A DNA stretch of 64,000 bases from Ancylobacter sp. WKF20 (GTDB lineage Bacteria > Pseudomonadota > Alphaproteobacteria > Rhizobiales > Xanthobacteraceae), in contig NZ_CP121679.1 in assembly GCF_029760895.1 (NCBI RefSeq), positions 3,020,001 to 3,084,000 of the forward strand, given 5' to 3'. The position numbers and the translations under genes were made by a program. The notes under the pieces were generated by a model. It did not search any database. It was not told the origin of the DNA and saw only the letters and a program-made list of their open reading frames with translations. This document shows, in pieces, positions 1 through 64,000 of this stretch. Every line of letters starts with the position of its first letter. Position 1 is the first letter of the stretch.

Positions 1-1
1 C

Positions 2-976
2 CGCATGTCGCTCTTCGGGCTGGAGTTCCTGCGCGGCGCCAAGGAGCGCTTCGGGCCGGACACCGATCTTGCCTGGCATGAGGGCGGCTATCTCATCCTC
101 GCCAGCGAGACCGGGCGGCCCATTCTTGAAGCGAACCACCGCCTGCAGCAGGCCGAGGGCGCCGACATCGCGCTGATGGACCCTGCGCAGCTTGCGGCCA
201 CCTTCCCCTGGCTCAATGTCGAGGACATCGCCGCCGGCGCCTATGGCGTCTCGGGCGAGGGCTGGTTCGACGCCCATGCGCTGCTCGCCTGCCTGCGCAC
301 GGCGGCCAAGGCGCAGGGCGCGCACTTCATCACCGCCGAGGTCGCCGCTATCGAGCGCGCGGGCGACCGCATCGCCGGGGTCACGCTGACCGACGGGCGG
401 CGCCTCGCCTGTGGCGCGCTGGTCAATGCCGCGGGTCCCTGGGCCGGCCGGGTCGCCGCCATGGCCGGCATCGTGCTGCCGGTGATCGGCAAGAAGCGCT
501 GCGTCTTCGTCGTGCATTGCCGGACCGAGCTGCCGAAGCTGCCGCTGCTGGTCGATCCCTCCGGCTTCTATATCCGCCCGGAAGGCGCCTATCAGATCTG
601 CGGCGCCCCGCCGGTGGAGGATCCCGACGCCGGCGATGATTTCGAGGTCGACTGGTCGGTCTTCGAGGAGACCATCTGGCCGGCGCTCGCCCACCGCATC
701 CCGGCCATGGAGGAGCTCAAGCTCGTGCGCGCCTGGGCCGGGCATTACGAGATGAACCTGCTCGACCACAACGCGGTCATCGGCCCGCACCCGCAGGTGG
801 CGAACTTCTACTTCATGAACGGCTTCTCCGGCCACGGCCTGCAGCAGGCCCCCGCCGCCGGGCGCGCCATCGCCGAATGGATAACGCAAGGCCGCTCCGT
901 CTCGCTCGATCTCGACGTGTTCGGCTATGAGCGCATCGCCGCCGGACGGCCCCATGCGGAGCTGAACATCATCTGA
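2..976 (+). CDS. FAD-dependent oxidoreductase, FOXRED1/DAO-like (5' truncated by window edge)
   Basis: C-terminal 324 residues of a DAO-superfamily flavoprotein. The reading frame is open to the window edge and the N-terminal GxGxxG dinucleotide-binding motif is absent, so the real start lies upstream; the ATG at 5 is probably internal. Recognisable parts are the second FAD-contact segment (ALVNAAGPWAG), the substrate domain (GFYIRPEGAYQICG) and a C-terminal block NGFSGHGLQQAPAAGRAIAE. That ending is typical of FOXRED1-like and sarcosine/D-amino-acid dehydrogenase-like proteins. The likely role is oxidation of an amine or amino acid at a flavin; the substrate cannot be read from sequence. The stop is 12 bases before the next gene, so the two may be co-transcribed. 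Confidence 0.85.
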   Translation, partial: RMSLFGLEFLRGAKERFGPDTDLAWHEGGYLILASETGRPILEANHRLQQAEGADIALMDPAQLAATFPWLNVEDIAAGAYGVSGEGWFDAHALLACLRTAAKAQGAHFITAEVAAIERAGDRIAGVTLTDGRRLACGALVNAAGPWAGRVAAMAGIVLPVIGKKRCVFVVHCRTELPKLPLLVDPSGFYIRPEGAYQICGAPPVEDPDAGDDFEVDWSVFEETIWPALAHRIPAMEELKLVRAWAGHYEMNLLDHNAVIGPHPQVANFYFMNGFSGHGLQQAPAAGRAIAEWITQGRSVSLDLDVFGYERIAAGRPHAELNII

Positions 977-988
977 GGGGGCAGAAGA

Positions 989-1753
989 GTGGCGCAAACA
1001 CCGATGCGCGTCGCGGGGGTGGATGGCTGCCGGGGCGGCTGGGTGGCGGTGATCGTCGCGCCGGACGGGGCGATGAGCGCCCGCCGGCTCACGGCGCTCA
1101 CCGACCTCATCGACGCGCCCTCCCCCCCGGACATTATCGCCATCGACATGCCGATCGGCCTGCCGGAGAGGGTGGAGGCGAAGGGCCGGGCGCCGGAGCG
1201 GCTGGTACGCCCGCTGCTCGGCGGGCGGCAGTCCAGCGTCTTCTCCATGCCCGCGCGCGCGGCAGTCTATGCCAGCGTCGACCCGGCGGTCGCGGAGGAG
1301 GCGCGCTACCGCCATGCCTGCGACGTGGCGCGGGCGACCTCGACCCCGCCCAAGGCAGTCGCCAAGCAGGCCTTTCACATCTTCCCGAAGATCATCGAGA
1401 TCGACACGCTGCTGCGCGCGCGGCCCGCGCTTCAGACCCGCCTTTATGAGTGCCACCCGGAGGTGAGCTTCCGGATGCTGAACGGCGCGCCGCTCGATGT
1501 GCCGAAGAAAGTGAAGAATGCCCCGCACGCGCCGGGCCTCGCGCTCCGCCGCACCCTGCTGGAGGCGGCGGGCTTTCCCCCGGCCCTGCTCAGCGCCGCC
1601 CATGCCCGCGCCCTCAGTGTCGGCGCCGACGACCTCATCGACGCCGCGGCCGCCGCCTGGACCGCCCACCGGCTCGCGCGCGGCGAGGCGGTAAGCTTCC
1701 CCGCCCCGCCGGAACGCGACGCGCTGGGGCTGCCGATCGCCATCTGGGCCTAA
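989..1753 (+). CDS. DUF429 family protein (predicted RNase H-like fold nuclease)
   Basis: A 254-aa soluble protein of the DUF429 family, which is predicted to adopt an RNase H-like fold; its biochemical role is not established. Typical features are the opening VAGVDGCRGGWV, the acidic IAIDMPIGLPE strand, the central LLGGRQSSVFSMPAR block and the late ADDLIDAAAAAWTA helix. The acidic residues in the first, second and last motifs would form the predicted metal site. The start is a GTG preceded by a G-rich GAGGGGG ribosome-binding site; an ATG five codons later (1004) is the alternative. It follows the flavoprotein by 12 bases. There is no signal peptide. Confidence 0.85.
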   Translation: MAQTPMRVAGVDGCRGGWVAVIVAPDGAMSARRLTALTDLIDAPSPPDIIAIDMPIGLPERVEAKGRAPERLVRPLLGGRQSSVFSMPARAAVYASVDPAVAEEARYRHACDVARATSTPPKAVAKQAFHIFPKIIEIDTLLRARPALQTRLYECHPEVSFRMLNGAPLDVPKKVKNAPHAPGLALRRTLLEAAGFPPALLSAAHARALSVGADDLIDAAAAAWTAHRLARGEAVSFPAPPERDALGLPIAIWA

Positions 1754-1797
1754 GGCAACGGTGGGGGCCTATCGCATGGCGGCCCCATCCCTCACGC

Positions 1798-1889
1798 CGT
1801 CATGCCCGGCCCTGGGCCTGGCATCCACGACGTCGACCAGTGCGCGGGTGGCAAGACGTGGATGGCCGGGTCAAGCCCGGCCATGACGG
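1798..1889. repeat. Palindromic dispersed repeat, family 1 (full element)
   Basis: About 92 bp whose two ends are inverted relative to each other. It opens with CGTCATGCCCGGCC and closes with GGCCGGGTCAAGCCCGGCCATGACGG, with inner CATCCACGACG and GACGTGGATG arms. Each end is itself a smaller palindrome. Related copies occur at 8230, 8421, 32199, 48842, 49008 and 49316. It could form a large hairpin in the converging tails of the DUF429 gene and cysNC. It resembles REP/BIME-type elements of Hyphomicrobiales and is not a coding sequence. Confidence 0.85.
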
Positions 1890-1986
1890 TGTTCTGGGGG
1901 GATGGCGAGAGAGCCGGGAGACACCGATACGAGGCAACCAGTCGCGTGAGCGCCGCACCCTCAAGCCCCGACGGTCGCCCCCCGCC

Positions 1987-3924
1987 TCAGATACCCGCGT
2001 CGTCGGCGACGGGTTCGGCGTGACGGAACACGCCGGTCACCGCCAGCAGCGCCTCGATGCGGGCCGCCGCGGCGCTCTGGTCGAGCTTGTCGGTCTCGAT
2101 GACCAGCTCGGGCGCCTCGGGGGCCTCATAGGGTGCGTCGACGCCGGTGAAGCCGCGGATCTCGCCGGCCCGCGCCTTGGCATAGAGGCCCTTGGGGTCG
2201 CGCGCCTCGCAGACATCGAGCGGGGCGGAGACGTGCACTTCATAGAAACCCGGCCCGACGATCTCGCGCACCCGCGCCCGCGCCGCGGCGGAGGGCGAGA
2301 CGGCGGCGACCAGCACGACATGGCCGAGGCCCTTGAGCAGGCTCGCCACCTCACCGAGGCGGCGATTATTCTCGGCCCGCTCGCCCTCGGAGAAGCCGAG
2401 ATCGCTGTTCAGCCCGGCGCGCAGCGTGTCGCCATCGAGCAGGGTGACCAGCCCGCCCCGGTCGAAAAGGCGCCGCTCCAGCGCGCGGGCGATGGTGGAC
2501 TTGCCCGAGCCCGACAGGCCGGTGAGCCAGACCACCGCGCCACCATGGCCGAAGCGGGCGATCCGCTCGTCCTGCGTCACCGCCGAGGCGACCGGGGTGA
2601 TGTTGCGGACGACTGGCGCCGCCACGCTTTCCGCGCCGAGCACGGAAATGATGAGGCCGCCGCCGGCGATGCGCCCGCCAAGCTCCAGCGCCACGCGGCC
2701 GGTGCGCGGGTTGAGCCCGTGCGGATCGGCGGCGATGGGGCGCGACAGCGCGAACTCGACTTCGCCCACCTGGTTGCGGCCGATGCGCTTGGATTCGAAG
2801 GTCGAGAGATGGCCGGGATCGACCACCTCATGCACCGCCGCGACGGTGGCGCGCGCCTCGGAGGTGGCGAGACGCACGATCAGCGGCGTGCCGACCTCCA
2901 GCGCCTCCTCGGCCAGCCAGAACAGCCGCACGCGCAGGCGGCGCGTGGCGTGCGGGCGGGCGGCGGGGGTGGAGAGGATCTCGCCGCGCTCGACAAAGAT
3001 CTCGCGGTCGAGCGTCAGCGCGGCCGGGGCGCCGGCAGCCAGCGCCGTCAGCTCCCGCCCGGCGGGCGGCACCGGCCAGCTCTCGATGGTCTTGATCACC
3101 GCGCTCTTGCCGGAAGGCTGGAACACCACCTCGTCGCCGACCTTGAGGCTGCCGGTCTCGAGGCGGCCGGCGACGATGCGCCGGTCGTCGAACTTGTAGA
3201 CCGCCTGCACGGGCATGCGCAGAGCAAGGTCGCCCGCCGCCCGCGCCGGCTCGAACCGGTCCAGCGCCTGAAGCACGGTCGGGCCGTCATACCAGGGCGT
3301 GCGCGTGCCATGGGCGGAAACGCCGTCGCCCTCGCGGGCGGAAATCGGGATCACCGCGCTCGCCCGCACGCCGAGGCCGGCGAGATAGGCGCTGATCTCG
3401 GTCTCGATCGAGCGGAACACCGTCTCGGAGAAATCGACGCGGTCCATCTTGTTCACGACCACGGCGACCTGCTTCACGCCGAGCAGGTGCAGCAGATAGC
3501 CGTGCCGCCGCGTCTGGTCGCGCACGCCCTCGGCGGCGTCGATCAGCAGGAAGGCGGCATCGGCCTGCGCCGCGCCGGTGATCATGTTGCGCAGGAATTC
3601 CGCATGGCCCGGCGCGTCGATCAGGATGATATCGCGCGAGGGGGTCTGGAAGCGGATCTGGCTGGTGTCGATGGTGATGCCCTGATCGCGCTCGGCCTGC
3701 AGGCTGTCGAGCAGGAAGGACCATTCGAAGGGCATGCCGCGCCGGGCGGAGATTTCCTTGAGCTGCTCCAGCTTCTGGCTGGGGATGCCGCCGGTCTCGT
3801 GCAGCAGGCGGCCGATCAGCGTGGACTTGCCGTGATCGACATGGCCGACGATGACGATGCGCACGAGCTGGCGGTCAGCGGCGGCGACGGGCGCGGGCGT
3901 GGTGAAATTGGTCACAGCAGACAT
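1987..3924 (-). CDS. cysNC: Bifunctional sulfate adenylyltransferase subunit 1 / APS kinase (CysN-CysC fusion)
   Basis: A 645-aa fusion. The N-terminal part is the GTPase subunit of ATP sulfurylase: P-loop GHVDHGKS near residue 27, DAPGH, NKMD, then EF-Tu-like beta-barrel domains. From about residue 460 follows APS kinase with Walker [10 protein letters not shown] and [10 protein letters not shown]. With CysD it would make APS from sulfate and ATP, and the C-terminal domain would phosphorylate APS to PAPS. I place the start at the ATG at 3924, 11 bases after the cysD stop and behind a GAGG site that overlaps that stop. A GTG at 3939, overlapping the cysD stop by 4 bases, would add five residues. 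It is the second gene of a cysD-cysNC operon divergent from the sulfite reductase operon. The length fits the rhizobial NodQ/CysNC type. Confidence 0.95.
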
Positions 3925-3935
3925 GGCGTCCGACC

Positions 3936-4742
3936 TCACAGATAGCCGGCGACGCGCAGTCGCTCGAAGGAATCTTCGGACTCATGGTCCATCGCCCGGC
4001 CGGAACGCTCGGGCACCTTGGTGGTGGCAAGCTCGATCAGGATCTCATCGATCGTCGCCGCCGGCGAGGCGACCGGGAAGGTGATATCCTGGTCGCCGAG
4101 CGAGCGGTAGCGCTTGCCGTCCTTCGAGAAGTACAGCGGGATGACGGGAATGTTCTCGCGCTTGGTGTAGGCCCAGATGTCGAGCTCGGTCCAATGCAGG
4201 ATCGGGTGGACGCGCAAGTGAGCGCCGGCCGGCAGCGTGGCGTTGAAATGATCCCAGAACTCCGGGGGCTGCTCGCGCACGTTCCAGTCGCCTTCCAGCC
4301 CGCGCGGGGAGAAGACGCGCTCCTTGGCGCGGGTCGCCTCCTCGTCGCGACGGATGCCGGCGACCACGGCGTCGAAGCCGAACTTCTCCAGCGCGAGCTT
4401 CAGGCCTTCCGTCTTGCGCGCGGCCGAGCGGGTGGCCGGCGGCAGGGTCGGGTCCATCTGCTCCAGCGGCGGGCACGGCTCGACACGCAAATCGAGGCCC
4501 CACTCCCCGGCATAATGGTCGCGGAAATCGTACATTTCCTTGAACTTCTTGCCGGTATCGACATGCATGACCGGGAACGGCACATGGCCGAGAAAGGCCT
4601 TGCGCGCCAGCCAGATCATCACGTTGGAATCCTTGCCGAGCGACCACAGCAGCGCCATGCGCTTCATGCGCGCAAAAGCCTCCCGGAAGATGTAGATACT
4701 CTGAGCCTCGAGCTCGTCGAGCCGGTCGTCGGCGGTGGACAT
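3936..4742 (-). CDS. cysD: Sulfate adenylyltransferase subunit 2 (ATP sulfurylase small subunit)
   Basis: 268 aa. PP-loop ATP pyrophosphatase-family subunit that forms APS from sulfate and ATP together with the CysN GTPase. The nucleotide loop is SLGKDSNVM near residue 34. Other family marks are [14 protein letters not shown], the [22 protein letters not shown] segment (only partly quoted here) and the conserved C-terminus around [15 protein letters not shown]. The start chosen is ATG 4742; a GTG three codons upstream (4751) is also possible. It is somewhat shorter than the enterobacterial protein because the N-terminus is trimmed. It is the first gene of the operon and lies opposite the DUF2849-cysI operon across a 135-bp AT-rich promoter region. 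Confidence 0.95.
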
Positions 4743-4877
4743 GGTGAGCACTCTGTTTATGTTCCCGTCCCGAACGGAAACTAATTACACGTCATTTTCG
4801 TGCATTTAATTCTTTTGCACGTTCTAAATTGGTGTTATGCAGACCCAACCCATCCGTCAACAGGAAATTGGAAGCTC
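4743..4877. promoter_or_regulatory. Divergent cysD / DUF2849-cysI promoter region with palindromes
   Basis: This AT-rich stretch stands out in a GC-rich genome and separates two divergent sulfur operons. It holds a perfect inverted repeat, CGTGCA (4799-4804) and TGCACG (4816-4821), with an 11-bp AT spacer. A further CACG (4788-4791) pairs with CGTG at 4799-4802. An imperfect repeat GTTCCCGTCCCGAACGGAAAC lies at 4761-4781. The layout suits binding of a dimeric regulator, plausibly a LysR-type CysB-like protein or a repressor, controlling both directions. The regulator is not identified. Confidence 0.5.
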
Positions 4878-5186
4878 ATGGCGGCGCCGCAGCAGCAGAA
4901 ACTGAAGGTCAACGGCCCCGTCACGGTGACGGCAAACCGGCTGACGGACGGGGCTGTGGTGTGGCGCACGGCCGATGGCGGCTGGTCGGCGGACCTTGCC
5001 GACGCCGCGATCGTGACGACGTCTGACGCCGCCATCGCCCTGCTCGCCGCCGCGCAGCAGCGCGATATCGAGGCGGTCGGCGCCTATGTGGCCCCGGTCC
5101 TGCTTGGCGAGGATGGCTCGGTCCAGCCGGGGAACCTGCGCGAACGCATCCGCGTCGCCGGCCCCACTTTCGAGCTGCCGCACTGA
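4878..5186 (+). CDS. DUF2849 domain protein, sulfite reductase operon
   Basis: A 102-aa protein of the DUF2849 family, regularly found directly upstream of the sulfite reductase gene in alphaproteobacteria. Its function is not established. The visible family pattern is KVNGPVTVTANRLTDGAVVW near the N-terminus, a central alanine-rich helix, and a conserved tail (RERIRVAGPTF) after the sequence GAYVAPVL. The start at ATG 4878 is supported by AGGAAATTGGAAG just upstream; an earlier in-frame start at 4800 would lie inside the promoter palindromes and is rejected. No signal peptide or membrane segment is present. The context implies a role supporting sulfite reduction. Confidence 0.85.
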   Translation: MAAPQQQKLKVNGPVTVTANRLTDGAVVWRTADGGWSADLADAAIVTTSDAAIALLAAAQQRDIEAVGAYVAPVLLGEDGSVQPGNLRERIRVAGPTFELPH

Positions 5187-5243
5187 TTTACCAGCCAGCG
5201 TGACCGCACGCTTATCTGCACGACGCACAAGGCGAAGCCGACC

Positions 5244-6885
<1,642 letters not shown>

Positions 6886-6899
<14 letters not shown>

Positions 6900-7413
6900 G
6901 AATGGACAGATCATCGAGGATCGCTTCCTGCGCGTGGCCGACGAGGACGCGCTGCCCGAGGGCGTGCCCGTGCTCATCGGCGCCGACCGCTTCCTGAAGG
7001 AGGCCGCCGCGCTCAAGGGTCGTCAGGCTCCTGTCGGCATCATCTGGCCGAACAACCGGCCCATCGCCGATATCGCCCCCTATCTCGACCAGCTCTCGCT
7101 GATCGCGCTCAACTTCCCGACCTTCCGCGACGGGCGCGCCTACAGCCAGGCGCGGCTGCTGCGCGAGCGGCTCGGCTGGACCGGGCCGCTGCGCGCCATC
7201 GGCCAGGTGCTGCGCGACCAGTTCCTGCTGATGGAGCGCTCGGGCTTCGATCAGGTCGATGCGGTGAAGCCGGCCGATGCCGATGCCTTCGATGAAGCGG
7301 TGCACCGCTACACCGTGTTCTACCAGCCCGCGACCCCCGACGAGCGCCCGAGTCTTCTGCGCCAGCGCCTCGGCCGCACCGTGTCCGGCGTCCCCGCGGG
7401 AGTGCCGAAATGA
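6886..7413 (+). CDS. DUF934 domain protein, sulfite reductase operon
   Basis: A 175-aa soluble protein of the DUF934 family, a conserved partner of cysI and cysH in alpha- and gammaproteobacteria with no established activity. Recognisable blocks are GVIWP-like VGIIWPNNRP, ALNFPTFRDGRAYSQARLLR, and RAIGQVLRDQFLLMERSGFD. The start overlaps the last 14 bases of cysI and the stop overlaps the start of cysH by 4 bases, so the three genes are translationally coupled. It has sometimes been called an oxidoreductase in databases, but no cofactor motif is visible here. Confidence 0.87.
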
Positions 7414-8162
7414 GCCTCGCCCAGCGCAGCGATGACAGCCTCTTCGTCAGCCTGCCGCCCGACGCGATCGAGGCGCGGCTGGCGGCGCTGAATCACGCGC
7501 TGGAAGCCGCCACGCCGGCCGAGATCATTGGTGAGGCCGCGCGCACGGTCGGGCCGGGCAAGCTGGCGCTGGTCTCCTCCTTCGGCACGGAATCGGCGGT
7601 GCTGCTCGCCTTCATGGCCGAGGTCGACCCGTCTATCCCGGTGGTGTTTCTCGACACCGGCTGGCTGTTCGAGGAAACGCTGGCCTATCGCGACACGCTC
7701 ACCCGCCAGCTCGGCCTCACGGATGTGCGCACCCTGCTGCCGGATGCCGCGCGGCTGGCGGAAATGGACGCCGAGCGCGACCTGTGGTTTTCCGACCCCG
7801 ATGCCTGCTGCCGCATCCGCAAGGTCGAGCCGCTCGCCCGCGCGCTGAAAGGTTTCGACGGCTGGCTGAACGGGCGCAAGCGCTATCAGGGTGGCCTGCG
7901 CGCCTCCATCCCCGTGGTGGAACGCGACGGCGCCCGGCTGAAGTTCAACCCGCTGGCCAATCTCGACCGCGCCGATGTGGAAGCCGCCCATGCGCGCTTC
8001 AACCTGCCGGCGCATCCGCTGGTCGCCAAGGGCTTCGCCTCCGTCGGCTGCATGCCCTGCACCAGCCGGGCGAGCGCGGAAGAAGGCCGCGCCGGCCGCT
8101 GGGCCGGCCGCGCCAAGACCGAATGCGGCATCCACACGCTGCTGAACACCGTCGAGAGCTGA
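7410..8162 (+). CDS. cysH: Assimilatory adenylyl-sulfate (APS) reductase, Fe-S type
   Basis: 250 aa. Reduces activated sulfate to sulfite using thioredoxin. The PP-loop-like fold is shown by SSFGTESAVLL near residue 55, FLDTGWLF, and the catalytic C-terminal ECGIH motif (KTECGIH). Two cysteine pairs, DACCRIRK and GCMPC, are the [4Fe-4S] ligands that distinguish APS-type reductases from cluster-free PAPS reductases of the E. coli type. It is the last gene of the operon and overlaps DUF934 by 4 bases. It would supply sulfite to CysI. Preference for APS over PAPS is inferred from the cluster cysteines; cysNC nearby can make both. Confidence 0.92.
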   Translation: MSLAQRSDDSLFVSLPPDAIEARLAALNHALEAATPAEIIGEAARTVGPGKLALVSSFGTESAVLLAFMAEVDPSIPVVFLDTGWLFEETLAYRDTLTRQLGLTDVRTLLPDAARLAEMDAERDLWFSDPDACCRIRKVEPLARALKGFDGWLNGRKRYQGGLRASIPVVERDGARLKFNPLANLDRADVEAAHARFNLPAHPLVAKGFASVGCMPCTSRASAEEGRAGRWAGRAKTECGIHTLLNTVES

Positions 8163-8173
8163 ACCGCGCGACC

Positions 8174-8211
8174 GTGTCCCGGCCCCGCGACGGGCAAGCC
8201 GTAGCGCCGAG
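8174..8211. repeat. Dispersed repeat, family 2 (partial copy)
   Basis: A 38-bp fragment beginning GTGTCCCGGCC and ending GTAGCGCCGAGC. It matches the second half of the family 2 element at 8681-8720 (GTGTCCCGGCC ... GAGCGCCGAGC). It is a truncated copy directly behind cysH. Confidence 0.6.
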
Positions 8212-8229
8212 CGCCTCCCACCCTCACGC

Positions 8230-8339
8230 CGTCATGGCCGTCCCCGGACTTGATCCGGGGATCAACCCGGCCATCCACGACTTGGGGCACGCACACTCAG
8301 GAAAGTCGTGGATCCCCGGGTCAAGCCCGGGGATGACGG
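8230..8339. repeat. Palindromic dispersed repeat, family 1 (full element)
   Basis: About 110 bp. It opens with CGTCATGGCCGTCCCCGG and closes with CCCCGGGTCAAGCCCGGGG plus ATGACGG. Each end forms its own palindrome, and CATCCACGACTT pairs with AAGTCGTGGATC across the middle. It is one of seven copies in the window. Confidence 0.85.
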
Positions 8340-8420
8340 CGTATCGGCTGGCACGGGCCGGGCAAGAGCGCCACCTCAGCATGACGACCGTCACTTGGGC
8401 GGCCTCCTCCACCGGAGCAC

Positions 8421-8514
8421 CGTCATGGCCGGGCTTGGCCCGGCCATCCACGACTTCGGTTCCGCAGTCGACCGGCCACGTCATGGATGCCCGGCCCAAG
8501 GCCGGGCATGACGG
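8421..8514. repeat. Palindromic dispersed repeat, family 1 (full element)
   Basis: About 94 bp. It opens with CGTCATGGCCGGGCTTGGCC and closes with GGCCGGGCATGACGG. The two ends are inverted relative to each other around a short non-conserved core. It lies 81 bp after the previous copy, so the two form a tandem pair. Confidence 0.85.
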
Positions 8515-8562
8515 CGTGACAAAGGGGACGGGTGGCTCCTCACGTCACACGACAAACGAAAG

Positions 8563-8750
8563 CGCTTCGCGGGTCTCTCCTGGGCCCCGGATCAGCGCTG
8601 CGCGTCGCGCCGCTTGTCCGGGGAACGTGGGCGGCGGGGATGACAGCATGCGGTACGGCGCGGGCCGCCCACGGGCAACCGTGTCCCGGCCCAGCGACGG
8701 CGAAGCCGGAGCGCCGAGCCGGGATCCAGCGCAGGACTCCGCCAAAGGCG
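8563..8750. repeat. Dispersed repeat, family 2 (full copy A)
   Basis: About 188 bp related to the sequences at 48613-48795 and 49109-49275. The shared order is GCTTCGCG-GTCTCTCCTGGG, CGGATC-GCGCTGC, CTTGTCCGGGGAACG, a variable centre, TCCCGG-CCAGCG, GAAGCCG-AGCGCCGAGCC, then GGGA-CCAGCGCA and CTCCGCC. No protein is recognisable in any frame, and the same blocks recur in the same order at the other two sites. Confidence 0.75.
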
Positions 8751-8814
8751 TCTCATTTGACGCGGAGACAAGGCCGCACCGCCCCTGCGTCAGCCGGCTG
8801 CGACGCAGCATTTT

Positions 8815-8880
8815 CACACACCAGCCGCGTACATAAATTTAATTTCTATATCCTATGTAGTTTTTATATTGACCACGCTC
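8815..8880 (+). promoter_or_regulatory. AT-rich upstream region of the sulfate uptake operon
   Basis: The only AT-rich stretch before sbp. It contains TACATA (8830-8835) and its inverse TATGTA (8854-8859), separated by 18 bp, within a run of A/T. This is likely the promoter/operator zone of sbp-cysT-cysW. Exact -35 and -10 boxes cannot be assigned with confidence. Confidence 0.35.
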
Positions 8881-8942
8881 CGGCGCCGTGGAAATCTCCG
8901 CCCAACGTATCGCAGGCGCCCAGGCGCCGGGGGAGAAAGTCC

Positions 8943-9962
8943 ATGACGTTCCGTTTCAAGTCGGTGGCCGCGGCCGCCCTGATCGCGGCCTTCGCTGCAC
9001 CGCTGGTTGCCCCGCTCGCCGCCCGCGCGGCGGATGTGACGCTGCTCAACGTGTCCTATGACCCGACGCGCGAGCTGTACCAGCAGTACAACAAGATCTT
9101 CGCCGACAAGTACAAGGCCGAGACCGGCAAGACCCTCGAGATCAAGGCCTCGCATGGCGGCTCCGGCAAGCAGGCGCGCTCGGTGATCGACGGGCTCGAG
9201 GCCGATGTGGTGACGCTGGCGCTCGCCTATGACATCGACGCCATCGCCGACAAGGGCTTCCTGGCGCAGGACTGGCAGAAGCGCCTGCCGGACAACTCCT
9301 CGCCCTACACCTCGACCATCGTGTTCCTCGTGCGCAAGGGCAACCCGAAGGGCATCAAGGACTGGGGCGACCTCATCAAGTCCGACGTGAAGGTCATCAC
9401 CCCGAACCCGAAGACCTCGGGCGGGGCGCGCTGGAACTACCTCGCCGCCTGGGCCTGGGCGCTGAAGACCTACGGCTCCGAGGACAAGGCCAAGCAGTTC
9501 GTGCAGAACCTCTACAAGAACGTGCCCGTGCTCGACACCGGCGCGCGCGGCTCCACCGTCACCTTCACCGAGCGCGGCGTCGGCGACGTGCTGCTCGCCT
9601 GGGAGAACGAGGCGTTCCTGTCCAAGAAGGAATTCGGCGACGACAAGTTCGACATCGTCGTCCCCACCCTCTCCATCCTCGCCGAGCCGCCGGTCGCGGT
9701 GGTCGACAAGGTGGTCGACAAGAAGGGCACCCGCGCCGTCGCCGAGGCCTATCTGAAGTTCCTCTACACCAAGGACGGCCAGAAGCTGGCCGCCGAGAAC
9801 TTCTACCGCCCGCGCGACCCCGAGATCGCCAAGCAGTATGAGAAGGTGTTCCCCAAGGTCGACCTCGTGACCATTGACGACCCGGCCTTCGGCGGCTGGC
9901 GCAAGGCGCAGAAGACCCACTTCTCCGATGGCGGCGTGTTCGACCAGATCTACGCCAACTGA
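8943..9962 (+). CDS. sbp: Sulfate/thiosulfate ABC transporter periplasmic binding protein
   Basis: 339 aa. Periplasmic receptor delivering sulfate or thiosulfate to the CysTW permease. An N-terminal signal peptide (basic start, alanine-rich core, ARAAD cleavage region near residue 31) is followed by the typical mature start [20 protein letters not shown]. Other marks are [16 protein letters not shown] and [17 protein letters not shown], both in the ligand cleft. The start ATG 8943 has a GGGGGAGAAAG site. Much longer open sequence upstream (from 8532) runs through repeats and is not part of the gene. It heads the sbp-cysT-cysW operon. Confidence 0.94.
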
Positions 9963-10041
9963 GCGGCCGCGCCGGCTGGACACACTGGCCTGACTAGCCT
10001 GATCGTCCACCTCACTGCACTCATCGGTCACGCCGATATCG

Positions 10042-10068
10042 ACGCCGGGCCTTTCACGGGTCCGGCGT
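10042..10068 (+). promoter_or_regulatory. Hairpin between sbp and cysT
   Basis: Inverted repeat ACGCCGG (10042-10048) and CCGGCGT (10062-10068) with a 13-base loop, not followed by a U-run. It lies in the 138-bp gap after sbp. In comparable transporter operons such hairpins lower downstream expression or protect the 3' end of the abundant binding-protein message; that role here is inference. Confidence 0.4.
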
Positions 10069-10100
10069 TCGCCATAAGATGATACGGTCGGGAAAAAGCC

Positions 10101-10988
10101 TTGAGCGACATGACCTTGGATGCACATTCGCCGGCGGCGGCCGCGCCTTCGGCCCGGTTCCGGCGCGCGCACAGCGTGCTGCCGGGCTTCGGCCTCACGC
10201 TGGGCCTCACCTTGCTCTGGCTGTCCCTGGTGGTGCTGATCCCCCTCGCGGCGCTGTTCCTGAAGACCGCGGAACTGCCGCCCGAGCGTATCCTGGCCAT
10301 TCTCACCGCGCCTAGAACGTTGAACGCGCTGAAGATTTCCTTTGGCCTCTCGCTGGTGGCGGCGAGCATCAACCTCGTCATCGGCACGGTCATCGTCTGG
10401 GCGATCGTGCGCTACGAGTTCCCCGGCCGCCGGGTGCTGGACGCGCTGATCGACATCCCCTTCGCCCTCCCCACCGCCGTCGCCGGCATCGCCCTGACCA
10501 CCCTCTATGCCGAGAATGGCTGGATCGGCAGCCTGCTCGTGCCCTTCGGAATCAAGGTCGCCTTCACCCCGCTCGGCATCCTTATCGCCTTGATATTCAT
10601 AGGACTTCCCTTCGTGGTGCGGACCGTCCAGCCGGTGCTGGAAGACCTCGACCACGAGCTGGAGGAGGCCGCCGCCACGCTCGGCGCCGGGCGCTGGACG
10701 ACCATCACGCGGGTGGTGCTGCCCTCCATCCTGCCCGCCCTGCTCACCGGCTTCGCCCTCGCCTTCGCCCGCGCGGTCGGCGAATACGGCTCGGTGATCT
10801 TCATCGCCGGCAACCTGCCGAACGTGTCGGAAATCGCGCCGCTCCTGATCGTGATCCGGCTGGAGGAATTCCGCTACGCCGACGCCACCACGATCGCCGC
10901 CACGATGCTCGTCGCCTCGTTCATTTTGCTGTTCATCATCAATGGCTTGCAGCGCTGGTCCGAGCGCCGCAGCGGGAGGGCGGCATGA
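10101..10988 (+). CDS. cysT: Sulfate ABC transporter permease CysT (CysU)
   Basis: 295 aa. Inner-membrane permease subunit of sulfate/thiosulfate import. About six transmembrane segments are visible, beginning after a polar 25-residue N-terminus. The cytoplasmic EAA loop reads [20 protein letters not shown], the contact site for the ATPase. The family-typical [19 protein letters not shown] segment is present. The start is taken as TTG 10101 because GGGAAAAAG sits 6-8 bases upstream; ATG 10110 is the alternative. It overlaps cysW by 4 bases. Confidence 0.92.
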
Positions 10989-11821
10989 GCCAGACCCCGA
11001 TCCGCAGCGAACCGCGCCTGGTCAAATGGGCCATCGTGACGCTGGCCGCGCTGTTCGTCGCCCTGTTCATCGTGCTGCCGCTGATCAACGTCTTCGCGCA
11101 GGCGCTGTCCAAGGGCTGGGAGGCCTACAGCGCCGCCCTGATCGAACCGGACGCCCTCGCCGCCATCGAGCTGACGCTGATGGTCACCGCCCTGTCGGTC
11201 ACCGCCAACACGGTGATGGGCCTCGTCATGGCCTGGGCGATCACGAAATTCTCGTTTCCCGGCAAGAGCTTCCTGATCACGCTGATCGACCTGCCGTTCT
11301 CCGTCTCCCCGGTCGTCGCGGGCCTCGTCTTCGTGCTGCTGTTCGGCGCGCAGGGCTATTTCGGGCCGTGGCTGAGTGATCATGGCTGGCGGATCATCTT
11401 CGCCTGGCCGGGCATCACGCTGGCGACGATCTTCGTCACCTTCCCCTTTGTCGCCCGCGAACTGATCCCGCTGATGCAGGAACAGGGCACGACCGAGGAA
11501 GAGGCGGCGGTGACGCTCGGCGCCGGCGGCTGGCGGGTGTTCAGCCGCGTGACCCTGCCCAACATCAAATGGGCGCTGCTCTACGGCGTACTGCTCTGCA
11601 ACGCCCGCGCCATGGGCGAATTCGGCGCCGTTTCCGTGGTGTCCGGCCATGTGCGCGGAGAAACCAACACCATCCCGCTGCAGGTCGAGATCCTCTATAA
11701 CGAGTACCAGTTCCAGGCCTCCTTCGCGGTGGCCTCGCTGCTCGCCCTGCTTGCCATCGTCACGCTGCTGGCCAAGGTGGCGCTGGAAGCCCGCCTCGGT
11801 GCCCGCAGCGGGCGGCATTGA
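10985..11821 (+). CDS. cysW: Sulfate ABC transporter permease CysW
   Basis: 278 aa. Second permease of the sulfate importer, pairing with CysT. Multiple hydrophobic segments, [20 protein letters not shown], the EAA loop [20 protein letters not shown] and the CysW signature [20 protein letters not shown] are visible. It starts 4 bases inside the end of cysT. The gene usually next in this operon, the ATPase cysA, is not here: the following gene lies on the opposite strand 4 bases away. Confidence 0.93.
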
Positions 11822-11825
11822 GCCC

Positions 11826-12407
11826 TCAGAACAGATAGAGCGCGATCAGGAACCCGCCGACGATGGTCACCGCCAGCAGCGCGGTGACGAAGCCGAGCCG
11901 CTCCTCGATGAAGTGCCGCGCGCGCGGGCCCATCCAGTGCAGCAGCCCGGCCACCATGAAGAAGCGCAGGCCGCGCGTGATGACCGAGAGAACCACGAAC
12001 CAGAACAGGCTGTAATGCGCGAAGCCTGAGGTGATGGTCACCACCTTGTAGGGGATCGGCGTCAGTCCCTTGATCAGGATGATCCAGTGGCCATAGTGCT
12101 GGTAGGCCTGCGTAAACGCCTCGACCTTGTCGCCATAGCCATAGAGCTGGATCAGGAACAGCCCGACGCTCTCATAAAGCAGCGCCCCGATGGCATAGCC
12201 GAGCAGCCCGCCCACCACGGAGGCGGCGGTGCAGATGCCGGCATAGAACCAGGCGAGCTTGGGCCGCGCGAGGCACATCGGCACCAGCATCACGTCGGGC
12301 GGCACCGGAAAAAACGAACTCTCCGCGAAGGAGACCCCGGCGAGCGCCCAGGGCGCGGACGGGCGTTCGGCGAGGTCGATCACCCACTGGTAGAGACGGC
12401 GCAGCAT
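11826..12407 (-). CDS. YqaA/DedA-like (VTT domain) inner-membrane protein
   Basis: 193 aa with four to five hydrophobic helices. It belongs to the SNARE-associated/VTT (DedA) superfamily, YqaA-like branch. Motifs are FAESSFFPVPPDVMLVPMCL near residue 28 and the glycine/proline re-entrant region ILIKGLTPIPYKVVTITSGF. DedA-type proteins take part in membrane lipid homeostasis, with some members proposed as undecaprenyl-phosphate or phospholipid transporters. This branch is uncharacterised. It converges with cysW with only four bases between the stops. Confidence 0.85.
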   Translation of the reverse strand: MLRRLYQWVIDLAERPSAPWALAGVSFAESSFFPVPPDVMLVPMCLARPKLAWFYAGICTAASVVGGLLGYAIGALLYESVGLFLIQLYGYGDKVEAFTQAYQHYGHWIILIKGLTPIPYKVVTITSGFAHYSLFWFVVLSVITRGLRFFMVAGLLHWMGPRARHFIEERLGFVTALLAVTIVGGFLIALYLF

Positions 12408-12439
12408 GAGGGCTCCTGAAGGGCGGGACGAGGCCGCCG

Positions 12440-12868
12440 TCAGCGGCGGCGATTGCCGCGCCGGCCGGGATCAGCAGCCTCGCCGAGGTCGCCTCCCTCA
12501 TGCAGGCTTAGGGCCAGAAGGTCCAGCGTTACCGCGTGCGCCCCGTCGACGGGCGAGCGTTTCGGCAGTTTTTCCGCGAGGCCAAGCAGCGCCTCGCGCC
12601 GGTCCATCTCGGCCCAGACATCAGCGGGGAGGATCCCCAGTTCCACCCACAGCACGACCAGATTGTAGATGAGATCGGCGCTTTCGCGGATCGCCCCGGC
12701 AATGTCGCCCTGAACCGCATCGAGCGAGACCTCGACCGCCTCCTCCGCCACTTTCTTGGCGATGAAGTGCCGCCCCTTGGCGAACAGGCGGGTGGTACGC
12801 GGGGCGACAAGGCGCCCGCGGCGCGTCGCAACCACGGCATCATGCAAGCGGTGGATCGAATCGCTCAT
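12440..12868 (-). CDS. Phosphoribosyl-ATP pyrophosphatase (HisE)-like, MazG superfamily
   Basis: 142 aa. All-alpha NTP pyrophosphatase fold with a HisE-like metal site: KVAEEAVEVSLDA (ExxE type) and ESADLIYNL (ExxD). HisE removes pyrophosphate from phosphoribosyl-ATP in histidine synthesis. Both ends are longer than the usual roughly 105 aa, and no other his gene is nearby. A second role as a divergent house-cleaning pyrophosphatase is possible. It lies 32 bases upstream of the YqaA-like gene on the same strand. Confidence 0.7.
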   Translation of the reverse strand: MSDSIHRLHDAVVATRRGRLVAPRTTRLFAKGRHFIAKKVAEEAVEVSLDAVQGDIAGAIRESADLIYNLVVLWVELGILPADVWAEMDRREALLGLAEKLPKRSPVDGAHAVTLDLLALSLHEGGDLGEAADPGRRGNRRR

Positions 12869-13121
12869 GGCATCAGCCTAGGACGACATTTGTGAAGCCG
12901 TTGTGTCGCCACAAGCGCGTGCGAAGCTTGCGTGAATAAGACAGGGCCTCCCGGCCCTGGCCAACGGACGAAATGAGCGGCGCGACCTCGCGCCCTTATG
13001 ATCGGACGCTCCCCGCGGCCGGTCCGTCGTTTTTGATCCGACGCCGCAAACGGTTTATGCAAGAATTTCGGGTAGCGGTTGTTCTACCGCCGGTCGACGC
13101 TGGAAAACGGAACCTAGACGC
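12869..13121. other. Intergenic region between divergent hisE-like and dac genes
   Basis: 253 bp holding the two divergent promoters. A hairpin AGGGCC-tccc-GGCCCT lies at 12943-12958, and nothing else distinct is seen. No gene or RNA is recognised. Confidence 0.5.
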
Positions 13122-14477
13122 GTGACGCATTCTTCCCTCTCCCGCGCCCGCCCCGCGCGCCTTGGCGGCTTTGCCTTCCCCCTGATGCTGGCGCTCGCGC
13201 TGGCGCCGCTAGCCTTTGCCACGGCAGCCCGGGCCACGCCCGCGCTGGTCGTTGAGGTCGACAGCGGCAAGGTGCTGATGGCGGAGGATGCAACCAAGCC
13301 GTGGTATCCCGCCTCCGTCACCAAGCTGATGACCGCCTATGTGACGCTGAAGGCGATCCGCGCCGGCCGCGTCACTCCGCAGACGCTCGTCACCGTTACC
13401 GAAACCGCCTCCGCGCAGCAGCCGTCGAAGATGGGCTTCAAGGTCGGCACGCAGGTCACCGTCGACAACGCGCTCAAGATGATGCTGGTGAAGTCGGCCA
13501 ACGACATGGCGGTGGTGCTGGCCGAAGGCGTCGGCGGCAATTACGCCAGCTTCATCGCCGAGATGAACGCCAGCGCCCGTGAACTCGGCATGGACGGCAC
13601 GCATTACGCCAACCCGAACGGCCTGCCGGACCCCAACCAGGTCACCACGGCACGCGATCTCGCCATCCTCACCCGCGCCATCCTCACCGAGTTTCCCGAG
13701 CAGTCGGAGCTGTTCCGCATTCCGGCGATCAAGCTCGGCAACGCGGTGATCCGCAATTACAACAAGCTGATCGACCGCTACCCCGGCGCGGACGGGATGA
13801 AGACCGGCTTCATCTGCGCCTCCGGCTTCAATCTGGTCGCCACCGCGCATCGCGGCGACAAGCGGCTGATCGCGGTGGTGCTCGGCACCAATTCCGGCAA
13901 GGACCGCACGGAACAGGCCGCTCTCCTGCTGGAGAAGGGCTTCCAGCATTCATGGAAGATCTTCGGCGCGGTGTCGCCGACCGTGGATTCGCTGCGCAAT
14001 GAGGGCGGCACCCCGACCGACATGCGCGCGCAGGTGTGCGGCGGCAAGCGCAAGAACACCGCCTCGGAAGCCGATGATGATAGCGGACCCGCGGCCACCA
14101 GCTTCGTCGCCGCCGGCATGGGCAGCCTCGGCGACAATGTGACGGGCGCGAGCCTCCTGCAGAAGCTGCCGCCCTCCATGCCGCCGGTCGAGGTTTTCGT
14201 CGGCCCCTTCCCGAGCGCGGAGGCGCTGGCGGCCGCTTATCCCCCGCCGCCGGAGAAGAAGAAGCCGGTCGCCGCCAAGGACAAGCCCGCCGCCAAGAAG
14301 AAACCCGGCCCGACCACGGCGGTGATCGACGCCAGCCCCCTGCCCGCGCCCAAGCCTGCCGGGAAGCCGGCGGCGGCAAAGCCCGCGGCGAAGCCGGCCA
14401 GCAAGCCGGCCGCCGCGCCATTGCCGAATCCCGCCGCGGCGACTACCTACCCCACCGTTCCCCCGCCGCCGCAATAG
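13122..14477 (+). CDS. D-alanyl-D-alanine carboxypeptidase (peptidase S11, DacF/PBP5-like)
   Basis: 451 aa. Periplasmic penicillin-binding protein that trims the terminal D-Ala of peptidoglycan stem peptides. The signal peptide spans about residues 1-38 (ends AARATPA). The catalytic motifs are SxxK in PASVTKLM, SxN in KSANDM and KTG in GMKTGFICASGF. After the enzyme domain there is a roughly 100-residue tail rich in Pro, Ala and Lys, likely a flexible linker that associates with the wall. The start is GTG 13122 behind GGAAAACGGAA; no ATG fits a complete signal peptide. Confidence 0.92.
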   Translation: MTHSSLSRARPARLGGFAFPLMLALALAPLAFATAARATPALVVEVDSGKVLMAEDATKPWYPASVTKLMTAYVTLKAIRAGRVTPQTLVTVTETASAQQPSKMGFKVGTQVTVDNALKMMLVKSANDMAVVLAEGVGGNYASFIAEMNASARELGMDGTHYANPNGLPDPNQVTTARDLAILTRAILTEFPEQSELFRIPAIKLGNAVIRNYNKLIDRYPGADGMKTGFICASGFNLVATAHRGDKRLIAVVLGTNSGKDRTEQAALLLEKGFQHSWKIFGAVSPTVDSLRNEGGTPTDMRAQVCGGKRKNTASEADDDSGPAATSFVAAGMGSLGDNVTGASLLQKLPPSMPPVEVFVGPFPSAEALAAAYPPPPEKKKPVAAKDKPAAKKKPGPTTAVIDASPLPAPKPAGKPAAAKPAAKPASKPAAAPLPNPAAATTYPTVPPPPQ

Positions 14478-14541
14478 TCGGCCACCGCCTCGCCGGCCCT
14501 CATCACAAGGCCGTCTGGCCCGGGCTGGCAAGGATGAAGAC

Positions 14542-15669
14542 ATGAGCGACGCCGCGCGCCAGCCGCCCGAGCCTATTCCGGTCACCCTGCTCACCGGCTT
14601 TCTCGGTGCGGGCAAGACCACGCTGCTCAACCGGCTGCTGCAGGATCCCGGCCTCGCCGACACGGCCGTGCTGATCAACGAGTTCGGTGAGATCGGGCTC
14701 GATCACCTGCTGGTGCAGCATTTCGACGATGCCACCGTGCTGCTCGCCTCCGGCTGCCTGTGCTGCACCGTGCGTGGCGATCTGGTGGAGGGGCTCGAGC
14801 AGCTCCTGCGGCGGATGGACAATGGCGTGATCCCGCCCTTCCACCGCGTGGTGATCGAGACCACCGGCCTCGCCGATCCCGCGCCTATCCTGCATGTGCT
14901 GATGATGCATCCCTATCTGGTGATGCGCTTCCGGCTCGACGGCGTGGTGACGGTGGTCGATGCGGTGAACGGTCTGTCCACGCTGGACGAGCACCCTGAA
15001 TCCGTGCGTCAGGCGGCGATTTCCGATCGGATCGTGCTGACCAAGACGGACCTGCTGGACAGCCCCGAGCGGGTGGCGGGCGCGAACGCGCTGCGGGCTC
15101 GGCTACGGGCGCTGGCGCCCGGCGCCCCGGTGCTCGACGCCGCACGCGGCGAGGCCAGCGCGGCCAATCTGCTAGGCGCCGGCCTCTACGATCCCGCGAG
15201 CAAGATACCCGACGTGTCGCGCTGGCTGGCCGATGAGGTGATCGCCGCCGCCGAGGCCGAGAGCCGCCTGCACGCGCATGACCATAACCGCCATGACGAC
15301 CGCATCCGCGCCTTCACCGTCGCCACCGAAGCGCCGGTGTCGGCGGCGGCGATCGACATGTTTCTGGAGCTGGTGCGCGGCACGCATGGCTCAAAGCTCC
15401 TGCGCCTCAAGGGCATCGTGAAGCTGGCCGAGGATCCCGAGCATCCACTCGTGCTGCATGGCGTGCAGCATGTGCTGCACCCGCCGAGCCAGCTTCCGGC
15501 CTGGCCGGACGAGGACCGGCGGACCCGTCTCGTCATGATCGTGCGCGATGTCGAGCCGGCGGTCATCCGCCGGCTGTTCGACGCCTTCATGGGCCTGCCG
15601 GCGCCGGACCGTCCCGACGCCAAGGCGCTGACCGACAACCCTCTGGCGCCGGCCACGCTGCGCCGCTGA
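14542..15669 (+). CDS. CobW/G3E-family GTPase (putative metallochaperone)
   Basis: 375 aa. G3E P-loop GTPase with Walker A GFLGAGKTTLLN near residue 15, the metal-binding CxCC motif GCLCCTVRGD, ETTGLADPAP, and the base-recognition TKTD. A histidine-rich stretch HAHDHNRHDD precedes the C-terminal CobW_C domain. Family members insert or deliver metals (Zn, Co, Fe/Ni). The specific client cannot be told. The gene is downstream of the carboxypeptidase by 64 bases, and no Zur or cobalamin site was recognised. Confidence 0.88.
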   Translation: MSDAARQPPEPIPVTLLTGFLGAGKTTLLNRLLQDPGLADTAVLINEFGEIGLDHLLVQHFDDATVLLASGCLCCTVRGDLVEGLEQLLRRMDNGVIPPFHRVVIETTGLADPAPILHVLMMHPYLVMRFRLDGVVTVVDAVNGLSTLDEHPESVRQAAISDRIVLTKTDLLDSPERVAGANALRARLRALAPGAPVLDAARGEASAANLLGAGLYDPASKIPDVSRWLADEVIAAAEAESRLHAHDHNRHDDRIRAFTVATEAPVSAAAIDMFLELVRGTHGSKLLRLKGIVKLAEDPEHPLVLHGVQHVLHPPSQLPAWPDEDRRTRLVMIVRDVEPAVIRRLFDAFMGLPAPDRPDAKALTDNPLAPATLRR

Positions 15670-15673
15670 CCGC

Positions 15674-16297
15674 CTATTGCGGCGGCAGCGCCATCCCGTT
15701 CAGGTTGAGCGTCGTCGTGCCGATGGCCGGCGCCGGTGCGGCGGCCGGGGTCGCGGGCGTGGCGGGAGCCTCGGCGCGCGGGTCCGGCACCGCGATGACC
15801 ATCGCCCAGTAGACGCTGTATTTGGAGCGCGGCGCGCGCACTGCCGCGATGCCGAGCCGCGTCGCCTTGGGCAGCAGCATGTTCTTGTTGTGCGAGGGCG
15901 AATCCCGCCAGCCGGAGAAGGCTTCCGCGAGGGTGTGATAGCCCGCGCCGACATTCTCCGCCGCCGAGAGCCCGGTGAAGCCCGCCGCCTTCAGCCGCAC
16001 GGTGAGGCCGCGCCCGCCAATATTGTGCGAGAGCTGGTCGGCGCTCGCCATGGCCTTGGCCTGCCGCTCGGCCACCGCCATCAGCGTCGGGTCGATGGTC
16101 ACGGCGGGCAGGCCGCGCGCCTGGCGATAATCGCTCAGCAGCGAGGCGGCCGCCTGCGGGTCGAGAACCCCGCCCTTGGAGATGTCGGCATAGAACGTCT
16201 CGCTCACCGGGATGGTCGTTGGCTCGGCCGCGCAGCCCGCGACGAGCAGGCTGGCGAGAAGAGCCGCGGCGAGGCGTTTCGGCGATGACAGAAGCAT
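15674..16297 (-). CDS. CAP/SCP domain lipoprotein
   Basis: 207 aa. The N-terminal lipoprotein signal ends in LVAGC (Cys about residue 22), so the protein is probably lipid-anchored. The body is a CAP (SCP/PR1) domain: YRQARGLPAVTIDPTLMAVA, then HNIGGRGL, NVGAGYHTL and SPSHNKNMLLP, the usual CAP motifs. The bacterial role is unclear; members bind lipids or act as proteases or wall factors. An Ala/Pro-rich linker occupies the last 35 residues. It converges with the CobW gene, with stops 4 bases apart. Confidence 0.87.
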   Translation of the reverse strand: MLLSSPKRLAAALLASLLVAGCAAEPTTIPVSETFYADISKGGVLDPQAAASLLSDYRQARGLPAVTIDPTLMAVAERQAKAMASADQLSHNIGGRGLTVRLKAAGFTGLSAAENVGAGYHTLAEAFSGWRDSPSHNKNMLLPKATRLGIAAVRAPRSKYSVYWAMVIAVPDPRAEAPATPATPAAAPAPAIGTTTLNLNGMALPPQ

Positions 16298-16338
16298 GAA
16301 GGCTCGCGGGTGAGGGAGAGCAGGATGGGTGAAAAGCG

Positions 16339-18840
16339 TCAGTCGCCCTCGGCCTCATCCGGCGGGCCGAGGCTGCCGCCGCGATAGATCGCCCAGGGCG
16401 TATAGGGGATGCCGATCTTCGCGGCCTTCAGCCGCTCGAGAATGGCGAAGTGCAGGTCGCTCTTCACGGTGAGCGCGTAATCGACATTGGCAACCACGCA
16501 GCGCAGCTCGAACTGCAGGTAGCTGTCGGCGAACTTCATCAGGAAGACGCGCGGCGGCGGGCTGCGCAGCACCTGCGGATGATCGCAGGCGCAGCCCACC
16601 AGCAGGTCGCGGATCTCGTCCGCATCCGCGTCATAAGCGACGTTGACGCCGACAATGACGCGCCCTGTCGTGTTGGCGTGGGTGAAGTTCTTCACCAACC
16701 CGGTGATGAGGTCGGAGTTGGGGATCAGCACCGAGGCGCGGTCGAAGGTCTCGATCTCCGTCGCGCGCACGCTGATGCGGCGGACATAGCCCTCCTCGCC
16801 CTTGACCGCGATGGTGTCGCCCACCCGGATCGGGCGCTCGGCGAGCAGGATGAGGCCGGAGACGAAATTCGAGACGATGGACTGAAGGCCGAAACCGATA
16901 CCGACCGAGAGCGCACCGGCGACAAGGGCGACATTTTCCAGATTGAGCCCGATGCGCCCCATCGCGATGGCGATCACGGCGATGGAGCAGACATAGCCGA
17001 TGATGGTGGCGATCGAATTCTGCAGGCCCGGATCGAAGGAGGTCTTCGGCAGGATCGCCACCGAGAACCAGCGCTGCACGGCGCGGGCAATGACGATGCC
17101 GACCGCCAGGAACAGCAGGGCGCTCAGCACATCGCCCAGGGTGATGGTCGAACTGCCGATGCTGAAGCCGAAGGTGACGCGGCTGAGAAGATCCTGGATG
17201 TCGGCGGTCGAGGTGCCGAAGGTGCCGATGATGACGATGCCGATGACGACAAGCGCGACCACCTTCAGCACGCCCGCGACCAGCACCGACAGGAGCTCGA
17301 CACTGGCCGGACGGACGCCAAGCGCCTTGGCTACATGCCGCGCGCGGGGCCCCGAAGCGATGCCGTCGACGAACACCGCATTGATGAGCGCGATCAGCAG
17401 ATAGGCGGTGCCGGCCATCACCACGGCGATGAGGGCCCGCGAGGCGAGGAAGGCGCCGAAGCTGACATAACCGGCGACCAGCGAGCCGATAATGACGGCG
17501 TTGAGCACCCAGAAGGGCAGACGGACCCATTGCAGCGTGCCGGTCGAGCTCAGCCCGCCTTCGGGCGTCTCTTCGCCGGGTCGGGCCGGCGTCGCGTCAT
17601 CCGCCTCGTCATCTGATCCTTCCACCAGCCCGCGCATGGTGCGCATGGCGACGAGGGTCAGGGCGATCGACATGGTGGCGGCGGTCGCCACCGTCAGCGG
17701 CACAGGAACGACGAGGGCACGATGCAGGCTGTTGAGAAAAGCCGCGGTGCCCATGATCCATAGGCCGATCGTGGCATTGTTATAGATGAGCCTCGCCATC
17801 TCATCGGAGATCGGCAGAACGCGCCGGCGCGGTTCGCTGGGGGCCAGGGCCCCCGTCAGCAGACCATTGCCGACCGCCACGACGATGACACCGATCACGA
17901 GCCCCTGCGCGATCTCCTGCACCCTGTCGGGCATCACGTCGAAGGCGTTGAGCAGCGCGATCACGGCAGTCGTCGCCGCCGGTGCCGCCGATATGCGCAC
18001 GATGGCGAGCAATGCCGAGAGCAGGCAGGCCTTCAGCCGCGGCAGGTGCTCCCCGCTCGCGCCCAGATTGAGCCGGCGCAGCGGCCGGCTGAAGATCTGG
18101 CGCAGCACGAACACGCCGGAGATGATGAGGATGGCCCCCAGCAGCAGCAGTAACTGCCCGTAGAGCGGCACGCGGGCATCGGCATAGGCGCGCCAGTCGC
18201 GCAGCAGATAGCCAATGCCGCGCAGTTCCTGCGGAATGGCGGCGGCGGCCGAAATCCACAGGGCCGGATCGAGCACCGAATAGGACCGCGCAAAAAGCTG
18301 GTCCGTGAACATGGCCCGGCGACGGCTGATGATGCGGTCGGAAAGCTGGTCGGCCCGGACCTTCAGCAGTCGGCCCTGCTTCATCACAGCATCGAGTTCG
18401 CTGGCGCGGGCCATGAGCGTCTCGCGCTCGCTGGCGACCGCCGGGTCTTCCGGCGCGGCACCGGCCTCGGGCTTGGGGCCGATCTCCTGCACGCGGCGTG
18501 TGAGCTCGGCGAGCAGCGGCTCCAGCACGGAAACGCCCGAGGCAAGCTCCGTGCGCACCGGATCGAGGCGGTTGCGCAGGTCATCGAGATCGACCGAGCG
18601 CAGGCCCTCGCGCCCCAGAGCTCCCTCGACGCCGTCGACGACCGCGCGGAACCCGCTCAGCTTCTCCTGCAGCGCCTGCTGCTCAGGGAGCACCGTCTGG
18701 GCCAGGGCGGGTGCCAGCGCGCCGGTCAGAAAAGCAAAGGCGACCAGCAGGACGGCGAGAAGCCCCCGGAGGGCCTCGACGCCGAAGCCGGGCCGCGGGA
18801 GCGCGATCGCGCGGTGTGGCGGAAGTGCGTGCTGAACCAT
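16339..18840 (-). CDS. MscS-like mechanosensitive channel with DUF3772 domain
   Basis: 833 aa. Large MscK/MscM-type protein: signal peptide (ends ALAQ near residue 48), a periplasmic coiled DUF3772 region, about ten membrane helices, and a C-terminal MscS core. The pore-lining helix reads VALVAGALSVGIGFGLQSIV and the beta domain IRVGDTIAVKGEEGYVRRIS. Such channels open under membrane tension to release solutes in hypo-osmotic shock. A long acidic loop (residues about 415-440) splits the membrane region. It is 41 bases upstream of the CAP lipoprotein on the same strand. Confidence 0.9.
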   Translation of the reverse strand: MVQHALPPHRAIALPRPGFGVEALRGLLAVLLVAFAFLTGALAPALAQTVLPEQQALQEKLSGFRAVVDGVEGALGREGLRSVDLDDLRNRLDPVRTELASGVSVLEPLLAELTRRVQEIGPKPEAGAAPEDPAVASERETLMARASELDAVMKQGRLLKVRADQLSDRIISRRRAMFTDQLFARSYSVLDPALWISAAAAIPQELRGIGYLLRDWRAYADARVPLYGQLLLLLGAILIISGVFVLRQIFSRPLRRLNLGASGEHLPRLKACLLSALLAIVRISAAPAATTAVIALLNAFDVMPDRVQEIAQGLVIGVIVVAVGNGLLTGALAPSEPRRRVLPISDEMARLIYNNATIGLWIMGTAAFLNSLHRALVVPVPLTVATAATMSIALTLVAMRTMRGLVEGSDDEADDATPARPGEETPEGGLSSTGTLQWVRLPFWVLNAVIIGSLVAGYVSFGAFLASRALIAVVMAGTAYLLIALINAVFVDGIASGPRARHVAKALGVRPASVELLSVLVAGVLKVVALVVIGIVIIGTFGTSTADIQDLLSRVTFGFSIGSSTITLGDVLSALLFLAVGIVIARAVQRWFSVAILPKTSFDPGLQNSIATIIGYVCSIAVIAIAMGRIGLNLENVALVAGALSVGIGFGLQSIVSNFVSGLILLAERPIRVGDTIAVKGEEGYVRRISVRATEIETFDRASVLIPNSDLITGLVKNFTHANTTGRVIVGVNVAYDADADEIRDLLVGCACDHPQVLRSPPPRVFLMKFADSYLQFELRCVVANVDYALTVKSDLHFAILERLKAAKIGIPYTPWAIYRGGSLGPPDEAEGD

Positions 18841-18970
18841 TGATCTCGGGCGGATTCGGGCCGGAGAGTCACTCTGTCAGGTGCGATATGGGCCAAGTCA
18901 AGGCGCTCGGCGATCGTGCGGCCCGCACGCGGCGCAGCGGTGCCGGGTCTCGCTCGAGCGGCGTCGGTGC

Positions 18971-19636
18971 TCAGCTGCCGCGCATGGAGGGCGGAAGCGT
19001 GCGCTCCTGCAGATCGAAGGCTGCGGACCAGACGGCCGCGACATCGCCCATGAATTCGCGCAGACGCGAGAAGAAGGTGGGGTGCGGTGCGCGCACACGG
19101 CCGACGACTTCCTCGTCATCGACCGAGAAGTCGGCGGCGTGGTTGACCGCGAGGTGCTTCATCCGCCCGTTATTGGGCAGGAACACCACCTGCAGTTCTT
19201 CAATGTCACGATTCTGGGCGAGCAGGACGAGCTGGCGCATCAGCGCCGAACCGATGCCCTTGCCCTGCCAGGGCCGCTCGACGCTGAACGCCGCCTCGGC
19301 CGAGGACAGCTTGCCGGCGACCTTCGGCAGCGGATGCAGTTCCGCGACGGCGCGCAGATCGCCCTCAAGGAAATAGCCGAGCGCACAGCCATTGCCGGTC
19401 ACCACGCGGTTGGCATGGCGGACAATGGCCGCATCCGACACGACGCCGCCGAAGCGCATGAAGCGGCTCAGCGGATCCAGCCGGAGCAGATGATCGACCA
19501 GAAGATGACGCTCCGCCGGCAGCAGCTTGCGGATCTGCCCTTCGGCCTCGCCGCGCACCGGGCCGGCGACAGCTCCATCCCCGCCGGAAGAGGCGGTGGA
19601 GGCGAAGGTCTGGCGGTTCATCTCGGTCACGGACAT
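18971..19636 (-). CDS. GNAT-family N-acetyltransferase
   Basis: 221 aa. The acetyl-CoA binding loop RPWQGKGIGSALMRQLV (R/Q-x-x-G-x-G/A) lies near residue 120, preceded by the beta4 strand EAAFSVERPWQ. The N-terminal half (LLPAERHLLVDHLLRLDPLSR) resembles the short acyltransferase domains fused to or derived from Pat-type protein acetyltransferases. The substrate is unknown. It stands alone between two divergent or same-strand genes and has no signal peptide. Confidence 0.82.
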   Translation of the reverse strand: MSVTEMNRQTFASTASSGGDGAVAGPVRGEAEGQIRKLLPAERHLLVDHLLRLDPLSRFMRFGGVVSDAAIVRHANRVVTGNGCALGYFLEGDLRAVAELHPLPKVAGKLSSAEAAFSVERPWQGKGIGSALMRQLVLLAQNRDIEELQVVFLPNNGRMKHLAVNHAADFSVDDEEVVGRVRAPHPTFFSRLREFMGDVAAVWSAAFDLQERTLPPSMRGS

Positions 19637-19808
19637 GGGTCAGATCTCGTCAACCGCGGGATCATATTGCGGCGCAGCAGAAATATGCGCACTGCACACG
19701 AAGACAACTCACGCGGCTGCATGGCTCACATGCGCATCCCGGGCGCTCTGAGCCAGCCTCGCGCAAGCTTGCTCTGCGCCGGCCCATCCCGCAATGCGTA
19801 AGGCTACG

Positions 19809-20657
19809 CTAGTCGGCGGCGGCGCTCAGCGGCTGATGCCGGCTCACGACTTCCATGATGGCGCGCCGCAGCCCGCCCTCGGCGGTTACTCCGAAATTAT
19901 AGTGGCTCGCCGAAAACGGGCCGGGCTCGCCGGGATGGGCCGAGCGGAAGCCGACATAGACCCCCTGAAAGCTACCATCCTCGCCAAGCAGCGCCGCACC
20001 CGACGCCCCCCCTTCGGCATCGCAGTCGATCGCCACCTCGCGCAGGCCATCGGGCGCGCGGGCGGTCTGCATGCGGGCCTGGCAGCGCTGAAGCGAATGC
20101 GCCTCGACACCGCCGGTGCGTGCCGCCGCCGCCAGAACCAGCGGGCCGGGCACCTTGAGCACCGAACCGAGCGGGTAAGGCCGCACGCCGGCCACGAAGC
20201 GGGTGAGCGGCACCACCGCCCAATCGCGCATGGCCGCGTCGGCATAGGGTTCGCGTGAGCCGCACAGCGTGTCGGTCACGCGGATCGGGACCACCTGGCG
20301 CTCGCCCGGCGTGTCGATCTCGAAGGTGCAGGCGCCCGCCGCGTCGCGCGGGCGCCCGTTGGGGGCGAATAGCATGTGAGCGGCGGTGACTATGACATTG
20401 CCAGCCCCAACGAGCTGCCCGGTGCCGACCGCGCCGCCGCAGCGCACGAGGCCGGTGGCGCCGAAGCGCGAGGCGAGTTGCGGACCGGAAAGCCCCATCG
20501 TGCGGGCGAACTCGGCCGGGGTGAGGCGATCGTCGGTGTCGATCATCACCGCCGAGGACGGCAGGTCGCGCGCCAGCGCGGCCGGGCCGACGGCGACAAC
20601 CGCCAGCTGGATGACGGCGGCCACGGTGCGTGAGCGGATCGCCCGGCAAGCCCGCAT
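19809..20657 (-). CDS. Secreted trypsin-like serine protease
   Basis: 282 aa. A signal peptide (to about residue 30, ALARD) is followed by a chymotrypsin-fold domain. The catalytic triad is readable: His in VTAAHML, Asp in MRDWAVVPL and Ser in EGGASGAALL. Cysteine pairs fit disulfides. The expected location is the periplasm or outside the cell. The start ATG 20657 has a strong GGGGGAG site. The sequence resembles the trypsin-like peptidases common in Hyphomicrobiales that have no assigned substrate. Confidence 0.88.
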   Translation of the reverse strand: MRACRAIRSRTVAAVIQLAVVAVGPAALARDLPSSAVMIDTDDRLTPAEFARTMGLSGPQLASRFGATGLVRCGGAVGTGQLVGAGNVIVTAAHMLFAPNGRPRDAAGACTFEIDTPGERQVVPIRVTDTLCGSREPYADAAMRDWAVVPLTRFVAGVRPYPLGSVLKVPGPLVLAAAARTGGVEAHSLQRCQARMQTARAPDGLREVAIDCDAEGGASGAALLGEDGSFQGVYVGFRSAHPGEPGPFSASHYNFGVTAEGGLRRAIMEVVSRHQPLSAAAD

Positions 20658-20887
20658 CGGCTCCCCCTTTTGTGATGGAACAAAGGAGCCGCAGGATGAT
20701 GTCGGGTTCGTGGCACGTAGAGGTAGCCCGCCCCTCCCGCGAAAAATCGCTGCATTTTACCAGCGGGCCATGCGCTTCCCGCACCCCTGCCCATACGCCA
20801 CCTTCGTCGCAGAAAGCCCCACGCATGCTTGCCGAGGCTCGATGCCGGGGCTAAGGCGTGCGGTGCAATATGGGAGTGCTCCCGATC

Positions 20888-22123
20888 ATGGCGGACAGAT
20901 CGGCGGATATGACGATTTCGGCAGAGGCCGGCGGCTCGGTGCTGGCGGCGCGCTATGTGGCGCGCATGGCCTCGGGCGACATCGCCCCCGATCCCGGCCA
21001 GGCCAAGGTCGTCGCGGCGCTTGCCCAGCTCGAGCAGCGCATCGCCGCCCGGCGCCTCGCCCGCAAGACCTCCGCACTTGGCTGGCTGTTCGCCCGGCGC
21101 GAGGACACCATCCCAAAAGTGCGCGGCCTCTACATTCATGGCTCGGTCGGGCGCGGCAAGACCATGCTGGTCGACCTGTTCTATGAGTGTGTGGCGGTAC
21201 GCAAGCGCAAACGCCGGGCGCATTTCCACGAATTCATGGCCGACGTGCACGCCCGCATCTTCCAGATTCGGGCCGAGATGAAGGCGGGCCGGATCAAGGA
21301 GTCCGATCCCATCACCCTCGTCGCCGCCGCGCTCTACGAGGAGGCGTGGCTGCTCTGCTTCGACGAGTTCCACGTCACCGACATCGCCGACGCGATGATC
21401 CTCGGCCGGCTGTTCGAGAAGCTGTTCGACCTCGGCGTGGTCATCGTCGCCACCTCGAATGTGGCGCCGGAAAATCTCTATGAGGGCGGCCTCAACCGCG
21501 CGCTGTTCCTGCCCTTCATCGCCATGATCCAGCAGCACATGGATGTGGTGCGCATCGAATCCCCGACCGACTACCGCATGGAGAAGCTGGGCGGCGTGCG
21601 CACCTGGTATGTGCCGCGCGCCGATCAGGACATGACGGACATCGACCGGGAGATGGAGAAGGTCTGGCACCGCGTTGCGGGCGTCGATGGCGGCGCGCCG
21701 ACCACGCTGCTCTCCGGCGGGCGCAGCATCCCGGTGCCGCGCGCCGGCGGAGGCGCCGCGCGCTTCGCTTTCCACGATCTCTGCGGCGTACCGCTCGGCG
21801 CCAGCGACTATCTGCGCATCGCCCGCAGCTACCACACCGTGCTGATCGACCATATCCCGGTGCTTGACCAGGACCGGCGCAACGAGGCCAAGCGCTTCAT
21901 CACCCTGATCGACGAATTCTACGAGAAGGGCGTGAAGGTCGTCGCCTCGGCCGACAGCGATCCCGAGCATCTCTATGTCGGCACCGAGGGCGCGGAAGCC
22001 TTCGAATGGGCCCGCACCGTGTCGCGCCTGCACGAGATGGGCTCGTCGGACTACATCGCCCGCCCGCATGGCCGGGGCGATTCGCAGGCGAGCGGCAATA
22101 CGACGGGCCTTGTCGAAACCTGA
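20888..22123 (+). CDS. zapE: Cell division protein ZapE (AFG1-like ATPase)
   Basis: About 411 aa. AAA-type ATPase of the AFG1/ZapE family: Walker A GSVGRGKTMLVD, Walker B LLCFDEFHVTDIADAMIL, and ATSNVAPENLYEGGLNR as sensor region. In E. coli ZapE destabilises FtsZ polymers at the constricting ring; mitochondrial AFG1 works in respiratory-complex quality control. In alphaproteobacteria the gene commonly sits just before mdh, as it nearly does here. The start is uncertain among GTG 20858, ATG 20870 and ATG 20888; I prefer 20888 because GGGAG lies 11 bases upstream. Confidence 0.9.
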   Translation: MADRSADMTISAEAGGSVLAARYVARMASGDIAPDPGQAKVVAALAQLEQRIAARRLARKTSALGWLFARREDTIPKVRGLYIHGSVGRGKTMLVDLFYECVAVRKRKRRAHFHEFMADVHARIFQIRAEMKAGRIKESDPITLVAAALYEEAWLLCFDEFHVTDIADAMILGRLFEKLFDLGVVIVATSNVAPENLYEGGLNRALFLPFIAMIQQHMDVVRIESPTDYRMEKLGGVRTWYVPRADQDMTDIDREMEKVWHRVAGVDGGAPTTLLSGGRSIPVPRAGGGAARFAFHDLCGVPLGASDYLRIARSYHTVLIDHIPVLDQDRRNEAKRFITLIDEFYEKGVKVVASADSDPEHLYVGTEGAEAFEWARTVSRLHEMGSSDYIARPHGRGDSQASGNTTGLVET

Positions 22124-22200
22124 TCACGCCGGGGCACGGCAGACTTGATGCTGACATATGCCGCGCGACTATGGACGCGGACCGACCGGACAGCCGCATC

Positions 22201-22920
22201 ATGAGCCGCACCCACCATCCCAGAACCAGCACCCTGCCCCATGTCTGCGCCCTCACCGGTCAGGTTCTGACCGACAGGAACGGCGTGCGGCTCGACATGC
22301 TGCGCCCCACGCTCGCCGAACATATTCGCGCAGCGCATCCCGGCCTTGCGCCAGACGCACACATCTCCCGCAAGGCGCTGGCCCGCGAGCGTGCCGCCTA
22401 TATCGCCGCGACCCTTCAGGCCGAGCGCGGCGACCTCACCCAGCTCGACCATGATGTGATCGACAGTCTCGCCGAAAACGACATCCTGACCGAGAACATC
22501 GAGGCCGAGATCGACAGCGGCCGCACCTTCGGCGAGCGCGCGGCGGATGGCATCGCCAGCTTCGGCGGTAGCTGGGTCTTCATCATTTCCTTCATGGCGT
22601 TCATCGTTGTCTGGATGAGCCTGAACGTCGCCGGCCTGCTCGGCGCCTTCGACCCTTACCCCTTCATTTTGCTCAATCTTGTGCTCTCCTGCATCGCCGC
22701 GCTGCAGGCGCCGGTCATCATGATGAGCCAGAAGCGGCAGGAGGCGAAGGACCGGCGCCGCTCGGAGAACGACTACCGGGTGAACCTGAAGGCGGAGCTG
22801 GAGATCCGCCACCTGCACGAGAAGATCGACCACATGCTGACGCGCCAATGGGAGCGACTGGCGGAGATACAGGCGATCCAGATCGAACTGATGGAAGACT
22901 TGGCGGAACGCCGCCGATAG
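22201..22920 (+). CDS. DUF1003 domain membrane protein
   Basis: About 239 aa. The central DUF1003 region has two adjacent transmembrane helices (WVFIISFMAFIVVWMSLNVA and PFILLNLVLSCIAALQAPVI). It is preceded by GERAADGIASFGGSW and followed by a charged coiled coil with MSQKRQEAKDRRR. The family is widespread and of unknown role. The N-terminal 80 residues carry a short cytosolic segment starting CALTGQ. An upstream in-frame ATG at 22171 would add ten residues; neither start has a clear ribosome-binding site. Confidence 0.82.
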   Translation: MSRTHHPRTSTLPHVCALTGQVLTDRNGVRLDMLRPTLAEHIRAAHPGLAPDAHISRKALARERAAYIAATLQAERGDLTQLDHDVIDSLAENDILTENIEAEIDSGRTFGERAADGIASFGGSWVFIISFMAFIVVWMSLNVAGLLGAFDPYPFILLNLVLSCIAALQAPVIMMSQKRQEAKDRRRSENDYRVNLKAELEIRHLHEKIDHMLTRQWERLAEIQAIQIELMEDLAERRR

Positions 22921-22937
22921 GCATCCAGTATTTCGTA

Positions 22938-22954
22938 TACCATTGGAATTGGTA
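22938..22954. promoter_or_regulatory. Palindrome upstream of mdh
   Basis: TACCATTGGAATTGGTA, a near-perfect 17-bp inverted repeat with arms TACCA and TGGTA. It lies 124 bp before the mdh start, in a short AT-richer stretch. It may be an operator or part of the end of the DUF1003 transcript. No regulator is recognised. Confidence 0.3.
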
Positions 22955-22966
22955 GCAAAGTTGTAG

Positions 22967-24043
<1,077 letters not shown>

Positions 24044-24383
24044 GCCGTCCGGCAGCCTATGAACCGCGCCGCCCGGGCCCGCCCGGTCGGCGCACAAGTC
24101 ACCCGCCGCACCCGTGCGGCGGGTTGGAAGCCGCCTTCGGACACGCGAACCTTGGGGGATTGCGCTGACCTTGGGTTACTTCCAAGTGACAAGTTGCCAT
24201 TTTGCATGACGGTGCCGCATTCCTGCGGCATTCATGAAGTCAACACGAGACCTATATACTCGCTGATTAAGCGCTTTCGCTCCGAGCCTCGGAGCACCGG
24301 ACCCTAGGCCGCCCCCCGCCGGGCACCGACGACCGGCTGTAAAGCGTCTCCACCGGACCGCAGCGGTCCCCCAGGAGCCGACG
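24044..24383. other. mdh-sucA intergenic region (promoter and hairpins, no sucCD)
   Basis: 340 bp without a gene. It contains a terminator-like stem (listed separately), a second stem TGCCGCA-ttcc-TGCGGCA near 24213-24230, the palindrome CTCCGAGcCTCGGAG near 24280-24294, and a possible -10 box TATACT (24255-24260). This suggests sucA has its own promoter. SucC and SucD, which often lie here in related bacteria, are absent. Confidence 0.55.
24102..24123 (+). terminator. Stem-loop after mdh
   Basis: Perfect 9-bp stem CCCGCCGCA / TGCGGCGGG with a CCCG loop, 58 bases after the mdh stop. It is followed by TTGG rather than a T-run, so termination may be partial. Confidence 0.5.
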
Positions 24384-27362
24384 ATGTCGCGCGCGGACTT
24401 GAACGAAGTTTTCCTGAACACCTCCTTCCTCTACGGCGCCAATGCGGCCTGGATCGAGGATCTGTACGCCCGCTACGAGGCGGATCCCTCCTCCGTCGAC
24501 GCGCAGTGGCAGGCCTTCTTCGCCGGCCTCAAGGATGCGCCGGCCGACGTCGAGAAGAGCGCCCGCGGCGCCTCGTGGAAGAAGCAGGGCTGGCCGATCC
24601 ACGCCAATGGCGAGCTGGTCTCGGCCATGGACGGCAACTGGATCGAGGTCGAGAAGGCGGTCGGCAAGAAGGTCGAGGCCAAGGTCGCCGAGAAGGCCCA
24701 GAAGACCGGTGTCGAGCTCAGCTCCGCCGATGTCCAGCAGGCCACCCGCGACTCGGTCAAGGCGCTGATGATGATCCGCGCCTACCGGATGCGCGGCCAT
24801 CTCCATGCCAAGCTCGACCCGCTCGGTCTTGAGCCGGAGCGTTCCGCGCCCGAGCTCGACCCGGCGTCCTACGGCTTCCAGGAAGCCGATCTCGACCGGC
24901 CGATCTTCATCGACCACGTGCTCGGCATGGAATTCGCGACCGTCCGCCAGATGGTCGCCATCCTCCAGCGCACCTACTGCCACACGCTCGGCGTCGAGTT
25001 CATGCACATCTCCTCGCCCGAGGAGAAGGCGTGGATCCAGGAGCGCATCGAAGGGCCCGACAAGGAGATCACCTTCACCCGCGAGGGCAAGCGCGCGATC
25101 CTCAACAAGCTGGTCGAGGCGGAAGGCTTCGAGAAGTTCCTCGATGTCCGCTACACCGGCACCAAGCGCTTCGGCCTCGATGGCGGCGAGTCGCTGATTC
25201 CGGCGCTGGAGCAGATCATCAAGCGCGGCGGCCAGCTCGGCGTGCAGGAGATCGTGTTCGGCATGGCTCATCGCGGCCGCCTCAACACGCTGACCCAGGT
25301 GATGGGCAAGCCGCACCGCGCGCTGTTCCACGAGTTCAAGGGCGGCTCCTGGGCCCCCGACGAGGTCGAGGGCTCCGGCGACGTGAAGTATCACCTCGGC
25401 GCCTCCTCGGACCGCGAGTTCGACGGCAACAAGGTCCATCTGTCGCTCACCGCCAACCCGTCGCATCTCGAGATCGTCGATCCCGTTGTGCTCGGCAAGT
25501 CGCGCGCCAAGCAGGATCTGCTCGGCGATATCGAGCGCACGCAGGTGCTGCCGCTGCTGATCCATGGTGACGCGGCCTTTGCCGGCCAGGGCGTCGTCGC
25601 CGAGTGCCTCGGCCTCTCCGGCCTGAAGGGTCACCGCACCGGCGGCTCGATCCACTTCATCATCAACAACCAGATCGGCTTCACCACCTATCCGCGCTTC
25701 TCGCGCTCCTCGCCCTATCCGTCGGATGTGGCGAAGACCATCGAGGCGCCGATCTTCCACGTGAATGGCGACGACCCGGAAGCCGTCACCTTCGCCGCCA
25801 AGATCGCCATCGAGTTCCGCCAGCGCTTCAAGAAGCCGGTGGTGGTCGACATGTTCTGCTACCGCCGCTTCGGCCACAATGAAGGCGACGAGCCCGCCTT
25901 CACCCAGCCGCTGATGTACAAGGCGATCAAGCAGCACCCGACCACGCTGGAGCTCTACGGCAAGAAGCTCGAAGCCGAGGGCGCGATCGAGGCCGGCGAG
26001 TTCGATCGCATGAAGGCCGAGTGGCGCGCGCGTCTCGACACCGAGTACGAGGCGGGCCAGGCCTACAAGCCGAACAAGGCCGACTGGCTGGACGGCCGCT
26101 GGGCCGGCCTCAAGGCCGCTGCCTCCGAGGACGATCCGCGCCGCGGCAATACCGGCGTGGCGATCGACGTGCTCAAGGAGATCGGCGACAAGATCACCAC
26201 CGTGCCGGAGGGCTTCCACCTCCACCGCACCATCCAGCGCTTCCTTGACGCGCGCCGTAAGGCGATCCTTGAGGACGGCGCGGGCATCGACTGGTCGACG
26301 GCGGAGGCGCTCGCCTTCACCACGCTCCAGCTCGAAGGCCACCCGGTGCGCCTCTCCGGCCAGGATTGCGAGCGCGGCACCTTCTCCCAGCGCCATTCGG
26401 TGCTGATCGACCAGGAGACCGAGGAGCGCCACACGCCCTTCAACTATCTCCGCGAGGGCCAGGGCCGTTACGAGGTCATCAACTCGATGCTCTCGGAAGA
26501 GGCGGTGCTCGGCTTCGAGTATGGCTACTCGCTCTCCGAGCCCAACGCGCTGGTGATGTGGGAAGCGCAGTTCGGCGACTTCGCCAATGGCGCGCAGGTC
26601 ATCTTCGACCAGTTCCTCTCCTCGGGCGAGCGCAAGTGGCTGCGCATGTCCGGCCTCGTCTGCCTGCTGCCGCATGGTTATGAGGGCCAGGGCCCGGAGC
26701 ACTCCTCCGCCCGCCTCGAGCGCTTTCTGCAGATGTGCGCCGAAGACAACATGCAGGTCGCCAACTGCACGACGCCGGCGAACTACTTCCACATCCTGCG
26801 CCGCCAGCTGAAGCGCGACTTCCGCAAGCCGCTGATCCTGATGACGCCGAAGAGCCTGCTGCGCCACAAGCGCGCCGTCTCCACGCTCGCCGAGTTCGAC
26901 GCCGGAACCAGCTTCCACCGCGTGCTGTGGGACGACGCGGATCGCGCGCACACCAACCAGCCGGCCGAGGCGGTGAAGCTGAAGGCCGATGGCGAGATCC
27001 GCCGCGTCGTGCTCTGCTCGGGCAAGGTCTATTACGACCTCTATGAGGAGCGCGAGCGTCGCGGCATCGACGATGTCTATCTGATGCGCGTGGAGCAGCT
27101 CTTCCCGTTCCCGCTCAAGACGCTGGCTCAGGAGATTTCCCGCTTCAAGCAGGCGGAAGTCGTCTGGTGCCAGGAAGAGCCGAAGAACCAGGGCGGCTGG
27201 GCCTTCGTGCAGCCTTATCTGGAGTGGGTGCTGGAGCAGGCGGGCTCGGCCTCGTCGCGCCCGCGCTACACTGGCCGTCCGGCGTCCGCGGCAACGGCGA
27301 CGGGCCTGATGTCCAAGCATCTCGCGCAGCTCAAGGCGTTCCTCGCGGACGCTCTGGGCTGA
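24384..27362 (+). CDS. sucA: 2-oxoglutarate dehydrogenase E1 component
   Basis: 992 aa. Thiamine-diphosphate-dependent decarboxylase of the 2-oxoglutarate dehydrogenase complex. The family N-terminal E2-contact segment (SFLYGANAAWIEDLYARYE), the TPP region with GMAHRGRLNTL, the metal-binding GDAAFAGQGVV and the later transketolase-like part (LPHGYEGQGPEHSSARLERF) are present. The length is normal. The start ATG 24384 follows AGGAGCC. It is followed by sucB after 62 bases; the E3 component lpdA is in the same cluster. Confidence 0.96.
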   Translation: MSRADLNEVFLNTSFLYGANAAWIEDLYARYEADPSSVDAQWQAFFAGLKDAPADVEKSARGASWKKQGWPIHANGELVSAMDGNWIEVEKAVGKKVEAKVAEKAQKTGVELSSADVQQATRDSVKALMMIRAYRMRGHLHAKLDPLGLEPERSAPELDPASYGFQEADLDRPIFIDHVLGMEFATVRQMVAILQRTYCHTLGVEFMHISSPEEKAWIQERIEGPDKEITFTREGKRAILNKLVEAEGFEKFLDVRYTGTKRFGLDGGESLIPALEQIIKRGGQLGVQEIVFGMAHRGRLNTLTQVMGKPHRALFHEFKGGSWAPDEVEGSGDVKYHLGASSDREFDGNKVHLSLTANPSHLEIVDPVVLGKSRAKQDLLGDIERTQVLPLLIHGDAAFAGQGVVAECLGLSGLKGHRTGGSIHFIINNQIGFTTYPRFSRSSPYPSDVAKTIEAPIFHVNGDDPEAVTFAAKIAIEFRQRFKKPVVVDMFCYRRFGHNEGDEPAFTQPLMYKAIKQHPTTLELYGKKLEAEGAIEAGEFDRMKAEWRARLDTEYEAGQAYKPNKADWLDGRWAGLKAAASEDDPRRGNTGVAIDVLKEIGDKITTVPEGFHLHRTIQRFLDARRKAILEDGAGIDWSTAEALAFTTLQLEGHPVRLSGQDCERGTFSQRHSVLIDQETEERHTPFNYLREGQGRYEVINSMLSEEAVLGFEYGYSLSEPNALVMWEAQFGDFANGAQVIFDQFLSSGERKWLRMSGLVCLLPHGYEGQGPEHSSARLERFLQMCAEDNMQVANCTTPANYFHILRRQLKRDFRKPLILMTPKSLLRHKRAVSTLAEFDAGTSFHRVLWDDADRAHTNQPAEAVKLKADGEIRRVVLCSGKVYYDLYEERERRGIDDVYLMRVEQLFPFPLKTLAQEISRFKQAEVVWCQEEPKNQGGWAFVQPYLEWVLEQAGSASSRPRYTGRPASAATATGLMSKHLAQLKAFLADALG

Positions 27363-27424
27363 TATTCCGACTGAACTGAGGGAGTGCCGGTCCAGGGGCC
27401 GGCAAAGGGTGAGGAACAACGAGC

Positions 27425-28666
27425 ATGGCCACCGAGATCCGCGTTCCGACGCTGGGCGAATCGGTCACCGAGGCGACCATCGGCAAGTGGTTCAAGAAGG
27501 CCGGCGAGGCGGTCGCGGCCGACGAGCCGATCGTCGAGCTGGAGACTGACAAGGTCACCATCGAGGTTCCCGCCCCGGCGGCCGGCGTGCTGTCCGAGAT
27601 CGTCGCCAAGGATGGCGAGACGGTCGGCGTGGGCGCGCTGCTCGGCTCCATCGGCGAGGGCGGCGCGGCCGCCAAGGCCGCTCCGGCCGCGGCCCCCGCG
27701 CCCGCCAAGGCGGAAGCCCCGAAGGTCGAGGCTCCCAAGCCCGCCGCCCCGGCGCCCGCTGCGGCCCCCGCCGCCGCGCCGGCTGGCGCCAACGGCCCCG
27801 CCGTCGCCAAGCTTGCCGCCGAGAGCGGCCTCAACCCGGCGATGCTCGCCGGCTCCGGCAAGGATGGCCGCGTGACCAAGGGCGACATGCTCGCGGCTAT
27901 CGCGACTGCCCCGGCTGCGGCCGCCGCCCCTGTCACCGTGCGCGCCCCCTCCGCGCCGGACGATGCCGCGCGCGAAGAGCGCGTGAAGATGACCAAGCTG
28001 CGCCAGACCATCGCCAAGCGGCTGAAGGACGCGCAGAGCACCGCGGCGATGCTCACCACCTTCAACGATGTCGACATGTCGGCGGTGATGAGCCTGCGCG
28101 CCCAGTACAAGGACGTGTTCGAGAAGAAGCACGGCGTGAAGCTGGGCTTCATGGGCTTCTTCACCAAGGCGGTGATCCAGGCCCTCAAGGACGTGCCCGA
28201 GGTCAATGCCGAGATCGACGGCAATGATCTGGTCTACAAGAACTATTACCACATCGGCATCGCCGTCGGCACCGACAAGGGCCTCGTCGTTCCGGTGGTG
28301 CGCGACGCCGACAACCTGTCGATCGCCGGTATCGAGAAGACCATTGCCGGCCTCGGCCGCAAGGCGCGCGACGGCAAGCTCGGCATCGAGGACATGCAGG
28401 GCGGCACCTTCACCATCACCAATGGCGGCATCTACGGCTCGCTGATGTCGACCCCGATCCTCAACGCGCCGCAGTCGGGCATTCTCGGCATGCACCGCAT
28501 CGAGGAGCGCCCGGTCGTGGTGAAGGGCCAGATCGTCGCCCGCCCGATGATGTATCTCGCGCTGAGCTACGATCACCGCATCGTCGACGGCAAGGGCGCC
28601 GTCACCTTCCTCGTGCGCGTCAAGGAAGCGCTGGAGGATCCGACCCGCCTCGTGCTGGATCTGTGA
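27425..28666 (+). CDS. sucB: Dihydrolipoyllysine-residue succinyltransferase (E2 of OGDH)
   Basis: 413 aa. Core of the 2-oxoglutarate dehydrogenase complex that transfers the succinyl group to CoA. One N-terminal lipoyl domain (lysine in [12 protein letters not shown] near residue 43), an Ala/Pro linker, the peripheral subunit-binding domain ([20 protein letters not shown]) and the catalytic domain with [16 protein letters not shown] and SYDHRIVDG are visible. The start has a GAGG-type site before ATG 27425. It is between sucA and the LysE-type exporter. Confidence 0.96.
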
Positions 28667-28694
28667 TCCGGACCGGGCTCCGGCGGAGGGGAGA

Positions 28695-29336
28695 ATGACC
28701 TACGTCAGCGAATTCGCGGCCCTGATGGCCGTGTTCGCCGTGGTGATCGTCGCGCCGGGGGCGGATTTCGCCCTCGTCGTGCGCCAGAGCGTCGTGCATG
28801 GACGCAAAGCCGCGCTGGTCACCAGCTTCGGCATCGGCGCCTCGCTGCTGTTCCACATCTCCTACACCATCCTCGGCATCGGGCTCATCGTCTCCCAGTC
28901 TCTGGCGCTGTTCGCGCTGATCAAGTGGCTGGGCGTCGCCTATCTCGTCTATCTCGGCATCCGCTCCTTCTTCGAAACGCCGATGAATTTCGACGAGCGC
29001 GCCCTCACGGCCGATGCCGGAAAAGCGGGGCGCGTCTCGCTGCCCGCCTGCTTCGGCATGGGCTTCCTCACCAATGCGCTCAACCCCAAGCCGGTACTGT
29101 TCTTCCTGTCGCTGTTCTCGGCGATGGTGAGCCATGAGACGCCGGTGCCGGTGATCTTCCTCTATGGCATCGGCATGGCGAGCGCGCTCATCGCCTGGTT
29201 TGCCGGCGTCACCTTGTTCTTCACCAATCCCGCCGTGCGGGCACGCTTCGCGGCCGGCGGCCGCTGGTTCAACCGGGTAACCGGCGCAACCTTCGTGCTG
29301 CTCGGCCTTCGCCTCGCCGTCCAGAAGGCAGGCTGA
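28695..29336 (+). CDS. LysE/RhtB-family amino-acid exporter
   Basis: 213 aa with about six transmembrane helices. LysE-superfamily features are the N-terminal helix [31 protein letters not shown], and [20 protein letters not shown]. Members export amino acids or related metabolites. It is inserted between sucB (28 bases upstream) and lpdA (29 bases downstream) on the same strand, so it is probably co-transcribed with TCA genes. Export of an amino acid derived from 2-oxoglutarate is possible but unproven. Confidence 0.87.
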
Positions 29337-29365
29337 CCACCTTCGAATTCAGGGAAGCTGCGTCC

Positions 29366-30766
29366 ATGTCCTACGATCTCGTCGTCATCGGCACCGGCCC
29401 CGGCGGCTATGTGTGCGCCATCCGCGCCGCCCAGCTGGGGCTCAAGGTCGCGGTGGTCGAGAAGCGCGCCACCTTTGGCGGCACCTGCCTCAATGTCGGC
29501 TGCATCCCCTCCAAGGCGCTGCTGCACGCCTCGCACCGCTTCGAGGAAGCCGGCCACAGCTTCGCCAAGATGGGCATCAAGGTCGGTGCGCCCGAGCTGG
29601 ACCATGCCGCCTTTCTCGGCTTCAAGGACCAGGCGGTGGAAGGCAACGTCAAGGGTGTCGCCTTCCTGATGAAGAAGAACAAGGTCGACACCTATCACGG
29701 CACGGCCAGCATTCCGGCCGCCGGCAAGGTGGACATCGCCCTGGCCGACGGTTCGGCGCAGACGCTGGAGACCAAGGCCATCGTCATCGCCACCGGTTCC
29801 GACATTGCCCGTCTGCCGGGCATCGAGATCGACGAGACCCGCATCGTCTCCTCCACCGGAGCCATCGCGCTTGAGAAGGTGCCGGGCAAGCTGGTCGTCG
29901 TCGGCGCCGGCGTCATCGGCCTCGAACTCGGCAGCGTGTGGCGCCGCCTCGGCGCCGAGGTGACGGTCGTCGAATATCTCGACCGCATCCTGCCGGGCAT
30001 GGATCTTGATGTCGCGAAGTCCTTCCAGCGCATCCTGCAGAAGCAGGGCTTCGCCTTCAAGCTGGGCTCCAAGGTCACCGGCGTCGACACCTCCGGCGCC
30101 ACGCTGAAGGTTTCTGTCGAGCCCGCCGCGGGCGGCGCCGCCGAGACGCTGGAGGCCGATGTGGTGCTCGTCGCCATTGGCCGCGTGCCCTACACGCAGG
30201 GCCTTGGCCTTGAGGCGCTGGGCGTCGAGACCGACAAGCGCGGCCGCGTCGTGACTGATCATTACTACCGCACCAACGTGCCCGGCATCTTCGCCATTGG
30301 CGACGTGATCACCGGCCCGATGCTCGCCCACAAGGCCGAGGATGAGGGCGTGGCCATTGCCGAGCTGCTGGCCGGCCAGGCCGGCCATGTGAATTACGAG
30401 GTCATTCCGGGCGTGGTCTACACCCACCCGGAAGTCGCCTCCGTCGGCAAGACCGAGGAAGAACTGAAGGACGCCGGCGTCGCCTATAAGGTCGGCAAGT
30501 TCCCCTTCCTCGCCAATGGCCGCGCCAAGGCCAATGACGAGACCGATGGCTTCGTGAAGGTGCTGGCGGATGCCGCGACTGACCGGGTGCTCGGCGTCCA
30601 CATCATCGGCTCCGAGGCCGGCGAGCTCATTCACGAGGCGGCGGTGCTGATGGAATTCGGCGGCTCCTCCGAGGATCTCGCCCGCACCTGCCACGCTCAC
30701 CCCACCCGCTCGGAAGCGGTGAAGGAAGCGGCGATGGCGGCGGAGAGTCGTTCCATCCATATGTGA
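29366..30766 (+). CDS. lpdA: Dihydrolipoyl dehydrogenase (E3)
   Basis: 466 aa. FAD-disulfide oxidoreductase that reoxidises the lipoyl groups of 2-oxoacid dehydrogenase complexes with NAD+. FAD site [19 protein letters not shown], redox cysteines [16 protein letters not shown] site [15 protein letters not shown], second FAD contact GIFAIGDV, and the C-terminal His-Glu pair in CHAHPTRSE are all visible. It is the last gene of the sucA-sucB-lysE-lpdA operon, followed by a strong terminator. Confidence 0.96.
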
Positions 30767-30802
30767 CGGCACCGCCCGCGGGCGACATCGCATGGCACGC
30801 AA

Positions 30803-30833
30803 AAAGGCCCGGAGGTCGTCCCTCCGGGCCTTT
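30803..30833. terminator. Strong intrinsic terminator after lpdA
   Basis: Perfect 13-bp stem AAAGGCCCGGAGG / CCTCCGGGCCTTT with a 5-base loop, flanked by A-run and T-run. It can act in both directions, ending lpdA on the plus strand and the small secreted-protein gene on the minus strand. Confidence 0.9.
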
Positions 30834-30854
30834 CGCTTGTTCAGGCGGAAAGGC

Positions 30855-30980
30855 TCAGGAGCCCTTCACCGGCGTCTGTGTCTGGGTCGTCGAGGCATGG
30901 GCGGGGCAGTCGGCGAGAGCCGCGCCGGAAATGGCGGCGGTGAAGGCCAGGGCACAGAGGGCGGTCGCGACACGCTTCAT
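30855..30980 (-). CDS. Small secreted protein, 41 aa, unknown function
   Basis: Reads MKRVATALCALAFTAAISG, then AALADCPAHASTTQTQTPVKGS. The first 23 residues are a textbook signal peptide with an ALA-D cleavage site. The predicted mature product is only about 18 residues, with one cysteine and a Thr/Gln run. A strong AGGAGAG ribosome-binding site precedes the ATG, and the lpdA terminator follows the stop. No family was recognised, although similar tiny exported proteins are common in Hyphomicrobiales. A real gene is likely because signal, ribosome site and terminator all agree. Confidence 0.65.
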   Translation of the reverse strand: MKRVATALCALAFTAAISGAALADCPAHASTTQTQTPVKGS

Positions 30981-31051
30981 CAGACACTCTCCTGTCGTGG
31001 TTCACGATGGGGAAAGTGTCGCCCAAGCTCGCCCCGCTGAAAAGTGCGGCA

Positions 31052-31069
31052 GCGGCACCGGAGTGCCGC
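31052..31069 (-). terminator. Possible xerC terminator
   Basis: Perfect 7-bp stem GCGGCAC / GTGCCGC with a four-base loop, 48 bases beyond the xerC stop. On the minus strand it is followed after a few bases by a short T-run. Confidence 0.4.
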
Positions 31070-31116
31070 AAAAGCCAGCAATCGCGTGATCTCACGCAGG
31101 CGTGTAGGCCAGCGTC

Positions 31117-32103
31117 TCACCGCGCGCGGGGATGGGCAGCCTTCCACGCCGCCATCAGCGTCTGCGAATCCACCGCCGCATAGATCTGCGTGGTGGACAG
31201 TGAGGCGTGGCCGAGAAGTTCCTGGATGGAGCGCAGATCGCCACCGCGCCCGAGGAGATGGGTGGCGAAGGAATGACGCAGCGCGTGCGGCGTCGCACTG
31301 TCGGGCAGGCCGAGGCTGCCGCGCATCCGCTCCATCGCAAGCTGCACGATGCGGGGCGAGAGCGGCCCGCCCTTCACCCCGCGAAACAGGTGCTTCTGCG
31401 GCTCCAGCTCGAACGGGCAGGCACGGGCATAGGCCGCCACCATCTCCAGCACGGCGCGCAGCACCGGCACCATACGCGTCTTGCCACCCTTGCCGTGAAC
31501 GAGGATCTGGTCGCCCCTTCCGGGCTCCGGCATGTCGCGCCGCATCAGGCCCAGCGCCTCGGAGATTCGCAGGCCCGAGCCATAGAGCAGCGCCAGCACC
31601 GCCGCGTCGCGCGCCAGTACCCACGGCTCGCGCGCCTCGCCGGCGCGCGTGTCGGGGTCCGCCACGGCTCGGGCATCGGCCGGCGAGAGCGGGCGCGGCA
31701 AGGTGCGGGGAATGCGCGGCGCGCGCACCGCCGCGAGCGCGCCGACCTTGCCCAGCCCCTCGCGTTCCATGTGCCGGCCGAAGGAGCGGGCGGCGGCGAG
31801 AAAACGCATCTGCGTGCGCGCCTCGATCCCCTCGGCCCGCCGGGCGGCGATCACCGCGCGCACATCGCGCGGGGTTAACGCAGCGAGGGCCGGCAGGTCC
31901 GGCTTCGCGCCGAGATGATCGCCAAGCAGCAGCAGGAAACTGGTCATGTCGCGCGCATAGGCCTCGCGCGTCTTGGGCGAGAGGCGCCGTTCATGGGCGA
32001 GGCGCCCGAGCCAGCCGGTGAGCGCCGCCGCCACATCCGGCGTGGCGCCGGCCAGCAGCATCTTCTGCGCCCGTTCCGCCTTCTGTCCGTCGCTTGCCGC
32101 CAT
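31117..32103 (-). CDS. xerC: Tyrosine recombinase XerC
   Basis: 328 aa. Site-specific recombinase that, with XerD, resolves chromosome dimers at dif. The SAM-like N-terminal domain (LAHERRLSPKTREAYARDM) precedes the catalytic domain with Arg in GSGLRISEAL, Lys in GKGGKTRMVPVL, HxxR in PHALRHSFATHLL, and LGHASLSTTQIYAAVD with the nucleophilic tyrosine. The start ATG 32103 has GGGATCGG upstream; the open sequence further upstream runs into a repeat and is excluded. It is divergent from priA, as in many alphaproteobacteria. Confidence 0.92.
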   Translation of the reverse strand: MAASDGQKAERAQKMLLAGATPDVAAALTGWLGRLAHERRLSPKTREAYARDMTSFLLLLGDHLGAKPDLPALAALTPRDVRAVIAARRAEGIEARTQMRFLAAARSFGRHMEREGLGKVGALAAVRAPRIPRTLPRPLSPADARAVADPDTRAGEAREPWVLARDAAVLALLYGSGLRISEALGLMRRDMPEPGRGDQILVHGKGGKTRMVPVLRAVLEMVAAYARACPFELEPQKHLFRGVKGGPLSPRIVQLAMERMRGSLGLPDSATPHALRHSFATHLLGRGGDLRSIQELLGHASLSTTQIYAAVDSQTLMAAWKAAHPRAR

Positions 32104-32198
32104 GGTCCGATCCCGGCCTCGCCTGTTCGCAGGATCATGCGCCGCTGGGGTTAAAATTCGACGTGACGGGCAGGGAGCACATCCCCCTTCCCTCAGAT

Positions 32199-32236
32199 CG
32201 TCATCCCCGGGCTCGGCCCGAGGATCCACGACTTCT
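32199..32236. repeat. Palindromic dispersed repeat, family 1 (half element)
   Basis: One end only of the family: CGTCATCCCCGGGCTCGGCC followed by CGAGGATCCACGACTT. It lies in the xerC-priA intergenic region. The mirror-image end is missing or decayed. Confidence 0.7.
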
Positions 32237-32320
32237 CCGCTCCCGGCGTCATGGCGGGACACTTGCCTTCCCGTTGCACGCTTTCCCTCCCGGCCCGGCG
32301 ATGCGCTATGAAGGACGACC

Positions 32321-34528
32321 ATGGCCGCCTCCGATTCCCCCACCCTCTTCGCCACGCCGGTGCGCGTGGTGGATGTGCTGCTGCCGGTGGCAATCGGCGC
32401 GGCCTATTCCTACCGCGTGCCGGAGGGCATGGAGGTGGCGCCGGGCGATATCGTCGTGGTGCCGCTCGGCCCGCGCAACATGCTCGGCTGCGTCTGGCCG
32501 CGCGCGGCGGATGCGCCCACCGTCGACCCCGCCAAGCTCAAGCCGATCCAGCGCCGCTACAACGTGCCGCCGCTGCTTCCGGAAATGATCGCCTTCATCC
32601 GCTGGATCGCCGACTACACGGTGACGCCGCCTGGCATGGTGCTGCGCCTCGCTTTGCGCCATGACGAGAGCGCCGGCTTCGCCCGCGAGCGCACCGGCGT
32701 GCGCCTCACCGACCGGCGCCCCGAGCGCGCCACCTCCGCCCGCGCGCGGGTGCTGGAGGCGCTGGCGGATGGATTCGTGCGCGCCAAGGCGGAAGCCGCG
32801 CGCGAGGCGGCGGTCTCTCCCTCGGTGATCGACGGGCTGATTGACGACGGCGTGCTGGAAACCATCGTCCTGCCCCCCGAGCCCGCCGCCGAGACGCCCG
32901 ATCCCGACCACGACACGCCGGCGCTGCTTCCCGCCCAGCGGGAGGCGGCTGACACTCTGGTGGCGGCGGTGAAGACTCGCGCCTTCGCCCCGCATCTCAT
33001 CGATGGCGTGACGGGCTCGGGCAAAACCGAGACCTATTTCGAGGCGGTGGCCGAAACCATCCGGCAGGGGCGGCAGACGCTGATCCTCATGCCGGAAATC
33101 GCGTTGACGCAGGCGTTTCTCGACCGCTTCGCCCGCCGCTTCGGCGTGCGCCCGGCGGAGTGGCATTCGGCGGTAAGCTCGAAGCGGCGCGGGCGCATCT
33201 TCAAGGGCGTCGCGGCGGGCGAGGTGAGCGTGGTGGCCGGCGCGCGCTCGGCGCTGTTCCTGCCCTTCACCGATCTCGGCCTCATCATCGTCGATGAGGA
33301 GCATGACGGCGCCTACAAGCAGGAGGACGGCGTCCATTACCACGCCCGCGACATGGCGGTGGTGCGCGCCCGGCTGGAGGCGGCGCCCGTCGTGCTGGTC
33401 TCGGCGACGCCCTCGCTGGAGACCGAGGTGAATGCCCGGCGCGGCCGCTATACAAGGCTGCATCTGCCCGAGCGTTTCGCCGGCACCCGCGTGCCGCGCC
33501 TCGAGCCCATCGACCTGCGCAAGGAAGGCCCGCCGCGCGGGCGCTGGATCGCCCCGCGCCTCGCGCAGGAAATGGAGAGGACCATCGAGGCCGGCGGACA
33601 GGCGCTCCTGTTCCTCAACCGGCGCGGCTATGCCCCGCTCACCCTCTGCCGAGCCTGCGGGCATCGCATACGCTGTCCCTCCTGCTCGTCCTGGCTGGTC
33701 GAGCACCGCTTCCGTCGGCGGCTCGAATGCCACCAATGCGGTTTCGCCACGCCCGTGCCGAGCGACTGCCCGCATTGCCATGAGCCGAACAGCCTCATTC
33801 CCTGCGGCCCCGGTGTCGAGCGGCTGCATGAGGAAGCGGCGAGCCTCCTGCCGCATGCGCGGCTCCAGGTGCTCTCCTCCGACCTTGCCGGCGGGGTGGA
33901 GCGGCTGCGGGCGGAATTGAAAGCCATCGAGGATGGCGAGGTGGATGTCGTCATCGGCACCCAGCTCGTCGCCAAGGGCCACAACTTCCCCGGCCTTGCC
34001 ATGGTCGGCGTCATCGACGCCGATGTCGGCCTTGGTCATGGCGACCCACGCGCAGCGGAGCGCACCTTCCAGCTCCTGCACCAGGTCGCCGGCCGCGCCG
34101 GGCGGCACAGCGTCGAGGGGCGTGCCTTCCTGCAAACCTATATGCCCGAGCACCCGGTGATGCAGGCGCTCGTCGCCGGCGACCGCGACGCTTTCTATGA
34201 CCGCGAGATCGCCATTCGCGAGGAGGCGCATCTGCCGCCCTTCGCCCGCTTCTGCGCGCTGATCGTCTCCGGTTCGGACGCCCATGCCGCGCAGGCCCAT
34301 GCTCGGGCGCTGGCCGCGTCCTCTCCGCTGTCGAACGAAGTGCGCGTGCTCGGCCCGGCCGAGGCCCCGCTCGCTTTGGTGCGCGGGCGCCACCGCTTCC
34401 GCCTGCTCGCCCGCGCCGAGCGCGGCTTCGATCTGTCGGCCTATGTACGCGGCTGGATGGCGGCGGCCCCGCGCGCGCGCGGCGACCTCAAGGTCGAGAT
34501 CGACATCGACCCGCAGAGCTTCCTTTAG
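32321..34528 (+). CDS. priA: Primosomal protein N' (replication restart helicase PriA)
   Basis: 735 aa. Superfamily 2 helicase that reloads the replisome at stalled forks. The N-terminal 3'-DNA-binding domain begins VRVVDVLLPVAIGAAYSYRV. The helicase core has Walker A GVTGSGKTETY and Walker B DEEHDGAYKQ. Two zinc centres use CRACGHRIRCPSC, CHQCG and CPHC. GTQLVAKGHNFP and QVAGRAGR are late helicase motifs. The length is normal. It is divergent from xerC across 217 bp containing a repeat fragment. Confidence 0.95.
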   Translation: MAASDSPTLFATPVRVVDVLLPVAIGAAYSYRVPEGMEVAPGDIVVVPLGPRNMLGCVWPRAADAPTVDPAKLKPIQRRYNVPPLLPEMIAFIRWIADYTVTPPGMVLRLALRHDESAGFARERTGVRLTDRRPERATSARARVLEALADGFVRAKAEAAREAAVSPSVIDGLIDDGVLETIVLPPEPAAETPDPDHDTPALLPAQREAADTLVAAVKTRAFAPHLIDGVTGSGKTETYFEAVAETIRQGRQTLILMPEIALTQAFLDRFARRFGVRPAEWHSAVSSKRRGRIFKGVAAGEVSVVAGARSALFLPFTDLGLIIVDEEHDGAYKQEDGVHYHARDMAVVRARLEAAPVVLVSATPSLETEVNARRGRYTRLHLPERFAGTRVPRLEPIDLRKEGPPRGRWIAPRLAQEMERTIEAGGQALLFLNRRGYAPLTLCRACGHRIRCPSCSSWLVEHRFRRRLECHQCGFATPVPSDCPHCHEPNSLIPCGPGVERLHEEAASLLPHARLQVLSSDLAGGVERLRAELKAIEDGEVDVVIGTQLVAKGHNFPGLAMVGVIDADVGLGHGDPRAAERTFQLLHQVAGRAGRHSVEGRAFLQTYMPEHPVMQALVAGDRDAFYDREIAIREEAHLPPFARFCALIVSGSDAHAAQAHARALAASSPLSNEVRVLGPAEAPLALVRGRHRFRLLARAERGFDLSAYVRGWMAAAPRARGDLKVEIDIDPQSFL

Positions 34529-34690
34529 CCGGGCGACTCCACCCCCAAGGGTGCCGTTAGGTAATCGGCTAAATTCATGGGATGGACCCGATTGGATCCA
34601 TCAGCTAACGAATCTTTCAGAGTGTCATGAGACCGTCCAGTCGGGCTGCTTGGGTGCCGGCGTGCGTCACGCAGGCTGGGTCGCGCGGAA

Positions 34691-34846
34691 ATGATGAGCC
34701 TGCCTTTTCTTGGACTGTTTGCCGCGCTCATCTTCGTGTCTGTCGGCCATCGACGGCTCGCCATTCTGTGCTGGCTCACCTCGATGCTCATCCTGCTGGT
34801 GCTGTTCCGCGGTCACGCCGCCGACACGTTGCGGATGATCCTGTAG
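34691..34846 (+). CDS. DUF5993 family small membrane protein
   Basis: 51 aa, starting MMSLPFLGLFAALIFVSVG and ending HAADTLRMIL. Two hydrophobic helices flank a basic GHRRLA turn. This matches the pattern of DUF5993, tiny membrane proteins repeatedly found next to dsbB-like genes. The stop is 4 bases before the dsbB-like start, so the pair is probably one transcript. The function is unknown; a partner or stabiliser of the DsbB-like protein is the natural inference. The second ATG (34694) is an equally good start. Confidence 0.65.
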   Translation: MMSLPFLGLFAALIFVSVGHRRLAILCWLTSMLILLVLFRGHAADTLRMIL

Positions 34847-34850
34847 CGCC

Positions 34851-35567
34851 ATGCCGCCGTCCCCTAAGCCCACCCTGCCGAAAGGCGGCTCGTCCTCGGG
34901 CTCCCCTCAACAGACGTCATCCGGCGACGCCGGCGCGCCACCCGATTTGGCGCTGGAAATTCTGCCCCGCCTGTCGCTGGAAGCGTCGCGGCGCCTGAAT
35001 GCCGGAGGCATCCTGGTACTCGGGCTGATACTCGCCCTGACCACGGTGGATCAGGCGCACAGGCATAACGTGGCCTGCACGCTCTGCATCATGCAGCGCA
35101 TCGCGTTCATCGGCATTGCCGTCGGTCTCGCCCTCAATCTGCGCTTCGGGGCGCGGGCGAGCCATTATGTCATCGCCATCCTGTCGGCCGTGGCCGGGGC
35201 GATGATCGCGGCACGCCAGGTGCTCATGCAGATCACCCCGGATCTGCGGACCCATTCAGCCCCCCCGCTTGAGCCCGTCGCCTATAGCTGGGCCGTGACC
35301 CTTTTCGCCAGCCTCATCGCCGGCGGCGCCCTGCTGATGCTGATCGACCGCCAAAAGACCAGCTTCCACCGGCGCCGCCGCCTGTCCCTGACCGGGATCG
35401 CCGCGCTGTTCGTCATCTGCGTGCTGACGATGGTCAACGGCCTGTCGACCCTCGTCGAATGCGGCGCGGGAAGCTGCCCGGAGGAGCCGCCCGCCTTCCG
35501 GCTGCTGCATGAGGTGCCGGCCCTGCCGCCTTGGCTCGACCATTTGGCAATGCTGCTGCCCCATTGA
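34851..35567 (+). CDS. Disulfide bond formation protein B-like (DsbB family), first copy
   Basis: 238 aa. Four-helix inner-membrane protein of the DsbB family that would reoxidise a periplasmic thiol oxidase and pass electrons to quinone. The first redox pair is CTLC (ACTLCIMQRIAF). A C-terminal pair, CGAGSC, lies in the second periplasmic part. An unusual proline/serine-rich cytosolic N-terminus of about 45 residues precedes the first helix. It is directly downstream of the DUF5993 gene. A second, more standard dsbB is at 47975. Confidence 0.8.
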   Translation: MPPSPKPTLPKGGSSSGSPQQTSSGDAGAPPDLALEILPRLSLEASRRLNAGGILVLGLILALTTVDQAHRHNVACTLCIMQRIAFIGIAVGLALNLRFGARASHYVIAILSAVAGAMIAARQVLMQITPDLRTHSAPPLEPVAYSWAVTLFASLIAGGALLMLIDRQKTSFHRRRRLSLTGIAALFVICVLTMVNGLSTLVECGAGSCPEEPPAFRLLHEVPALPPWLDHLAMLLPH

Positions 35568-35726
35568 CGGCGCCGCACCTGCCGGCCTAGTTTCCACACC
35601 ATGTTCGAAATGACGACCCAGAGGGCGCCTGTGCGCGCGGATCGGCGAATTCGTCGCCCGGCCGACTTGATCGGCCGGGAGTTCTGACGCGCCTGTTCCC
35701 TGCCCTTTTCGTCATCGGAATTTGCC

Positions 35727-36020
35727 ATGACCGCCGGTCTTCTTCGTCATCGCCTCGTCGTCGAGGCGGATGCGCACCCCAATCTCATGCTCCGCCTGCT
35801 GGAGCCCTTCGCGATCCACGATGTCCAGCCCACCCGCGTGCGGCTCGACGGCCCGGAGGATGGCCGGATCGACCCCGCCCATCTCGGCGACATGCGGGCG
35901 GAGATCGCCTTCGTCGCCCCGGTCGAGGTGGCCGAGCGGCTCTGGGCGCGGATCGACGTGATGGTGCCGGTGCGCAGCTCGCATCTGGTATCCAGCGCCG
36001 CCGTCGTCGCGGCAGCATGA
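35727..36020 (+). CDS. Hypothetical protein with ACT-like fold
   Basis: 97 aa; no family is recognised with certainty. The pattern HRLVVEADAHPNLMLRLLEPFAIHD (only partly quoted here), then MRAEIAFVAPVEVAERLWARI resembles the beta-alpha-beta-beta-alpha-beta layout of ACT regulatory domains such as the acetolactate synthase small subunit (IlvM type). It ends 4 bases before the AEC transporter start, so the two are likely co-transcribed. An effector-binding or regulatory role is inference. Confidence 0.6.
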   Translation: MTAGLLRHRLVVEADAHPNLMLRLLEPFAIHDVQPTRVRLDGPEDGRIDPAHLGDMRAEIAFVAPVEVAERLWARIDVMVPVRSSHLVSSAAVVAAA

Positions 36021-36024
36021 CGCG

Positions 36025-36972
36025 ATGATGCTCGCTCAGCTCAGCGCCATCGCCTACATCGTGGCGCCGGTCTTTGGGCTGATCGGGCTCGGCTATGTCG
36101 CCTCGCTTTCCGGCCATCTGCGCGAGCGGGCGGCCGACGGCCTGTCCGAATATGTCTTCGGCCTCGCCGTGCCGGTGCTGATCTTCAAGACGCTGGCGGA
36201 AGCGCAACTGCCAGCGGAAGGTCAGCCCTGGGGCTACTGGATCGCCTATTTCACCGGTGCCTTCATCGTCTTCGCCCTCGGGATGACGGCGGCGAAGCGG
36301 CTCTTCGGGCGCGACCATGTGGAATCGGTGATCCACGGCTTCACCTCCGGCCAGGCGAACACGGTATTTGTCGGCGTGCCGCTCATCCTCCAGGCCTTCG
36401 GGCCGGAGGGGGCGGTGCCACTGTTCCTGCTCATCGCCATTCATCTGCCGGTGATGATGGTGGTCGCCACCGTGCTCACCGAAGGCGCCAGCGTCGGCTT
36501 CTCGCTCAAGGGCCTGTCGAAGCTCGGGCGGATGCTGGCCTTCAACCCGATCCTGCTCGGTATCTATGCCGGCGCCATCGCCAAGATTGTCGGCTATGCA
36601 CCTGCCGGCGTTCTCAAGCAGACGCTGGACATGCTCGCCGCCTCGGCGGTGCCCTGCGCGCTGGTCTCGCTCGGCCTCGCGCTCCACCGCTACCCGATCC
36701 GCGGCGACCTTGGCCCGGCCGTCGTCATCACCGCACTCAAGCTGGTGGTGCATCCCGGCATCGTCTACGGGCTCACCCGCGTGCTCCCCATGCCGCCGGT
36801 CTGGGCGGATGTGGCGGTGGTGTTCGCGGCCATGCCGAGCGGGGTGAACGCCTATCTGCTCGCCCAGCGTTACAAGGCCGGCGTCACCGCCTCGGCCAGC
36901 GCGGTCTCGCTCTCGACCGCGCTGAGCCTGTTCACCGTCTCGGTCTGGTTCCTCATCCTCGGCGTCGGCTGA
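36025..36972 (+). CDS. AEC (auxin efflux carrier)-family transporter
   Basis: 315 aa with about ten transmembrane helices. It has the AEC/BART superfamily pattern, with an N-terminal half beginning APVFGLIGLGYVASLSGHL, a conserved GFTSGQANTVFVGVPLIL segment, and a C-terminal VFAAMPSGVNAYLLAQRY. Bacterial members export malate, malonate or related organic acids. The substrate here is unknown. It is paired with the ACT-like protein just upstream and convergent with the glycerophosphodiesterase. Confidence 0.88.
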   Translation: MMLAQLSAIAYIVAPVFGLIGLGYVASLSGHLRERAADGLSEYVFGLAVPVLIFKTLAEAQLPAEGQPWGYWIAYFTGAFIVFALGMTAAKRLFGRDHVESVIHGFTSGQANTVFVGVPLILQAFGPEGAVPLFLLIAIHLPVMMVVATVLTEGASVGFSLKGLSKLGRMLAFNPILLGIYAGAIAKIVGYAPAGVLKQTLDMLAASAVPCALVSLGLALHRYPIRGDLGPAVVITALKLVVHPGIVYGLTRVLPMPPVWADVAVVFAAMPSGVNAYLLAQRYKAGVTASASAVSLSTALSLFTVSVWFLILGVG

Positions 36973-36981
36973 GGCGCAACC

Positions 36982-38250
36982 TCAGTTCAGCTTCAGGCAG
37001 TTGGCGTAGAAGGTCGTGGTTGCCGGCCAGTCGGAGAACACGCCGATCACGCCGATGTCGCGGGCGAGCACGTCGAGTAGCGCCAGCATGTCGCCGTCGC
37101 GGTCGATCACCGGCTTGACCGACTGGTAGTAATAGCCGCCGCCCGTGTTCAGCGGGCCGGAACGCTCCAGCGACCAGCTGATGAGGCCGAGCCCGGCCTT
37201 CTTCGCTTCCTCGGCATAGACGGAGGGCACGATCTTGCCGTCCTTATGGGTCACCAGCATCCAGAGCGGCGGGGCGAGGATCTTCACGCCCTTGTCGGCC
37301 AGCTCCTTCATGGAAGGCTGCCAGGTCTCGGGCTTCATGTTGTCGAAGCCCTTATTGCCCTCGTCGCGGCCATCGAGATAGACCGCCTGCGCGCCGAAGG
37401 CCGGCTCGGCCTTGAGCCAGTAGAGCACGTCGTCCAGCCGGAACGACTGAGGGTAGACATTGCGCGGATCGACGCCGGCCGCCTTGTACTCGTCGATCAT
37501 CTGCTGGGCGTAATGCTCCTGCGTGTAGCCGCCTTCGAAGGGCATGGCGACCTCCGGCGTCTTCAGCTCGGGCGTGAATTTCAGCCCGAGCGATTTCACC
37601 AGCTCGATATATTCCTTATGCGAGACCAGCGTCGCCCGGTTCACATAGAGGTCGGTGCGCCAGCTCGGCGTGCCGTCCATATATTCCTCGACCGTCACCC
37701 CACGCGGGTTGAAGCCATCCATCTTCGGCCGCAGCGACTTGAACTCGGCGAGCGTCAAGTCGCTGGTGCAGCATTTAGCGCTGGCCTTGCGGCCGGTGAC
37801 GGGATCGGCCGGCTGGAAGCCTTGCGTGCATTTCGAGGCCAGCTCCGGCCGGGCGAGAATGTCGGTCGTGGTGTGCAGGTCGCACTGGGCGTGACGGCAA
37901 ACCAGCTGGCGATCCTTGGTGAAGGCGACGTCGCATTCGATCACGCCCGCCCCCATGCGCGCGGCCGCGATATAGCCCTCGCGCGTATGCTCGGGGAATT
38001 GCAGCGGCGCGCCGCGATGGGCGATGGAGAAGTTCTTCGCCGTGAACGGCCCCTTGCACTGGGCCAGTTGATCCTTGAGCGCGCCGTCCTTCATCTCGCC
38101 GACGAGATAGAACGGGCGCGGGCCGATCTCGATCTCGGTGATCGGCGCTTCGGCGAGGGCGGGCGCGACAAGCGCCAGGGCGAGGAGGGCCGTTGCGATG
38201 GGCCGGCAGGCGGGACGCAGGACGGCGCGCAGGGCGGGGAACGGGATCAC
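36982..38250 (-). CDS. Periplasmic glycerophosphodiester phosphodiesterase
   Basis: 422 aa. A signal peptide (to about residue 34, PALAEAP) is followed by a GDPD TIM-barrel. The catalytic motifs are [16 protein letters not shown] (His-Arg and Glu), [16 protein letters not shown], and later FTPELKTPE. It hydrolyses glycerophosphodiesters to glycerol-3-phosphate and an alcohol, recycling lipid head groups or phosphate. An inserted cysteine-containing loop (residues about 125-165) suggests disulfides. The start is GTG 38250 behind a strong AGGAGAG site. Confidence 0.88.
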
Positions 38251-38325
38251 GGGGCTCTCCTGTCGGCTCGGGCGGAGCGGATGGACCTCGCTAACTCGGC
38301 GCGGTGACAGCGGTTTGACGAAACG

Positions 38326-39207
38326 TCAGCCGTCATGAGCCGCCGACGGCACCCCGGCCAGCTGGCGCACCTCGTCGGGCGTCACGCCCTTGGCCCGCAG
38401 GTCGCGCAGGCTCTGCGAACCGATGGATTTGGAGAGCTTGCGCCCCTCCTCGTCCAGCAGCAGCGTGTGGTGGGTGTAAAGCGGGGCGGGCAGGTCGAGA
38501 AGCCGCTGGAGCAGGCGATGCACAGAGGTCGCGGCCTGAAGGTCGGCGCCGCGCACCACATGGGTGATGCCCTGCCGCGCGTCATCGACCACCACGGCGA
38601 GGTGATAGGAGGTCGGCACCTCCTTGCGGGCGATCACCACATCGCCCCAGGCCCGCGGATCGGCGGCATGGGTGACGCTGTCGCCGGCCTCACTCACCTC
38701 CTGCCAGTCGAGCGGTCCGGCACGATCGGCGGCGCGGGCCATGTCGAGGCGCAGCGCATAAGGCTCGCCGGCCGCCATCCGCCGGGTGCGCTCGGCATCG
38801 CTCATGGCATCGCGGGGGAAGAGAAACAGCGGCGCGCCATCGGGATCGACCGGCCAGCCGGGCCGCGCCTCCACCGCGCGACGGATCTCCGCCCGGCTCT
38901 CGAAGCTCGGATAGACGAGGCCGAGCGCGTCGAGCCGCGCCAGCGCGGCCCGGTAGGAATCCATATGCTCTGACTGGCGGCGCACCGGGCGTTCCCAGTC
39001 GAGGCCGAGCCAGGCGAGATCCTCATGGATCGCCGCCTCGAATTCCGGCCGGCAGCGCGTGACGTCGATGTCCTCGATGCGCAGGAGCAATCGCCCGCCG
39101 GTGGCGCGCGCCATCGCGTCGTTCAGCAAAGCGGAGCGGGCATGGCCGAGATGCAGCAGGCCATTCGGGCTCGGCGCGAAGCGGAAGGCGGGGCGGGCGT
39201 CGCTCAT
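38326..39207 (-). CDS. gluQ: Glutamyl-Q tRNA(Asp) synthetase
   Basis: 293 aa. Class I synthetase paralogue lacking an anticodon-binding domain, which attaches glutamate to queuosine in tRNA-Asp. The HIGH-like signature is HLGHARSALL, preceded by FAPSPNG, and the KMSKS-like signature is KLSKSIGSQSL. RIEDIDVTRC is the Glu/ATP site. The length fits GluQRS, not the longer GltX. The zinc-binding cysteines of the E. coli enzyme are not evident: the corresponding segment (YPSFESRAEIRR) has no CxC. Confidence 0.9.
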   Translation of the reverse strand: MSDARPAFRFAPSPNGLLHLGHARSALLNDAMARATGGRLLLRIEDIDVTRCRPEFEAAIHEDLAWLGLDWERPVRRQSEHMDSYRAALARLDALGLVYPSFESRAEIRRAVEARPGWPVDPDGAPLFLFPRDAMSDAERTRRMAAGEPYALRLDMARAADRAGPLDWQEVSEAGDSVTHAADPRAWGDVVIARKEVPTSYHLAVVVDDARQGITHVVRGADLQAATSVHRLLQRLLDLPAPLYTHHTLLLDEEGRKLSKSIGSQSLRDLRAKGVTPDEVRQLAGVPSAAHDG

Positions 39208-39227
39208 CGCCCGCCTCTTGTAGCGCG

Positions 39228-40010
39228 TCAGAACTGGCGCGCCACCATCATCTTCTTGATCTCGGCGATCGCCTTGGCCGGGTTCAGCCCCTTCGGGCAG
39301 GCCTTGGCGCAGTTCATGATGGTGTGGCAGCGATAGAGCCGGAACGGATCCTCGAGATGATCGAGCCGGTCGCCGGTCGCCTCGTCGCGGCTGTCGATCA
39401 GCCAGCGATAAGCCTGGAGCAGCGCCGCCGGGCCGAGATAGCGGTCACCATTCCACCAATAGCTCGGGCAGGAGGTCGAGCAGCAGGCGCACAGGATGCA
39501 CTCATACAGCCCGTCGAGCTTCTCGCGGTCGCCGCGCGCCTGCTTCCATTCCTTCTCCGGCGCCGGCGTCTCGGTGTGCAGCCAGGGCTCGACCGAGGCG
39601 TGCTGGGCGTAGAACTGGGTGAGGTCCGGCACCAGATCCTTGACCACCGGCATGTGCGGCAGCGGGTAGATCTTCACCGACGAGGCCGTCACGTCGTCCA
39701 TGCTTTTCAGGCAGGCCAGCGTGTTGGTGCCGTCGATGTTCATGGCGCAGGAGCCGCAAATGCCCTCGCGGCAGGAGCGGCGGAAGGTCAGCGTCGGGTC
39801 GAGCTTGGTCTTGATCCAGATCAGCCCGTCCAGCACCATCGGCCCGCAATCGTCGCGGTCGACATAATAGGTGTCGACATGCGGGTTTTTCCCGTCATCC
39901 GGGTTCCAGCGGTAGATCTTGTACTCGGTCAGCCGGTTGGCGCCGGTGGGCTTGGGCCACACCGTGCCTTCGGTGAGCTGCGAGTTCTTCGGGAGAGTGA
40001 GCTGGACCAT
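39228..40010 (-). CDS. sdhB: Succinate dehydrogenase iron-sulfur subunit
   Basis: 260 aa. Electron-transfer subunit of complex II. The [2Fe-2S] site is [15 protein letters not shown] plus TLAC; the [4Fe-4S] and [3Fe-4S] sites use [13 protein letters not shown] and [17 protein letters not shown]. The length is normal for alphaproteobacteria. It is the last gene of sdhC-sdhD-sdhA-sdhB and begins 20 bases after sdhA. Confidence 0.96.
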
Positions 40011-40030
40011 GGCGAGAAATCGTTCCCGGC

Positions 40031-41878
40031 TCAGTACACGCGCTTGCGCGGCTCGATGTACTGGATGTCGTTCGACAGGGTGTAGGTGTGTACCGGACGG
40101 TCGTCGAGCCGCACCGCGCGCTTATCGAAGTCGACGAAGGCAAGCGTGTGCTTCATCCACGTGGCGTCGTCGCGCTCGGGATAATCCTCGCGCGCATGGG
40201 CGCCACGGCTCTCGGTGCGGGCGGCGGCGCTTTCCATCGTCACGCTCGCCTGGGCGATCAGGTTGTCATACTCCAGCGTCTCGATGAGATCGGAGTTCCA
40301 GATCAGCGAGCGGTCGGTGACGCCGATATCGTCGGTGCCGGCGAACACGTCGGCGATCAGCTTGCGGCCTTCCTCCAGCACCTCGCCGGTGCGGTAGACC
40401 GCGCAGTTGTTCTGCATCACCTTCTGCATCGACAGGCGCAGTTCCGCGGTCGGCGAGCTGCCATGGGCGTTGCGGAAATGATCGAGCCGCGACAGCGCCA
40501 GCTCCGCCGAGTTCGACGGCAGCTCGGGCTGCTTGTCGCCCGGCGTGAGGATGTCGGCGCAGCGCAGCGCCGCCGCGCGGCCGAACACCACGAGATCGGT
40601 CAGCGAGTTCGAGCCGAGGCGGTTGGCGCCGTGGATCGACACGCAAGCGCATTCGCCCACCGCCATCAGGCCCGGCACCACATGGTCGGGGTTGCCGTCC
40701 TTCTTGGTGACGACCTCGCCGTGGAAGTTCGTGGGAATGCCGCCCATGTTGTAATGCACGGTCGGCAGAACCGGGATCGGCTCCTTGGTCACATCGACGC
40801 CGGCAAAGATCTTCGCGCTCTCGGAAATGCCCGGCAGGCGCTCATGCAGGATCGCCGGGTCGAGATGGTCGAGGTGCAGGTAGATGTGGTCCTTGTTCTT
40901 GCCGACACCGCGTCCCTCGCGGATCTCCATGGTCATGGAGCGGGAGACGACGTCACGCGAGGCAAGATCCTTGGCCGAGGGGGCGTAGCGCTCCATGAAG
41001 CGCTCGCCCTCGGCATTGGTGAGATAGCCGCCCTCGCCGCGCGCGCCCTCGGTGATCAGGCAGCCCGAACCGTAAATGCCGGTCGGGTGGAACTGCACGA
41101 ACTCCATGTCCTGCAGCGGCAGGCCGGCGCGCAGCACCATGGCGTTGCCGTCACCGGTACAGGTGTGGGCGCTGGTAGCGGAGAAATAGGCCCGGCCATA
41201 GCCGCCGGTGGCGAGGATCACGGTCTGCGCCCGGAAGCGGTGCAGCGTGCCGTCATCCATCTTCAGCGCGACAAGGCCACGGCAGCGCCCGTCATCATCC
41301 ATGATGAGGTCGAGCGCGAAATACTCGATGAAGAACTCGGCGGAGTGCTTGAGCGCGGCGCCATACAGCGTGTGCAGGATGGCGTGGCCGGTACGGTCCG
41401 CCGCCGCGCAGGTGCGCTGCGCCGGGGTCTTGCCGTAGTCCACCGTCATGCCGCCGAAGGGGCGCTGGTAGATCTTGCCCTGCTCCGTGCGCGAGAACGG
41501 CACGCCCCAGTGCTCAAGCTCATACACCGCCGCCGGAGCGTGGCGCACGAGGTACTCGATGGCGTCCTGGTCGCCCAGCCAGTCCGACCCCTTGACGGTG
41601 TCGTACATGTGAAAGCGCCAGTCATCCGTGCCCATATTGCCGAGCGAGGCGGCGATGCCGCCCTGCGCCGCGACCGTGTGGGAGCGAGTGGGGAACACCT
41701 TGGTCACGCAGGCGGTGCGCAGCCCGGCTTCCGAGCAGCCGACAACCGCGCGCAGGCCAGCGCCGCCGGCGCCGACGACGACCACGTCATAGGTGTGGTC
41801 GGTGATGGGATAGGCGGCCCCGAGCACGCCGGCAGCGGACCCGTTCGCCGCGCCATTGGCACCGTTCGTAGCGGCCAT
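40031..41878 (-). CDS. sdhA: Succinate dehydrogenase flavoprotein subunit
   Basis: 615 aa. Oxidises succinate to fumarate with covalently bound FAD. FAD site [14 protein letters not shown] near residue 35, the covalent-FAD histidine in [14 protein letters not shown], and the active-site region [20 protein letters not shown] are visible. The N-terminus has an unusual small Ala/Asn/Gly stretch of about 20 residues. It starts 4 bases after the sdhD stop. Confidence 0.96.
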
Positions 41879-41882
41879 GGCT

Positions 41883-42281
41883 TCAGCCTCCGAAACTGAT
41901 CTTGAGGATGGCGAAGGCGCCGACGGCGAAGACGGCGATGGTGAAGAAGCTGTTGGCGATCAGCGCCAGCACCTTCGACCCCTCCGCATGGACATAGTCC
42001 TCGATCACGATCTGCATCCCCAGCCGCATATGCGTGGTGATGGAAAACAGCGCCAGAACCAGCACGACCGCGGCGAGCGGGTTGCGCAGCAGCGCCACCA
42101 GCGCCTCATGTCCGTCACCGGCTACGCTGATTACGAGCGGAATGCTGATGAGGATCAGCAGCAGGTTGGAAATGGCGGTGACGCGCTGCAGCCAGAAATG
42201 GCCGGTGCCGGAGCGGGCCGAGCCGAGGCCCGACACGCGGCGGCGCGGGGTGCGCATGGAGGAACCGGATGAGGAACTCAT
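41883..42281 (-). CDS. sdhD: Succinate dehydrogenase membrane anchor subunit
   Basis: 132 aa with three transmembrane helices. It follows sdhC and precedes sdhA, the usual position of the hydrophobic anchor that binds heme b and ubiquinone with SdhC. The expected pattern [18 protein letters not shown] near the N-terminus and the conserved helix with [15 protein letters not shown] (the heme/quinone His and Tyr/Asp area) are present. The gap to sdhC is 3 bases. Confidence 0.93.
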
Positions 42282-42284
42282 CGC

Positions 42285-42677
42285 TCAGCCTTTCACCAGC
42301 CAGATGGTGACCCAGAGCAGGATGGTCAACGCGATCGAGCCACCAATGGTGATGCGGGCCAGCAATTCGCGCGATTCCGGGCCGAAGCCGGCGCCGGTAT
42401 CCCAGATGAAGTGGCGGATGCCGCCAATGGCGTGATGAATCAGCGCCCAGCTGAAGCCGAAGAGGACCAGCAGGCCGATCCAGCTCCCATACACGGCGTT
42501 CACCGTCGCGAAGGCCTCGGGCGATGTGGCCGCGGCCACCAGCCAGATCACCAGCAGCAGCGTGCCGAAATAGAGGCCGACGCCGGTGACGCGATGCACG
42601 ATGGACATCATCATCGTCAGCATCGGGCGGTAGATTTGCAGATGCGGGGAAAGGGGCCGCTCGGCCGCTCCTGGCAT
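42285..42677 (-). CDS. sdhC: Succinate dehydrogenase cytochrome b556 subunit
   Basis: 130 aa, three transmembrane helices. The SdhC signature RPLSPHLQIYRPMLTMMMSI is followed by SIVHRVTGVGLYFG, with the quinone-site Ser and Arg, and by ALIHHAIGGIRHFIWD, carrying the heme-ligand histidine. It is the first gene of sdhCDAB. Its start is 49 bases from a 17-bp palindrome in the promoter region. Confidence 0.94.
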   Translation of the reverse strand: MPGAAERPLSPHLQIYRPMLTMMMSIVHRVTGVGLYFGTLLLVIWLVAAATSPEAFATVNAVYGSWIGLLVLFGFSWALIHHAIGGIRHFIWDTGAGFGPESRELLARITIGGSIALTILLWVTIWLVKG

Positions 42678-42986
42678 GTCGCTATCCTTGGGTCCTAAGG
42701 ATCGTCAGAGGTGCGTAGCGGAAACGATTGCGAATCGCAATCATTCCAAAGGCGACGCCTATCGTTCGGGGATGAGGGCCTCACGCACTGCGTCGCAGCA
42801 TGCGCAGCCTAGCGCAAGGTGCCGGTGCGATACATCCCGCATTCGCAGGTTCACCCGGCTTTTGCTTCCGAAACGGCAGGATCGCGGTGCTGACGGGCTG
42901 TTAACCATCTTTGCCTTCTAATTGACGGAAATGAGCGGTCTTTACGCCTTGTACGCAAAGCCGCACCTTCGAGGTCGCGCCGAACT
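42678..42986. other. Divergent sdhC / esterase promoter region
   Basis: 309 bp with no gene. The sdhC-proximal part holds the 17-bp palindrome described separately. The half near the esterase has a short AT-richer stretch (GCTGTTAACCATC, TTGCCTTCTAATTGACGG) that could carry the esterase promoter. No RNA gene is recognised. Confidence 0.5.
42726..42742. promoter_or_regulatory. 17-bp palindrome upstream of sdhCDAB, Fur-like
   Basis: GATTGCGAATCGCAATC is a perfect inverted repeat of 8 bp around one base, followed by ATT. Its spacing and GATTGCGAAT core resemble Fur-family operators of proteobacteria. It lies 49-65 bp upstream of the sdhC start. Iron control of sdh through Fur is known in Caulobacter, which makes this assignment plausible, but it remains inference. 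Confidence 0.5.
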
Positions 42987-44279
42987 ATGCATTTCACGAA
43001 ACCCTGCCTCCTGATTGGCGCATTGTTCCTGGCGCTGCTCGCCCCCGCTGCGGCGCAGCAAGCCGCGAGCGGCGAGCGCACCCTCGTCTCCGGCGGTCTC
43101 ACCCGCGAATTCATCCTGCACATACCGAAGGACGCGCCGCCGGGCCCGAAGCCGCTGGTCATCGCCCTGCACGGCGCCTGGCAGCCGGCCGGGGTGATGC
43201 AGCGCTATCTCGATCTCGACAAGATCGCCGACCGCGAAGGCTTCATCGTCGCCTATCCCAAGGGGCTTAACCTGCTCTGGAATGACGGGCGCGCCACCGT
43301 CGCCGGCATCATGCCGATCCTCTACCCGCGCGACGACGGCCGCTTCGTCGTCGACGTGCTGGAGAGCCTCGAGGCGGAAGGGCTGGTCGATCCCAGCCGC
43401 GCCTATCTCATGGGCTTCTCCAATGGCGGCTTCCTCACCGCCTTCGTCGCCTGCCGCTATGCCGACCGCTTCGCCGCCTATGCGACGATGATGATGACGG
43501 TGCCGGTGGGCTATTCGGAGAGCTGCAAGCCCTCGCGGCCCCTCCCGATCCTGATGATGAACGGCACCTATGATCCCATCGTGCCGATGTTCGGCCGCCC
43601 GACGCCCGGCGCCCGGCTGATGTCCGCCAGCGAGAGCGCGGCACTGTTCGCGCGCATCGACGGCTGCGGCACGCCGGTGGAGACCAGCGCGCCGCACGCC
43701 CGCATCCTGCGCTGGGAAGGCTGCGCCAATGGCTCGGCGGTGGCCTTCTACGAGATCGCCGGTGGCCACCAGCCGCCCTCGCAGTCGACCGACGCGGCGG
43801 ATGCGCTGGCCGCCCTGCTGCTCGGGCCGCGACGCTCGGGCCTCGACGCGCCCGAAGAGGTTTGGTCCTTCTTCAAGCAGTTCACTTTGCCCCTGCCGGA
43901 CGCACCGGATGCCGCGCCGCTGCTCGCCGGCACCCCCGTGGTGGCGCCCGGTGGCGGCGAGACATCCACGCGCGCTTTGGCCCTCGCCCCGACCGCCCAG
44001 CCTGCGGTGATGGCAACGGCGGCACGCGCGAGCGCGCCGGCCACCGCCGGAACCACCCGGCCGATCCTGCAGAACCCGGATTCGCTGGCGACTGCCTGGC
44101 AGGGCATCGCGCCGGAAAACGGGACGGGCGCGAGCGCGACGGCAACCTCCGCGACGACAAGTCCGGCGTCGGCGACGGCCGCGCCGCGCCTCGCTTCCGT
44201 GCCGCTTCCCACGCCCTCGCCGCTGCGCCCGCGCCGGGCCACGAGCGCGCCCGCCCTCCAGTCGGTGAGCCTGCAATAG
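42987..44279 (+). CDS. Secreted PHB-depolymerase-like esterase (LpqC family)
   Basis: 430 aa. A signal peptide (to about residue 23, APAAAQ) is followed by an alpha/beta hydrolase. The oxyanion region is ALHGAWQPAG, the nucleophile Ser is in MGFSNGGFL, the Asp in NGTYDPIVP and the His in AGGHQPPS. It would hydrolyse polyhydroxybutyrate oligomers or other esters (feruloyl/acetylxylan-esterase relatives exist). The last 130 residues are a low-complexity Ala/Thr/Pro tail, probably an unstructured extension. It is divergent from sdhC. Confidence 0.85.
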   Translation: MHFTKPCLLIGALFLALLAPAAAQQAASGERTLVSGGLTREFILHIPKDAPPGPKPLVIALHGAWQPAGVMQRYLDLDKIADREGFIVAYPKGLNLLWNDGRATVAGIMPILYPRDDGRFVVDVLESLEAEGLVDPSRAYLMGFSNGGFLTAFVACRYADRFAAYATMMMTVPVGYSESCKPSRPLPILMMNGTYDPIVPMFGRPTPGARLMSASESAALFARIDGCGTPVETSAPHARILRWEGCANGSAVAFYEIAGGHQPPSQSTDAADALAALLLGPRRSGLDAPEEVWSFFKQFTLPLPDAPDAAPLLAGTPVVAPGGGETSTRALALAPTAQPAVMATAARASAPATAGTTRPILQNPDSLATAWQGIAPENGTGASATATSATTSPASATAAPRLASVPLPTPSPLRPRRATSAPALQSVSLQ

Positions 44280-44554
44280 GCCGCGGCGGGAAAGCCTCGG
44301 GCAAGCCGCGCCATGCTTTTGCCGTGAGACCCAGCTTTACATCGCCGCTCGGATCGGGCGGCGCAGGATGGCCGCGCCGCGCCGCCTCGGGTTGACGGCA
44401 CCGGCCGCAGACGGCATCGTCCCGGCCGCCCTCGTCAGAGGGTACCGACCAACCGCCGAATCGTTGCGCCCGCCTTGGCGAGCGCCGGTATGAACCAGAG
44501 CGAACAAGGCGTCGCCCACCGCCGCGAGGCGGAAGGCAAGACGCCGGACATTGA

Positions 44555-46549
44555 GTGGGGATTGGCCTGTTGGAGACTCGTCGCGGACCAAACGGCCTAC
44601 GTCACTCGCGTGGCGCGGCGTTCGATCTGGGTGATGAGCCGCCGCTCGGTGTCGATGGCGATGCCGAGGAGCCGATCAACCGTCGTCGCATTTCCATTCG
44701 CTGGCTGATGGCCACGCTGCTCACCGGCATTTGCGGCGCCGGGCTGATGGGCGGGGCGGTCTATGCCGCGCTTGATGGCGAATACCGCTTCGCGCAGATG
44801 CCGGAGACCGTGCGCTCGGCCCTGCGCGGCGCGCTGGCGGCCGGCGAGCGCCCGTCCAACACCGCCCGCAAGGGCGACCGCATGTCCATCCTGTCGGAGA
44901 CCTTCAGCGCCAAGCAGACGCTGCGCATCTCCACCACCAGCAAGGATGGCGACCGTGAGGTCATCAAGGTCCGCCCGGTCATCAAGGTCGCCTCGAACCT
45001 CGCCCAGTCGGTCACCGCCGCCTCGGTCGACGTGCCGCGCTTCAACCCGGCCAAGCTGATCGCCGATTCCACCGCCGACGACGACAATGACGCCCCGCAG
45101 GCGGAAGCGACCGGCGACATCACGCTGGTCATGCGCGACCTCGCCACCATGCCTCCCAGCACGAAATTCGCGGCCGAGCTGCCGATGGAGGACGTGCTGA
45201 TGAAGGTGCGCGAGAGCGCCGAATTCAGCCTGCCGACCGACAGCCGCACCCCGGCGCTGGCCAATTTCGGCGGCGCGCTGGGCTTCCCCCCCGCCCCCGG
45301 AGCGGACCCGGCGAGCGCCCTCGCCCAGCCGGACAATTATTCCTCCATCGACAAGTCCGGCGACGACGCCACCGGCGGCAATGACTGGAGCGAGCGCGCG
45401 GTGGTCGCCAAGAAGGGCGACACCATCGTCTCCATCCTCGTCGGCCTCGGCGTGCCGGAAGTCTCCGCCAAGGCCGCCTCCAGCGCCTTCGTCGCCCGCG
45501 AATTGCAGGGCCCGCTGGCGGAAGGCATGCGCCTCAAGGTGCTGCTCGACGCCAGCAGCAGCGCGGTGATCCCGGTGCGCGTCGCCGTGTTCAACGACAA
45601 TGGCCACCAGGGCACCATCGCCTATTCCGACACCGGCCGCTTCCTCGCCGTGCAGGAGCCCGCCGACACCCAGGTCGCCGATATCGGCCCGGATGACGCC
45701 GATGGCGATGCCGATGGCGGCGGGCGCGGCGGCATCACGCTCTATGAGAGCATCTGGGAGACCGCGCTGCGCCATGAAGTGCCGCGCCCGGTCATCGAGA
45801 GCATGATCCGCGTCTATTCCTTCGACGTCGATTTCCAGCGCCGCGTGCGTGCGGGCGATGCCTTCGAGGTGCTGTACGAGCCCGACGAGGCGGGCGGCGC
45901 CGGCGGCGTGATGTATGCCGGCCTCACCGTCAGCGGCGAGGAGCGGCGCTATTACCGCTACCAGACACCCGATGACGGGCTGGTCGATTTCTATGACGAC
46001 GCCGGCAAGAGCGCGAAGAAGTTCCTCGTCCGCAAGCCGCTCTCCGGCGGCATATTGCGCTCGGGCTTCGGCATGCGCCGCCACCCGATCCTCGGCTATA
46101 GCCGCCTGCATTCCGGCGTCGACTGGTCCGACCGCGTGGGCACGCCGATCTACGCCGCCGGCAATGGCGTCATCAAGAAAGCCGCTTGGACCTCCGGCTA
46201 TGGACGGCGCATCGAGATCCAGCACGCCAATGGCTATGTGACGACCTATTCGCACCAGTCCGGCTTCGCCAAGGGCATCCGCGAGGGGCTGCGCGTGCGC
46301 CAGGGCCAGCTCATCGGCTATATCGGCTCTTCCGGCCTCTCCACCGGCGCGCATCTGCATTACGAGGTGCTGGTGAACGGCCGCTTCGTCGATCCCATGC
46401 GCATCCGCCTGCCGCGCGGGCGCGCGCTCGACGGCAAGATGCTGGCGAGCTTCGAGGATGAGCGCGAGCGCATCGACACGCTGCTGAACCACAACGCCCT
46501 GCCCAAGGTCGCCTCGGGCGGCACGGCCAGCCTCGACGATTCCAACTGA
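44555..46549 (+). CDS. M23-family peptidoglycan metallopeptidase
   Basis: About 664 aa. A cytosolic N-terminus is followed by one transmembrane helix (LMATLLTGICGAGLMGGAVYAAL, near residue 52), a long periplasmic stalk with an opacity/LysM-like region (RAVVAKKGDTIVSILVGLGV), and a C-terminal LytM/M23 domain. Zinc ligands are His and Asp in RRHPILGYSRLHSGVDW and HxH in GAHLHYEV. It would cleave peptide cross-links during wall growth or division. The GTG start at 44555 has only a weak ribosome site; TTG 44570 is possible. A short overlapping frame at 44475-44708 is considered spurious. Confidence 0.87.
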   Translation: MGIGLLETRRGPNGLRHSRGAAFDLGDEPPLGVDGDAEEPINRRRISIRWLMATLLTGICGAGLMGGAVYAALDGEYRFAQMPETVRSALRGALAAGERPSNTARKGDRMSILSETFSAKQTLRISTTSKDGDREVIKVRPVIKVASNLAQSVTAASVDVPRFNPAKLIADSTADDDNDAPQAEATGDITLVMRDLATMPPSTKFAAELPMEDVLMKVRESAEFSLPTDSRTPALANFGGALGFPPAPGADPASALAQPDNYSSIDKSGDDATGGNDWSERAVVAKKGDTIVSILVGLGVPEVSAKAASSAFVARELQGPLAEGMRLKVLLDASSSAVIPVRVAVFNDNGHQGTIAYSDTGRFLAVQEPADTQVADIGPDDADGDADGGGRGGITLYESIWETALRHEVPRPVIESMIRVYSFDVDFQRRVRAGDAFEVLYEPDEAGGAGGVMYAGLTVSGEERRYYRYQTPDDGLVDFYDDAGKSAKKFLVRKPLSGGILRSGFGMRRHPILGYSRLHSGVDWSDRVGTPIYAAGNGVIKKAAWTSGYGRRIEIQHANGYVTTYSHQSGFAKGIREGLRVRQGQLIGYIGSSGLSTGAHLHYEVLVNGRFVDPMRIRLPRGRALDGKMLASFEDERERIDTLLNHNALPKVASGGTASLDDSN

Positions 46550-46565
46550 TCCAGGTCTTCATCTG

Positions 46566-47228
46566 ATGCTTGACGGCCCGCACCTCGCCCCCCGCTCCGG
46601 CCGTCCGGCGACCTCGCTCGTCGTGCTGCTGCACGGCTATGGCGCGGATGGGCGCGACCTGATCGACCTCGGCCAGATGTGGGCGCCGCTCCTGCCCGAC
46701 GCCGCCTTTGTCTCCCCGCACGCGCCGGAGCCGCTCACCATCGCCCCGGTCGGGCGGCAATGGTTCGGCTATGTCGAGCGCAACGATGCCGAGCGCTGGG
46801 CGGGCGTGCAGAGCGCCCATGCCGCGCTCAACGGCTTCCTCGACGCGGAACTTGCCCGCCTCGGCCTTACCGGCGACCGGCTCGCGCTGGTCGGCTTCAG
46901 CCAGGGCACGATGATGGCGCTGCACACCGGCCTGCGCCGCAAGGTCGCGCCGGCCGGCATTGTCGGCTTTTCCGGCATCCATGTGCTGCCGGGCGAGCGC
47001 GGCATCGCCGCCTTCGATGGCGAGATCACCGCCCGCCCGCCGGTGCTGCTGGTGCATGGCGACCGCGACGAGATCATCGCCCCGCCCTATCTCGCCCGCG
47101 CGGTGGAAAGCCTGTCGGCGCGCGGCATCGCGGTGCGCTCGCATCTTGCCCCCGGCCTCGGCCATGGCATCGACCCGGTCGGCCTGCGCCTCGCCGGCGC
47201 CTTTCTCGCGGAAGTCCTGAAGGGCTGA
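46566..47228 (+). CDS. Phospholipase/carboxylesterase-family alpha/beta hydrolase
   Basis: 220 aa. Small cytosolic serine esterase of the carboxylesterase/phospholipase (YpfH-like) family: oxyanion HGYGADGRDLIDL, nucleophile GFSQGTMMAL, Asp in HGDRDEIIAP and His in GLGHGIDP. It starts 16 bases after the M23 peptidase stop and is probably in the same transcript. The substrate is unknown; short-chain esters are typical for the family. Confidence 0.88.
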   Translation: MLDGPHLAPRSGRPATSLVVLLHGYGADGRDLIDLGQMWAPLLPDAAFVSPHAPEPLTIAPVGRQWFGYVERNDAERWAGVQSAHAALNGFLDAELARLGLTGDRLALVGFSQGTMMALHTGLRRKVAPAGIVGFSGIHVLPGERGIAAFDGEITARPPVLLVHGDRDEIIAPPYLARAVESLSARGIAVRSHLAPGLGHGIDPVGLRLAGAFLAEVLKG

Positions 47229-47375
47229 TCGCGCCGAGGCCGAGCCGGCCTGCGCGCGGGTGTGACCCCGCGCCCGCTATTCGCCGCTTCACAAGATTGA
47301 CACGCTAAGAATAGACTATCGCCGTGCGTCAGACGGCGCCGAGTCGTCGAGCTGGCGCCCTTTTGCAGGGAGCGA

Positions 47376-47936
47376 GTGTTGACGGCGACATTGTCTCCGG
47401 GTGCCTGGCCTGCCCTCGTGCTCAACGCCGATTATCGGCCTCTGAGCTATTACCCCCTCTCGGTCTGGTCCTGGCAGGATGCGATCAAGGCGGTGTTCCT
47501 CGACCGGGTGAACATCGTTGAATATTACGAGCGCCAGGTGTCCAGCGCGACCTTCCAGATGCAGCTGCCGAGCGTCGTCTCGCTCAAGGCCTTCATCCGT
47601 CCGTCGCGCCAGCCGGCCTTCACCCGCTTCAACGTGTTCCTGCGCGACCGCTTCACCTGCCAATATTGCGACTCGCGCGACGACCTCACCTTCGACCATG
47701 TGATTCCCCGCTCGCGCGGCGGCCAGACCACCTGGGAGAATGTCGTCGCCGCCTGCTCGCCCTGCAATCTGCGCAAGGGCAGCCGCATGCCGGTGGAAGC
47801 CGGCATGATTCCGCGCCAGCGCCCCTTCCAGCCCTCGGTGTTCGACCTGCACCAGAACGGCCGGCACTTCCCGCCGAACTACCTGCATGACAGCTGGATG
47901 GACTATCTCTACTGGGACACCGAGCTCGACCCGTAG
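47376..47936 (+). CDS. HNH endonuclease
   Basis: 186 aa. HNH nuclease domain with a zinc-supporting CxxC (CQYC), then the catalytic core DLTFDHVIPRSRGG, TTWENVVAAC and SPCNLRKG. The N-terminal part VLNADYRPLSYYPLSVWSW is conserved in a widespread chromosomal family in alphaproteobacteria (and cyanobacteria), so it is not a sign of a mobile element. The start is GTG 47376, supported by AGGGAG 4 bases upstream. The biological substrate is unknown, possibly in DNA repair. Confidence 0.88.
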   Translation: MLTATLSPGAWPALVLNADYRPLSYYPLSVWSWQDAIKAVFLDRVNIVEYYERQVSSATFQMQLPSVVSLKAFIRPSRQPAFTRFNVFLRDRFTCQYCDSRDDLTFDHVIPRSRGGQTTWENVVAACSPCNLRKGSRMPVEAGMIPRQRPFQPSVFDLHQNGRHFPPNYLHDSWMDYLYWDTELDP

Positions 47937-47974
47937 GCCCGGCGCATCCTCACGCGGCGCGCGAAGAGATCGTG

Positions 47975-48505
47975 TCAGCGCGCCGCCGCCCCGCGCAGGG
48001 CGACCAGCGTCAGCGCAACCGCGATGAAGGCGTTGTAGCCGGCCAGCGACAGGCCGAAGAGCCGCCACGGCGCCTCGTCGCAGCGCACCACCCGCGCCTG
48101 CTGCAGGCTGTCGAGCAGATTGCCGCCGCCAAGCGCCGGCCCGCTGCCCGAGCACGCCGTCGGGCCTTGCCAGAAGCCCCATTCGACACCGGCATGATAG
48201 ATGGCGAGGCACGCCGCCAGCGCCATGAGCATGGCGGTCAGCGACAGCGCCATGCGGGCGAAATTCGCCTTGCCCGCGCTCGCCAGCGCCACCGCGACCA
48301 GCGCCAGCGGCACGCCGACATAATAGGGAATGCGCTGTTCCAGGCAGAGCGGGCACGGCGCCAGCCCGACCACGAGCTGGAAGTACCACGCCCCCGCCAA
48401 AGTCCCCGCCGCCGCGAGCGCCACGATGAGCCCGGCGGCGATCTGCGTGGAACGCAGCGAGGGCGAGGCGGCCGGAGCGGTGGCAGATGGGGCAGCGCTG
48501 GTCAT
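47975..48505 (-). CDS. Disulfide bond formation protein B (second copy)
   Basis: 176 aa, four transmembrane helices. The redox pair CPLC lies in GLAPCPLCLEQRIPYY. A second pair, the Cys of TACSG and the Cys of VVRCDEAP, is in the second periplasmic loop. This is close to a canonical DsbB that oxidises DsbA and reduces quinone. The open sequence further upstream (to 48832) is repeat DNA and not coding. It converges with the HNH gene. An Ala/Ser/Pro-rich N-terminus of about 17 residues precedes the first helix. Confidence 0.87.
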   Translation of the reverse strand: MTSAAPSATAPAASPSLRSTQIAAGLIVALAAAGTLAGAWYFQLVVGLAPCPLCLEQRIPYYVGVPLALVAVALASAGKANFARMALSLTAMLMALAACLAIYHAGVEWGFWQGPTACSGSGPALGGGNLLDSLQQARVVRCDEAPWRLFGLSLAGYNAFIAVALTLVALRGAAAR

Positions 48506-48612
48506 GACGGCATCCGTGAGTTTCTGCTGCGGTACAACTAGCCGCCCGGCGCGCCGTTGCAAATCACGAGTGAGCGCCCGGGCGGAAGCGCTTCGCGCCG
48601 AGAAGAGCAGAA

Positions 48613-48795
48613 GAGCTTCGCGAGTCTCCCCTGGGCCCCGGATCGGCGCGGCACCTACGTGCCGCTTGTCCGGGGAACGGGGTGGCTCGGCGGCGTGTGG
48701 TGCTGCGGCGTGTGCCGCCATGCGTGTCCCGGACCAGCGGAGGCGAAGCCGAAGCGCCGAGCCGGGACCCAGCGCAAAGCTTCGCCGAAGGCGAC
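48613..48795. repeat. Dispersed repeat, family 2 (copy B)
   Basis: Shares its order of blocks with 8563-8750 and 49109-49275: GAGTCTCCCCTGGG, GGATCGGCGC, CTTGTCCGGGGAACGG, TCCCGGACCAGCGGAGGCG, AAGCGCCGAGCCGGGACC and CAGCGCAAAGCTTCGCCG. It is strongest in the last 70 bases. Confidence 0.75.
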
Positions 48796-48841
48796 AACGC
48801 ATCTCAGGACGACCGGGCGGGACCGCCCCCACCCCTTACAA

Positions 48842-48924
48842 CGTCATCCCCAGGCTTAACCCGGCAATCATGACGTTGACCGGTGCGAAGTCGTGGATGG
48901 CCGGGTCAAGCCCGGCCATGACGG
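48842..48924. repeat. Palindromic dispersed repeat, family 1
   Basis: Begins CGTCATCCCCAGGCTTAACC with an altered inner arm and closes GGCCGGGTCAAGCCCGGCC plus ATGACGG, so one end is intact and one is degraded. It is about 83 bp. Confidence 0.8.
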
Positions 48925-49007
48925 CGTGTTGGGCAAGCACCCGTCAACTTTAGGCGGCACAACCACCGCAGGCGCCGCTCCGGTATCGCCACCCCCACCC
49001 CTCGCGA

Positions 49008-49043
49008 CGTCATCCCCGGGCTTGACCCGGGGATCCATGACTT
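49008..49043. repeat. Palindromic dispersed repeat, family 1 (half element)
   Basis: A single end: CGTCATCCCCGGGCTTGACC followed by CGGGGATCCATGACTT. No mirror end follows within 60 bases; a family 2 copy begins at about 49109 instead. Confidence 0.75.
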
Positions 49044-49108
49044 AGGGGAATGCCGGCACGCGCCCATTCGTGCTGCGCTGCGGCAAGCTGAGGGCATCAG
49101 AGAGTGAC

Positions 49109-49275
49109 GCGTTTCGCGAATCTCCGCTGGGCGCGGATCGGCGCTGCACTTATGTGCCACTTGTCCGGGGAACGGTGCGGCGGGAGGTCGTCTGGCGCCG
49201 CGACGTATCCCGGACCAGCGGAGGCGACGCCGAAGCGCCGAGCCGGGACCCAGCGCAAAGCTCCGCCGAAGGCGG
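49109..49275. repeat. Dispersed repeat, family 2 (copy C)
   Basis: GCGTTTCGCGAATCTCCGC, then GGATCGGCGCTGCA, CTTGTCCGGGGAACGG, TCCCGGACCAGCGGAGGCGA, AAGCGCCGAGCCGGGACC and CAGCGCAAAGCTCCGCCG. It is close to copy B (48613-48795), especially in its second half. Confidence 0.75.
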
Positions 49276-49315
49276 CACTCATCTCGGGACAACCGGGCGA
49301 CCGCCTCCCTCACGA

Positions 49316-49410
49316 CGTCATCCCCGGGCTTGGCCCGGGGATCCATGACTTTGGACCGATGCACGCGGAAGGGAAGGCGTGGATGGCCGGGCCAAGCCCG
49401 GCCATGACGG
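49316..49410. repeat. Palindromic dispersed repeat, family 1 (full element)
   Basis: Opens CGTCATCCCCGGGCTTGGCC and closes GGCCGGGCCAAGCCCGGCC plus ATGACGG, about 95 bp. The two ends are inverted relative to each other and each is a palindrome. GTGTTGGG follows, as after the copy at 48842-48924. Confidence 0.85.
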
Positions 49411-49486
49411 CGTGTTGGGGCAAGCACCATTCGAGTTTAGGCGACGCGACCACGGCAGGCGCCCGGCCCGGGACTGGCGTCGTCCC

Positions 49487-50326
49487 TCACCCCCCGCGCA
49501 GAAAGCGCAGGGCGCGCGCCATCGCGGTGGGAAGAACCGAGGCGTGATCCTCGCCGGCCAGCAGGGTGAAGCGGATATCCGCACCAGGGCCCAGCTCGGC
49601 CGCCGCGGCGGCGGCGAAGGCGGTGGCGCGGGTGACCATGCCGCGCGCGGCGCGGCGGGCGGCCATGTCCGCGCTCAGGGGGCCGCCCTGCTGCCAGGGC
49701 GCCATCGCCTCCTCCCATTCCCCGACCATCATGGCGAGCCGCAGCGCGGTGCCCGCCTCCCGCCGCGCAACGAGCCCCTCTCGCAGCCGGGGCTCGTCCC
49801 ACCAGAGCGATGGGCTCACCGCGACATAGGCGGCGAAGGCGGCCGGGTCACGCAGCGCCACGTCGAGCGTGAACCAGCCGCCGAGCGAATGGCCGAACAG
49901 CAGGTGGCGGCGCGGATCGAGCAGCAGGTCGGCGGCGAGGCGCGGCTTGAGCACGCTCTCGATGAAGGCGAGAAGCGCATCGCGCCCCCCCGTCGGACGT
50001 GATGGCGCGAGCCCCTCCCGCATCTCGGCGCTGGGACCGGCGGTGTAATCGAAGGTCCGGCGCCGGCGACTATCATCGTCCTCGGGGTAGCCGATGCCGA
50101 CCAGCACCGCCTCCTCGATGCCCGTGGCCTGCGTCCGGCCGGCGCCGCGCCGCATCACCTCGGTAAAGGTAGCGAAGGCGGCATTGGCATCGAGCATGAC
50201 AATCAGCGGGAAGCCGCCGGACGGGGCGGGGCCGCGCGGACGCGCGAGGAAGATGCGCCAAGGCGCGCCGCTACCGGGGGGCGCGAGATCGAACCATTCG
50301 GCATCCGGCACGATGACGGCGGGCAT
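49487..50326 (-). CDS. IroE/Fes-like siderophore esterase
   Basis: 279 aa. Alpha/beta hydrolase of the esterase-D/IroE group that hydrolyses the trilactone of ferric enterobactin-type siderophores so iron can be released. The N-terminal EWFDLAPPGSGAPWRIFLARP resembles IroE/Fes-type fold entries; the nucleophile is in LFGHSLGGWFTLDV and a likely catalytic His in LLAGEDHASVLP. There is no signal peptide, so the expected location is the cytosol. The start ATG 50326 is supported by AGGGAG; upstream codons are not used. It is divergent from the ferric-siderophore permease. Confidence 0.82.
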   Translation of the reverse strand: MPAVIVPDAEWFDLAPPGSGAPWRIFLARPRGPAPSGGFPLIVMLDANAAFATFTEVMRRGAGRTQATGIEEAVLVGIGYPEDDDSRRRRTFDYTAGPSAEMREGLAPSRPTGGRDALLAFIESVLKPRLAADLLLDPRRHLLFGHSLGGWFTLDVALRDPAAFAAYVAVSPSLWWDEPRLREGLVARREAGTALRLAMMVGEWEEAMAPWQQGGPLSADMAARRAARGMVTRATAFAAAAAAELGPGADIRFTLLAGEDHASVLPTAMARALRFLRGG

Positions 50327-50612
50327 CGGGGCTCCCTTGCGCCTCCCGCGCCGGCAAGCCCGGCACGGCCCCTGCTCTAGACCATGGCGCCGCGCGCGCA
50401 AGAGGGAGGGCGCGGCAGGAAGCGGTGTCGGCGTCCCGCGCGGGCGGTCGTGACGCAGCGGGCGGAAGGGCGGGACGCGGTGGGGGACGCGGGGGACTTC
50501 CAGACTGAAACGATTCTAAGGAATTTGCTTTCCCGTGCAGAGGCTTGACCCCCTCCGGCCCCTCATGCAGAACCGCTAGACCCGTCGCGCGGCCCGGCCC
50601 GCGGAGACCCGC
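50327..50612. promoter_or_regulatory. Divergent promoter region of siderophore esterase and permease
   Basis: 286 bp. Near 50508-50530 the sequence ACGATTCTAAGGAATTTGC has ATTC and GAAT arms (50513-50524) in an otherwise GC-rich gap. It is a candidate iron-responsive operator because both flanking genes would be iron-regulated. It does not fit a Fur, Irr or RirA consensus closely enough to name. Confidence 0.3.
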
Positions 50613-51716
50613 ATGACCGAGACCTCGCCCCCCATCGCGTCCCCTGCCCTGCCCCCCGCGGCGCCCGAGACGGCCCCGCACGCCGCCGCCCTCGCCGCCT
50701 ATGCGCGGCTGGTGCGCCGGCGCGTCGCCATCGTCATCGGGCTCGGCACGCTGATGCTGGTGGCGCTGCTGTTCGACATCGCCACCGGCCCCTCCCGCCT
50801 GCCGATCGCCGATGTGGTCGCCGGCATTCTCGACCCCGCCTCGCTCGACGGGCCCGCTCGCGTCATCATCTGGCAGGTGCGCCTGCCCTATGCGCTGATG
50901 GCGGTGCTGGTCGGCGCGGCGCTGGCGCTGGCCGGGGCGGAGATGCAGACCATCCTCAACAACCCGCTCGCCAGCCCCTTCACACTCGGCGTGTCCTCCG
51001 CCGCCTCCTTCGGCGCGGCGCTGGCGCTGGTGCTGGGGGCGAGCGTGCCGCTGCTGCCGGGCGAGTGGAACCTGCCGCTCTTCGCCTTCCTCTTCGCCTT
51101 CGGCTCGGTGCTGCTGCTGCAGGTGCTCGCCGGGCTGCGCGGCACGGGGGTGGAGACGCTGGTGCTGTTCGGCATCGCGCTGGTCTTCACCTTCAACGCG
51201 CTGGTGGCGCTGATCCAGTTCGTCGCCAGCCAGGAGGCGCTGCAGCAGCTCGTCTTCTGGAGCATGGGCAGCCTGTCGCGCGCCACCTGGGGCAAGCTCG
51301 GCGTGCTCACACTGGTCACACTGGTCACAACACCGTACTCACTGGCCGCCGCCTGGCGCATGACCGCGCTGCGCCTCGGCGAAGACCGCGCGCGCTCTTT
51401 CGGTATATCGGTCAAGAGGTTACGCTTCTTCTCCCTGCTGCGCGTCAGCCTGCTGGCGGCGACCTCCGTGGCCTTTGTCGGCACCATCGGCTTCATCGGC
51501 CTGGTAGCCCCCCACCTCGCCCGAATCCTGGTTGGCGAAGATCACAGATTCTTCTTGCCTGCCAGTATGTTAGCGGGGGCGACGGTGATGTCGCTGGCCT
51601 CGGTGGCATCGAAGACCGTTGTTCCCGGCACGCTGTTGCCGGTCGGCATTGTCACCGCACTGGTCGGCGTGCCCTTCTTCATGGCGCTGATCTTTACCCG
51701 TCGGGAGCGACTGTGA
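50613..51716 (+). CDS. Ferric-siderophore ABC transporter permease (FecCD family)
   Basis: 367 aa with about ten transmembrane helices, the BtuC/FecCD/FepD family. Features are WQVRLPYALMAVLVGAALAL, GAEMQTILNNPLASPFTLGV, FWSMGSLSRATWGKL, and the ATPase-contact region FVGTIGFIGLVAPHLARILVGEDHR (only partly quoted here). It is a single permease, presumably acting as a homodimer. It overlaps the ATPase gene by one base (TGATG). A 9-bp direct duplication (encoding LTLVTLVT) and A/T-ending rare codons appear from about 51300 onward, which is unusual for this genome. Confidence 0.88.
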   Translation: MTETSPPIASPALPPAAPETAPHAAALAAYARLVRRRVAIVIGLGTLMLVALLFDIATGPSRLPIADVVAGILDPASLDGPARVIIWQVRLPYALMAVLVGAALALAGAEMQTILNNPLASPFTLGVSSAASFGAALALVLGASVPLLPGEWNLPLFAFLFAFGSVLLLQVLAGLRGTGVETLVLFGIALVFTFNALVALIQFVASQEALQQLVFWSMGSLSRATWGKLGVLTLVTLVTTPYSLAAAWRMTALRLGEDRARSFGISVKRLRFFSLLRVSLLAATSVAFVGTIGFIGLVAPHLARILVGEDHRFFLPASMLAGATVMSLASVASKTVVPGTLLPVGIVTALVGVPFFMALIFTRRERL

Positions 51717-52489
51717 TGGCCCTGCATGTGGAGGGGCTGTCCGTCGGCTACGGCAAGCGCCATGTCATTGATAAACTTGATATTCCAGCGATCGAAGGCG
51801 GGCAGGTCACCGCGCTGATCGGACCCAACGCGGCGGGGAAGACGACGTTGTTGCGGGCGTTGGCGGGGTTGGTCAGTGCAAAGGGAACAATCCGGCTCGA
51901 GGATATCGAGCTGACGGCACTGTCCATCGCCGGCCATGCGCAGCATGTTACCTACATGCCGCAGGCGCTGCCCCAACGTGTCGCGCTGACCGTGCTGGAG
52001 GCGACGCTGAGCGCGCTGATGTCGGCGAGGGGCGAGGCCCTGCCCGCCGCGCAGGCGCGTCTCAAGGCCATGCAAGCCCTTGAGCGGCTTGGGATTTCGG
52101 ATCTCGCCCTGCGCGGGCTCGACGAGCTCTCCGGCGGCCAGCGCCAGCTCGCCAGCCTCGCCCAATCCATCGTGCGGGAACCGCGCGTGCTGCTGCTGGA
52201 CGAGCCGACGAGCGCGCTCGACATTCACCACCAGTTGCGGGTGATGCAACTGGTGGAGGAGCTGGCGCGCGAGCGGGGCATCATCGTCATCATCGTACTG
52301 CACGACATCGCCCAGGCGGCGCGTTACGCGCAGCGGATTATCCTGCTGGAACAAGGCGCTATCGCCGCCGACGGTACGCCGGCACAGGCCATCACCCCGG
52401 CGACGCTGGCCCGCGTCTACAAGGTCGAGGCGCGGGTCGAGCCCTGCTCGCGGGGCTTCCTGCAGGTCATCGTCGACCGCGCGCTTTAG
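51716..52489 (+). CDS. Ferric-siderophore ABC transporter ATP-binding protein
   Basis: 257 aa. Walker A GPNAAGKTTLLRAL near residue 37, Q-loop MPQAL, signature LSGGQRQLASLAQSI, Walker B RVLLLDEPTSALD and the switch His in IVLHDIAQAARY. It is of the FepC/FhuC type, driving ferric-siderophore import with the adjacent permease. The start ATG 51716 overlaps the permease stop. It converges with the last gene of the siderophore operon, ending 16 bases from entA. The first third has lower GC than neighbouring genes. Confidence 0.92.
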   Translation: MALHVEGLSVGYGKRHVIDKLDIPAIEGGQVTALIGPNAAGKTTLLRALAGLVSAKGTIRLEDIELTALSIAGHAQHVTYMPQALPQRVALTVLEATLSALMSARGEALPAAQARLKAMQALERLGISDLALRGLDELSGGQRQLASLAQSIVREPRVLLLDEPTSALDIHHQLRVMQLVEELARERGIIVIIVLHDIAQAARYAQRIILLEQGAIAADGTPAQAITPATLARVYKVEARVEPCSRGFLQVIVDRAL

Positions 52490-52505
52490 CTGTCGGATCA
52501 ACCAC

Positions 52506-53282
52506 TTAGCCGCGCAGCGTGGCGCCGCCATCGACATAGAGATCGGTCATGGTGATGTGGCTGGCGCGGTCGGAGAGCAGGAACACCACCGCCTCGGCTA
52601 CCTCATCGGGCGTCGCCAGCTTGCCGAGTGGAATGCCGGCCTTGAAGATCTCCGGCGTGCCGGCGATGACGCGCGCGGCGCCGTTCTCATCCGCCCACAT
52701 GCCGGTCTGCATCGGCGTCAGCGTCGAGCCCGGAGCGACAATATTGCAGCGAATTCCGTGACTTGCGAGCTCCAGCCCGAGGCAGCGGGTGAACATGGTG
52801 GCGGCGGCTTTGGAGGCGGCGTAGGCGGCCATGGCGTGGCGGGGAATGCCGGCGGCGTTCGATGATACCGTCACGATCGCCCCGCGCCGGCGCGCCTGCA
52901 TGACCTTCGCGACCTCCCGGCTGACGCGAAAAACCCCGCCGGCATTGATACTTAGCACCCGCTCCCACTCCGCATCGGTGAGCTCCGTCACCACCGTGTT
53001 GGAGAGCACGCCGGCAACGTTGGCGAGGAGGTCGATGGGGCCGATGTGGTGGACGATCAGGCCGATGAGTGCAGTCACATCCATGCTGGAGGACACATCC
53101 AGCCGGAACGGGGTCACCGCCCCGCCGAACTCGCTGGCGAGCGCCTTCACCCCGTCCTCGTCGAGATCCGTGGCGACGACGCGGGCGCCCTCCTCCACCA
53201 GGAGCCGCACCACCGCCGCGCCGATGCCGCCAGCGGCGCCGGTGACGAGGGCGAGCTTGCCGTTCAGACCGCTGTCGCGCAT
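52506..53282 (-). CDS. entA: 2,3-dihydro-2,3-dihydroxybenzoate dehydrogenase
   Basis: 258 aa. SDR enzyme that oxidises 2,3-dihydro-2,3-dihydroxybenzoate to 2,3-dihydroxybenzoate with NAD+. NAD site [19 protein letters not shown], Ser in [10 protein letters not shown], the YAASK active-site Tyr/Lys, and the EntA/DhbA-typical [13 protein letters not shown]. It is the last gene of the operon. Its ATG lies inside the end of entF (19-base overlap) and has an AAGGAG site. The identity rests on the EntA-like C-terminal loop plus neighbours entB, entC and entE. Confidence 0.9.
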
Positions 53283-56200
53283 GTCGGCTCCTTGAAATCC
53301 TGCCCCGCCAGCAGGCGGGCGAGCGCGGGGGCGATGTGCGCAGTCGCCTCCGGCCCGGTGAGATGGGCGTGCAGCGCCGGCACCTCGATCACCGCGACGT
53401 CACGGGCATAGGCCAGCCACTGCTCGGGGGAGAGATCGCGGCCCTGATGGTCGAGCCCGGCGCGCATATGGGTGATCGTGCCGTCATAGCGGCGGTGATG
53501 ATGGCCGCGCACGAGCCGGTTATTGCCGGCGACCACCCGCACCACGCCGTCGAGCGCGGCATCGGGCAGGCGCCCGAGCGGGCTGTCGGAGGCGCGCAGG
53601 AAGGCAAGCACGGAGGCACGGTTGAGCGCCAGCGCCGGTAGCCGGTCGGGGTCATGACCGGCAATGGCGATCAGCGCCTTGAGCGCGCCGTCCTCGCCGG
53701 GGTCGGGCTCGCCGCGCCAGACATCGCAGGGGTAGGAATCGAGCATCACCACCAGCCCGACCTCGCCGCCGAGATCGCGCAGCCGCACCGCCATGGCCTG
53801 CGCGATGATGCCGCCGACCGACCAGCCGAGCAGGTGATAGGGGCCTTCCGGGCGGATGGCCCGGATGCGCGCGACATAATCGGCGGCGAGCGCTTCCAAA
53901 CTTTCGGGCACCGTCCCGTCCGGCGCCAAGGCGGGCGCCTGGAGCCCATAAACCGTGCGGCGTGGATCAAGCGTGCGGGCGAGGCGGCCATAGCACCAGG
54001 AAATGCCGCCGGCCGGGTGGATGGCGAAGAGCGGCGGCAGAGCAGGATCGCCCGCCACCAGCGTGATGAGCGGGTCGAGACCTGAATCCTCGCCCTGCCC
54101 TTCCGCGTCGATCAGCCGGGCGAAGCCTTCGACGCTCGGCTGGGCGAACAGCGCGCCAAGGCCGGGATCGCGGCCGAACGCCTCGCGGACCCTGAGCAGC
54201 AGCGCGACGGCGGCGAGCGAATCCCCGCCCAGCGTGAAGAAATCATCTTCCGCCGCGATCGGCGTGGCGAGCTGAAGCTGGTCGGCGAACAAGGCTGCGA
54301 GGCGCTGCTCGGTGGGCGTTTGCGGCGCGCGCTGGCCGGTCCCCGCGAAATCGGGGGCGGGCAGCGCAGCCCGATCCAGCTTGCCATTGGCGTTCACCGG
54401 TAGCGCCTCGAGGGCTACGAAGGCGGCGGGCACCATATAGTCCGGCACCTTGGCGGCTACGCGCGCCTTGAGAACGGCAAGGTCCGCGCCGGGCTCGGGC
54501 ACGACATAGGCGACGATGCGCTTGGTGCCACGATCCTCGCGCGCGACGATGCCGGCCTGCCGCACAAGACCGGAAGCCATCACCGCCGCCTCGATCTCGC
54601 CGAGCTCGATGCGCAGGCCGCGTATCTTGATCTGGTGGTCCGAGCGGCCGAGATAGACCACCGCGCCATCCGGGCGCAGGAGGGCGAGGTCGCCCGTCGC
54701 ATAGATGCGCTCGCCCGGCAAGTGAGGGTCAGCGACAAAGCGCTCGGCGGTGAGGTCCGCCCGGCCGAGATAGCCGCGCGCGAGCTGCACCCCGCCGAGA
54801 TAGAGTTGCCCGGGGACATTCGGCGGCTGCGGGCGGCCCTGCTCGTCCAGCACATAGAGTCGGGTATTCCACACGGGGAAGCCGATGGGCACGGGCAGCG
54901 AGCGATCGTCGCGCGCGGCGGGCCAGTAGCTCACATCCACCGCAGCTTCCGTCGGCCCGTAGAGATTATGCAGCTCCGCCTTGAGGGTGCGGTGGAAGCG
55001 GTCGCGCAGATCCGCCGGCAGTTCCTCGCCGGAGCAAAACACGCGGGCAAGGCTCAGCCCCTGGGCGCTCGGCTCGGCGAGGAAGGCGGCGAGCATGGAG
55101 GGCACGAAATGCGCGGTGGTGATCGCCTCGGCGCGGATGAGGCGGGCCAGCGCCACGGGATCGCGATGCACCTCGGGCGGGGCGACGACCAGCAGGCAAC
55201 CGGTGAGGAAGGGCAGGAAGAACTCCCACACCGACACGTCGAAGGTCGCCGGGGTCTTCTGCAGGATGATGTCGGCGGGCGTGAAGGCGTAATGCGCCCG
55301 CATCCATTCCAGCCGGTTGACGATGGCGCGGTGCTCGATGACGACGCCCTTCGGCTCGCCGGTCGAGCCGGAGGTGTAGATCACATAGGCCGTATCGCCC
55401 GGCTGCGGGGCGGCAAGACCGGTGCCCAGTGGCTCGCGCGGCCAGGCGGCGGGGGGGAGCACGGGAACGCCGGCAAAGCGCGGCGCATCGCTGTCGCCGG
55501 CCAGCACCAGCTTCGGGGAGGCGGAGGCGAGGATGCGGGCGAGCCGCGCATCCGGCTGGGCGAGATCCACCGGAAGATAGGCGGCACCGGCGCGGATGAT
55601 GGCGATGAGCGCGATGACCAGCTCCAGTGAACGCGGCAGCGCCACCACGACGATGTCTTCACGACCGATGCCGCGAGCGGCCAGCGCCTCGGCCAGTGCG
55701 CGCGAGCGGGCGTCGAGCGTGGCGTAATCCAGCGTCTGGCCCTCGAAGCGCAGCGCCGGGGCATGGGGCGTCTCCCGCATCCGCGCCTCGATCAGCGCGG
55801 CGAGCGTGGTGTCGGGCACGGGGTGATCGGTCGCGTTCAGCGTGACGAGCGCCCAATGGGCTTCCTCGGGCGTCGCGGTCGGCACCGCCTCAAACGTGTC
55901 GGCGGCGCTGGCGGCGGCGATGAACTGCGCGAGGCGCGCGGCATGGGCGGCAACCTCAGCGGCGTCGTAAAGCGCCGGGTTGGCATCGACCTCGAGCCGC
56001 AGCCCATCTGTGCCGTGCAGGCGGAAAGTGAAGGTGATGTCCTCCACCGGCCCGGTGCTCAGCACCTCCAGCCGGCTCTCCAGCCCGGCAAAGCGGGGCT
56101 TCTCGTCGAAAGGCAGCAGGTTGATCAGCGGGCCGTGCAGGCGCCGCTGGCCGCCAATGAGCTTGAGGTCGCGGCGCAGCTGCTCGCTGCGGTAGCGCCC

Positions 56201-57172
56201 ATGCCGGCGGGCGCGGGTGAGGCTTTTGGCGACGCCCACGAGATAATCCGGCAGGGAGGCACCGGCCGGCACGGCGACGCGCAGCGGCAGCACATTCATC
56301 AGCATGGCCGGCACGCGGGCGGCCGCGCTGCCCATGCGCGCCATGAAGGGCACGCCGACCACCACTTCGGGAGTGCCGGTGTGGCGCTGGACATAGGCGG
56401 CGGCGAGCGCGGTGACGACATCCGGCCACGGCACATTGACCTGATCGCCCAGCGCCCGCAGCCGGGCGAAGGCGGCGCGGTCGATCTCCACCGCCCGGCG
56501 GTGGAAGGTGAAGGCGCTCATCGGCGTGCCCGGCGCGAGGCTCGCCACTTCCGGCCGGTCGGCGAACAGACCCTGCCAATAGGCGCCGTCGGTCGCGCGC
56601 TTTTCCGAGGCGCGGTAGGCGGCGTCCTCATCAAGCGCCACACGCACGGAGGGCGGGGGATTGCCGGGGGCGTTCCCGGCGCAAGCGGCGTTGTAGAGCT
56701 CCGCGACGCGCTGGGTGAGCAGGATCATGCCATAGCCGTCAATGGCGAGATGGTGGACGCGCTGCTGCCAGATATGACGGTCAGGACCGAGCACGAACAG
56801 CCGCTCGGCGGCGAGCCTGTCGCGCACCGGGTCGACCGGGGTCGCCATGTCGCGGGCGATGTCGGCCGTCGCCGCGGCGAAGGGATCGGGGGCGGCGGAG
56901 AGGTCGATCACCTCCAGCACGGGGCGGCGGGCGGGGTCGATCATCTGGTGCGGGCCGGCGGGATCGTCGATCAGCGCCAAAGCGAGCGCATCCGCCTCGA
57001 CGACCGCCTGCGCCAGCGCGGCCTCAAAGGCGGCGCGGTCGAGCGGGCCGGTCAGTTCGATGTACTGGCCGGTGTTGAACAGCGGATTGGCCGGGTCGAG
57101 CCGCTGCGCGTACCACAGCCCCGCCTGCGCCTCGGCGAGCGGGAAGGTCTCGCCCTCGGTGCTCCCGCTCAT
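53264..57172 (-). CDS. entF: EntF-like nonribosomal peptide synthetase (C-A-T-TE)
   Basis: 1302 aa, one module. Condensation HHLAIDGYG near residue 139; adenylation YTSGSTGEPKGV near 598; carrier FTLGGDSLAAVA near 981; thioesterase LGWSVGGIIAQ near 1115. The adenylation pocket residues, read by alignment to the known GrsA/EntF positions, are D-V-W (FDVSVW), H (TAHFVPSM), F-S (VFCSGE), L (HNLYGPTE), V-D and K (NANGKLD). This matches the serine code of EntF. It should load Ser, acylate it with the DHB carried by the aryl carrier protein, and cyclise the products through the TE. It starts two bases after the carrier-protein stop. Confidence 0.93.
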   Translation of the reverse strand: MSGSTEGETFPLAEAQAGLWYAQRLDPANPLFNTGQYIELTGPLDRAAFEAALAQAVVEADALALALIDDPAGPHQMIDPARRPVLEVIDLSAAPDPFAAATADIARDMATPVDPVRDRLAAERLFVLGPDRHIWQQRVHHLAIDGYGMILLTQRVAELYNAACAGNAPGNPPPSVRVALDEDAAYRASEKRATDGAYWQGLFADRPEVASLAPGTPMSAFTFHRRAVEIDRAAFARLRALGDQVNVPWPDVVTALAAAYVQRHTGTPEVVVGVPFMARMGSAAARVPAMLMNVLPLRVAVPAGASLPDYLVGVAKSLTRARRHGRYRSEQLRRDLKLIGGQRRLHGPLINLLPFDEKPRFAGLESRLEVLSTGPVEDITFTFRLHGTDGLRLEVDANPALYDAAEVAAHAARLAQFIAAASAADTFEAVPTATPEEAHWALVTLNATDHPVPDTTLAALIEARMRETPHAPALRFEGQTLDYATLDARSRALAEALAARGIGREDIVVVALPRSLELVIALIAIIRAGAAYLPVDLAQPDARLARILASASPKLVLAGDSDAPRFAGVPVLPPAAWPREPLGTGLAAPQPGDTAYVIYTSGSTGEPKGVVIEHRAIVNRLEWMRAHYAFTPADIILQKTPATFDVSVWEFFLPFLTGCLLVVAPPEVHRDPVALARLIRAEAITTAHFVPSMLAAFLAEPSAQGLSLARVFCSGEELPADLRDRFHRTLKAELHNLYGPTEAAVDVSYWPAARDDRSLPVPIGFPVWNTRLYVLDEQGRPQPPNVPGQLYLGGVQLARGYLGRADLTAERFVADPHLPGERIYATGDLALLRPDGAVVYLGRSDHQIKIRGLRIELGEIEAAVMASGLVRQAGIVAREDRGTKRIVAYVVPEPGADLAVLKARVAAKVPDYMVPAAFVALEALPVNANGKLDRAALPAPDFAGTGQRAPQTPTEQRLAALFADQLQLATPIAAEDDFFTLGGDSLAAVALLLRVREAFGRDPGLGALFAQPSVEGFARLIDAEGQGEDSGLDPLITLVAGDPALPPLFAIHPAGGISWCYGRLARTLDPRRTVYGLQAPALAPDGTVPESLEALAADYVARIRAIRPEGPYHLLGWSVGGIIAQAMAVRLRDLGGEVGLVVMLDSYPCDVWRGEPDPGEDGALKALIAIAGHDPDRLPALALNRASVLAFLRASDSPLGRLPDAALDGVVRVVAGNNRLVRGHHHRRYDGTITHMRAGLDHQGRDLSPEQWLAYARDVAVIEVPALHAHLTGPEATAHIAPALARLLAGQDFKEPTCATAV

Positions 57173-57174
57173 GC

Positions 57175-57459
57175 TCAGGCCCGAGCCGCCTGTTTCGCGT
57201 CGACCAGCGCCCACCAGCCGTTGAGCGTCGGGGTTTCCGCGAAATCGGAGAATTCCAGCTCCAGCCCGCCCTCGCTCCAGGCCAGCACGAGATTCATCGC
57301 CCGCATGGAATCGAGGCCGAGATCCATCAGGCTGTCATCGCCGCCGATCTCGTCCGGGTCTTCATGCAGCATGCGGGCAATGTCGGCGCGCATCCGCTCG
57401 CGGGTGATCGGGGCCGCGGGGGTGACGATGCGGCGGATATCGCCGGGCTCGATGGCCAT
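57175..57459 (-). CDS. Stand-alone aryl carrier protein (EntB ArCP-like)
   Basis: 94 aa. Phosphopantetheine carrier domain with the 4'-PP serine in LGLDSMRAMNLV, preceded by DDSLMDLG. It is equivalent to the C-terminal domain of E. coli EntB, but encoded alone. It would carry 2,3-dihydroxybenzoate after EntE activation. The ATG overlaps the stop of the isochorismatase gene by one base, and a TGGAGG site precedes it. Longer frames upstream are shadows of the isochorismatase gene. The operon position and the ArCP-like tail (TPTLNGWWALVDA) support this role. Confidence 0.88.
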   Translation of the reverse strand: MAIEPGDIRRIVTPAAPITRERMRADIARMLHEDPDEIGGDDSLMDLGLDSMRAMNLVLAWSEGGLELEFSDFAETPTLNGWWALVDAKQAARA

Positions 57460-58103
57460 CACAGAACCTCCAGAACATCCGCGCTCATCAGCGGCACCGC
57501 GCACACATCCGCCGCATAGGCGAGGGCGAGGTCGTGCTTGGCGCGGGAGAAATCGGCGAGCGCGTCGGCCACCAGGAAGGGCTCGATGTCGCGCATGAAG
57601 GCATCCGCCGCGGTCAGCGTGCAGCCAATATGGGCGTAGACGCCGCAGATGATCAGCTGGTCGCGCCCGCGCGCGCGCATCAGCGTCTCCAGATTCGAGC
57701 GCTGGAAGGCGCTGTAGCGGTGCTTCACCAGGACGAAGTCGCCGGGCTGGGGCGCCAGCGCGGGATGGACCGGCTGATGCTCGGGCGCCGCGCTCATGCC
57801 GGGGCCCCACAGATCAGCCTGAAGCCCGCGGTCGCGCCGGTCCTGATTGCCCTCCTGCGCGGTGTAGAACACCGGCACGCCCGCCGCTCGCGCCGCCTGC
57901 GCCAGCTGCGCGATATGGGCGATCACCGGCACGAGCGGGGAGGCGTCGGGAGCGAAGACGCGCAGGAAATAGTTCTGCATGTCGTGGATCAGCAGCGCCG
58001 CGCGGTCGCGCTCCAGCGTCCACGGCCCGCGCGGGGTGGGCAGTTCCTCGCGGCGCGGCAGGTCGTAGGCGGGAATGGTGGGAAGACCGGGTTTCGCGCT
58101 CAT
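57459..58103 (-). CDS. entB: Isochorismatase (EntB-like, without carrier domain)
   Basis: 214 aa. Converts isochorismate to 2,3-dihydro-2,3-dihydroxybenzoate and pyruvate. Catalytic Asp in LIHDMQNYF, Lys in LVKHRYSAF, and the EntB-like segment [18 protein letters not shown], with the family cysteine position. The protein ends after the hydrolase domain, whereas E. coli EntB continues into an aryl carrier domain. The carrier here is the next gene. It starts 4 bases before the end of entE. Confidence 0.93.
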
Positions 58104-59737
58104 CGGGCGGCCTCCTGTTCGAGGAAGCGGCGCCGCAGGCTCGCGCGCAGTTCCTTGCGCGAGACCTTGCCGACCGCCGTGGTCTCGAAGGCATCAACGA
58201 AGACGATCTGGTCCGGCACCTTGAAATCGGCGAGTCCGCGCGTGCGCATCCACGCCTTCAGCGCCGCAGCTTTCGGCTTCTCGCCGGAGGCGATGATGAA
58301 GGCGCAGGAGCGTTCGCCCAAAAACGCGTCTGGCAGCGACACCACCGCCGCGTCGAACACGCTGGGATGGCCGAGCAGATGGTCCTCGATCTCCTCGGCG
58401 GAAATCTTCTCGCCGGCGCGGTTGATGTGGTCGCTGGCGCGGCCCTGCACCACGAGATAGCCCTCAGGCGTGCGCTTCACCACATCGCCGGTGCGGTAAT
58501 AGCCGTCGGGCGTGAAGGAGCGGGCATTCGCCCCGTCGTTGTTGTGGTAGGCGCGGATCGTGTAGGGCCCGCGCGTGAGCAAATTGCCAGCCTCGCCCTC
58601 GGGCACGGGATGGCCGGCATCGTCGAGGATCAGTACCTCGTCGGCGGCGCTGATCGGCCGGCCCTGCGTGTCGGTGATGATGTCTTCCGGGTCGTCGAGG
58701 CGGGTGTAGTTCACCAGCCCCTCGGCCATGCCGAACACCTGCTGCAGCGTGCAGCCGAGCACCGGGCGCACGCGGCGGGCCGATTCCGGCAGGAACTTCG
58801 CCCCGCCGACCTGCAGCACCTCCAGGGACGACAGGTCGTGCGCGGTCCCCGGTGCCGCCTGCAGCCAGAGCAAAGCGAGCGGCGGCACGAGGCCGGTGAT
58901 GGTCACGCGCTCGCGGGCGATCAGCGGAAAGGCGACTTCCGGGCTCGGCGAGGGGGCGAGCACGACGCGCGATCCCGCATGGAGCGCGCCGAACACGCCG
59001 GGCGAGCTCATGGGGAAATTATGCGCGACGGGCAGCGCCGCGAGATAGACGCTGTCGGGCGTCAGGCCGCAGATCTCGGCGCTCGCCCGGAACGAATAGA
59101 TGTAGTCGTCATGGGTGCGCGGAATGAGCTTGGAGAGCCCCGTCGAGCCGCCGGAAATCTGCAGGAAGGCAACCTCCGAGGGGTCGGCATCCTCGGGGAG
59201 CACCACACCTTCACCGGAGGGCAGCGAGGCGAGCGAGGGGAACTCACCGCCCTCCCCGCCCTCCCCGACCACCACGACATGTTCCACGGCCGGCACCTCG
59301 GCGACGACCTGCGCGGCCAATGCGCGGTAGTCGAAGCCGTCATGGCTGGCGGCGATGAGGTAGCCGCGCGCCTCGGCCGTGCGGGCGAAATGGGTGATCT
59401 CAACATGGCGATGGGCCGGCAGCGCATAGACCGGGACCAGCCGGGCGCGAAACAGGCCGAACACGACGGACAGGAATTCCGGGATGTTGGGGATCTGCAC
59501 CACCACCCGGTCGCCGGGTTGAAACCCGATCGCCAGCAGGCCACGGGCGATGCGCTCGGCGCGGGCTTCCAGCTCGGCGAAGCTCCAGCGCTGGTCGCCG
59601 CCGACCACGGCGATATGCGCGGGCATCTCCCATACGCGCTGGCGCAGGAAGGAGGTGAAGGTTTCCCCGCGCCAATAGCCGGCGGCGCGGTAGCGCGCGG
59701 CAAATTCCGGCGGCCAGACCTGTCGAAGCGGGATCAC
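58100..59737 (-). CDS. entE: 2,3-dihydroxybenzoate-AMP ligase
   Basis: 545 aa. Stand-alone aryl adenylation enzyme. The P-loop reads [18 protein letters not shown], very close to EntE/DhbE. The segment [13 protein letters not shown] is the A8-type hinge and [11 protein letters not shown] with [13 protein letters not shown] carries the catalytic lysine. It activates 2,3-dihydroxybenzoate and loads the carrier protein. The start is GTG 59737, preceded by GGGAGAG at 8 bases; this gives [20 protein letters not shown], aligning well with EntE. A TTG at 59752 is less likely. It follows entC by 21 bases. Confidence 0.94.
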
Positions 59738-59758
59738 GCGAAACTCTCCCAAACGCCC

Positions 59759-61009
59759 TTACGCGCCCGCGTCCAGCGGGCGGCCATCCTCGTCGATGCC
59801 GAAAGCCTGCAGCAGCGCGGCGAATTTGGCGGAGGTCTCCTCCCCCTCGGCGGCCGGATCGGAGCCCGGCACGATTCCGGCCCCGGCATAAAGCCGGGCT
59901 TCGCCGCCGGCAATGCGCGCGCAGCGAATGGCGACGTGCCAGGCGCCGTCGCCCGCCGCGTCACACCAGCCGACCGCGCCGGCATAAAAGCCCCGGTCAT
60001 AGCCTTCGAGCGCGGGAATGGCGCGGGCCGCCACCGCGCGCGGCGCGCCGCAGACGGCGGGCGTCGGGTGCAGCAGCGCGGCGAGTTCGAGGCTCGACAT
60101 GGCGGGATCGCGCAACCGGCCGGCGATGCGCGTGCCGAGGTGCCACATGGTGGCGGTGGAGGTGATCTGCGTGCCCTCCGGCGTGCCAAGCTCGGCGCAA
60201 TAGGGCGCGAGCTGATCGAGGATGGCCTCCACCACGGCGCGGTGCTCCCGCCCGTCCTTCTCGGAGACGGCGAGCGCCTCAGCCGCCGCGCGGTCATCGC
60301 CCGCATCGGCACGGCGGCGGGCCGAGCCGGCGAGCGGGTGGGAGAGAAGGGCCGCGCCGGTCTTGGATATCAGCAGTTCCGGCGTCGCGCCGATGAACAC
60401 GCCGCCCTCCTCCGTGCCGGCCAGCGGCACGCAGAAGGTGGTGACGCTTTCATCGCGGGCGAGCGCCTGAAGCAGCGCCCCGGCGTCGATCGGCCGGTCG
60501 GCGGCAAGCCGCAGGCTGCGCGAGAGCACGATCTTGCGCAGACGCTCGCCGCTCGCATCCGTCTGGCCGCGCGCCATGGCGTCGAGCGCGGCCGTCACCG
60601 CCGCGCGATAGGCGGGCAGCGTCGGCTCGGCCATGACCCGCCATTGCGGAGCGCCGGCCGGCGCCAGCGGGCGCGGACCGCTTGCGCGCGGCAGCAGCCC
60701 GGACAGGTCCGGACGGCCGGCCTGGCGCGTGAGTTCCGCCGGCTGCAACAGATGGGCCGGCGCGTCCATGTCATAGGGCAGCGCGCCGACCAGCAGGCGC
60801 GGACCTTCCGGCCGCGCGGCGAAGTAAGCGCGCACCCGCGCCTCGACCGGCGCCGGGCCTGCCTCCAGCCGCCCAAGGCAGCCCTGCCCGATCAGCGTGT
60901 CCTCCCGGCCTGCCAGCACGAAGGGCAGGGCCGGGGCGGACATCGCCGCCGGGCGGATCGCAGATGCCACGCGCTCAGGCCGCGCGGCATCGGTGAGACG
61001 GGCATTCAT
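59759..61009 (-). CDS. entC: Isochorismate synthase
   Basis: About 416 aa. Chorismate-binding family enzyme that isomerises chorismate to isochorismate, the first step toward DHB. Family blocks are KIVLSRSLRLAA, FIGATPELLISKTG, the HPLAGSARRR motif, SEKDGREHRAVVEAI, and late AGAGIVPGSDPAAEGEE. The start is uncertain among ATG 61036, 61021 and 61009, none with a strong ribosome site. It follows the beta-propeller gene by 43 bases or less. It is the first of the five biosynthetic genes proper. Confidence 0.92.
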   Translation of the reverse strand: MNARLTDAARPERVASAIRPAAMSAPALPFVLAGREDTLIGQGCLGRLEAGPAPVEARVRAYFAARPEGPRLLVGALPYDMDAPAHLLQPAELTRQAGRPDLSGLLPRASGPRPLAPAGAPQWRVMAEPTLPAYRAAVTAALDAMARGQTDASGERLRKIVLSRSLRLAADRPIDAGALLQALARDESVTTFCVPLAGTEEGGVFIGATPELLISKTGAALLSHPLAGSARRRADAGDDRAAAEALAVSEKDGREHRAVVEAILDQLAPYCAELGTPEGTQITSTATMWHLGTRIAGRLRDPAMSSLELAALLHPTPAVCGAPRAVAARAIPALEGYDRGFYAGAVGWCDAAGDGAWHVAIRCARIAGGEARLYAGAGIVPGSDPAAEGEETSAKFAALLQAFGIDEDGRPLDAGA

Positions 61010-61052
61010 CGGCAGACCCATTGACGGTCCATCCATGCGAGGTGGGCGCCGC

Positions 61053-62303
61053 TCAGGGCTTGATGAGGGTGACGGTGTCGCCGAAGGGATCGACCATCGG
61101 CACCGGACGGCCACGCTCGCCGCCGGGACCACCCGCAGGCGGCGCACCAGCCGGAGCACCTGCCGGAGCACCTGCCGGGGAAGCACCGGCCGGCGCGGCG
61201 GCAACCGGCGTCGCACCCGCCGGGGGAGCACCCGCCGGAGGAGCGCCCGCCGGCGCGGCGGCGCCCTCGGGCGGACGCGGACGCGGCACGCTCTTCACCT
61301 TGTTCGACACATAGACATTGCCGCTCTCGGCATCGACCGCGATGGTCTGCGGCATGGAGCCGGTGACGACATTGGCGATGGGGTCGAGCGTCTTGGTGTC
61401 GATCAGGCTGACGAAACCGCCGGTGCGGTTGGCGACATAGAGGATGCTGCGCTTGGCATCGAGCGCCACGCTCAGCGCGCCGCCGCCGGTCGGGATTTCC
61501 TTGATCAGCTTGCCGTCCTTGGCGTCGAGCACGGTGACTTCGCCCGAGCCCTGATTGGCGACGAAGACCTGATCGCCGCTGGCGTCATAGACGAGGTTGA
61601 TCGCGCCCTCGCCGCCGGTGGGGTAGCGGTTCGTCACCTTCTTGCTGGCGAGATCGACCACCACGACCTCATTGGCCTGCAGCGCGGAGAGGAACAGGCG
61701 GTTGTTCTTGGCATCAAGCGCGATGCCGGCAATGCCGCCGGTGAGGTCGTCAATGCTGTCGACGATCTTGTTGGTGGCGCCGTCGATGATCCACACGGCG
61801 CTCGGCGTGTCGCGCATGCCGAGGACGGTGACATAGGCGCGGTTCTTGGCCTCGTCGACCGCGACCTCGCGCACATGCGCCTTCTCGCCCTTGGCAAGCT
61901 TGGCGACGACCTTGCCGCTGGCGAGGTCGATCACGCCGACCGAGCCGTCGCGGGTCTGCGTGCCGTAGAGCGTCTTGGTCTTGGTGTTGATGCCGAGCCC
62001 GAACATAGGGTCATCGCCGGTGGGAATGGTCTCGCGGGTTTCCAGCGTCGCCGGATCGAGCGCCAGAACGCTGGTCTCGGTGGCGCCGCGCGCGCCGGCG
62101 GCGGCGACATAGACGCGGTTGGTCGAAGCGCCGAACACGATCTCGTAGAGGCCCTGGCCGGGCTTCACCTGCTTGACGAATTCCGGGTCCGCGAGCGCCG
62201 CGCCACCGAGCGCCACCAGCGCCGTGGCGGAAAGCAGGGCCGAGCCCAGAAGGCGGAAGGACAGGCGGGCTTTAGGCCGGGAGGGCGTCGCGTCGATGGT
62301 CAT
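61053..62303 (-). CDS. YncE-like beta-propeller protein with Ala/Pro/Gly repeat tail
   Basis: 416 aa. Signal peptide (to about residue 38, GGAALADPE), then a seven-blade YVTN/NHL-like beta-propeller with repeated cores such as VSLIDTKTLDPI and GSVGVIDLASGKVVA. The E. coli relative YncE is an iron-regulated periplasmic protein of unknown role. A tandem P-A-G-A tract lies at about residues 345-391, before a short conserved tail DPFGDTVTLIKP. The start ATG 62303 has a GGAG site. It lies between a binding protein and entC, apparently in the siderophore operon. A role in periplasmic siderophore handling is inference. Confidence 0.8.
   Translation of the reverse strand: MTIDATPSRPKARLSFRLLGSALLSATALVALGGAALADPEFVKQVKPGQGLYEIVFGASTNRVYVAAAGARGATETSVLALDPATLETRETIPTGDDPMFGLGINTKTKTLYGTQTRDGSVGVIDLASGKVVAKLAKGEKAHVREVAVDEAKNRAYVTVLGMRDTPSAVWIIDGATNKIVDSIDDLTGGIAGIALDAKNNRLFLSALQANEVVVVDLASKKVTNRYPTGGEGAINLVYDASGDQVFVANQGSGEVTVLDAKDGKLIKEIPTGGGALSVALDAKRSILYVANRTGGFVSLIDTKTLDPIANVVTGSMPQTIAVDAESGNVYVSNKVKSVPRPRPPEGAAAPAGAPPAGAPPAGATPVAAAPAGASPAGAPAGAPAGAPPAGGPGGERGRPVPMVDPFGDTVTLIKP
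61130..61268. repeat. Short tandem repeat coding for Ala-Pro-Gly tract
   Basis: 12-base-type units such as GCCGGAGCACCT and GCCGGAGGAGCG repeat about ten times inside the propeller gene. They encode a P-A-G-A tract that is probably unstructured. Such tracts commonly vary in copy number by slippage. Confidence 0.75.
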
Positions 62304-62365
62304 GGCGGTACTCCGTTGAGGATGTCGTTGGCGGCGTGCGAAGCTCCCGGCGAGCGACGCAGGTT

Positions 62366-63514
62366 TCAGTCGAGCGCAACCCAGTTCGGGCCCTCGATGG
62401 GCACGGCAAGGAAGCGGGCATTGACCTCGGCGACGGTGGCGTCGACATCGAGGGCGCCGAAGCGCTCGGGGTGGATCCATTTGGCGAGGATTTCGACCGC
62501 GAACAGGTCGAGCGCGGAATTCAGCATCTGGTGCGACAGGCCGTAGACCCGCTTGTCGCGCACCGCCGCCAGCCCTGCGAATCCCGGCCGGGCGATGACG
62601 CGGGCCAGCGTCTCGCGGGCGCGCTCCGCGGTGTATTCCGGCCCGATCAGCAGCCCGCCCGTGCCTTCCATATGGCTGCCGCCGGTCGCGATATAAACCT
62701 GCGGATCCTGGGCGATGACATATTCGAGGTTGAGCTTGCCGAAGGCGCGGGGAATGACCGCCGCGCCGATATTGGCGCCGCCCACCAGGTCGATGATCTC
62801 GCCGACATTGCCGCGCCCCGGCGAATTGCAGCAATCCGCCGTCATCGCCGCGTGCGGCTCGAGGAAGACGCGCGGGCGCTCGGCGGGGGACAGGTTGGCG
62901 AGTTTGCTGGTCACCGCCTCGAGATGGGCGCGGCGATAGGCCAGGAAGGCCTCGGCCTTCTCGGAGGCGCCGGTGGCGGCGCCGAGAAGGCGCAGGCTCG
63001 GCTCGGTATTGGTCAGCGGGTGGGTGAAGAAGTCGATCACCACCACCGGGATGCCGGCGGCCTCGATGCGGGCGCGCTCCTCCTCGCTCGGCTGGGAGCC
63101 GAGGGAGAACACGGCGAGGTCCGGGCGGGCGGCCACCACCTGCTCGACCGAGAGCGAGCCGGCCGAGCTCGCGACCTTGGCCAGCGTCTCGATGGCGGGG
63201 AATTTCGCCCGATAGGCGTCATAGGTGTTCTTGCCCAGCCGGTTGATGTCGCGCGGCCAGGCCGCCAGCACGCTCACCGGATCGGGCTGGATGAGGGCAA
63301 GGGCGACGAGGAAGCGGCCATCGTCGATCAGCAGGCGTTTGGCGGGGGCGGTGAGCGTCACCTGCCGGCCGGTGAGGTCGGTCAGCTGCACCTCCGCCCG
63401 CGACGGCAGCACCAGCGTCGTCCATGCCAGCAGGCCGGTCACCAGCGCGACCAGCAGCCGGGCGGGAGCGAGGCGCGGGCGGCGCGCCGGAAGGGCCGGA
63501 AGAGTGAAAGCCAT
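62366..63514 (-). CDS. Ferric-siderophore ABC transporter substrate-binding protein
   Basis: 382 aa. Periplasmic binding protein of the helical-backbone (FepB/BtuF/FhuD) type. Signal peptide to about residue 38 (LPSRAEV), then LTDLTGRQVTLTAPAKRLLI, ARPDLAVFSLG, VVVIDFF and the late IGPEYTAERARETLARV. It is likely the partner of the permease and ATPase at 50613-52489, although it lies at the far end of the locus. A cysteine pair CC (ADCCNSPGRGN) is unusual for this family and could form a disulfide. The start ATG 63514 lacks a strong ribosome site; TTG 63535 is an alternative. Confidence 0.85.
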   Translation of the reverse strand: MAFTLPALPARRPRLAPARLLVALVTGLLAWTTLVLPSRAEVQLTDLTGRQVTLTAPAKRLLIDDGRFLVALALIQPDPVSVLAAWPRDINRLGKNTYDAYRAKFPAIETLAKVASSAGSLSVEQVVAARPDLAVFSLGSQPSEEERARIEAAGIPVVVIDFFTHPLTNTEPSLRLLGAATGASEKAEAFLAYRRAHLEAVTSKLANLSPAERPRVFLEPHAAMTADCCNSPGRGNVGEIIDLVGGANIGAAVIPRAFGKLNLEYVIAQDPQVYIATGGSHMEGTGGLLIGPEYTAERARETLARVIARPGFAGLAAVRDKRVYGLSHQMLNSALDLFAVEILAKWIHPERFGALDVDATVAEVNARFLAVPIEGPNWVALD

Positions 63515-63874
63515 CGCGAGGTCTGCTTGGATCAACGGGCATCGGATGCTGGCGTCATCCGCCTCGGGGACAGACGTGTCAACTAAACAATTTGTAACAG
63601 CTTGTTTTTAATTACTCTAAATAAGAATAAATACGGTAATTGTCGCGATACTTCCGAAACTATACGCGACATTACTGCCCCTGCGTCATCACGAGTGGGT
63701 CAACCGCGCGCGCTTCTCGGCAGGCTTGGCACGCCCGTCCAAAATGCCGCAGTGCAACCAGAAACGGTATCAGATGGGTGTGCCGCTCTCGCCGCCCGGC
63801 AGCGAATTTGCTAGGTACGCCACGCGCCGCCCTGCGGGGCCGGTGCTTCGGCATCTGGGGGATGGGATCACTTC
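63515..63874. promoter_or_regulatory. Divergent binding-protein (siderophore operon) / ugd promoter region
   Basis: 360 bp with no gene. The stretch 63580-63650 is AT-rich (TTTTTAATTACTCTAAATAAG), consistent with the siderophore operon promoter. An inverted repeat TGTCGCG (63641-63647) / CGCGACA (63665-63671) lies next to it with a 17-base spacer. CTCTAAATAAGAAT weakly recalls half an iron-control (ICE/Fur) motif, but I cannot assign it. Confidence 0.4.
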
Positions 63875-64000
63875 ATGCGCGTTGCAATGATCGGTACCGG
63901 CTATGTCGGCCTTGTTTCCGGTACGTGCTTTTCGGACTTCGGCCATCACGTGACCTGCATCGACAAGGATGCCGGCAAGATCGAGCGGCTGAACCGCGGC
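63875..64000 (+). CDS. ugd: UDP-glucose 6-dehydrogenase (3' truncated by window edge)
   Basis: First 42 residues of Ugd: [20 protein letters not shown] (Rossmann GxGxxG), continuing [20 protein letters not shown]. The enzyme oxidises UDP-glucose to UDP-glucuronate for polysaccharide or glycolipid synthesis. The start ATG 63875 is supported by a GGGGGATGGG ribosome site. It is divergent from the siderophore operon, and the rest of the gene is outside the window. Confidence 0.9.

Follow-up and report, generated by a model that had tools for sequence, protein, structure and literature searches.

What does the row of eight genes at 52506..63514 of the window (the whole 64,000-nt stretch of Ancylobacter sp. 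WKF20 DNA analyzed here) produce, and how complete is the pathway? A sequence-only reading had described it as a catecholate siderophore operon of enterobactin type in an alphaproteobacterium. We conclude, with a probability of about 0.8, that it is an intact, conserved cluster, likely one biosynthetic operon plus a separate transporter pair, predicted to join DHB to L-serine, likely with enterobactin-type ester release.

Locus layout and integrity

Coordinates, open frames, and protein families bear out the earlier description of eight genes on one strand (minus) with gaps of at most 62 bases and overlapping starts and stops. Each gene is an open frame without internal stops. The junctions between the binding protein, propeller, EntC, EntE, isochorismatase, aryl carrier protein, EntF, and EntA measure 62, 31, 21, −4, −1, 2, and −19 bp, respectively (negative values are overlaps), with 4 of the 7 overlapping or within 2 bp. 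The binding protein, EntC, and EntE have in-frame alternative start codons 12–21 bp away. Since all eight proteins match a family at E ≤ 1e-10 and 25 of the 30 genus genomes (own genome included) show the same order, chance is excluded as the source of the row. The alphaproteobacterial host is supported as well, the nearest named relatives being Ancylobacter/Starkeya (Xanthobacteraceae). The locus is wider than these eight genes: at 49487–52489, a FecCD permease and an ABC ATPase would add import, and a BES/PfeE-like esterase likely iron release.

DHB synthesis, activation, and loading

The DHB gene set is complete, comprising entC, an EntB-type isochorismatase, and entA, together with the DHB-AMP ligase entE (all on the minus strand). 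The isochorismate synthase EntC (59759..61021) and the 2,3-dihydro-2,3-DHB dehydrogenase EntA (52506..53282) score above the cut-offs of their models (TIGR00543, 259 bits against 225, and TIGR04316, 336.5 bits against 300, respectively). The 2,3-DHB adenylation enzyme EntE (58100..59737, alternative start 59752) falls slightly below the cut-off of TIGR02275 (714 bits against 723.6) and below that of a second curated model (609 bits against 783), and matches the DHB-AMP ligases in PDB entries 6e8o and 1md9 at E ≤ 1e-208.

EntB is divided between two genes, one for a 214-aa isochorismatase (entB, 57459..58103) and one for a 94-aa aryl carrier protein (entB′, 57175..57459), both of which the sequence-only reading had named without comment on the split. 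The isochorismatase matches S. maltophilia EntB (SmEntB; PDB 7l6j, 5.4e-86) and E. coli EntB (7.4e-61), no EntB model of NCBIfam matched it, and all 12 of the 12 active-site and pocket positions given in the available text of the SmEntB paper (PMC12210187) are kept. The stand-alone carrier has its attachment serine within a GLDSM site and is related to PF00550 (9.4e-11) and to the carrier domain of E. coli EntB (3.1e-9). In the EntB tree, 21 of the 24 split rows fall into one supported group, along with one row without a detected carrier. A single origin of split EntB everywhere is ruled out by three Castellaniella rows, which group with fused rows.

The EntF synthetase

The entF gene (53264..57172, minus strand) encodes a 1302-aa single-module C-A-T-TE synthetase (PF00668, PF00501, PF00550, and PF00975) with predicted specificity for L-serine. 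Its serine code, DVWHFSLVDK, is identical to that of E. coli EntF, and the condensation motif HHxxxDG, the carrier serine, and the intact thioesterase S/D/H triad are also the same. Overall identity to E. coli EntF is about 39%, and the score against the curated EntF model (886 bits) is far under its cut-off of 2400. The shared code and C/PCP/TE residues support, as a prediction, the earlier claim of enterobactin-type DHB synthesis and serine coupling; domains, active sites, and code fit the synthesis of 2,3-DHB-L-serine esters. The available text of PMC13251462 states that catecholate pathways may be scattered across the genome, which would suit another kind of catecholate, whose differing tailoring steps or amino-acid partners are encoded at other sites. 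With one module, an EntF-identical serine code, and, according to domain profiles, neither an epimerase domain in EntF nor a second NRPS module within the cluster, such a product is very improbable.

In the rebuilt EntF tree the protein belongs to a clade (99/98) that also contains Paracoccus and Stenotrophomonas-type EntF. The EntF trees cover frames of 1000–1500 aa, which leaves out G833, the second locus of G018, G1033, G634, and Castellaniella defragrans; the rebuilt one also omits G295 (antisense frame), G1040 (partial), and G650 (near-copy of Pelagibacterium). MAG proteins labelled P. denitrificans stand in for PD1222 EntF, and the long rows of E. coli EntF, S. rimosus, and Thioclava are of uncertain placement. 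The phylogenetic check suggested with the sequence-only reading is covered in part: the protein groups with EntF-type synthetases, in a tree without non-catechol synthetases as a full outgroup.

Uptake genes and the predicted route

As for import, the periplasmic siderophore-binding protein (Peripla_BP_2, 382 aa; 62366..63514, minus strand, alternative start 63535) matches PF01497 (7e-17) and the siderophore-binding protein 6b2x (1.9e-72). On the plus strand lie a single FecCD/BtuC-type iron-siderophore permease (50613..51716; BtuC/FecD models at E ≤ 1e-56, all under cut-off; iron-enterobactin permease model 120.5 bits against a cut-off of 422) and a siderophore ABC transporter ATPase (51713..52489; PF00005, 1.9e-27). 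The set does not qualify as a FepB-FepDGC importer, with a weak FepB score (28 bits against a cut-off of 205) and one permease gene beside the operon. The siderophore esterase of the BES/PfeE/IroE kind (49487..50326, minus strand; PF00756, 4.5e-13) resembles BES (PDB 2qm0, 3.5e-36) and ferric enterobactin esterase (6gi0, 2.7e-23), and no signal peptide is evident in it by eye. The cluster shows no TonB outer-membrane receptor. Six TonB-receptor fragments from other parts of the genome were profiled, and one of them has a resemblance, under cut-off, to the catecholate receptor Fiu.

In the route that we propose from these assignments, EntC, EntB, and EntA would convert chorismate to DHB, which EntE would adenylate and load onto the stand-alone carrier EntB′. 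Within EntF, the condensation domain would couple DHB to serine on the carrier of the same protein, and the thioesterase would link the units via ester bonds, most likely closing three of them into a ring. Ferric complex would then be brought back into the cytoplasm by the binding protein, the ATPase, and a single permease, presumably acting as a homodimer; there the esterase would cut the ester backbone and free the iron.

Comparison with known systems

The closest match in gene order is the stenobactin locus of S. maltophilia, entCEBB′FA, with which Ancylobacter shares both the order C-E-B-B′-F-A and the separate isochorismatase and carrier genes. The same order is found in three S. maltophilia-like genomes, whose EntB proteins score 203–205 over 208 residues against SmEntB (identities less gap penalties), compared with 133 over 214 for the Ancylobacter isochorismatase. 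Unlike in S. maltophilia, the Ancylobacter operon is headed by the binding protein and propeller, and the permease, ATPase, and esterase genes lie next to it; the S. maltophilia-like stretches (18.5–19.9 kb) yielded no relatives of these five proteins at E ≤ 1e-5. According to the available text of PMC12210187, siderophore activity is lost or lowered in entC, entB, entA, and entF mutants of S. maltophilia, the entB and entC mutants retaining some of it, and the product of the species is not enterobactin but DHB-serine, likely with related molecules.

This precedent, with its common gene order and split EntB, raises the alternative that the Ancylobacter product is not the cyclic trimer but DHB-serine in monomeric or linear oligomeric form, through early thioesterase hydrolysis or ring opening by the esterase. 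The thioesterase region is divergent in comparison with E. coli EntF; phmmer's best stretch stops at query residue 1155. Its catalytic triad, however, is complete, an esterase would have little to act on if there were no ester bonds, and the same larger clade holds EntF of Paracoccus, of which P. denitrificans PD1222, an alphaproteobacterium, was recently shown to make cyclic enterobactin (available text of PMC13251462). We consider the monomeric or linear product rather unlikely, and keep enterobactin-type ester release as the preferred reading.

Other loci share parts of the arrangement. The locus on Roseomonas marmotae plasmid p1318-3 (L200) has propeller, EntC, EntE, isochorismatase, carrier, EntF, EntA, and esterase in a single row; it differs in that its binding protein lies apart on the opposite strand, the esterase directly follows EntA (same strand), and no siderophore permease or ATPase is annotated in the stretch. 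Paracoccus alcaliphilus has EntE-ArCP-EntF with a stand-alone carrier, and a hydrolase, a propeller-like gene, a binding protein, and an importer nearby, whereas in the Paracoccus stand-alone-carrier loci entC, the isochorismatase, and entA are absent from the stretch examined. The E. coli enterobactin cluster shares entC, entE, entA, entF, the thioesterase triad, and the serine code, with an esterase and ABC importer nearby. It differs by a fused entB, a layout in several divergent units, a second permease gene, and the presence of entD, ybdZ, fepA, entS, and entH. Since the biosynthetic gene order is already known from Stenotrophomonas, the locus is ordinary except for the unfound helper enzyme and the propeller companion.

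Conservation and prevalence

Of the 30 genus genomes (own among them), 25 have the locus, each with all eight genes from binding protein to EntA and with isochorismatase and carrier as separate genes; the other 5 lack it. The ATPase and permease are each found near the operon in 24 of the 25 loci, and the esterase in 23. All 11 genes are under purifying selection (dN/dS 0.05–0.28 against two relatives).

The earlier suggestion that such loci are rare in this setting holds in part. Such genes are uncommon in even samples, with 2 positive genomes of 385 in the class (E ≤ 1e-60), 9 of 397 in the order, and 24 of 398 in the phylum (both at 1e-40; own genome included throughout). Context was examined for 8 of 8 other positive genomes in the order, 1 of 1 in the class, and 18 of 23 in the phylum. 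However, further genera of alphaproteobacteria have loci of a comparable kind (e.g., Roseomonas, Pararhizobium, and Pelagibacterium), and the P. denitrificans enterobactin is already published.

Phosphopantetheinyl transferase and propeller

No Sfp/EntD-type phosphopantetheinyl transferase was recognized by four profiles in the complete own genome. PF01648 found AcpS only, PF17837 and PF22624 found nothing, and a 10-sequence Sfp profile reached only AcpS (26.8 bits), a search that a very divergent enzyme could escape. MbtH was not recognized in the genome either. Among the 25 cluster-bearing genomes of the genus, 14 (own and 13 others) have AcpS and no recognized Sfp-type enzyme. Weak PF01648 matches in G011, G021, and G025 were rejected as missed transferases, with Sfp-profile scores of at most 3.4 bits (not above noise) and largest frames unlike the fused transferase frame of G020; the match in G005 (9.8 bits) belongs to a 120-aa frame, too short for an Sfp-type enzyme.

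Recognition of AcpS alone could mean that the cluster is poorly active and kept for another reason, e.g., uptake of foreign catecholates. This is improbable, as 25 of the 30 genus genomes, including the 14 just mentioned, carry an intact cluster, and dN/dS against the nearest relative is 0.05–0.23 across all 11 genes (0.046 for the carrier protein).

The propeller (61053..62303, minus strand; 416 aa with a Pro/Ala-rich tail) has a signal peptide predicted by eye and matches YncE (NF052280, 3.2e-53; PDB 3vgz, 3.4e-35). Its 181 bits are below the curated equivalog cut-off of 400, hence we call it YncE-like only. Such propellers occur near 9 of 19 loci with split EntB or a stand-alone carrier and near 0 of 19 fused-EntB loci; in genus locus L119, direct reading found the gene intact.

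Upstream element

Alignment of relatives' loci revealed an AT-rich conserved 45-nt element upstream of the operon (63577..63621, minus strand) that ends in TTGACA and may be a promoter or iron operator. It is found with at most 12 mismatches to the consensus in 21 of 25 genus loci, compared with 0 of 1000 shuffled sequences, and nothing else in the window matches at ≤18 mismatches. An Irr-type palindrome (TTTAGA-N4-8-TCTAAA) had no match in the window, and a sigma-70 consensus scan of 52300–64000 found none.

Implications

An environmental genus of alphaproteobacteria is thereby seen to have a complete catecholate gene set for both synthesis and import, carried by 25 of the 30 genomes examined. 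The analysis raises the questions of how a catecholate NRPS is activated in a complete genome without a recognized Sfp/EntD-type transferase and what YncE-like propellers do beside siderophore genes. As a tentative answer, the genus might prime its enterobactin-type NRPS and free aryl carrier without such an enzyme, through AcpS or an unrecognized transferase, and the secreted propeller might be a dedicated part of the siderophore cycle, e.g., in periplasmic handling of ferric catecholate. These two leads, the transferase gap and the propeller association, are worth more than the operon itself.

Operon organization

The single-strand row of eight genes described by the sequence-only reading is borne out by eight minus-strand open frames at 52506-63514. 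Its claim of tight spacing with overlaps also holds: the gaps from the siderophore-binding protein (SBP) to EntA are 62, 31, 21, −4, −1, 2, and −19 bp, with negative values denoting overlaps. All on the minus strand, these genes encode the SBP (PF01497), a YncE-like beta-propeller (61053-62303), EntC (TIGR00543, over cut-off), EntE (TIGR02275, 714 bits, slightly below the 723.6 cut-off), an isochorismatase and a carrier (PP-binding) as separate genes, the four-domain NRPS EntF (condensation, adenylation, carrier, thioesterase), and EntA (TIGR04316, over cut-off). The genome is a single contig of 4,630,237 bp (99.99% complete; window at 3020001-3084000), and the nearest named EntF, at 93%, is that of Ancylobacter radicis (Xanthobacteraceae, Alphaproteobacteria).

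According to the alignment with E. coli EntF, both proteins share the adenylation code DVWHFSLVDK, and the window protein carries the condensation motif HHLAIDG, the carrier motif GGDSL, and S, D, and H at thioesterase positions 1138, 1165, and 1271, respectively, which we take to be the code, motifs, and positions that matter for function. The aryl carrier (EntB') matches the carrier domain of E. coli EntB. As for the isochorismatase, its closest solved chain is 7l6j, the EntB of Stenotrophomonas maltophilia, and it keeps all 12 positions selected from the pocket and active-site lists in the paper on that protein (PMC12210187). The locus is real, of a known kind, and functional-looking.

Both gene order and the EntB split equal those of S. 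maltophilia entCEBB'FA. According to PMC12210187, full siderophore activity requires entC, entB, entA, and entF, some activity remains in entB and entC mutants, the reported product is DHB-serine and likely related molecules, not enterobactin, and the split is compared to Streptomyces griseobactin genes; the gene names and Fur regulation also appear in PMC9769818. Among alphaproteobacteria, Paracoccus denitrificans PD1222 is described as making enterobactin from dispersed genes (PMC13251462). Among the papers listed in a literature search, and judged at that level, none dealt with a locus of this kind in either Ancylobacter or Starkeya.

Import and esterase genes

The locus extends past the eight genes of the sequence-only reading: a permease, an ATPase, and an esterase adjoin them. 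The FecCD-type permease (50613-51716, plus strand) overlaps the ABC ATPase (51713-52489, plus strand), and the pair is convergent with the operon. The esterase (49487-50326) is divergent from the permease, with 2qm0 (BES) and 6gi0 (ferric enterobactin esterase) as top solved relatives. Since no signal peptide is evident in its sequence, judged by eye, it is probably a cytoplasmic enzyme that would act after import. REP-like repeats of ~25-84 nt, direct and inverted, cluster immediately past its 3' end (48634-49463).

All 7 TonB-receptor matches in the genome lie away from the locus. Among barrel fragments scanned from 6 of them, 2 are ferrichrome/ferrioxamine-like, 3 heme-like, and 1 (L015) is best to the catecholate receptor Fiu; the sole match over cut-off is a heme one (L014), the Fiu-like match being below it.

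Conservation in the genus

An isochorismatase ortholog is present in 25 of 30 genus genomes including this one (best E<=1e-99), and none was found in G013, G014, G022, G026, and G027 (best E>=1e-11). All 25 cluster-bearing genomes have a separate carrier gene and an identical order of SBP, EntC, EntE, isochorismatase, carrier, EntF, and EntA. The propeller was detected by tblastn in 24 of the 25 loci and by direct reading in the remaining one. Permease and ATPase are close to the operon in 24/25 loci and the esterase in 23/25; the stretch of one genus locus (L119) stops at a contig start shortly beyond the permease, and none of the three genes was found in the stretch fetched for another (L104). 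Across the eleven genes, dN/dS is 0.046-0.229 against genus genome G024 and 0.076-0.282 against A. radicis.

Upstream of the operon, a conserved AT-rich element of 45 nt (63577-63621, minus strand) terminates in TTGACA ~60 bp before the SBP start. It has <=12 mismatches to the genus consensus in 21/25 loci versus 0/1000 shuffled sequences, the consensus being derived from the same loci, and is a candidate iron operator.

Split EntB outside the genus

Separate isochorismatase and carrier genes are also present in G650 (taken as Pelagibacterium because its EntF is near-identical), a Mesorhizobium MAG, Roseomonas marmotae, Pararhizobium, and Rhizobium lusitanum, as well as in genomes G516 and G295, three Castellaniella, and three S. 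maltophilia-like genomes. In the 19 loci scored as fused, isochorismatase is followed in frame by the carrier. The isochorismatase tree gathers 21 of 24 split rows into a single supported group (99/93), joined by a row for which no carrier was found, and Castellaniella isochorismatases group with fused rows. In the EntF tree, all six rows from the Ancylobacter group fall into a single clade (100/98) adjoining a larger set with Paracoccus and Xanthomonadales, this join having support of only 85/85.

Genus genomes G018 and G023 have a second DHB-type locus (L102 and L103) with an isochorismatase at 69-70% identity, beside a frame of 612 aa that matches Sfp-type transferases and with an NRPS-like match nearby.

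Possible propeller association

Using the propeller with its tail removed as a tblastn query (E<=1e-5) on the fetched stretches, relatives were found in 9/19 split or stand-alone-carrier loci (with Ancylobacter entered as a single locus and G634, whose carrier was not found, included), 0/19 fused loci, and 0/10 other stretches. L102 and L103, among these ten, are labelled split in the isochorismatase tree; so counted, the value becomes 9/21. For split versus fused, Fisher p=0.0011, or 0.0012 with Castellaniella and S. maltophilia-like genomes each collapsed to one (7/15). Positive loci belong to Ancylobacter, Roseomonas, Haematobacter, Paracoccus, Thioclava, Streptomyces rimosus, and three Castellaniella; those outside the window (L200, L201, L204, L205, L206, and L005-L007) span alpha- and betaproteobacteria and a Streptomyces. 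Identities are 28-34% (Roseomonas 49%), and propeller repeats resemble each other for general reasons. Because of this likeness, the non-random sample of loci, and unequal stretch lengths (several fused ones are 7.7-16 kb), we treat the apparent tie between YncE-like propellers and split or stand-alone-carrier catecholate loci as a lead. Four of these propellers match the YncE model, all under cut-off; E. coli YncE is a Sec-exported, Fur-controlled propeller according to PMC5120174.

In Haematobacter (L201, 6372-6941) and Paracoccus alcaliphilus (L204, 7691-8263), a cytochrome b is annotated on the opposite strand just before EntE-carrier-EntF, possibly linked to iron reduction.

Phosphopantetheinyl transferase

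Both EntF and EntB' depend on a phosphopantetheine arm, which EntD supplies in E. coli, and the E. coli enterobactin locus includes entD. In the Ancylobacter genome, a PF01648 search returned the housekeeping AcpS alone (G000:C1:1093881-1094156, L011), a Sfp/EntD-type profile built from ten sequences gave only a partial match to AcpS (26.8 bits), and PF17837 and PF22624, both narrow (3/14 and 2/14 control genomes matched), gave none; no MbtH was found either. By the ten-sequence profile, 14 of the 25 cluster-bearing genus genomes, this one included, have AcpS only (G000, G001, G004, G005, G006, G007, G008, G010, G011, G016, G021, G024, G025, and G028). Ten of these show a single PF01648 match at E<=1, whereas a further weak match is present in each of G005, G011, and G025, and G021 has two (E 0.03-0.35). 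On closer inspection, these extra matches were unsupported as missed transferases. The remaining 11 genomes have a Sfp-type match, in 3 of them within frames of 1598-1775 aa. The search is able to pick up enzymes of this kind, since the S. maltophilia-like genome G1044 yielded a 78.8-bit PF01648 match in a Sfp-type frame. No Sfp/EntD-type transferase is recognised in this NRPS- and free-carrier-bearing genome, and a very divergent enzyme could escape the search. The interest of the locus lies mainly in this unrecognised transferase and in the propeller association.
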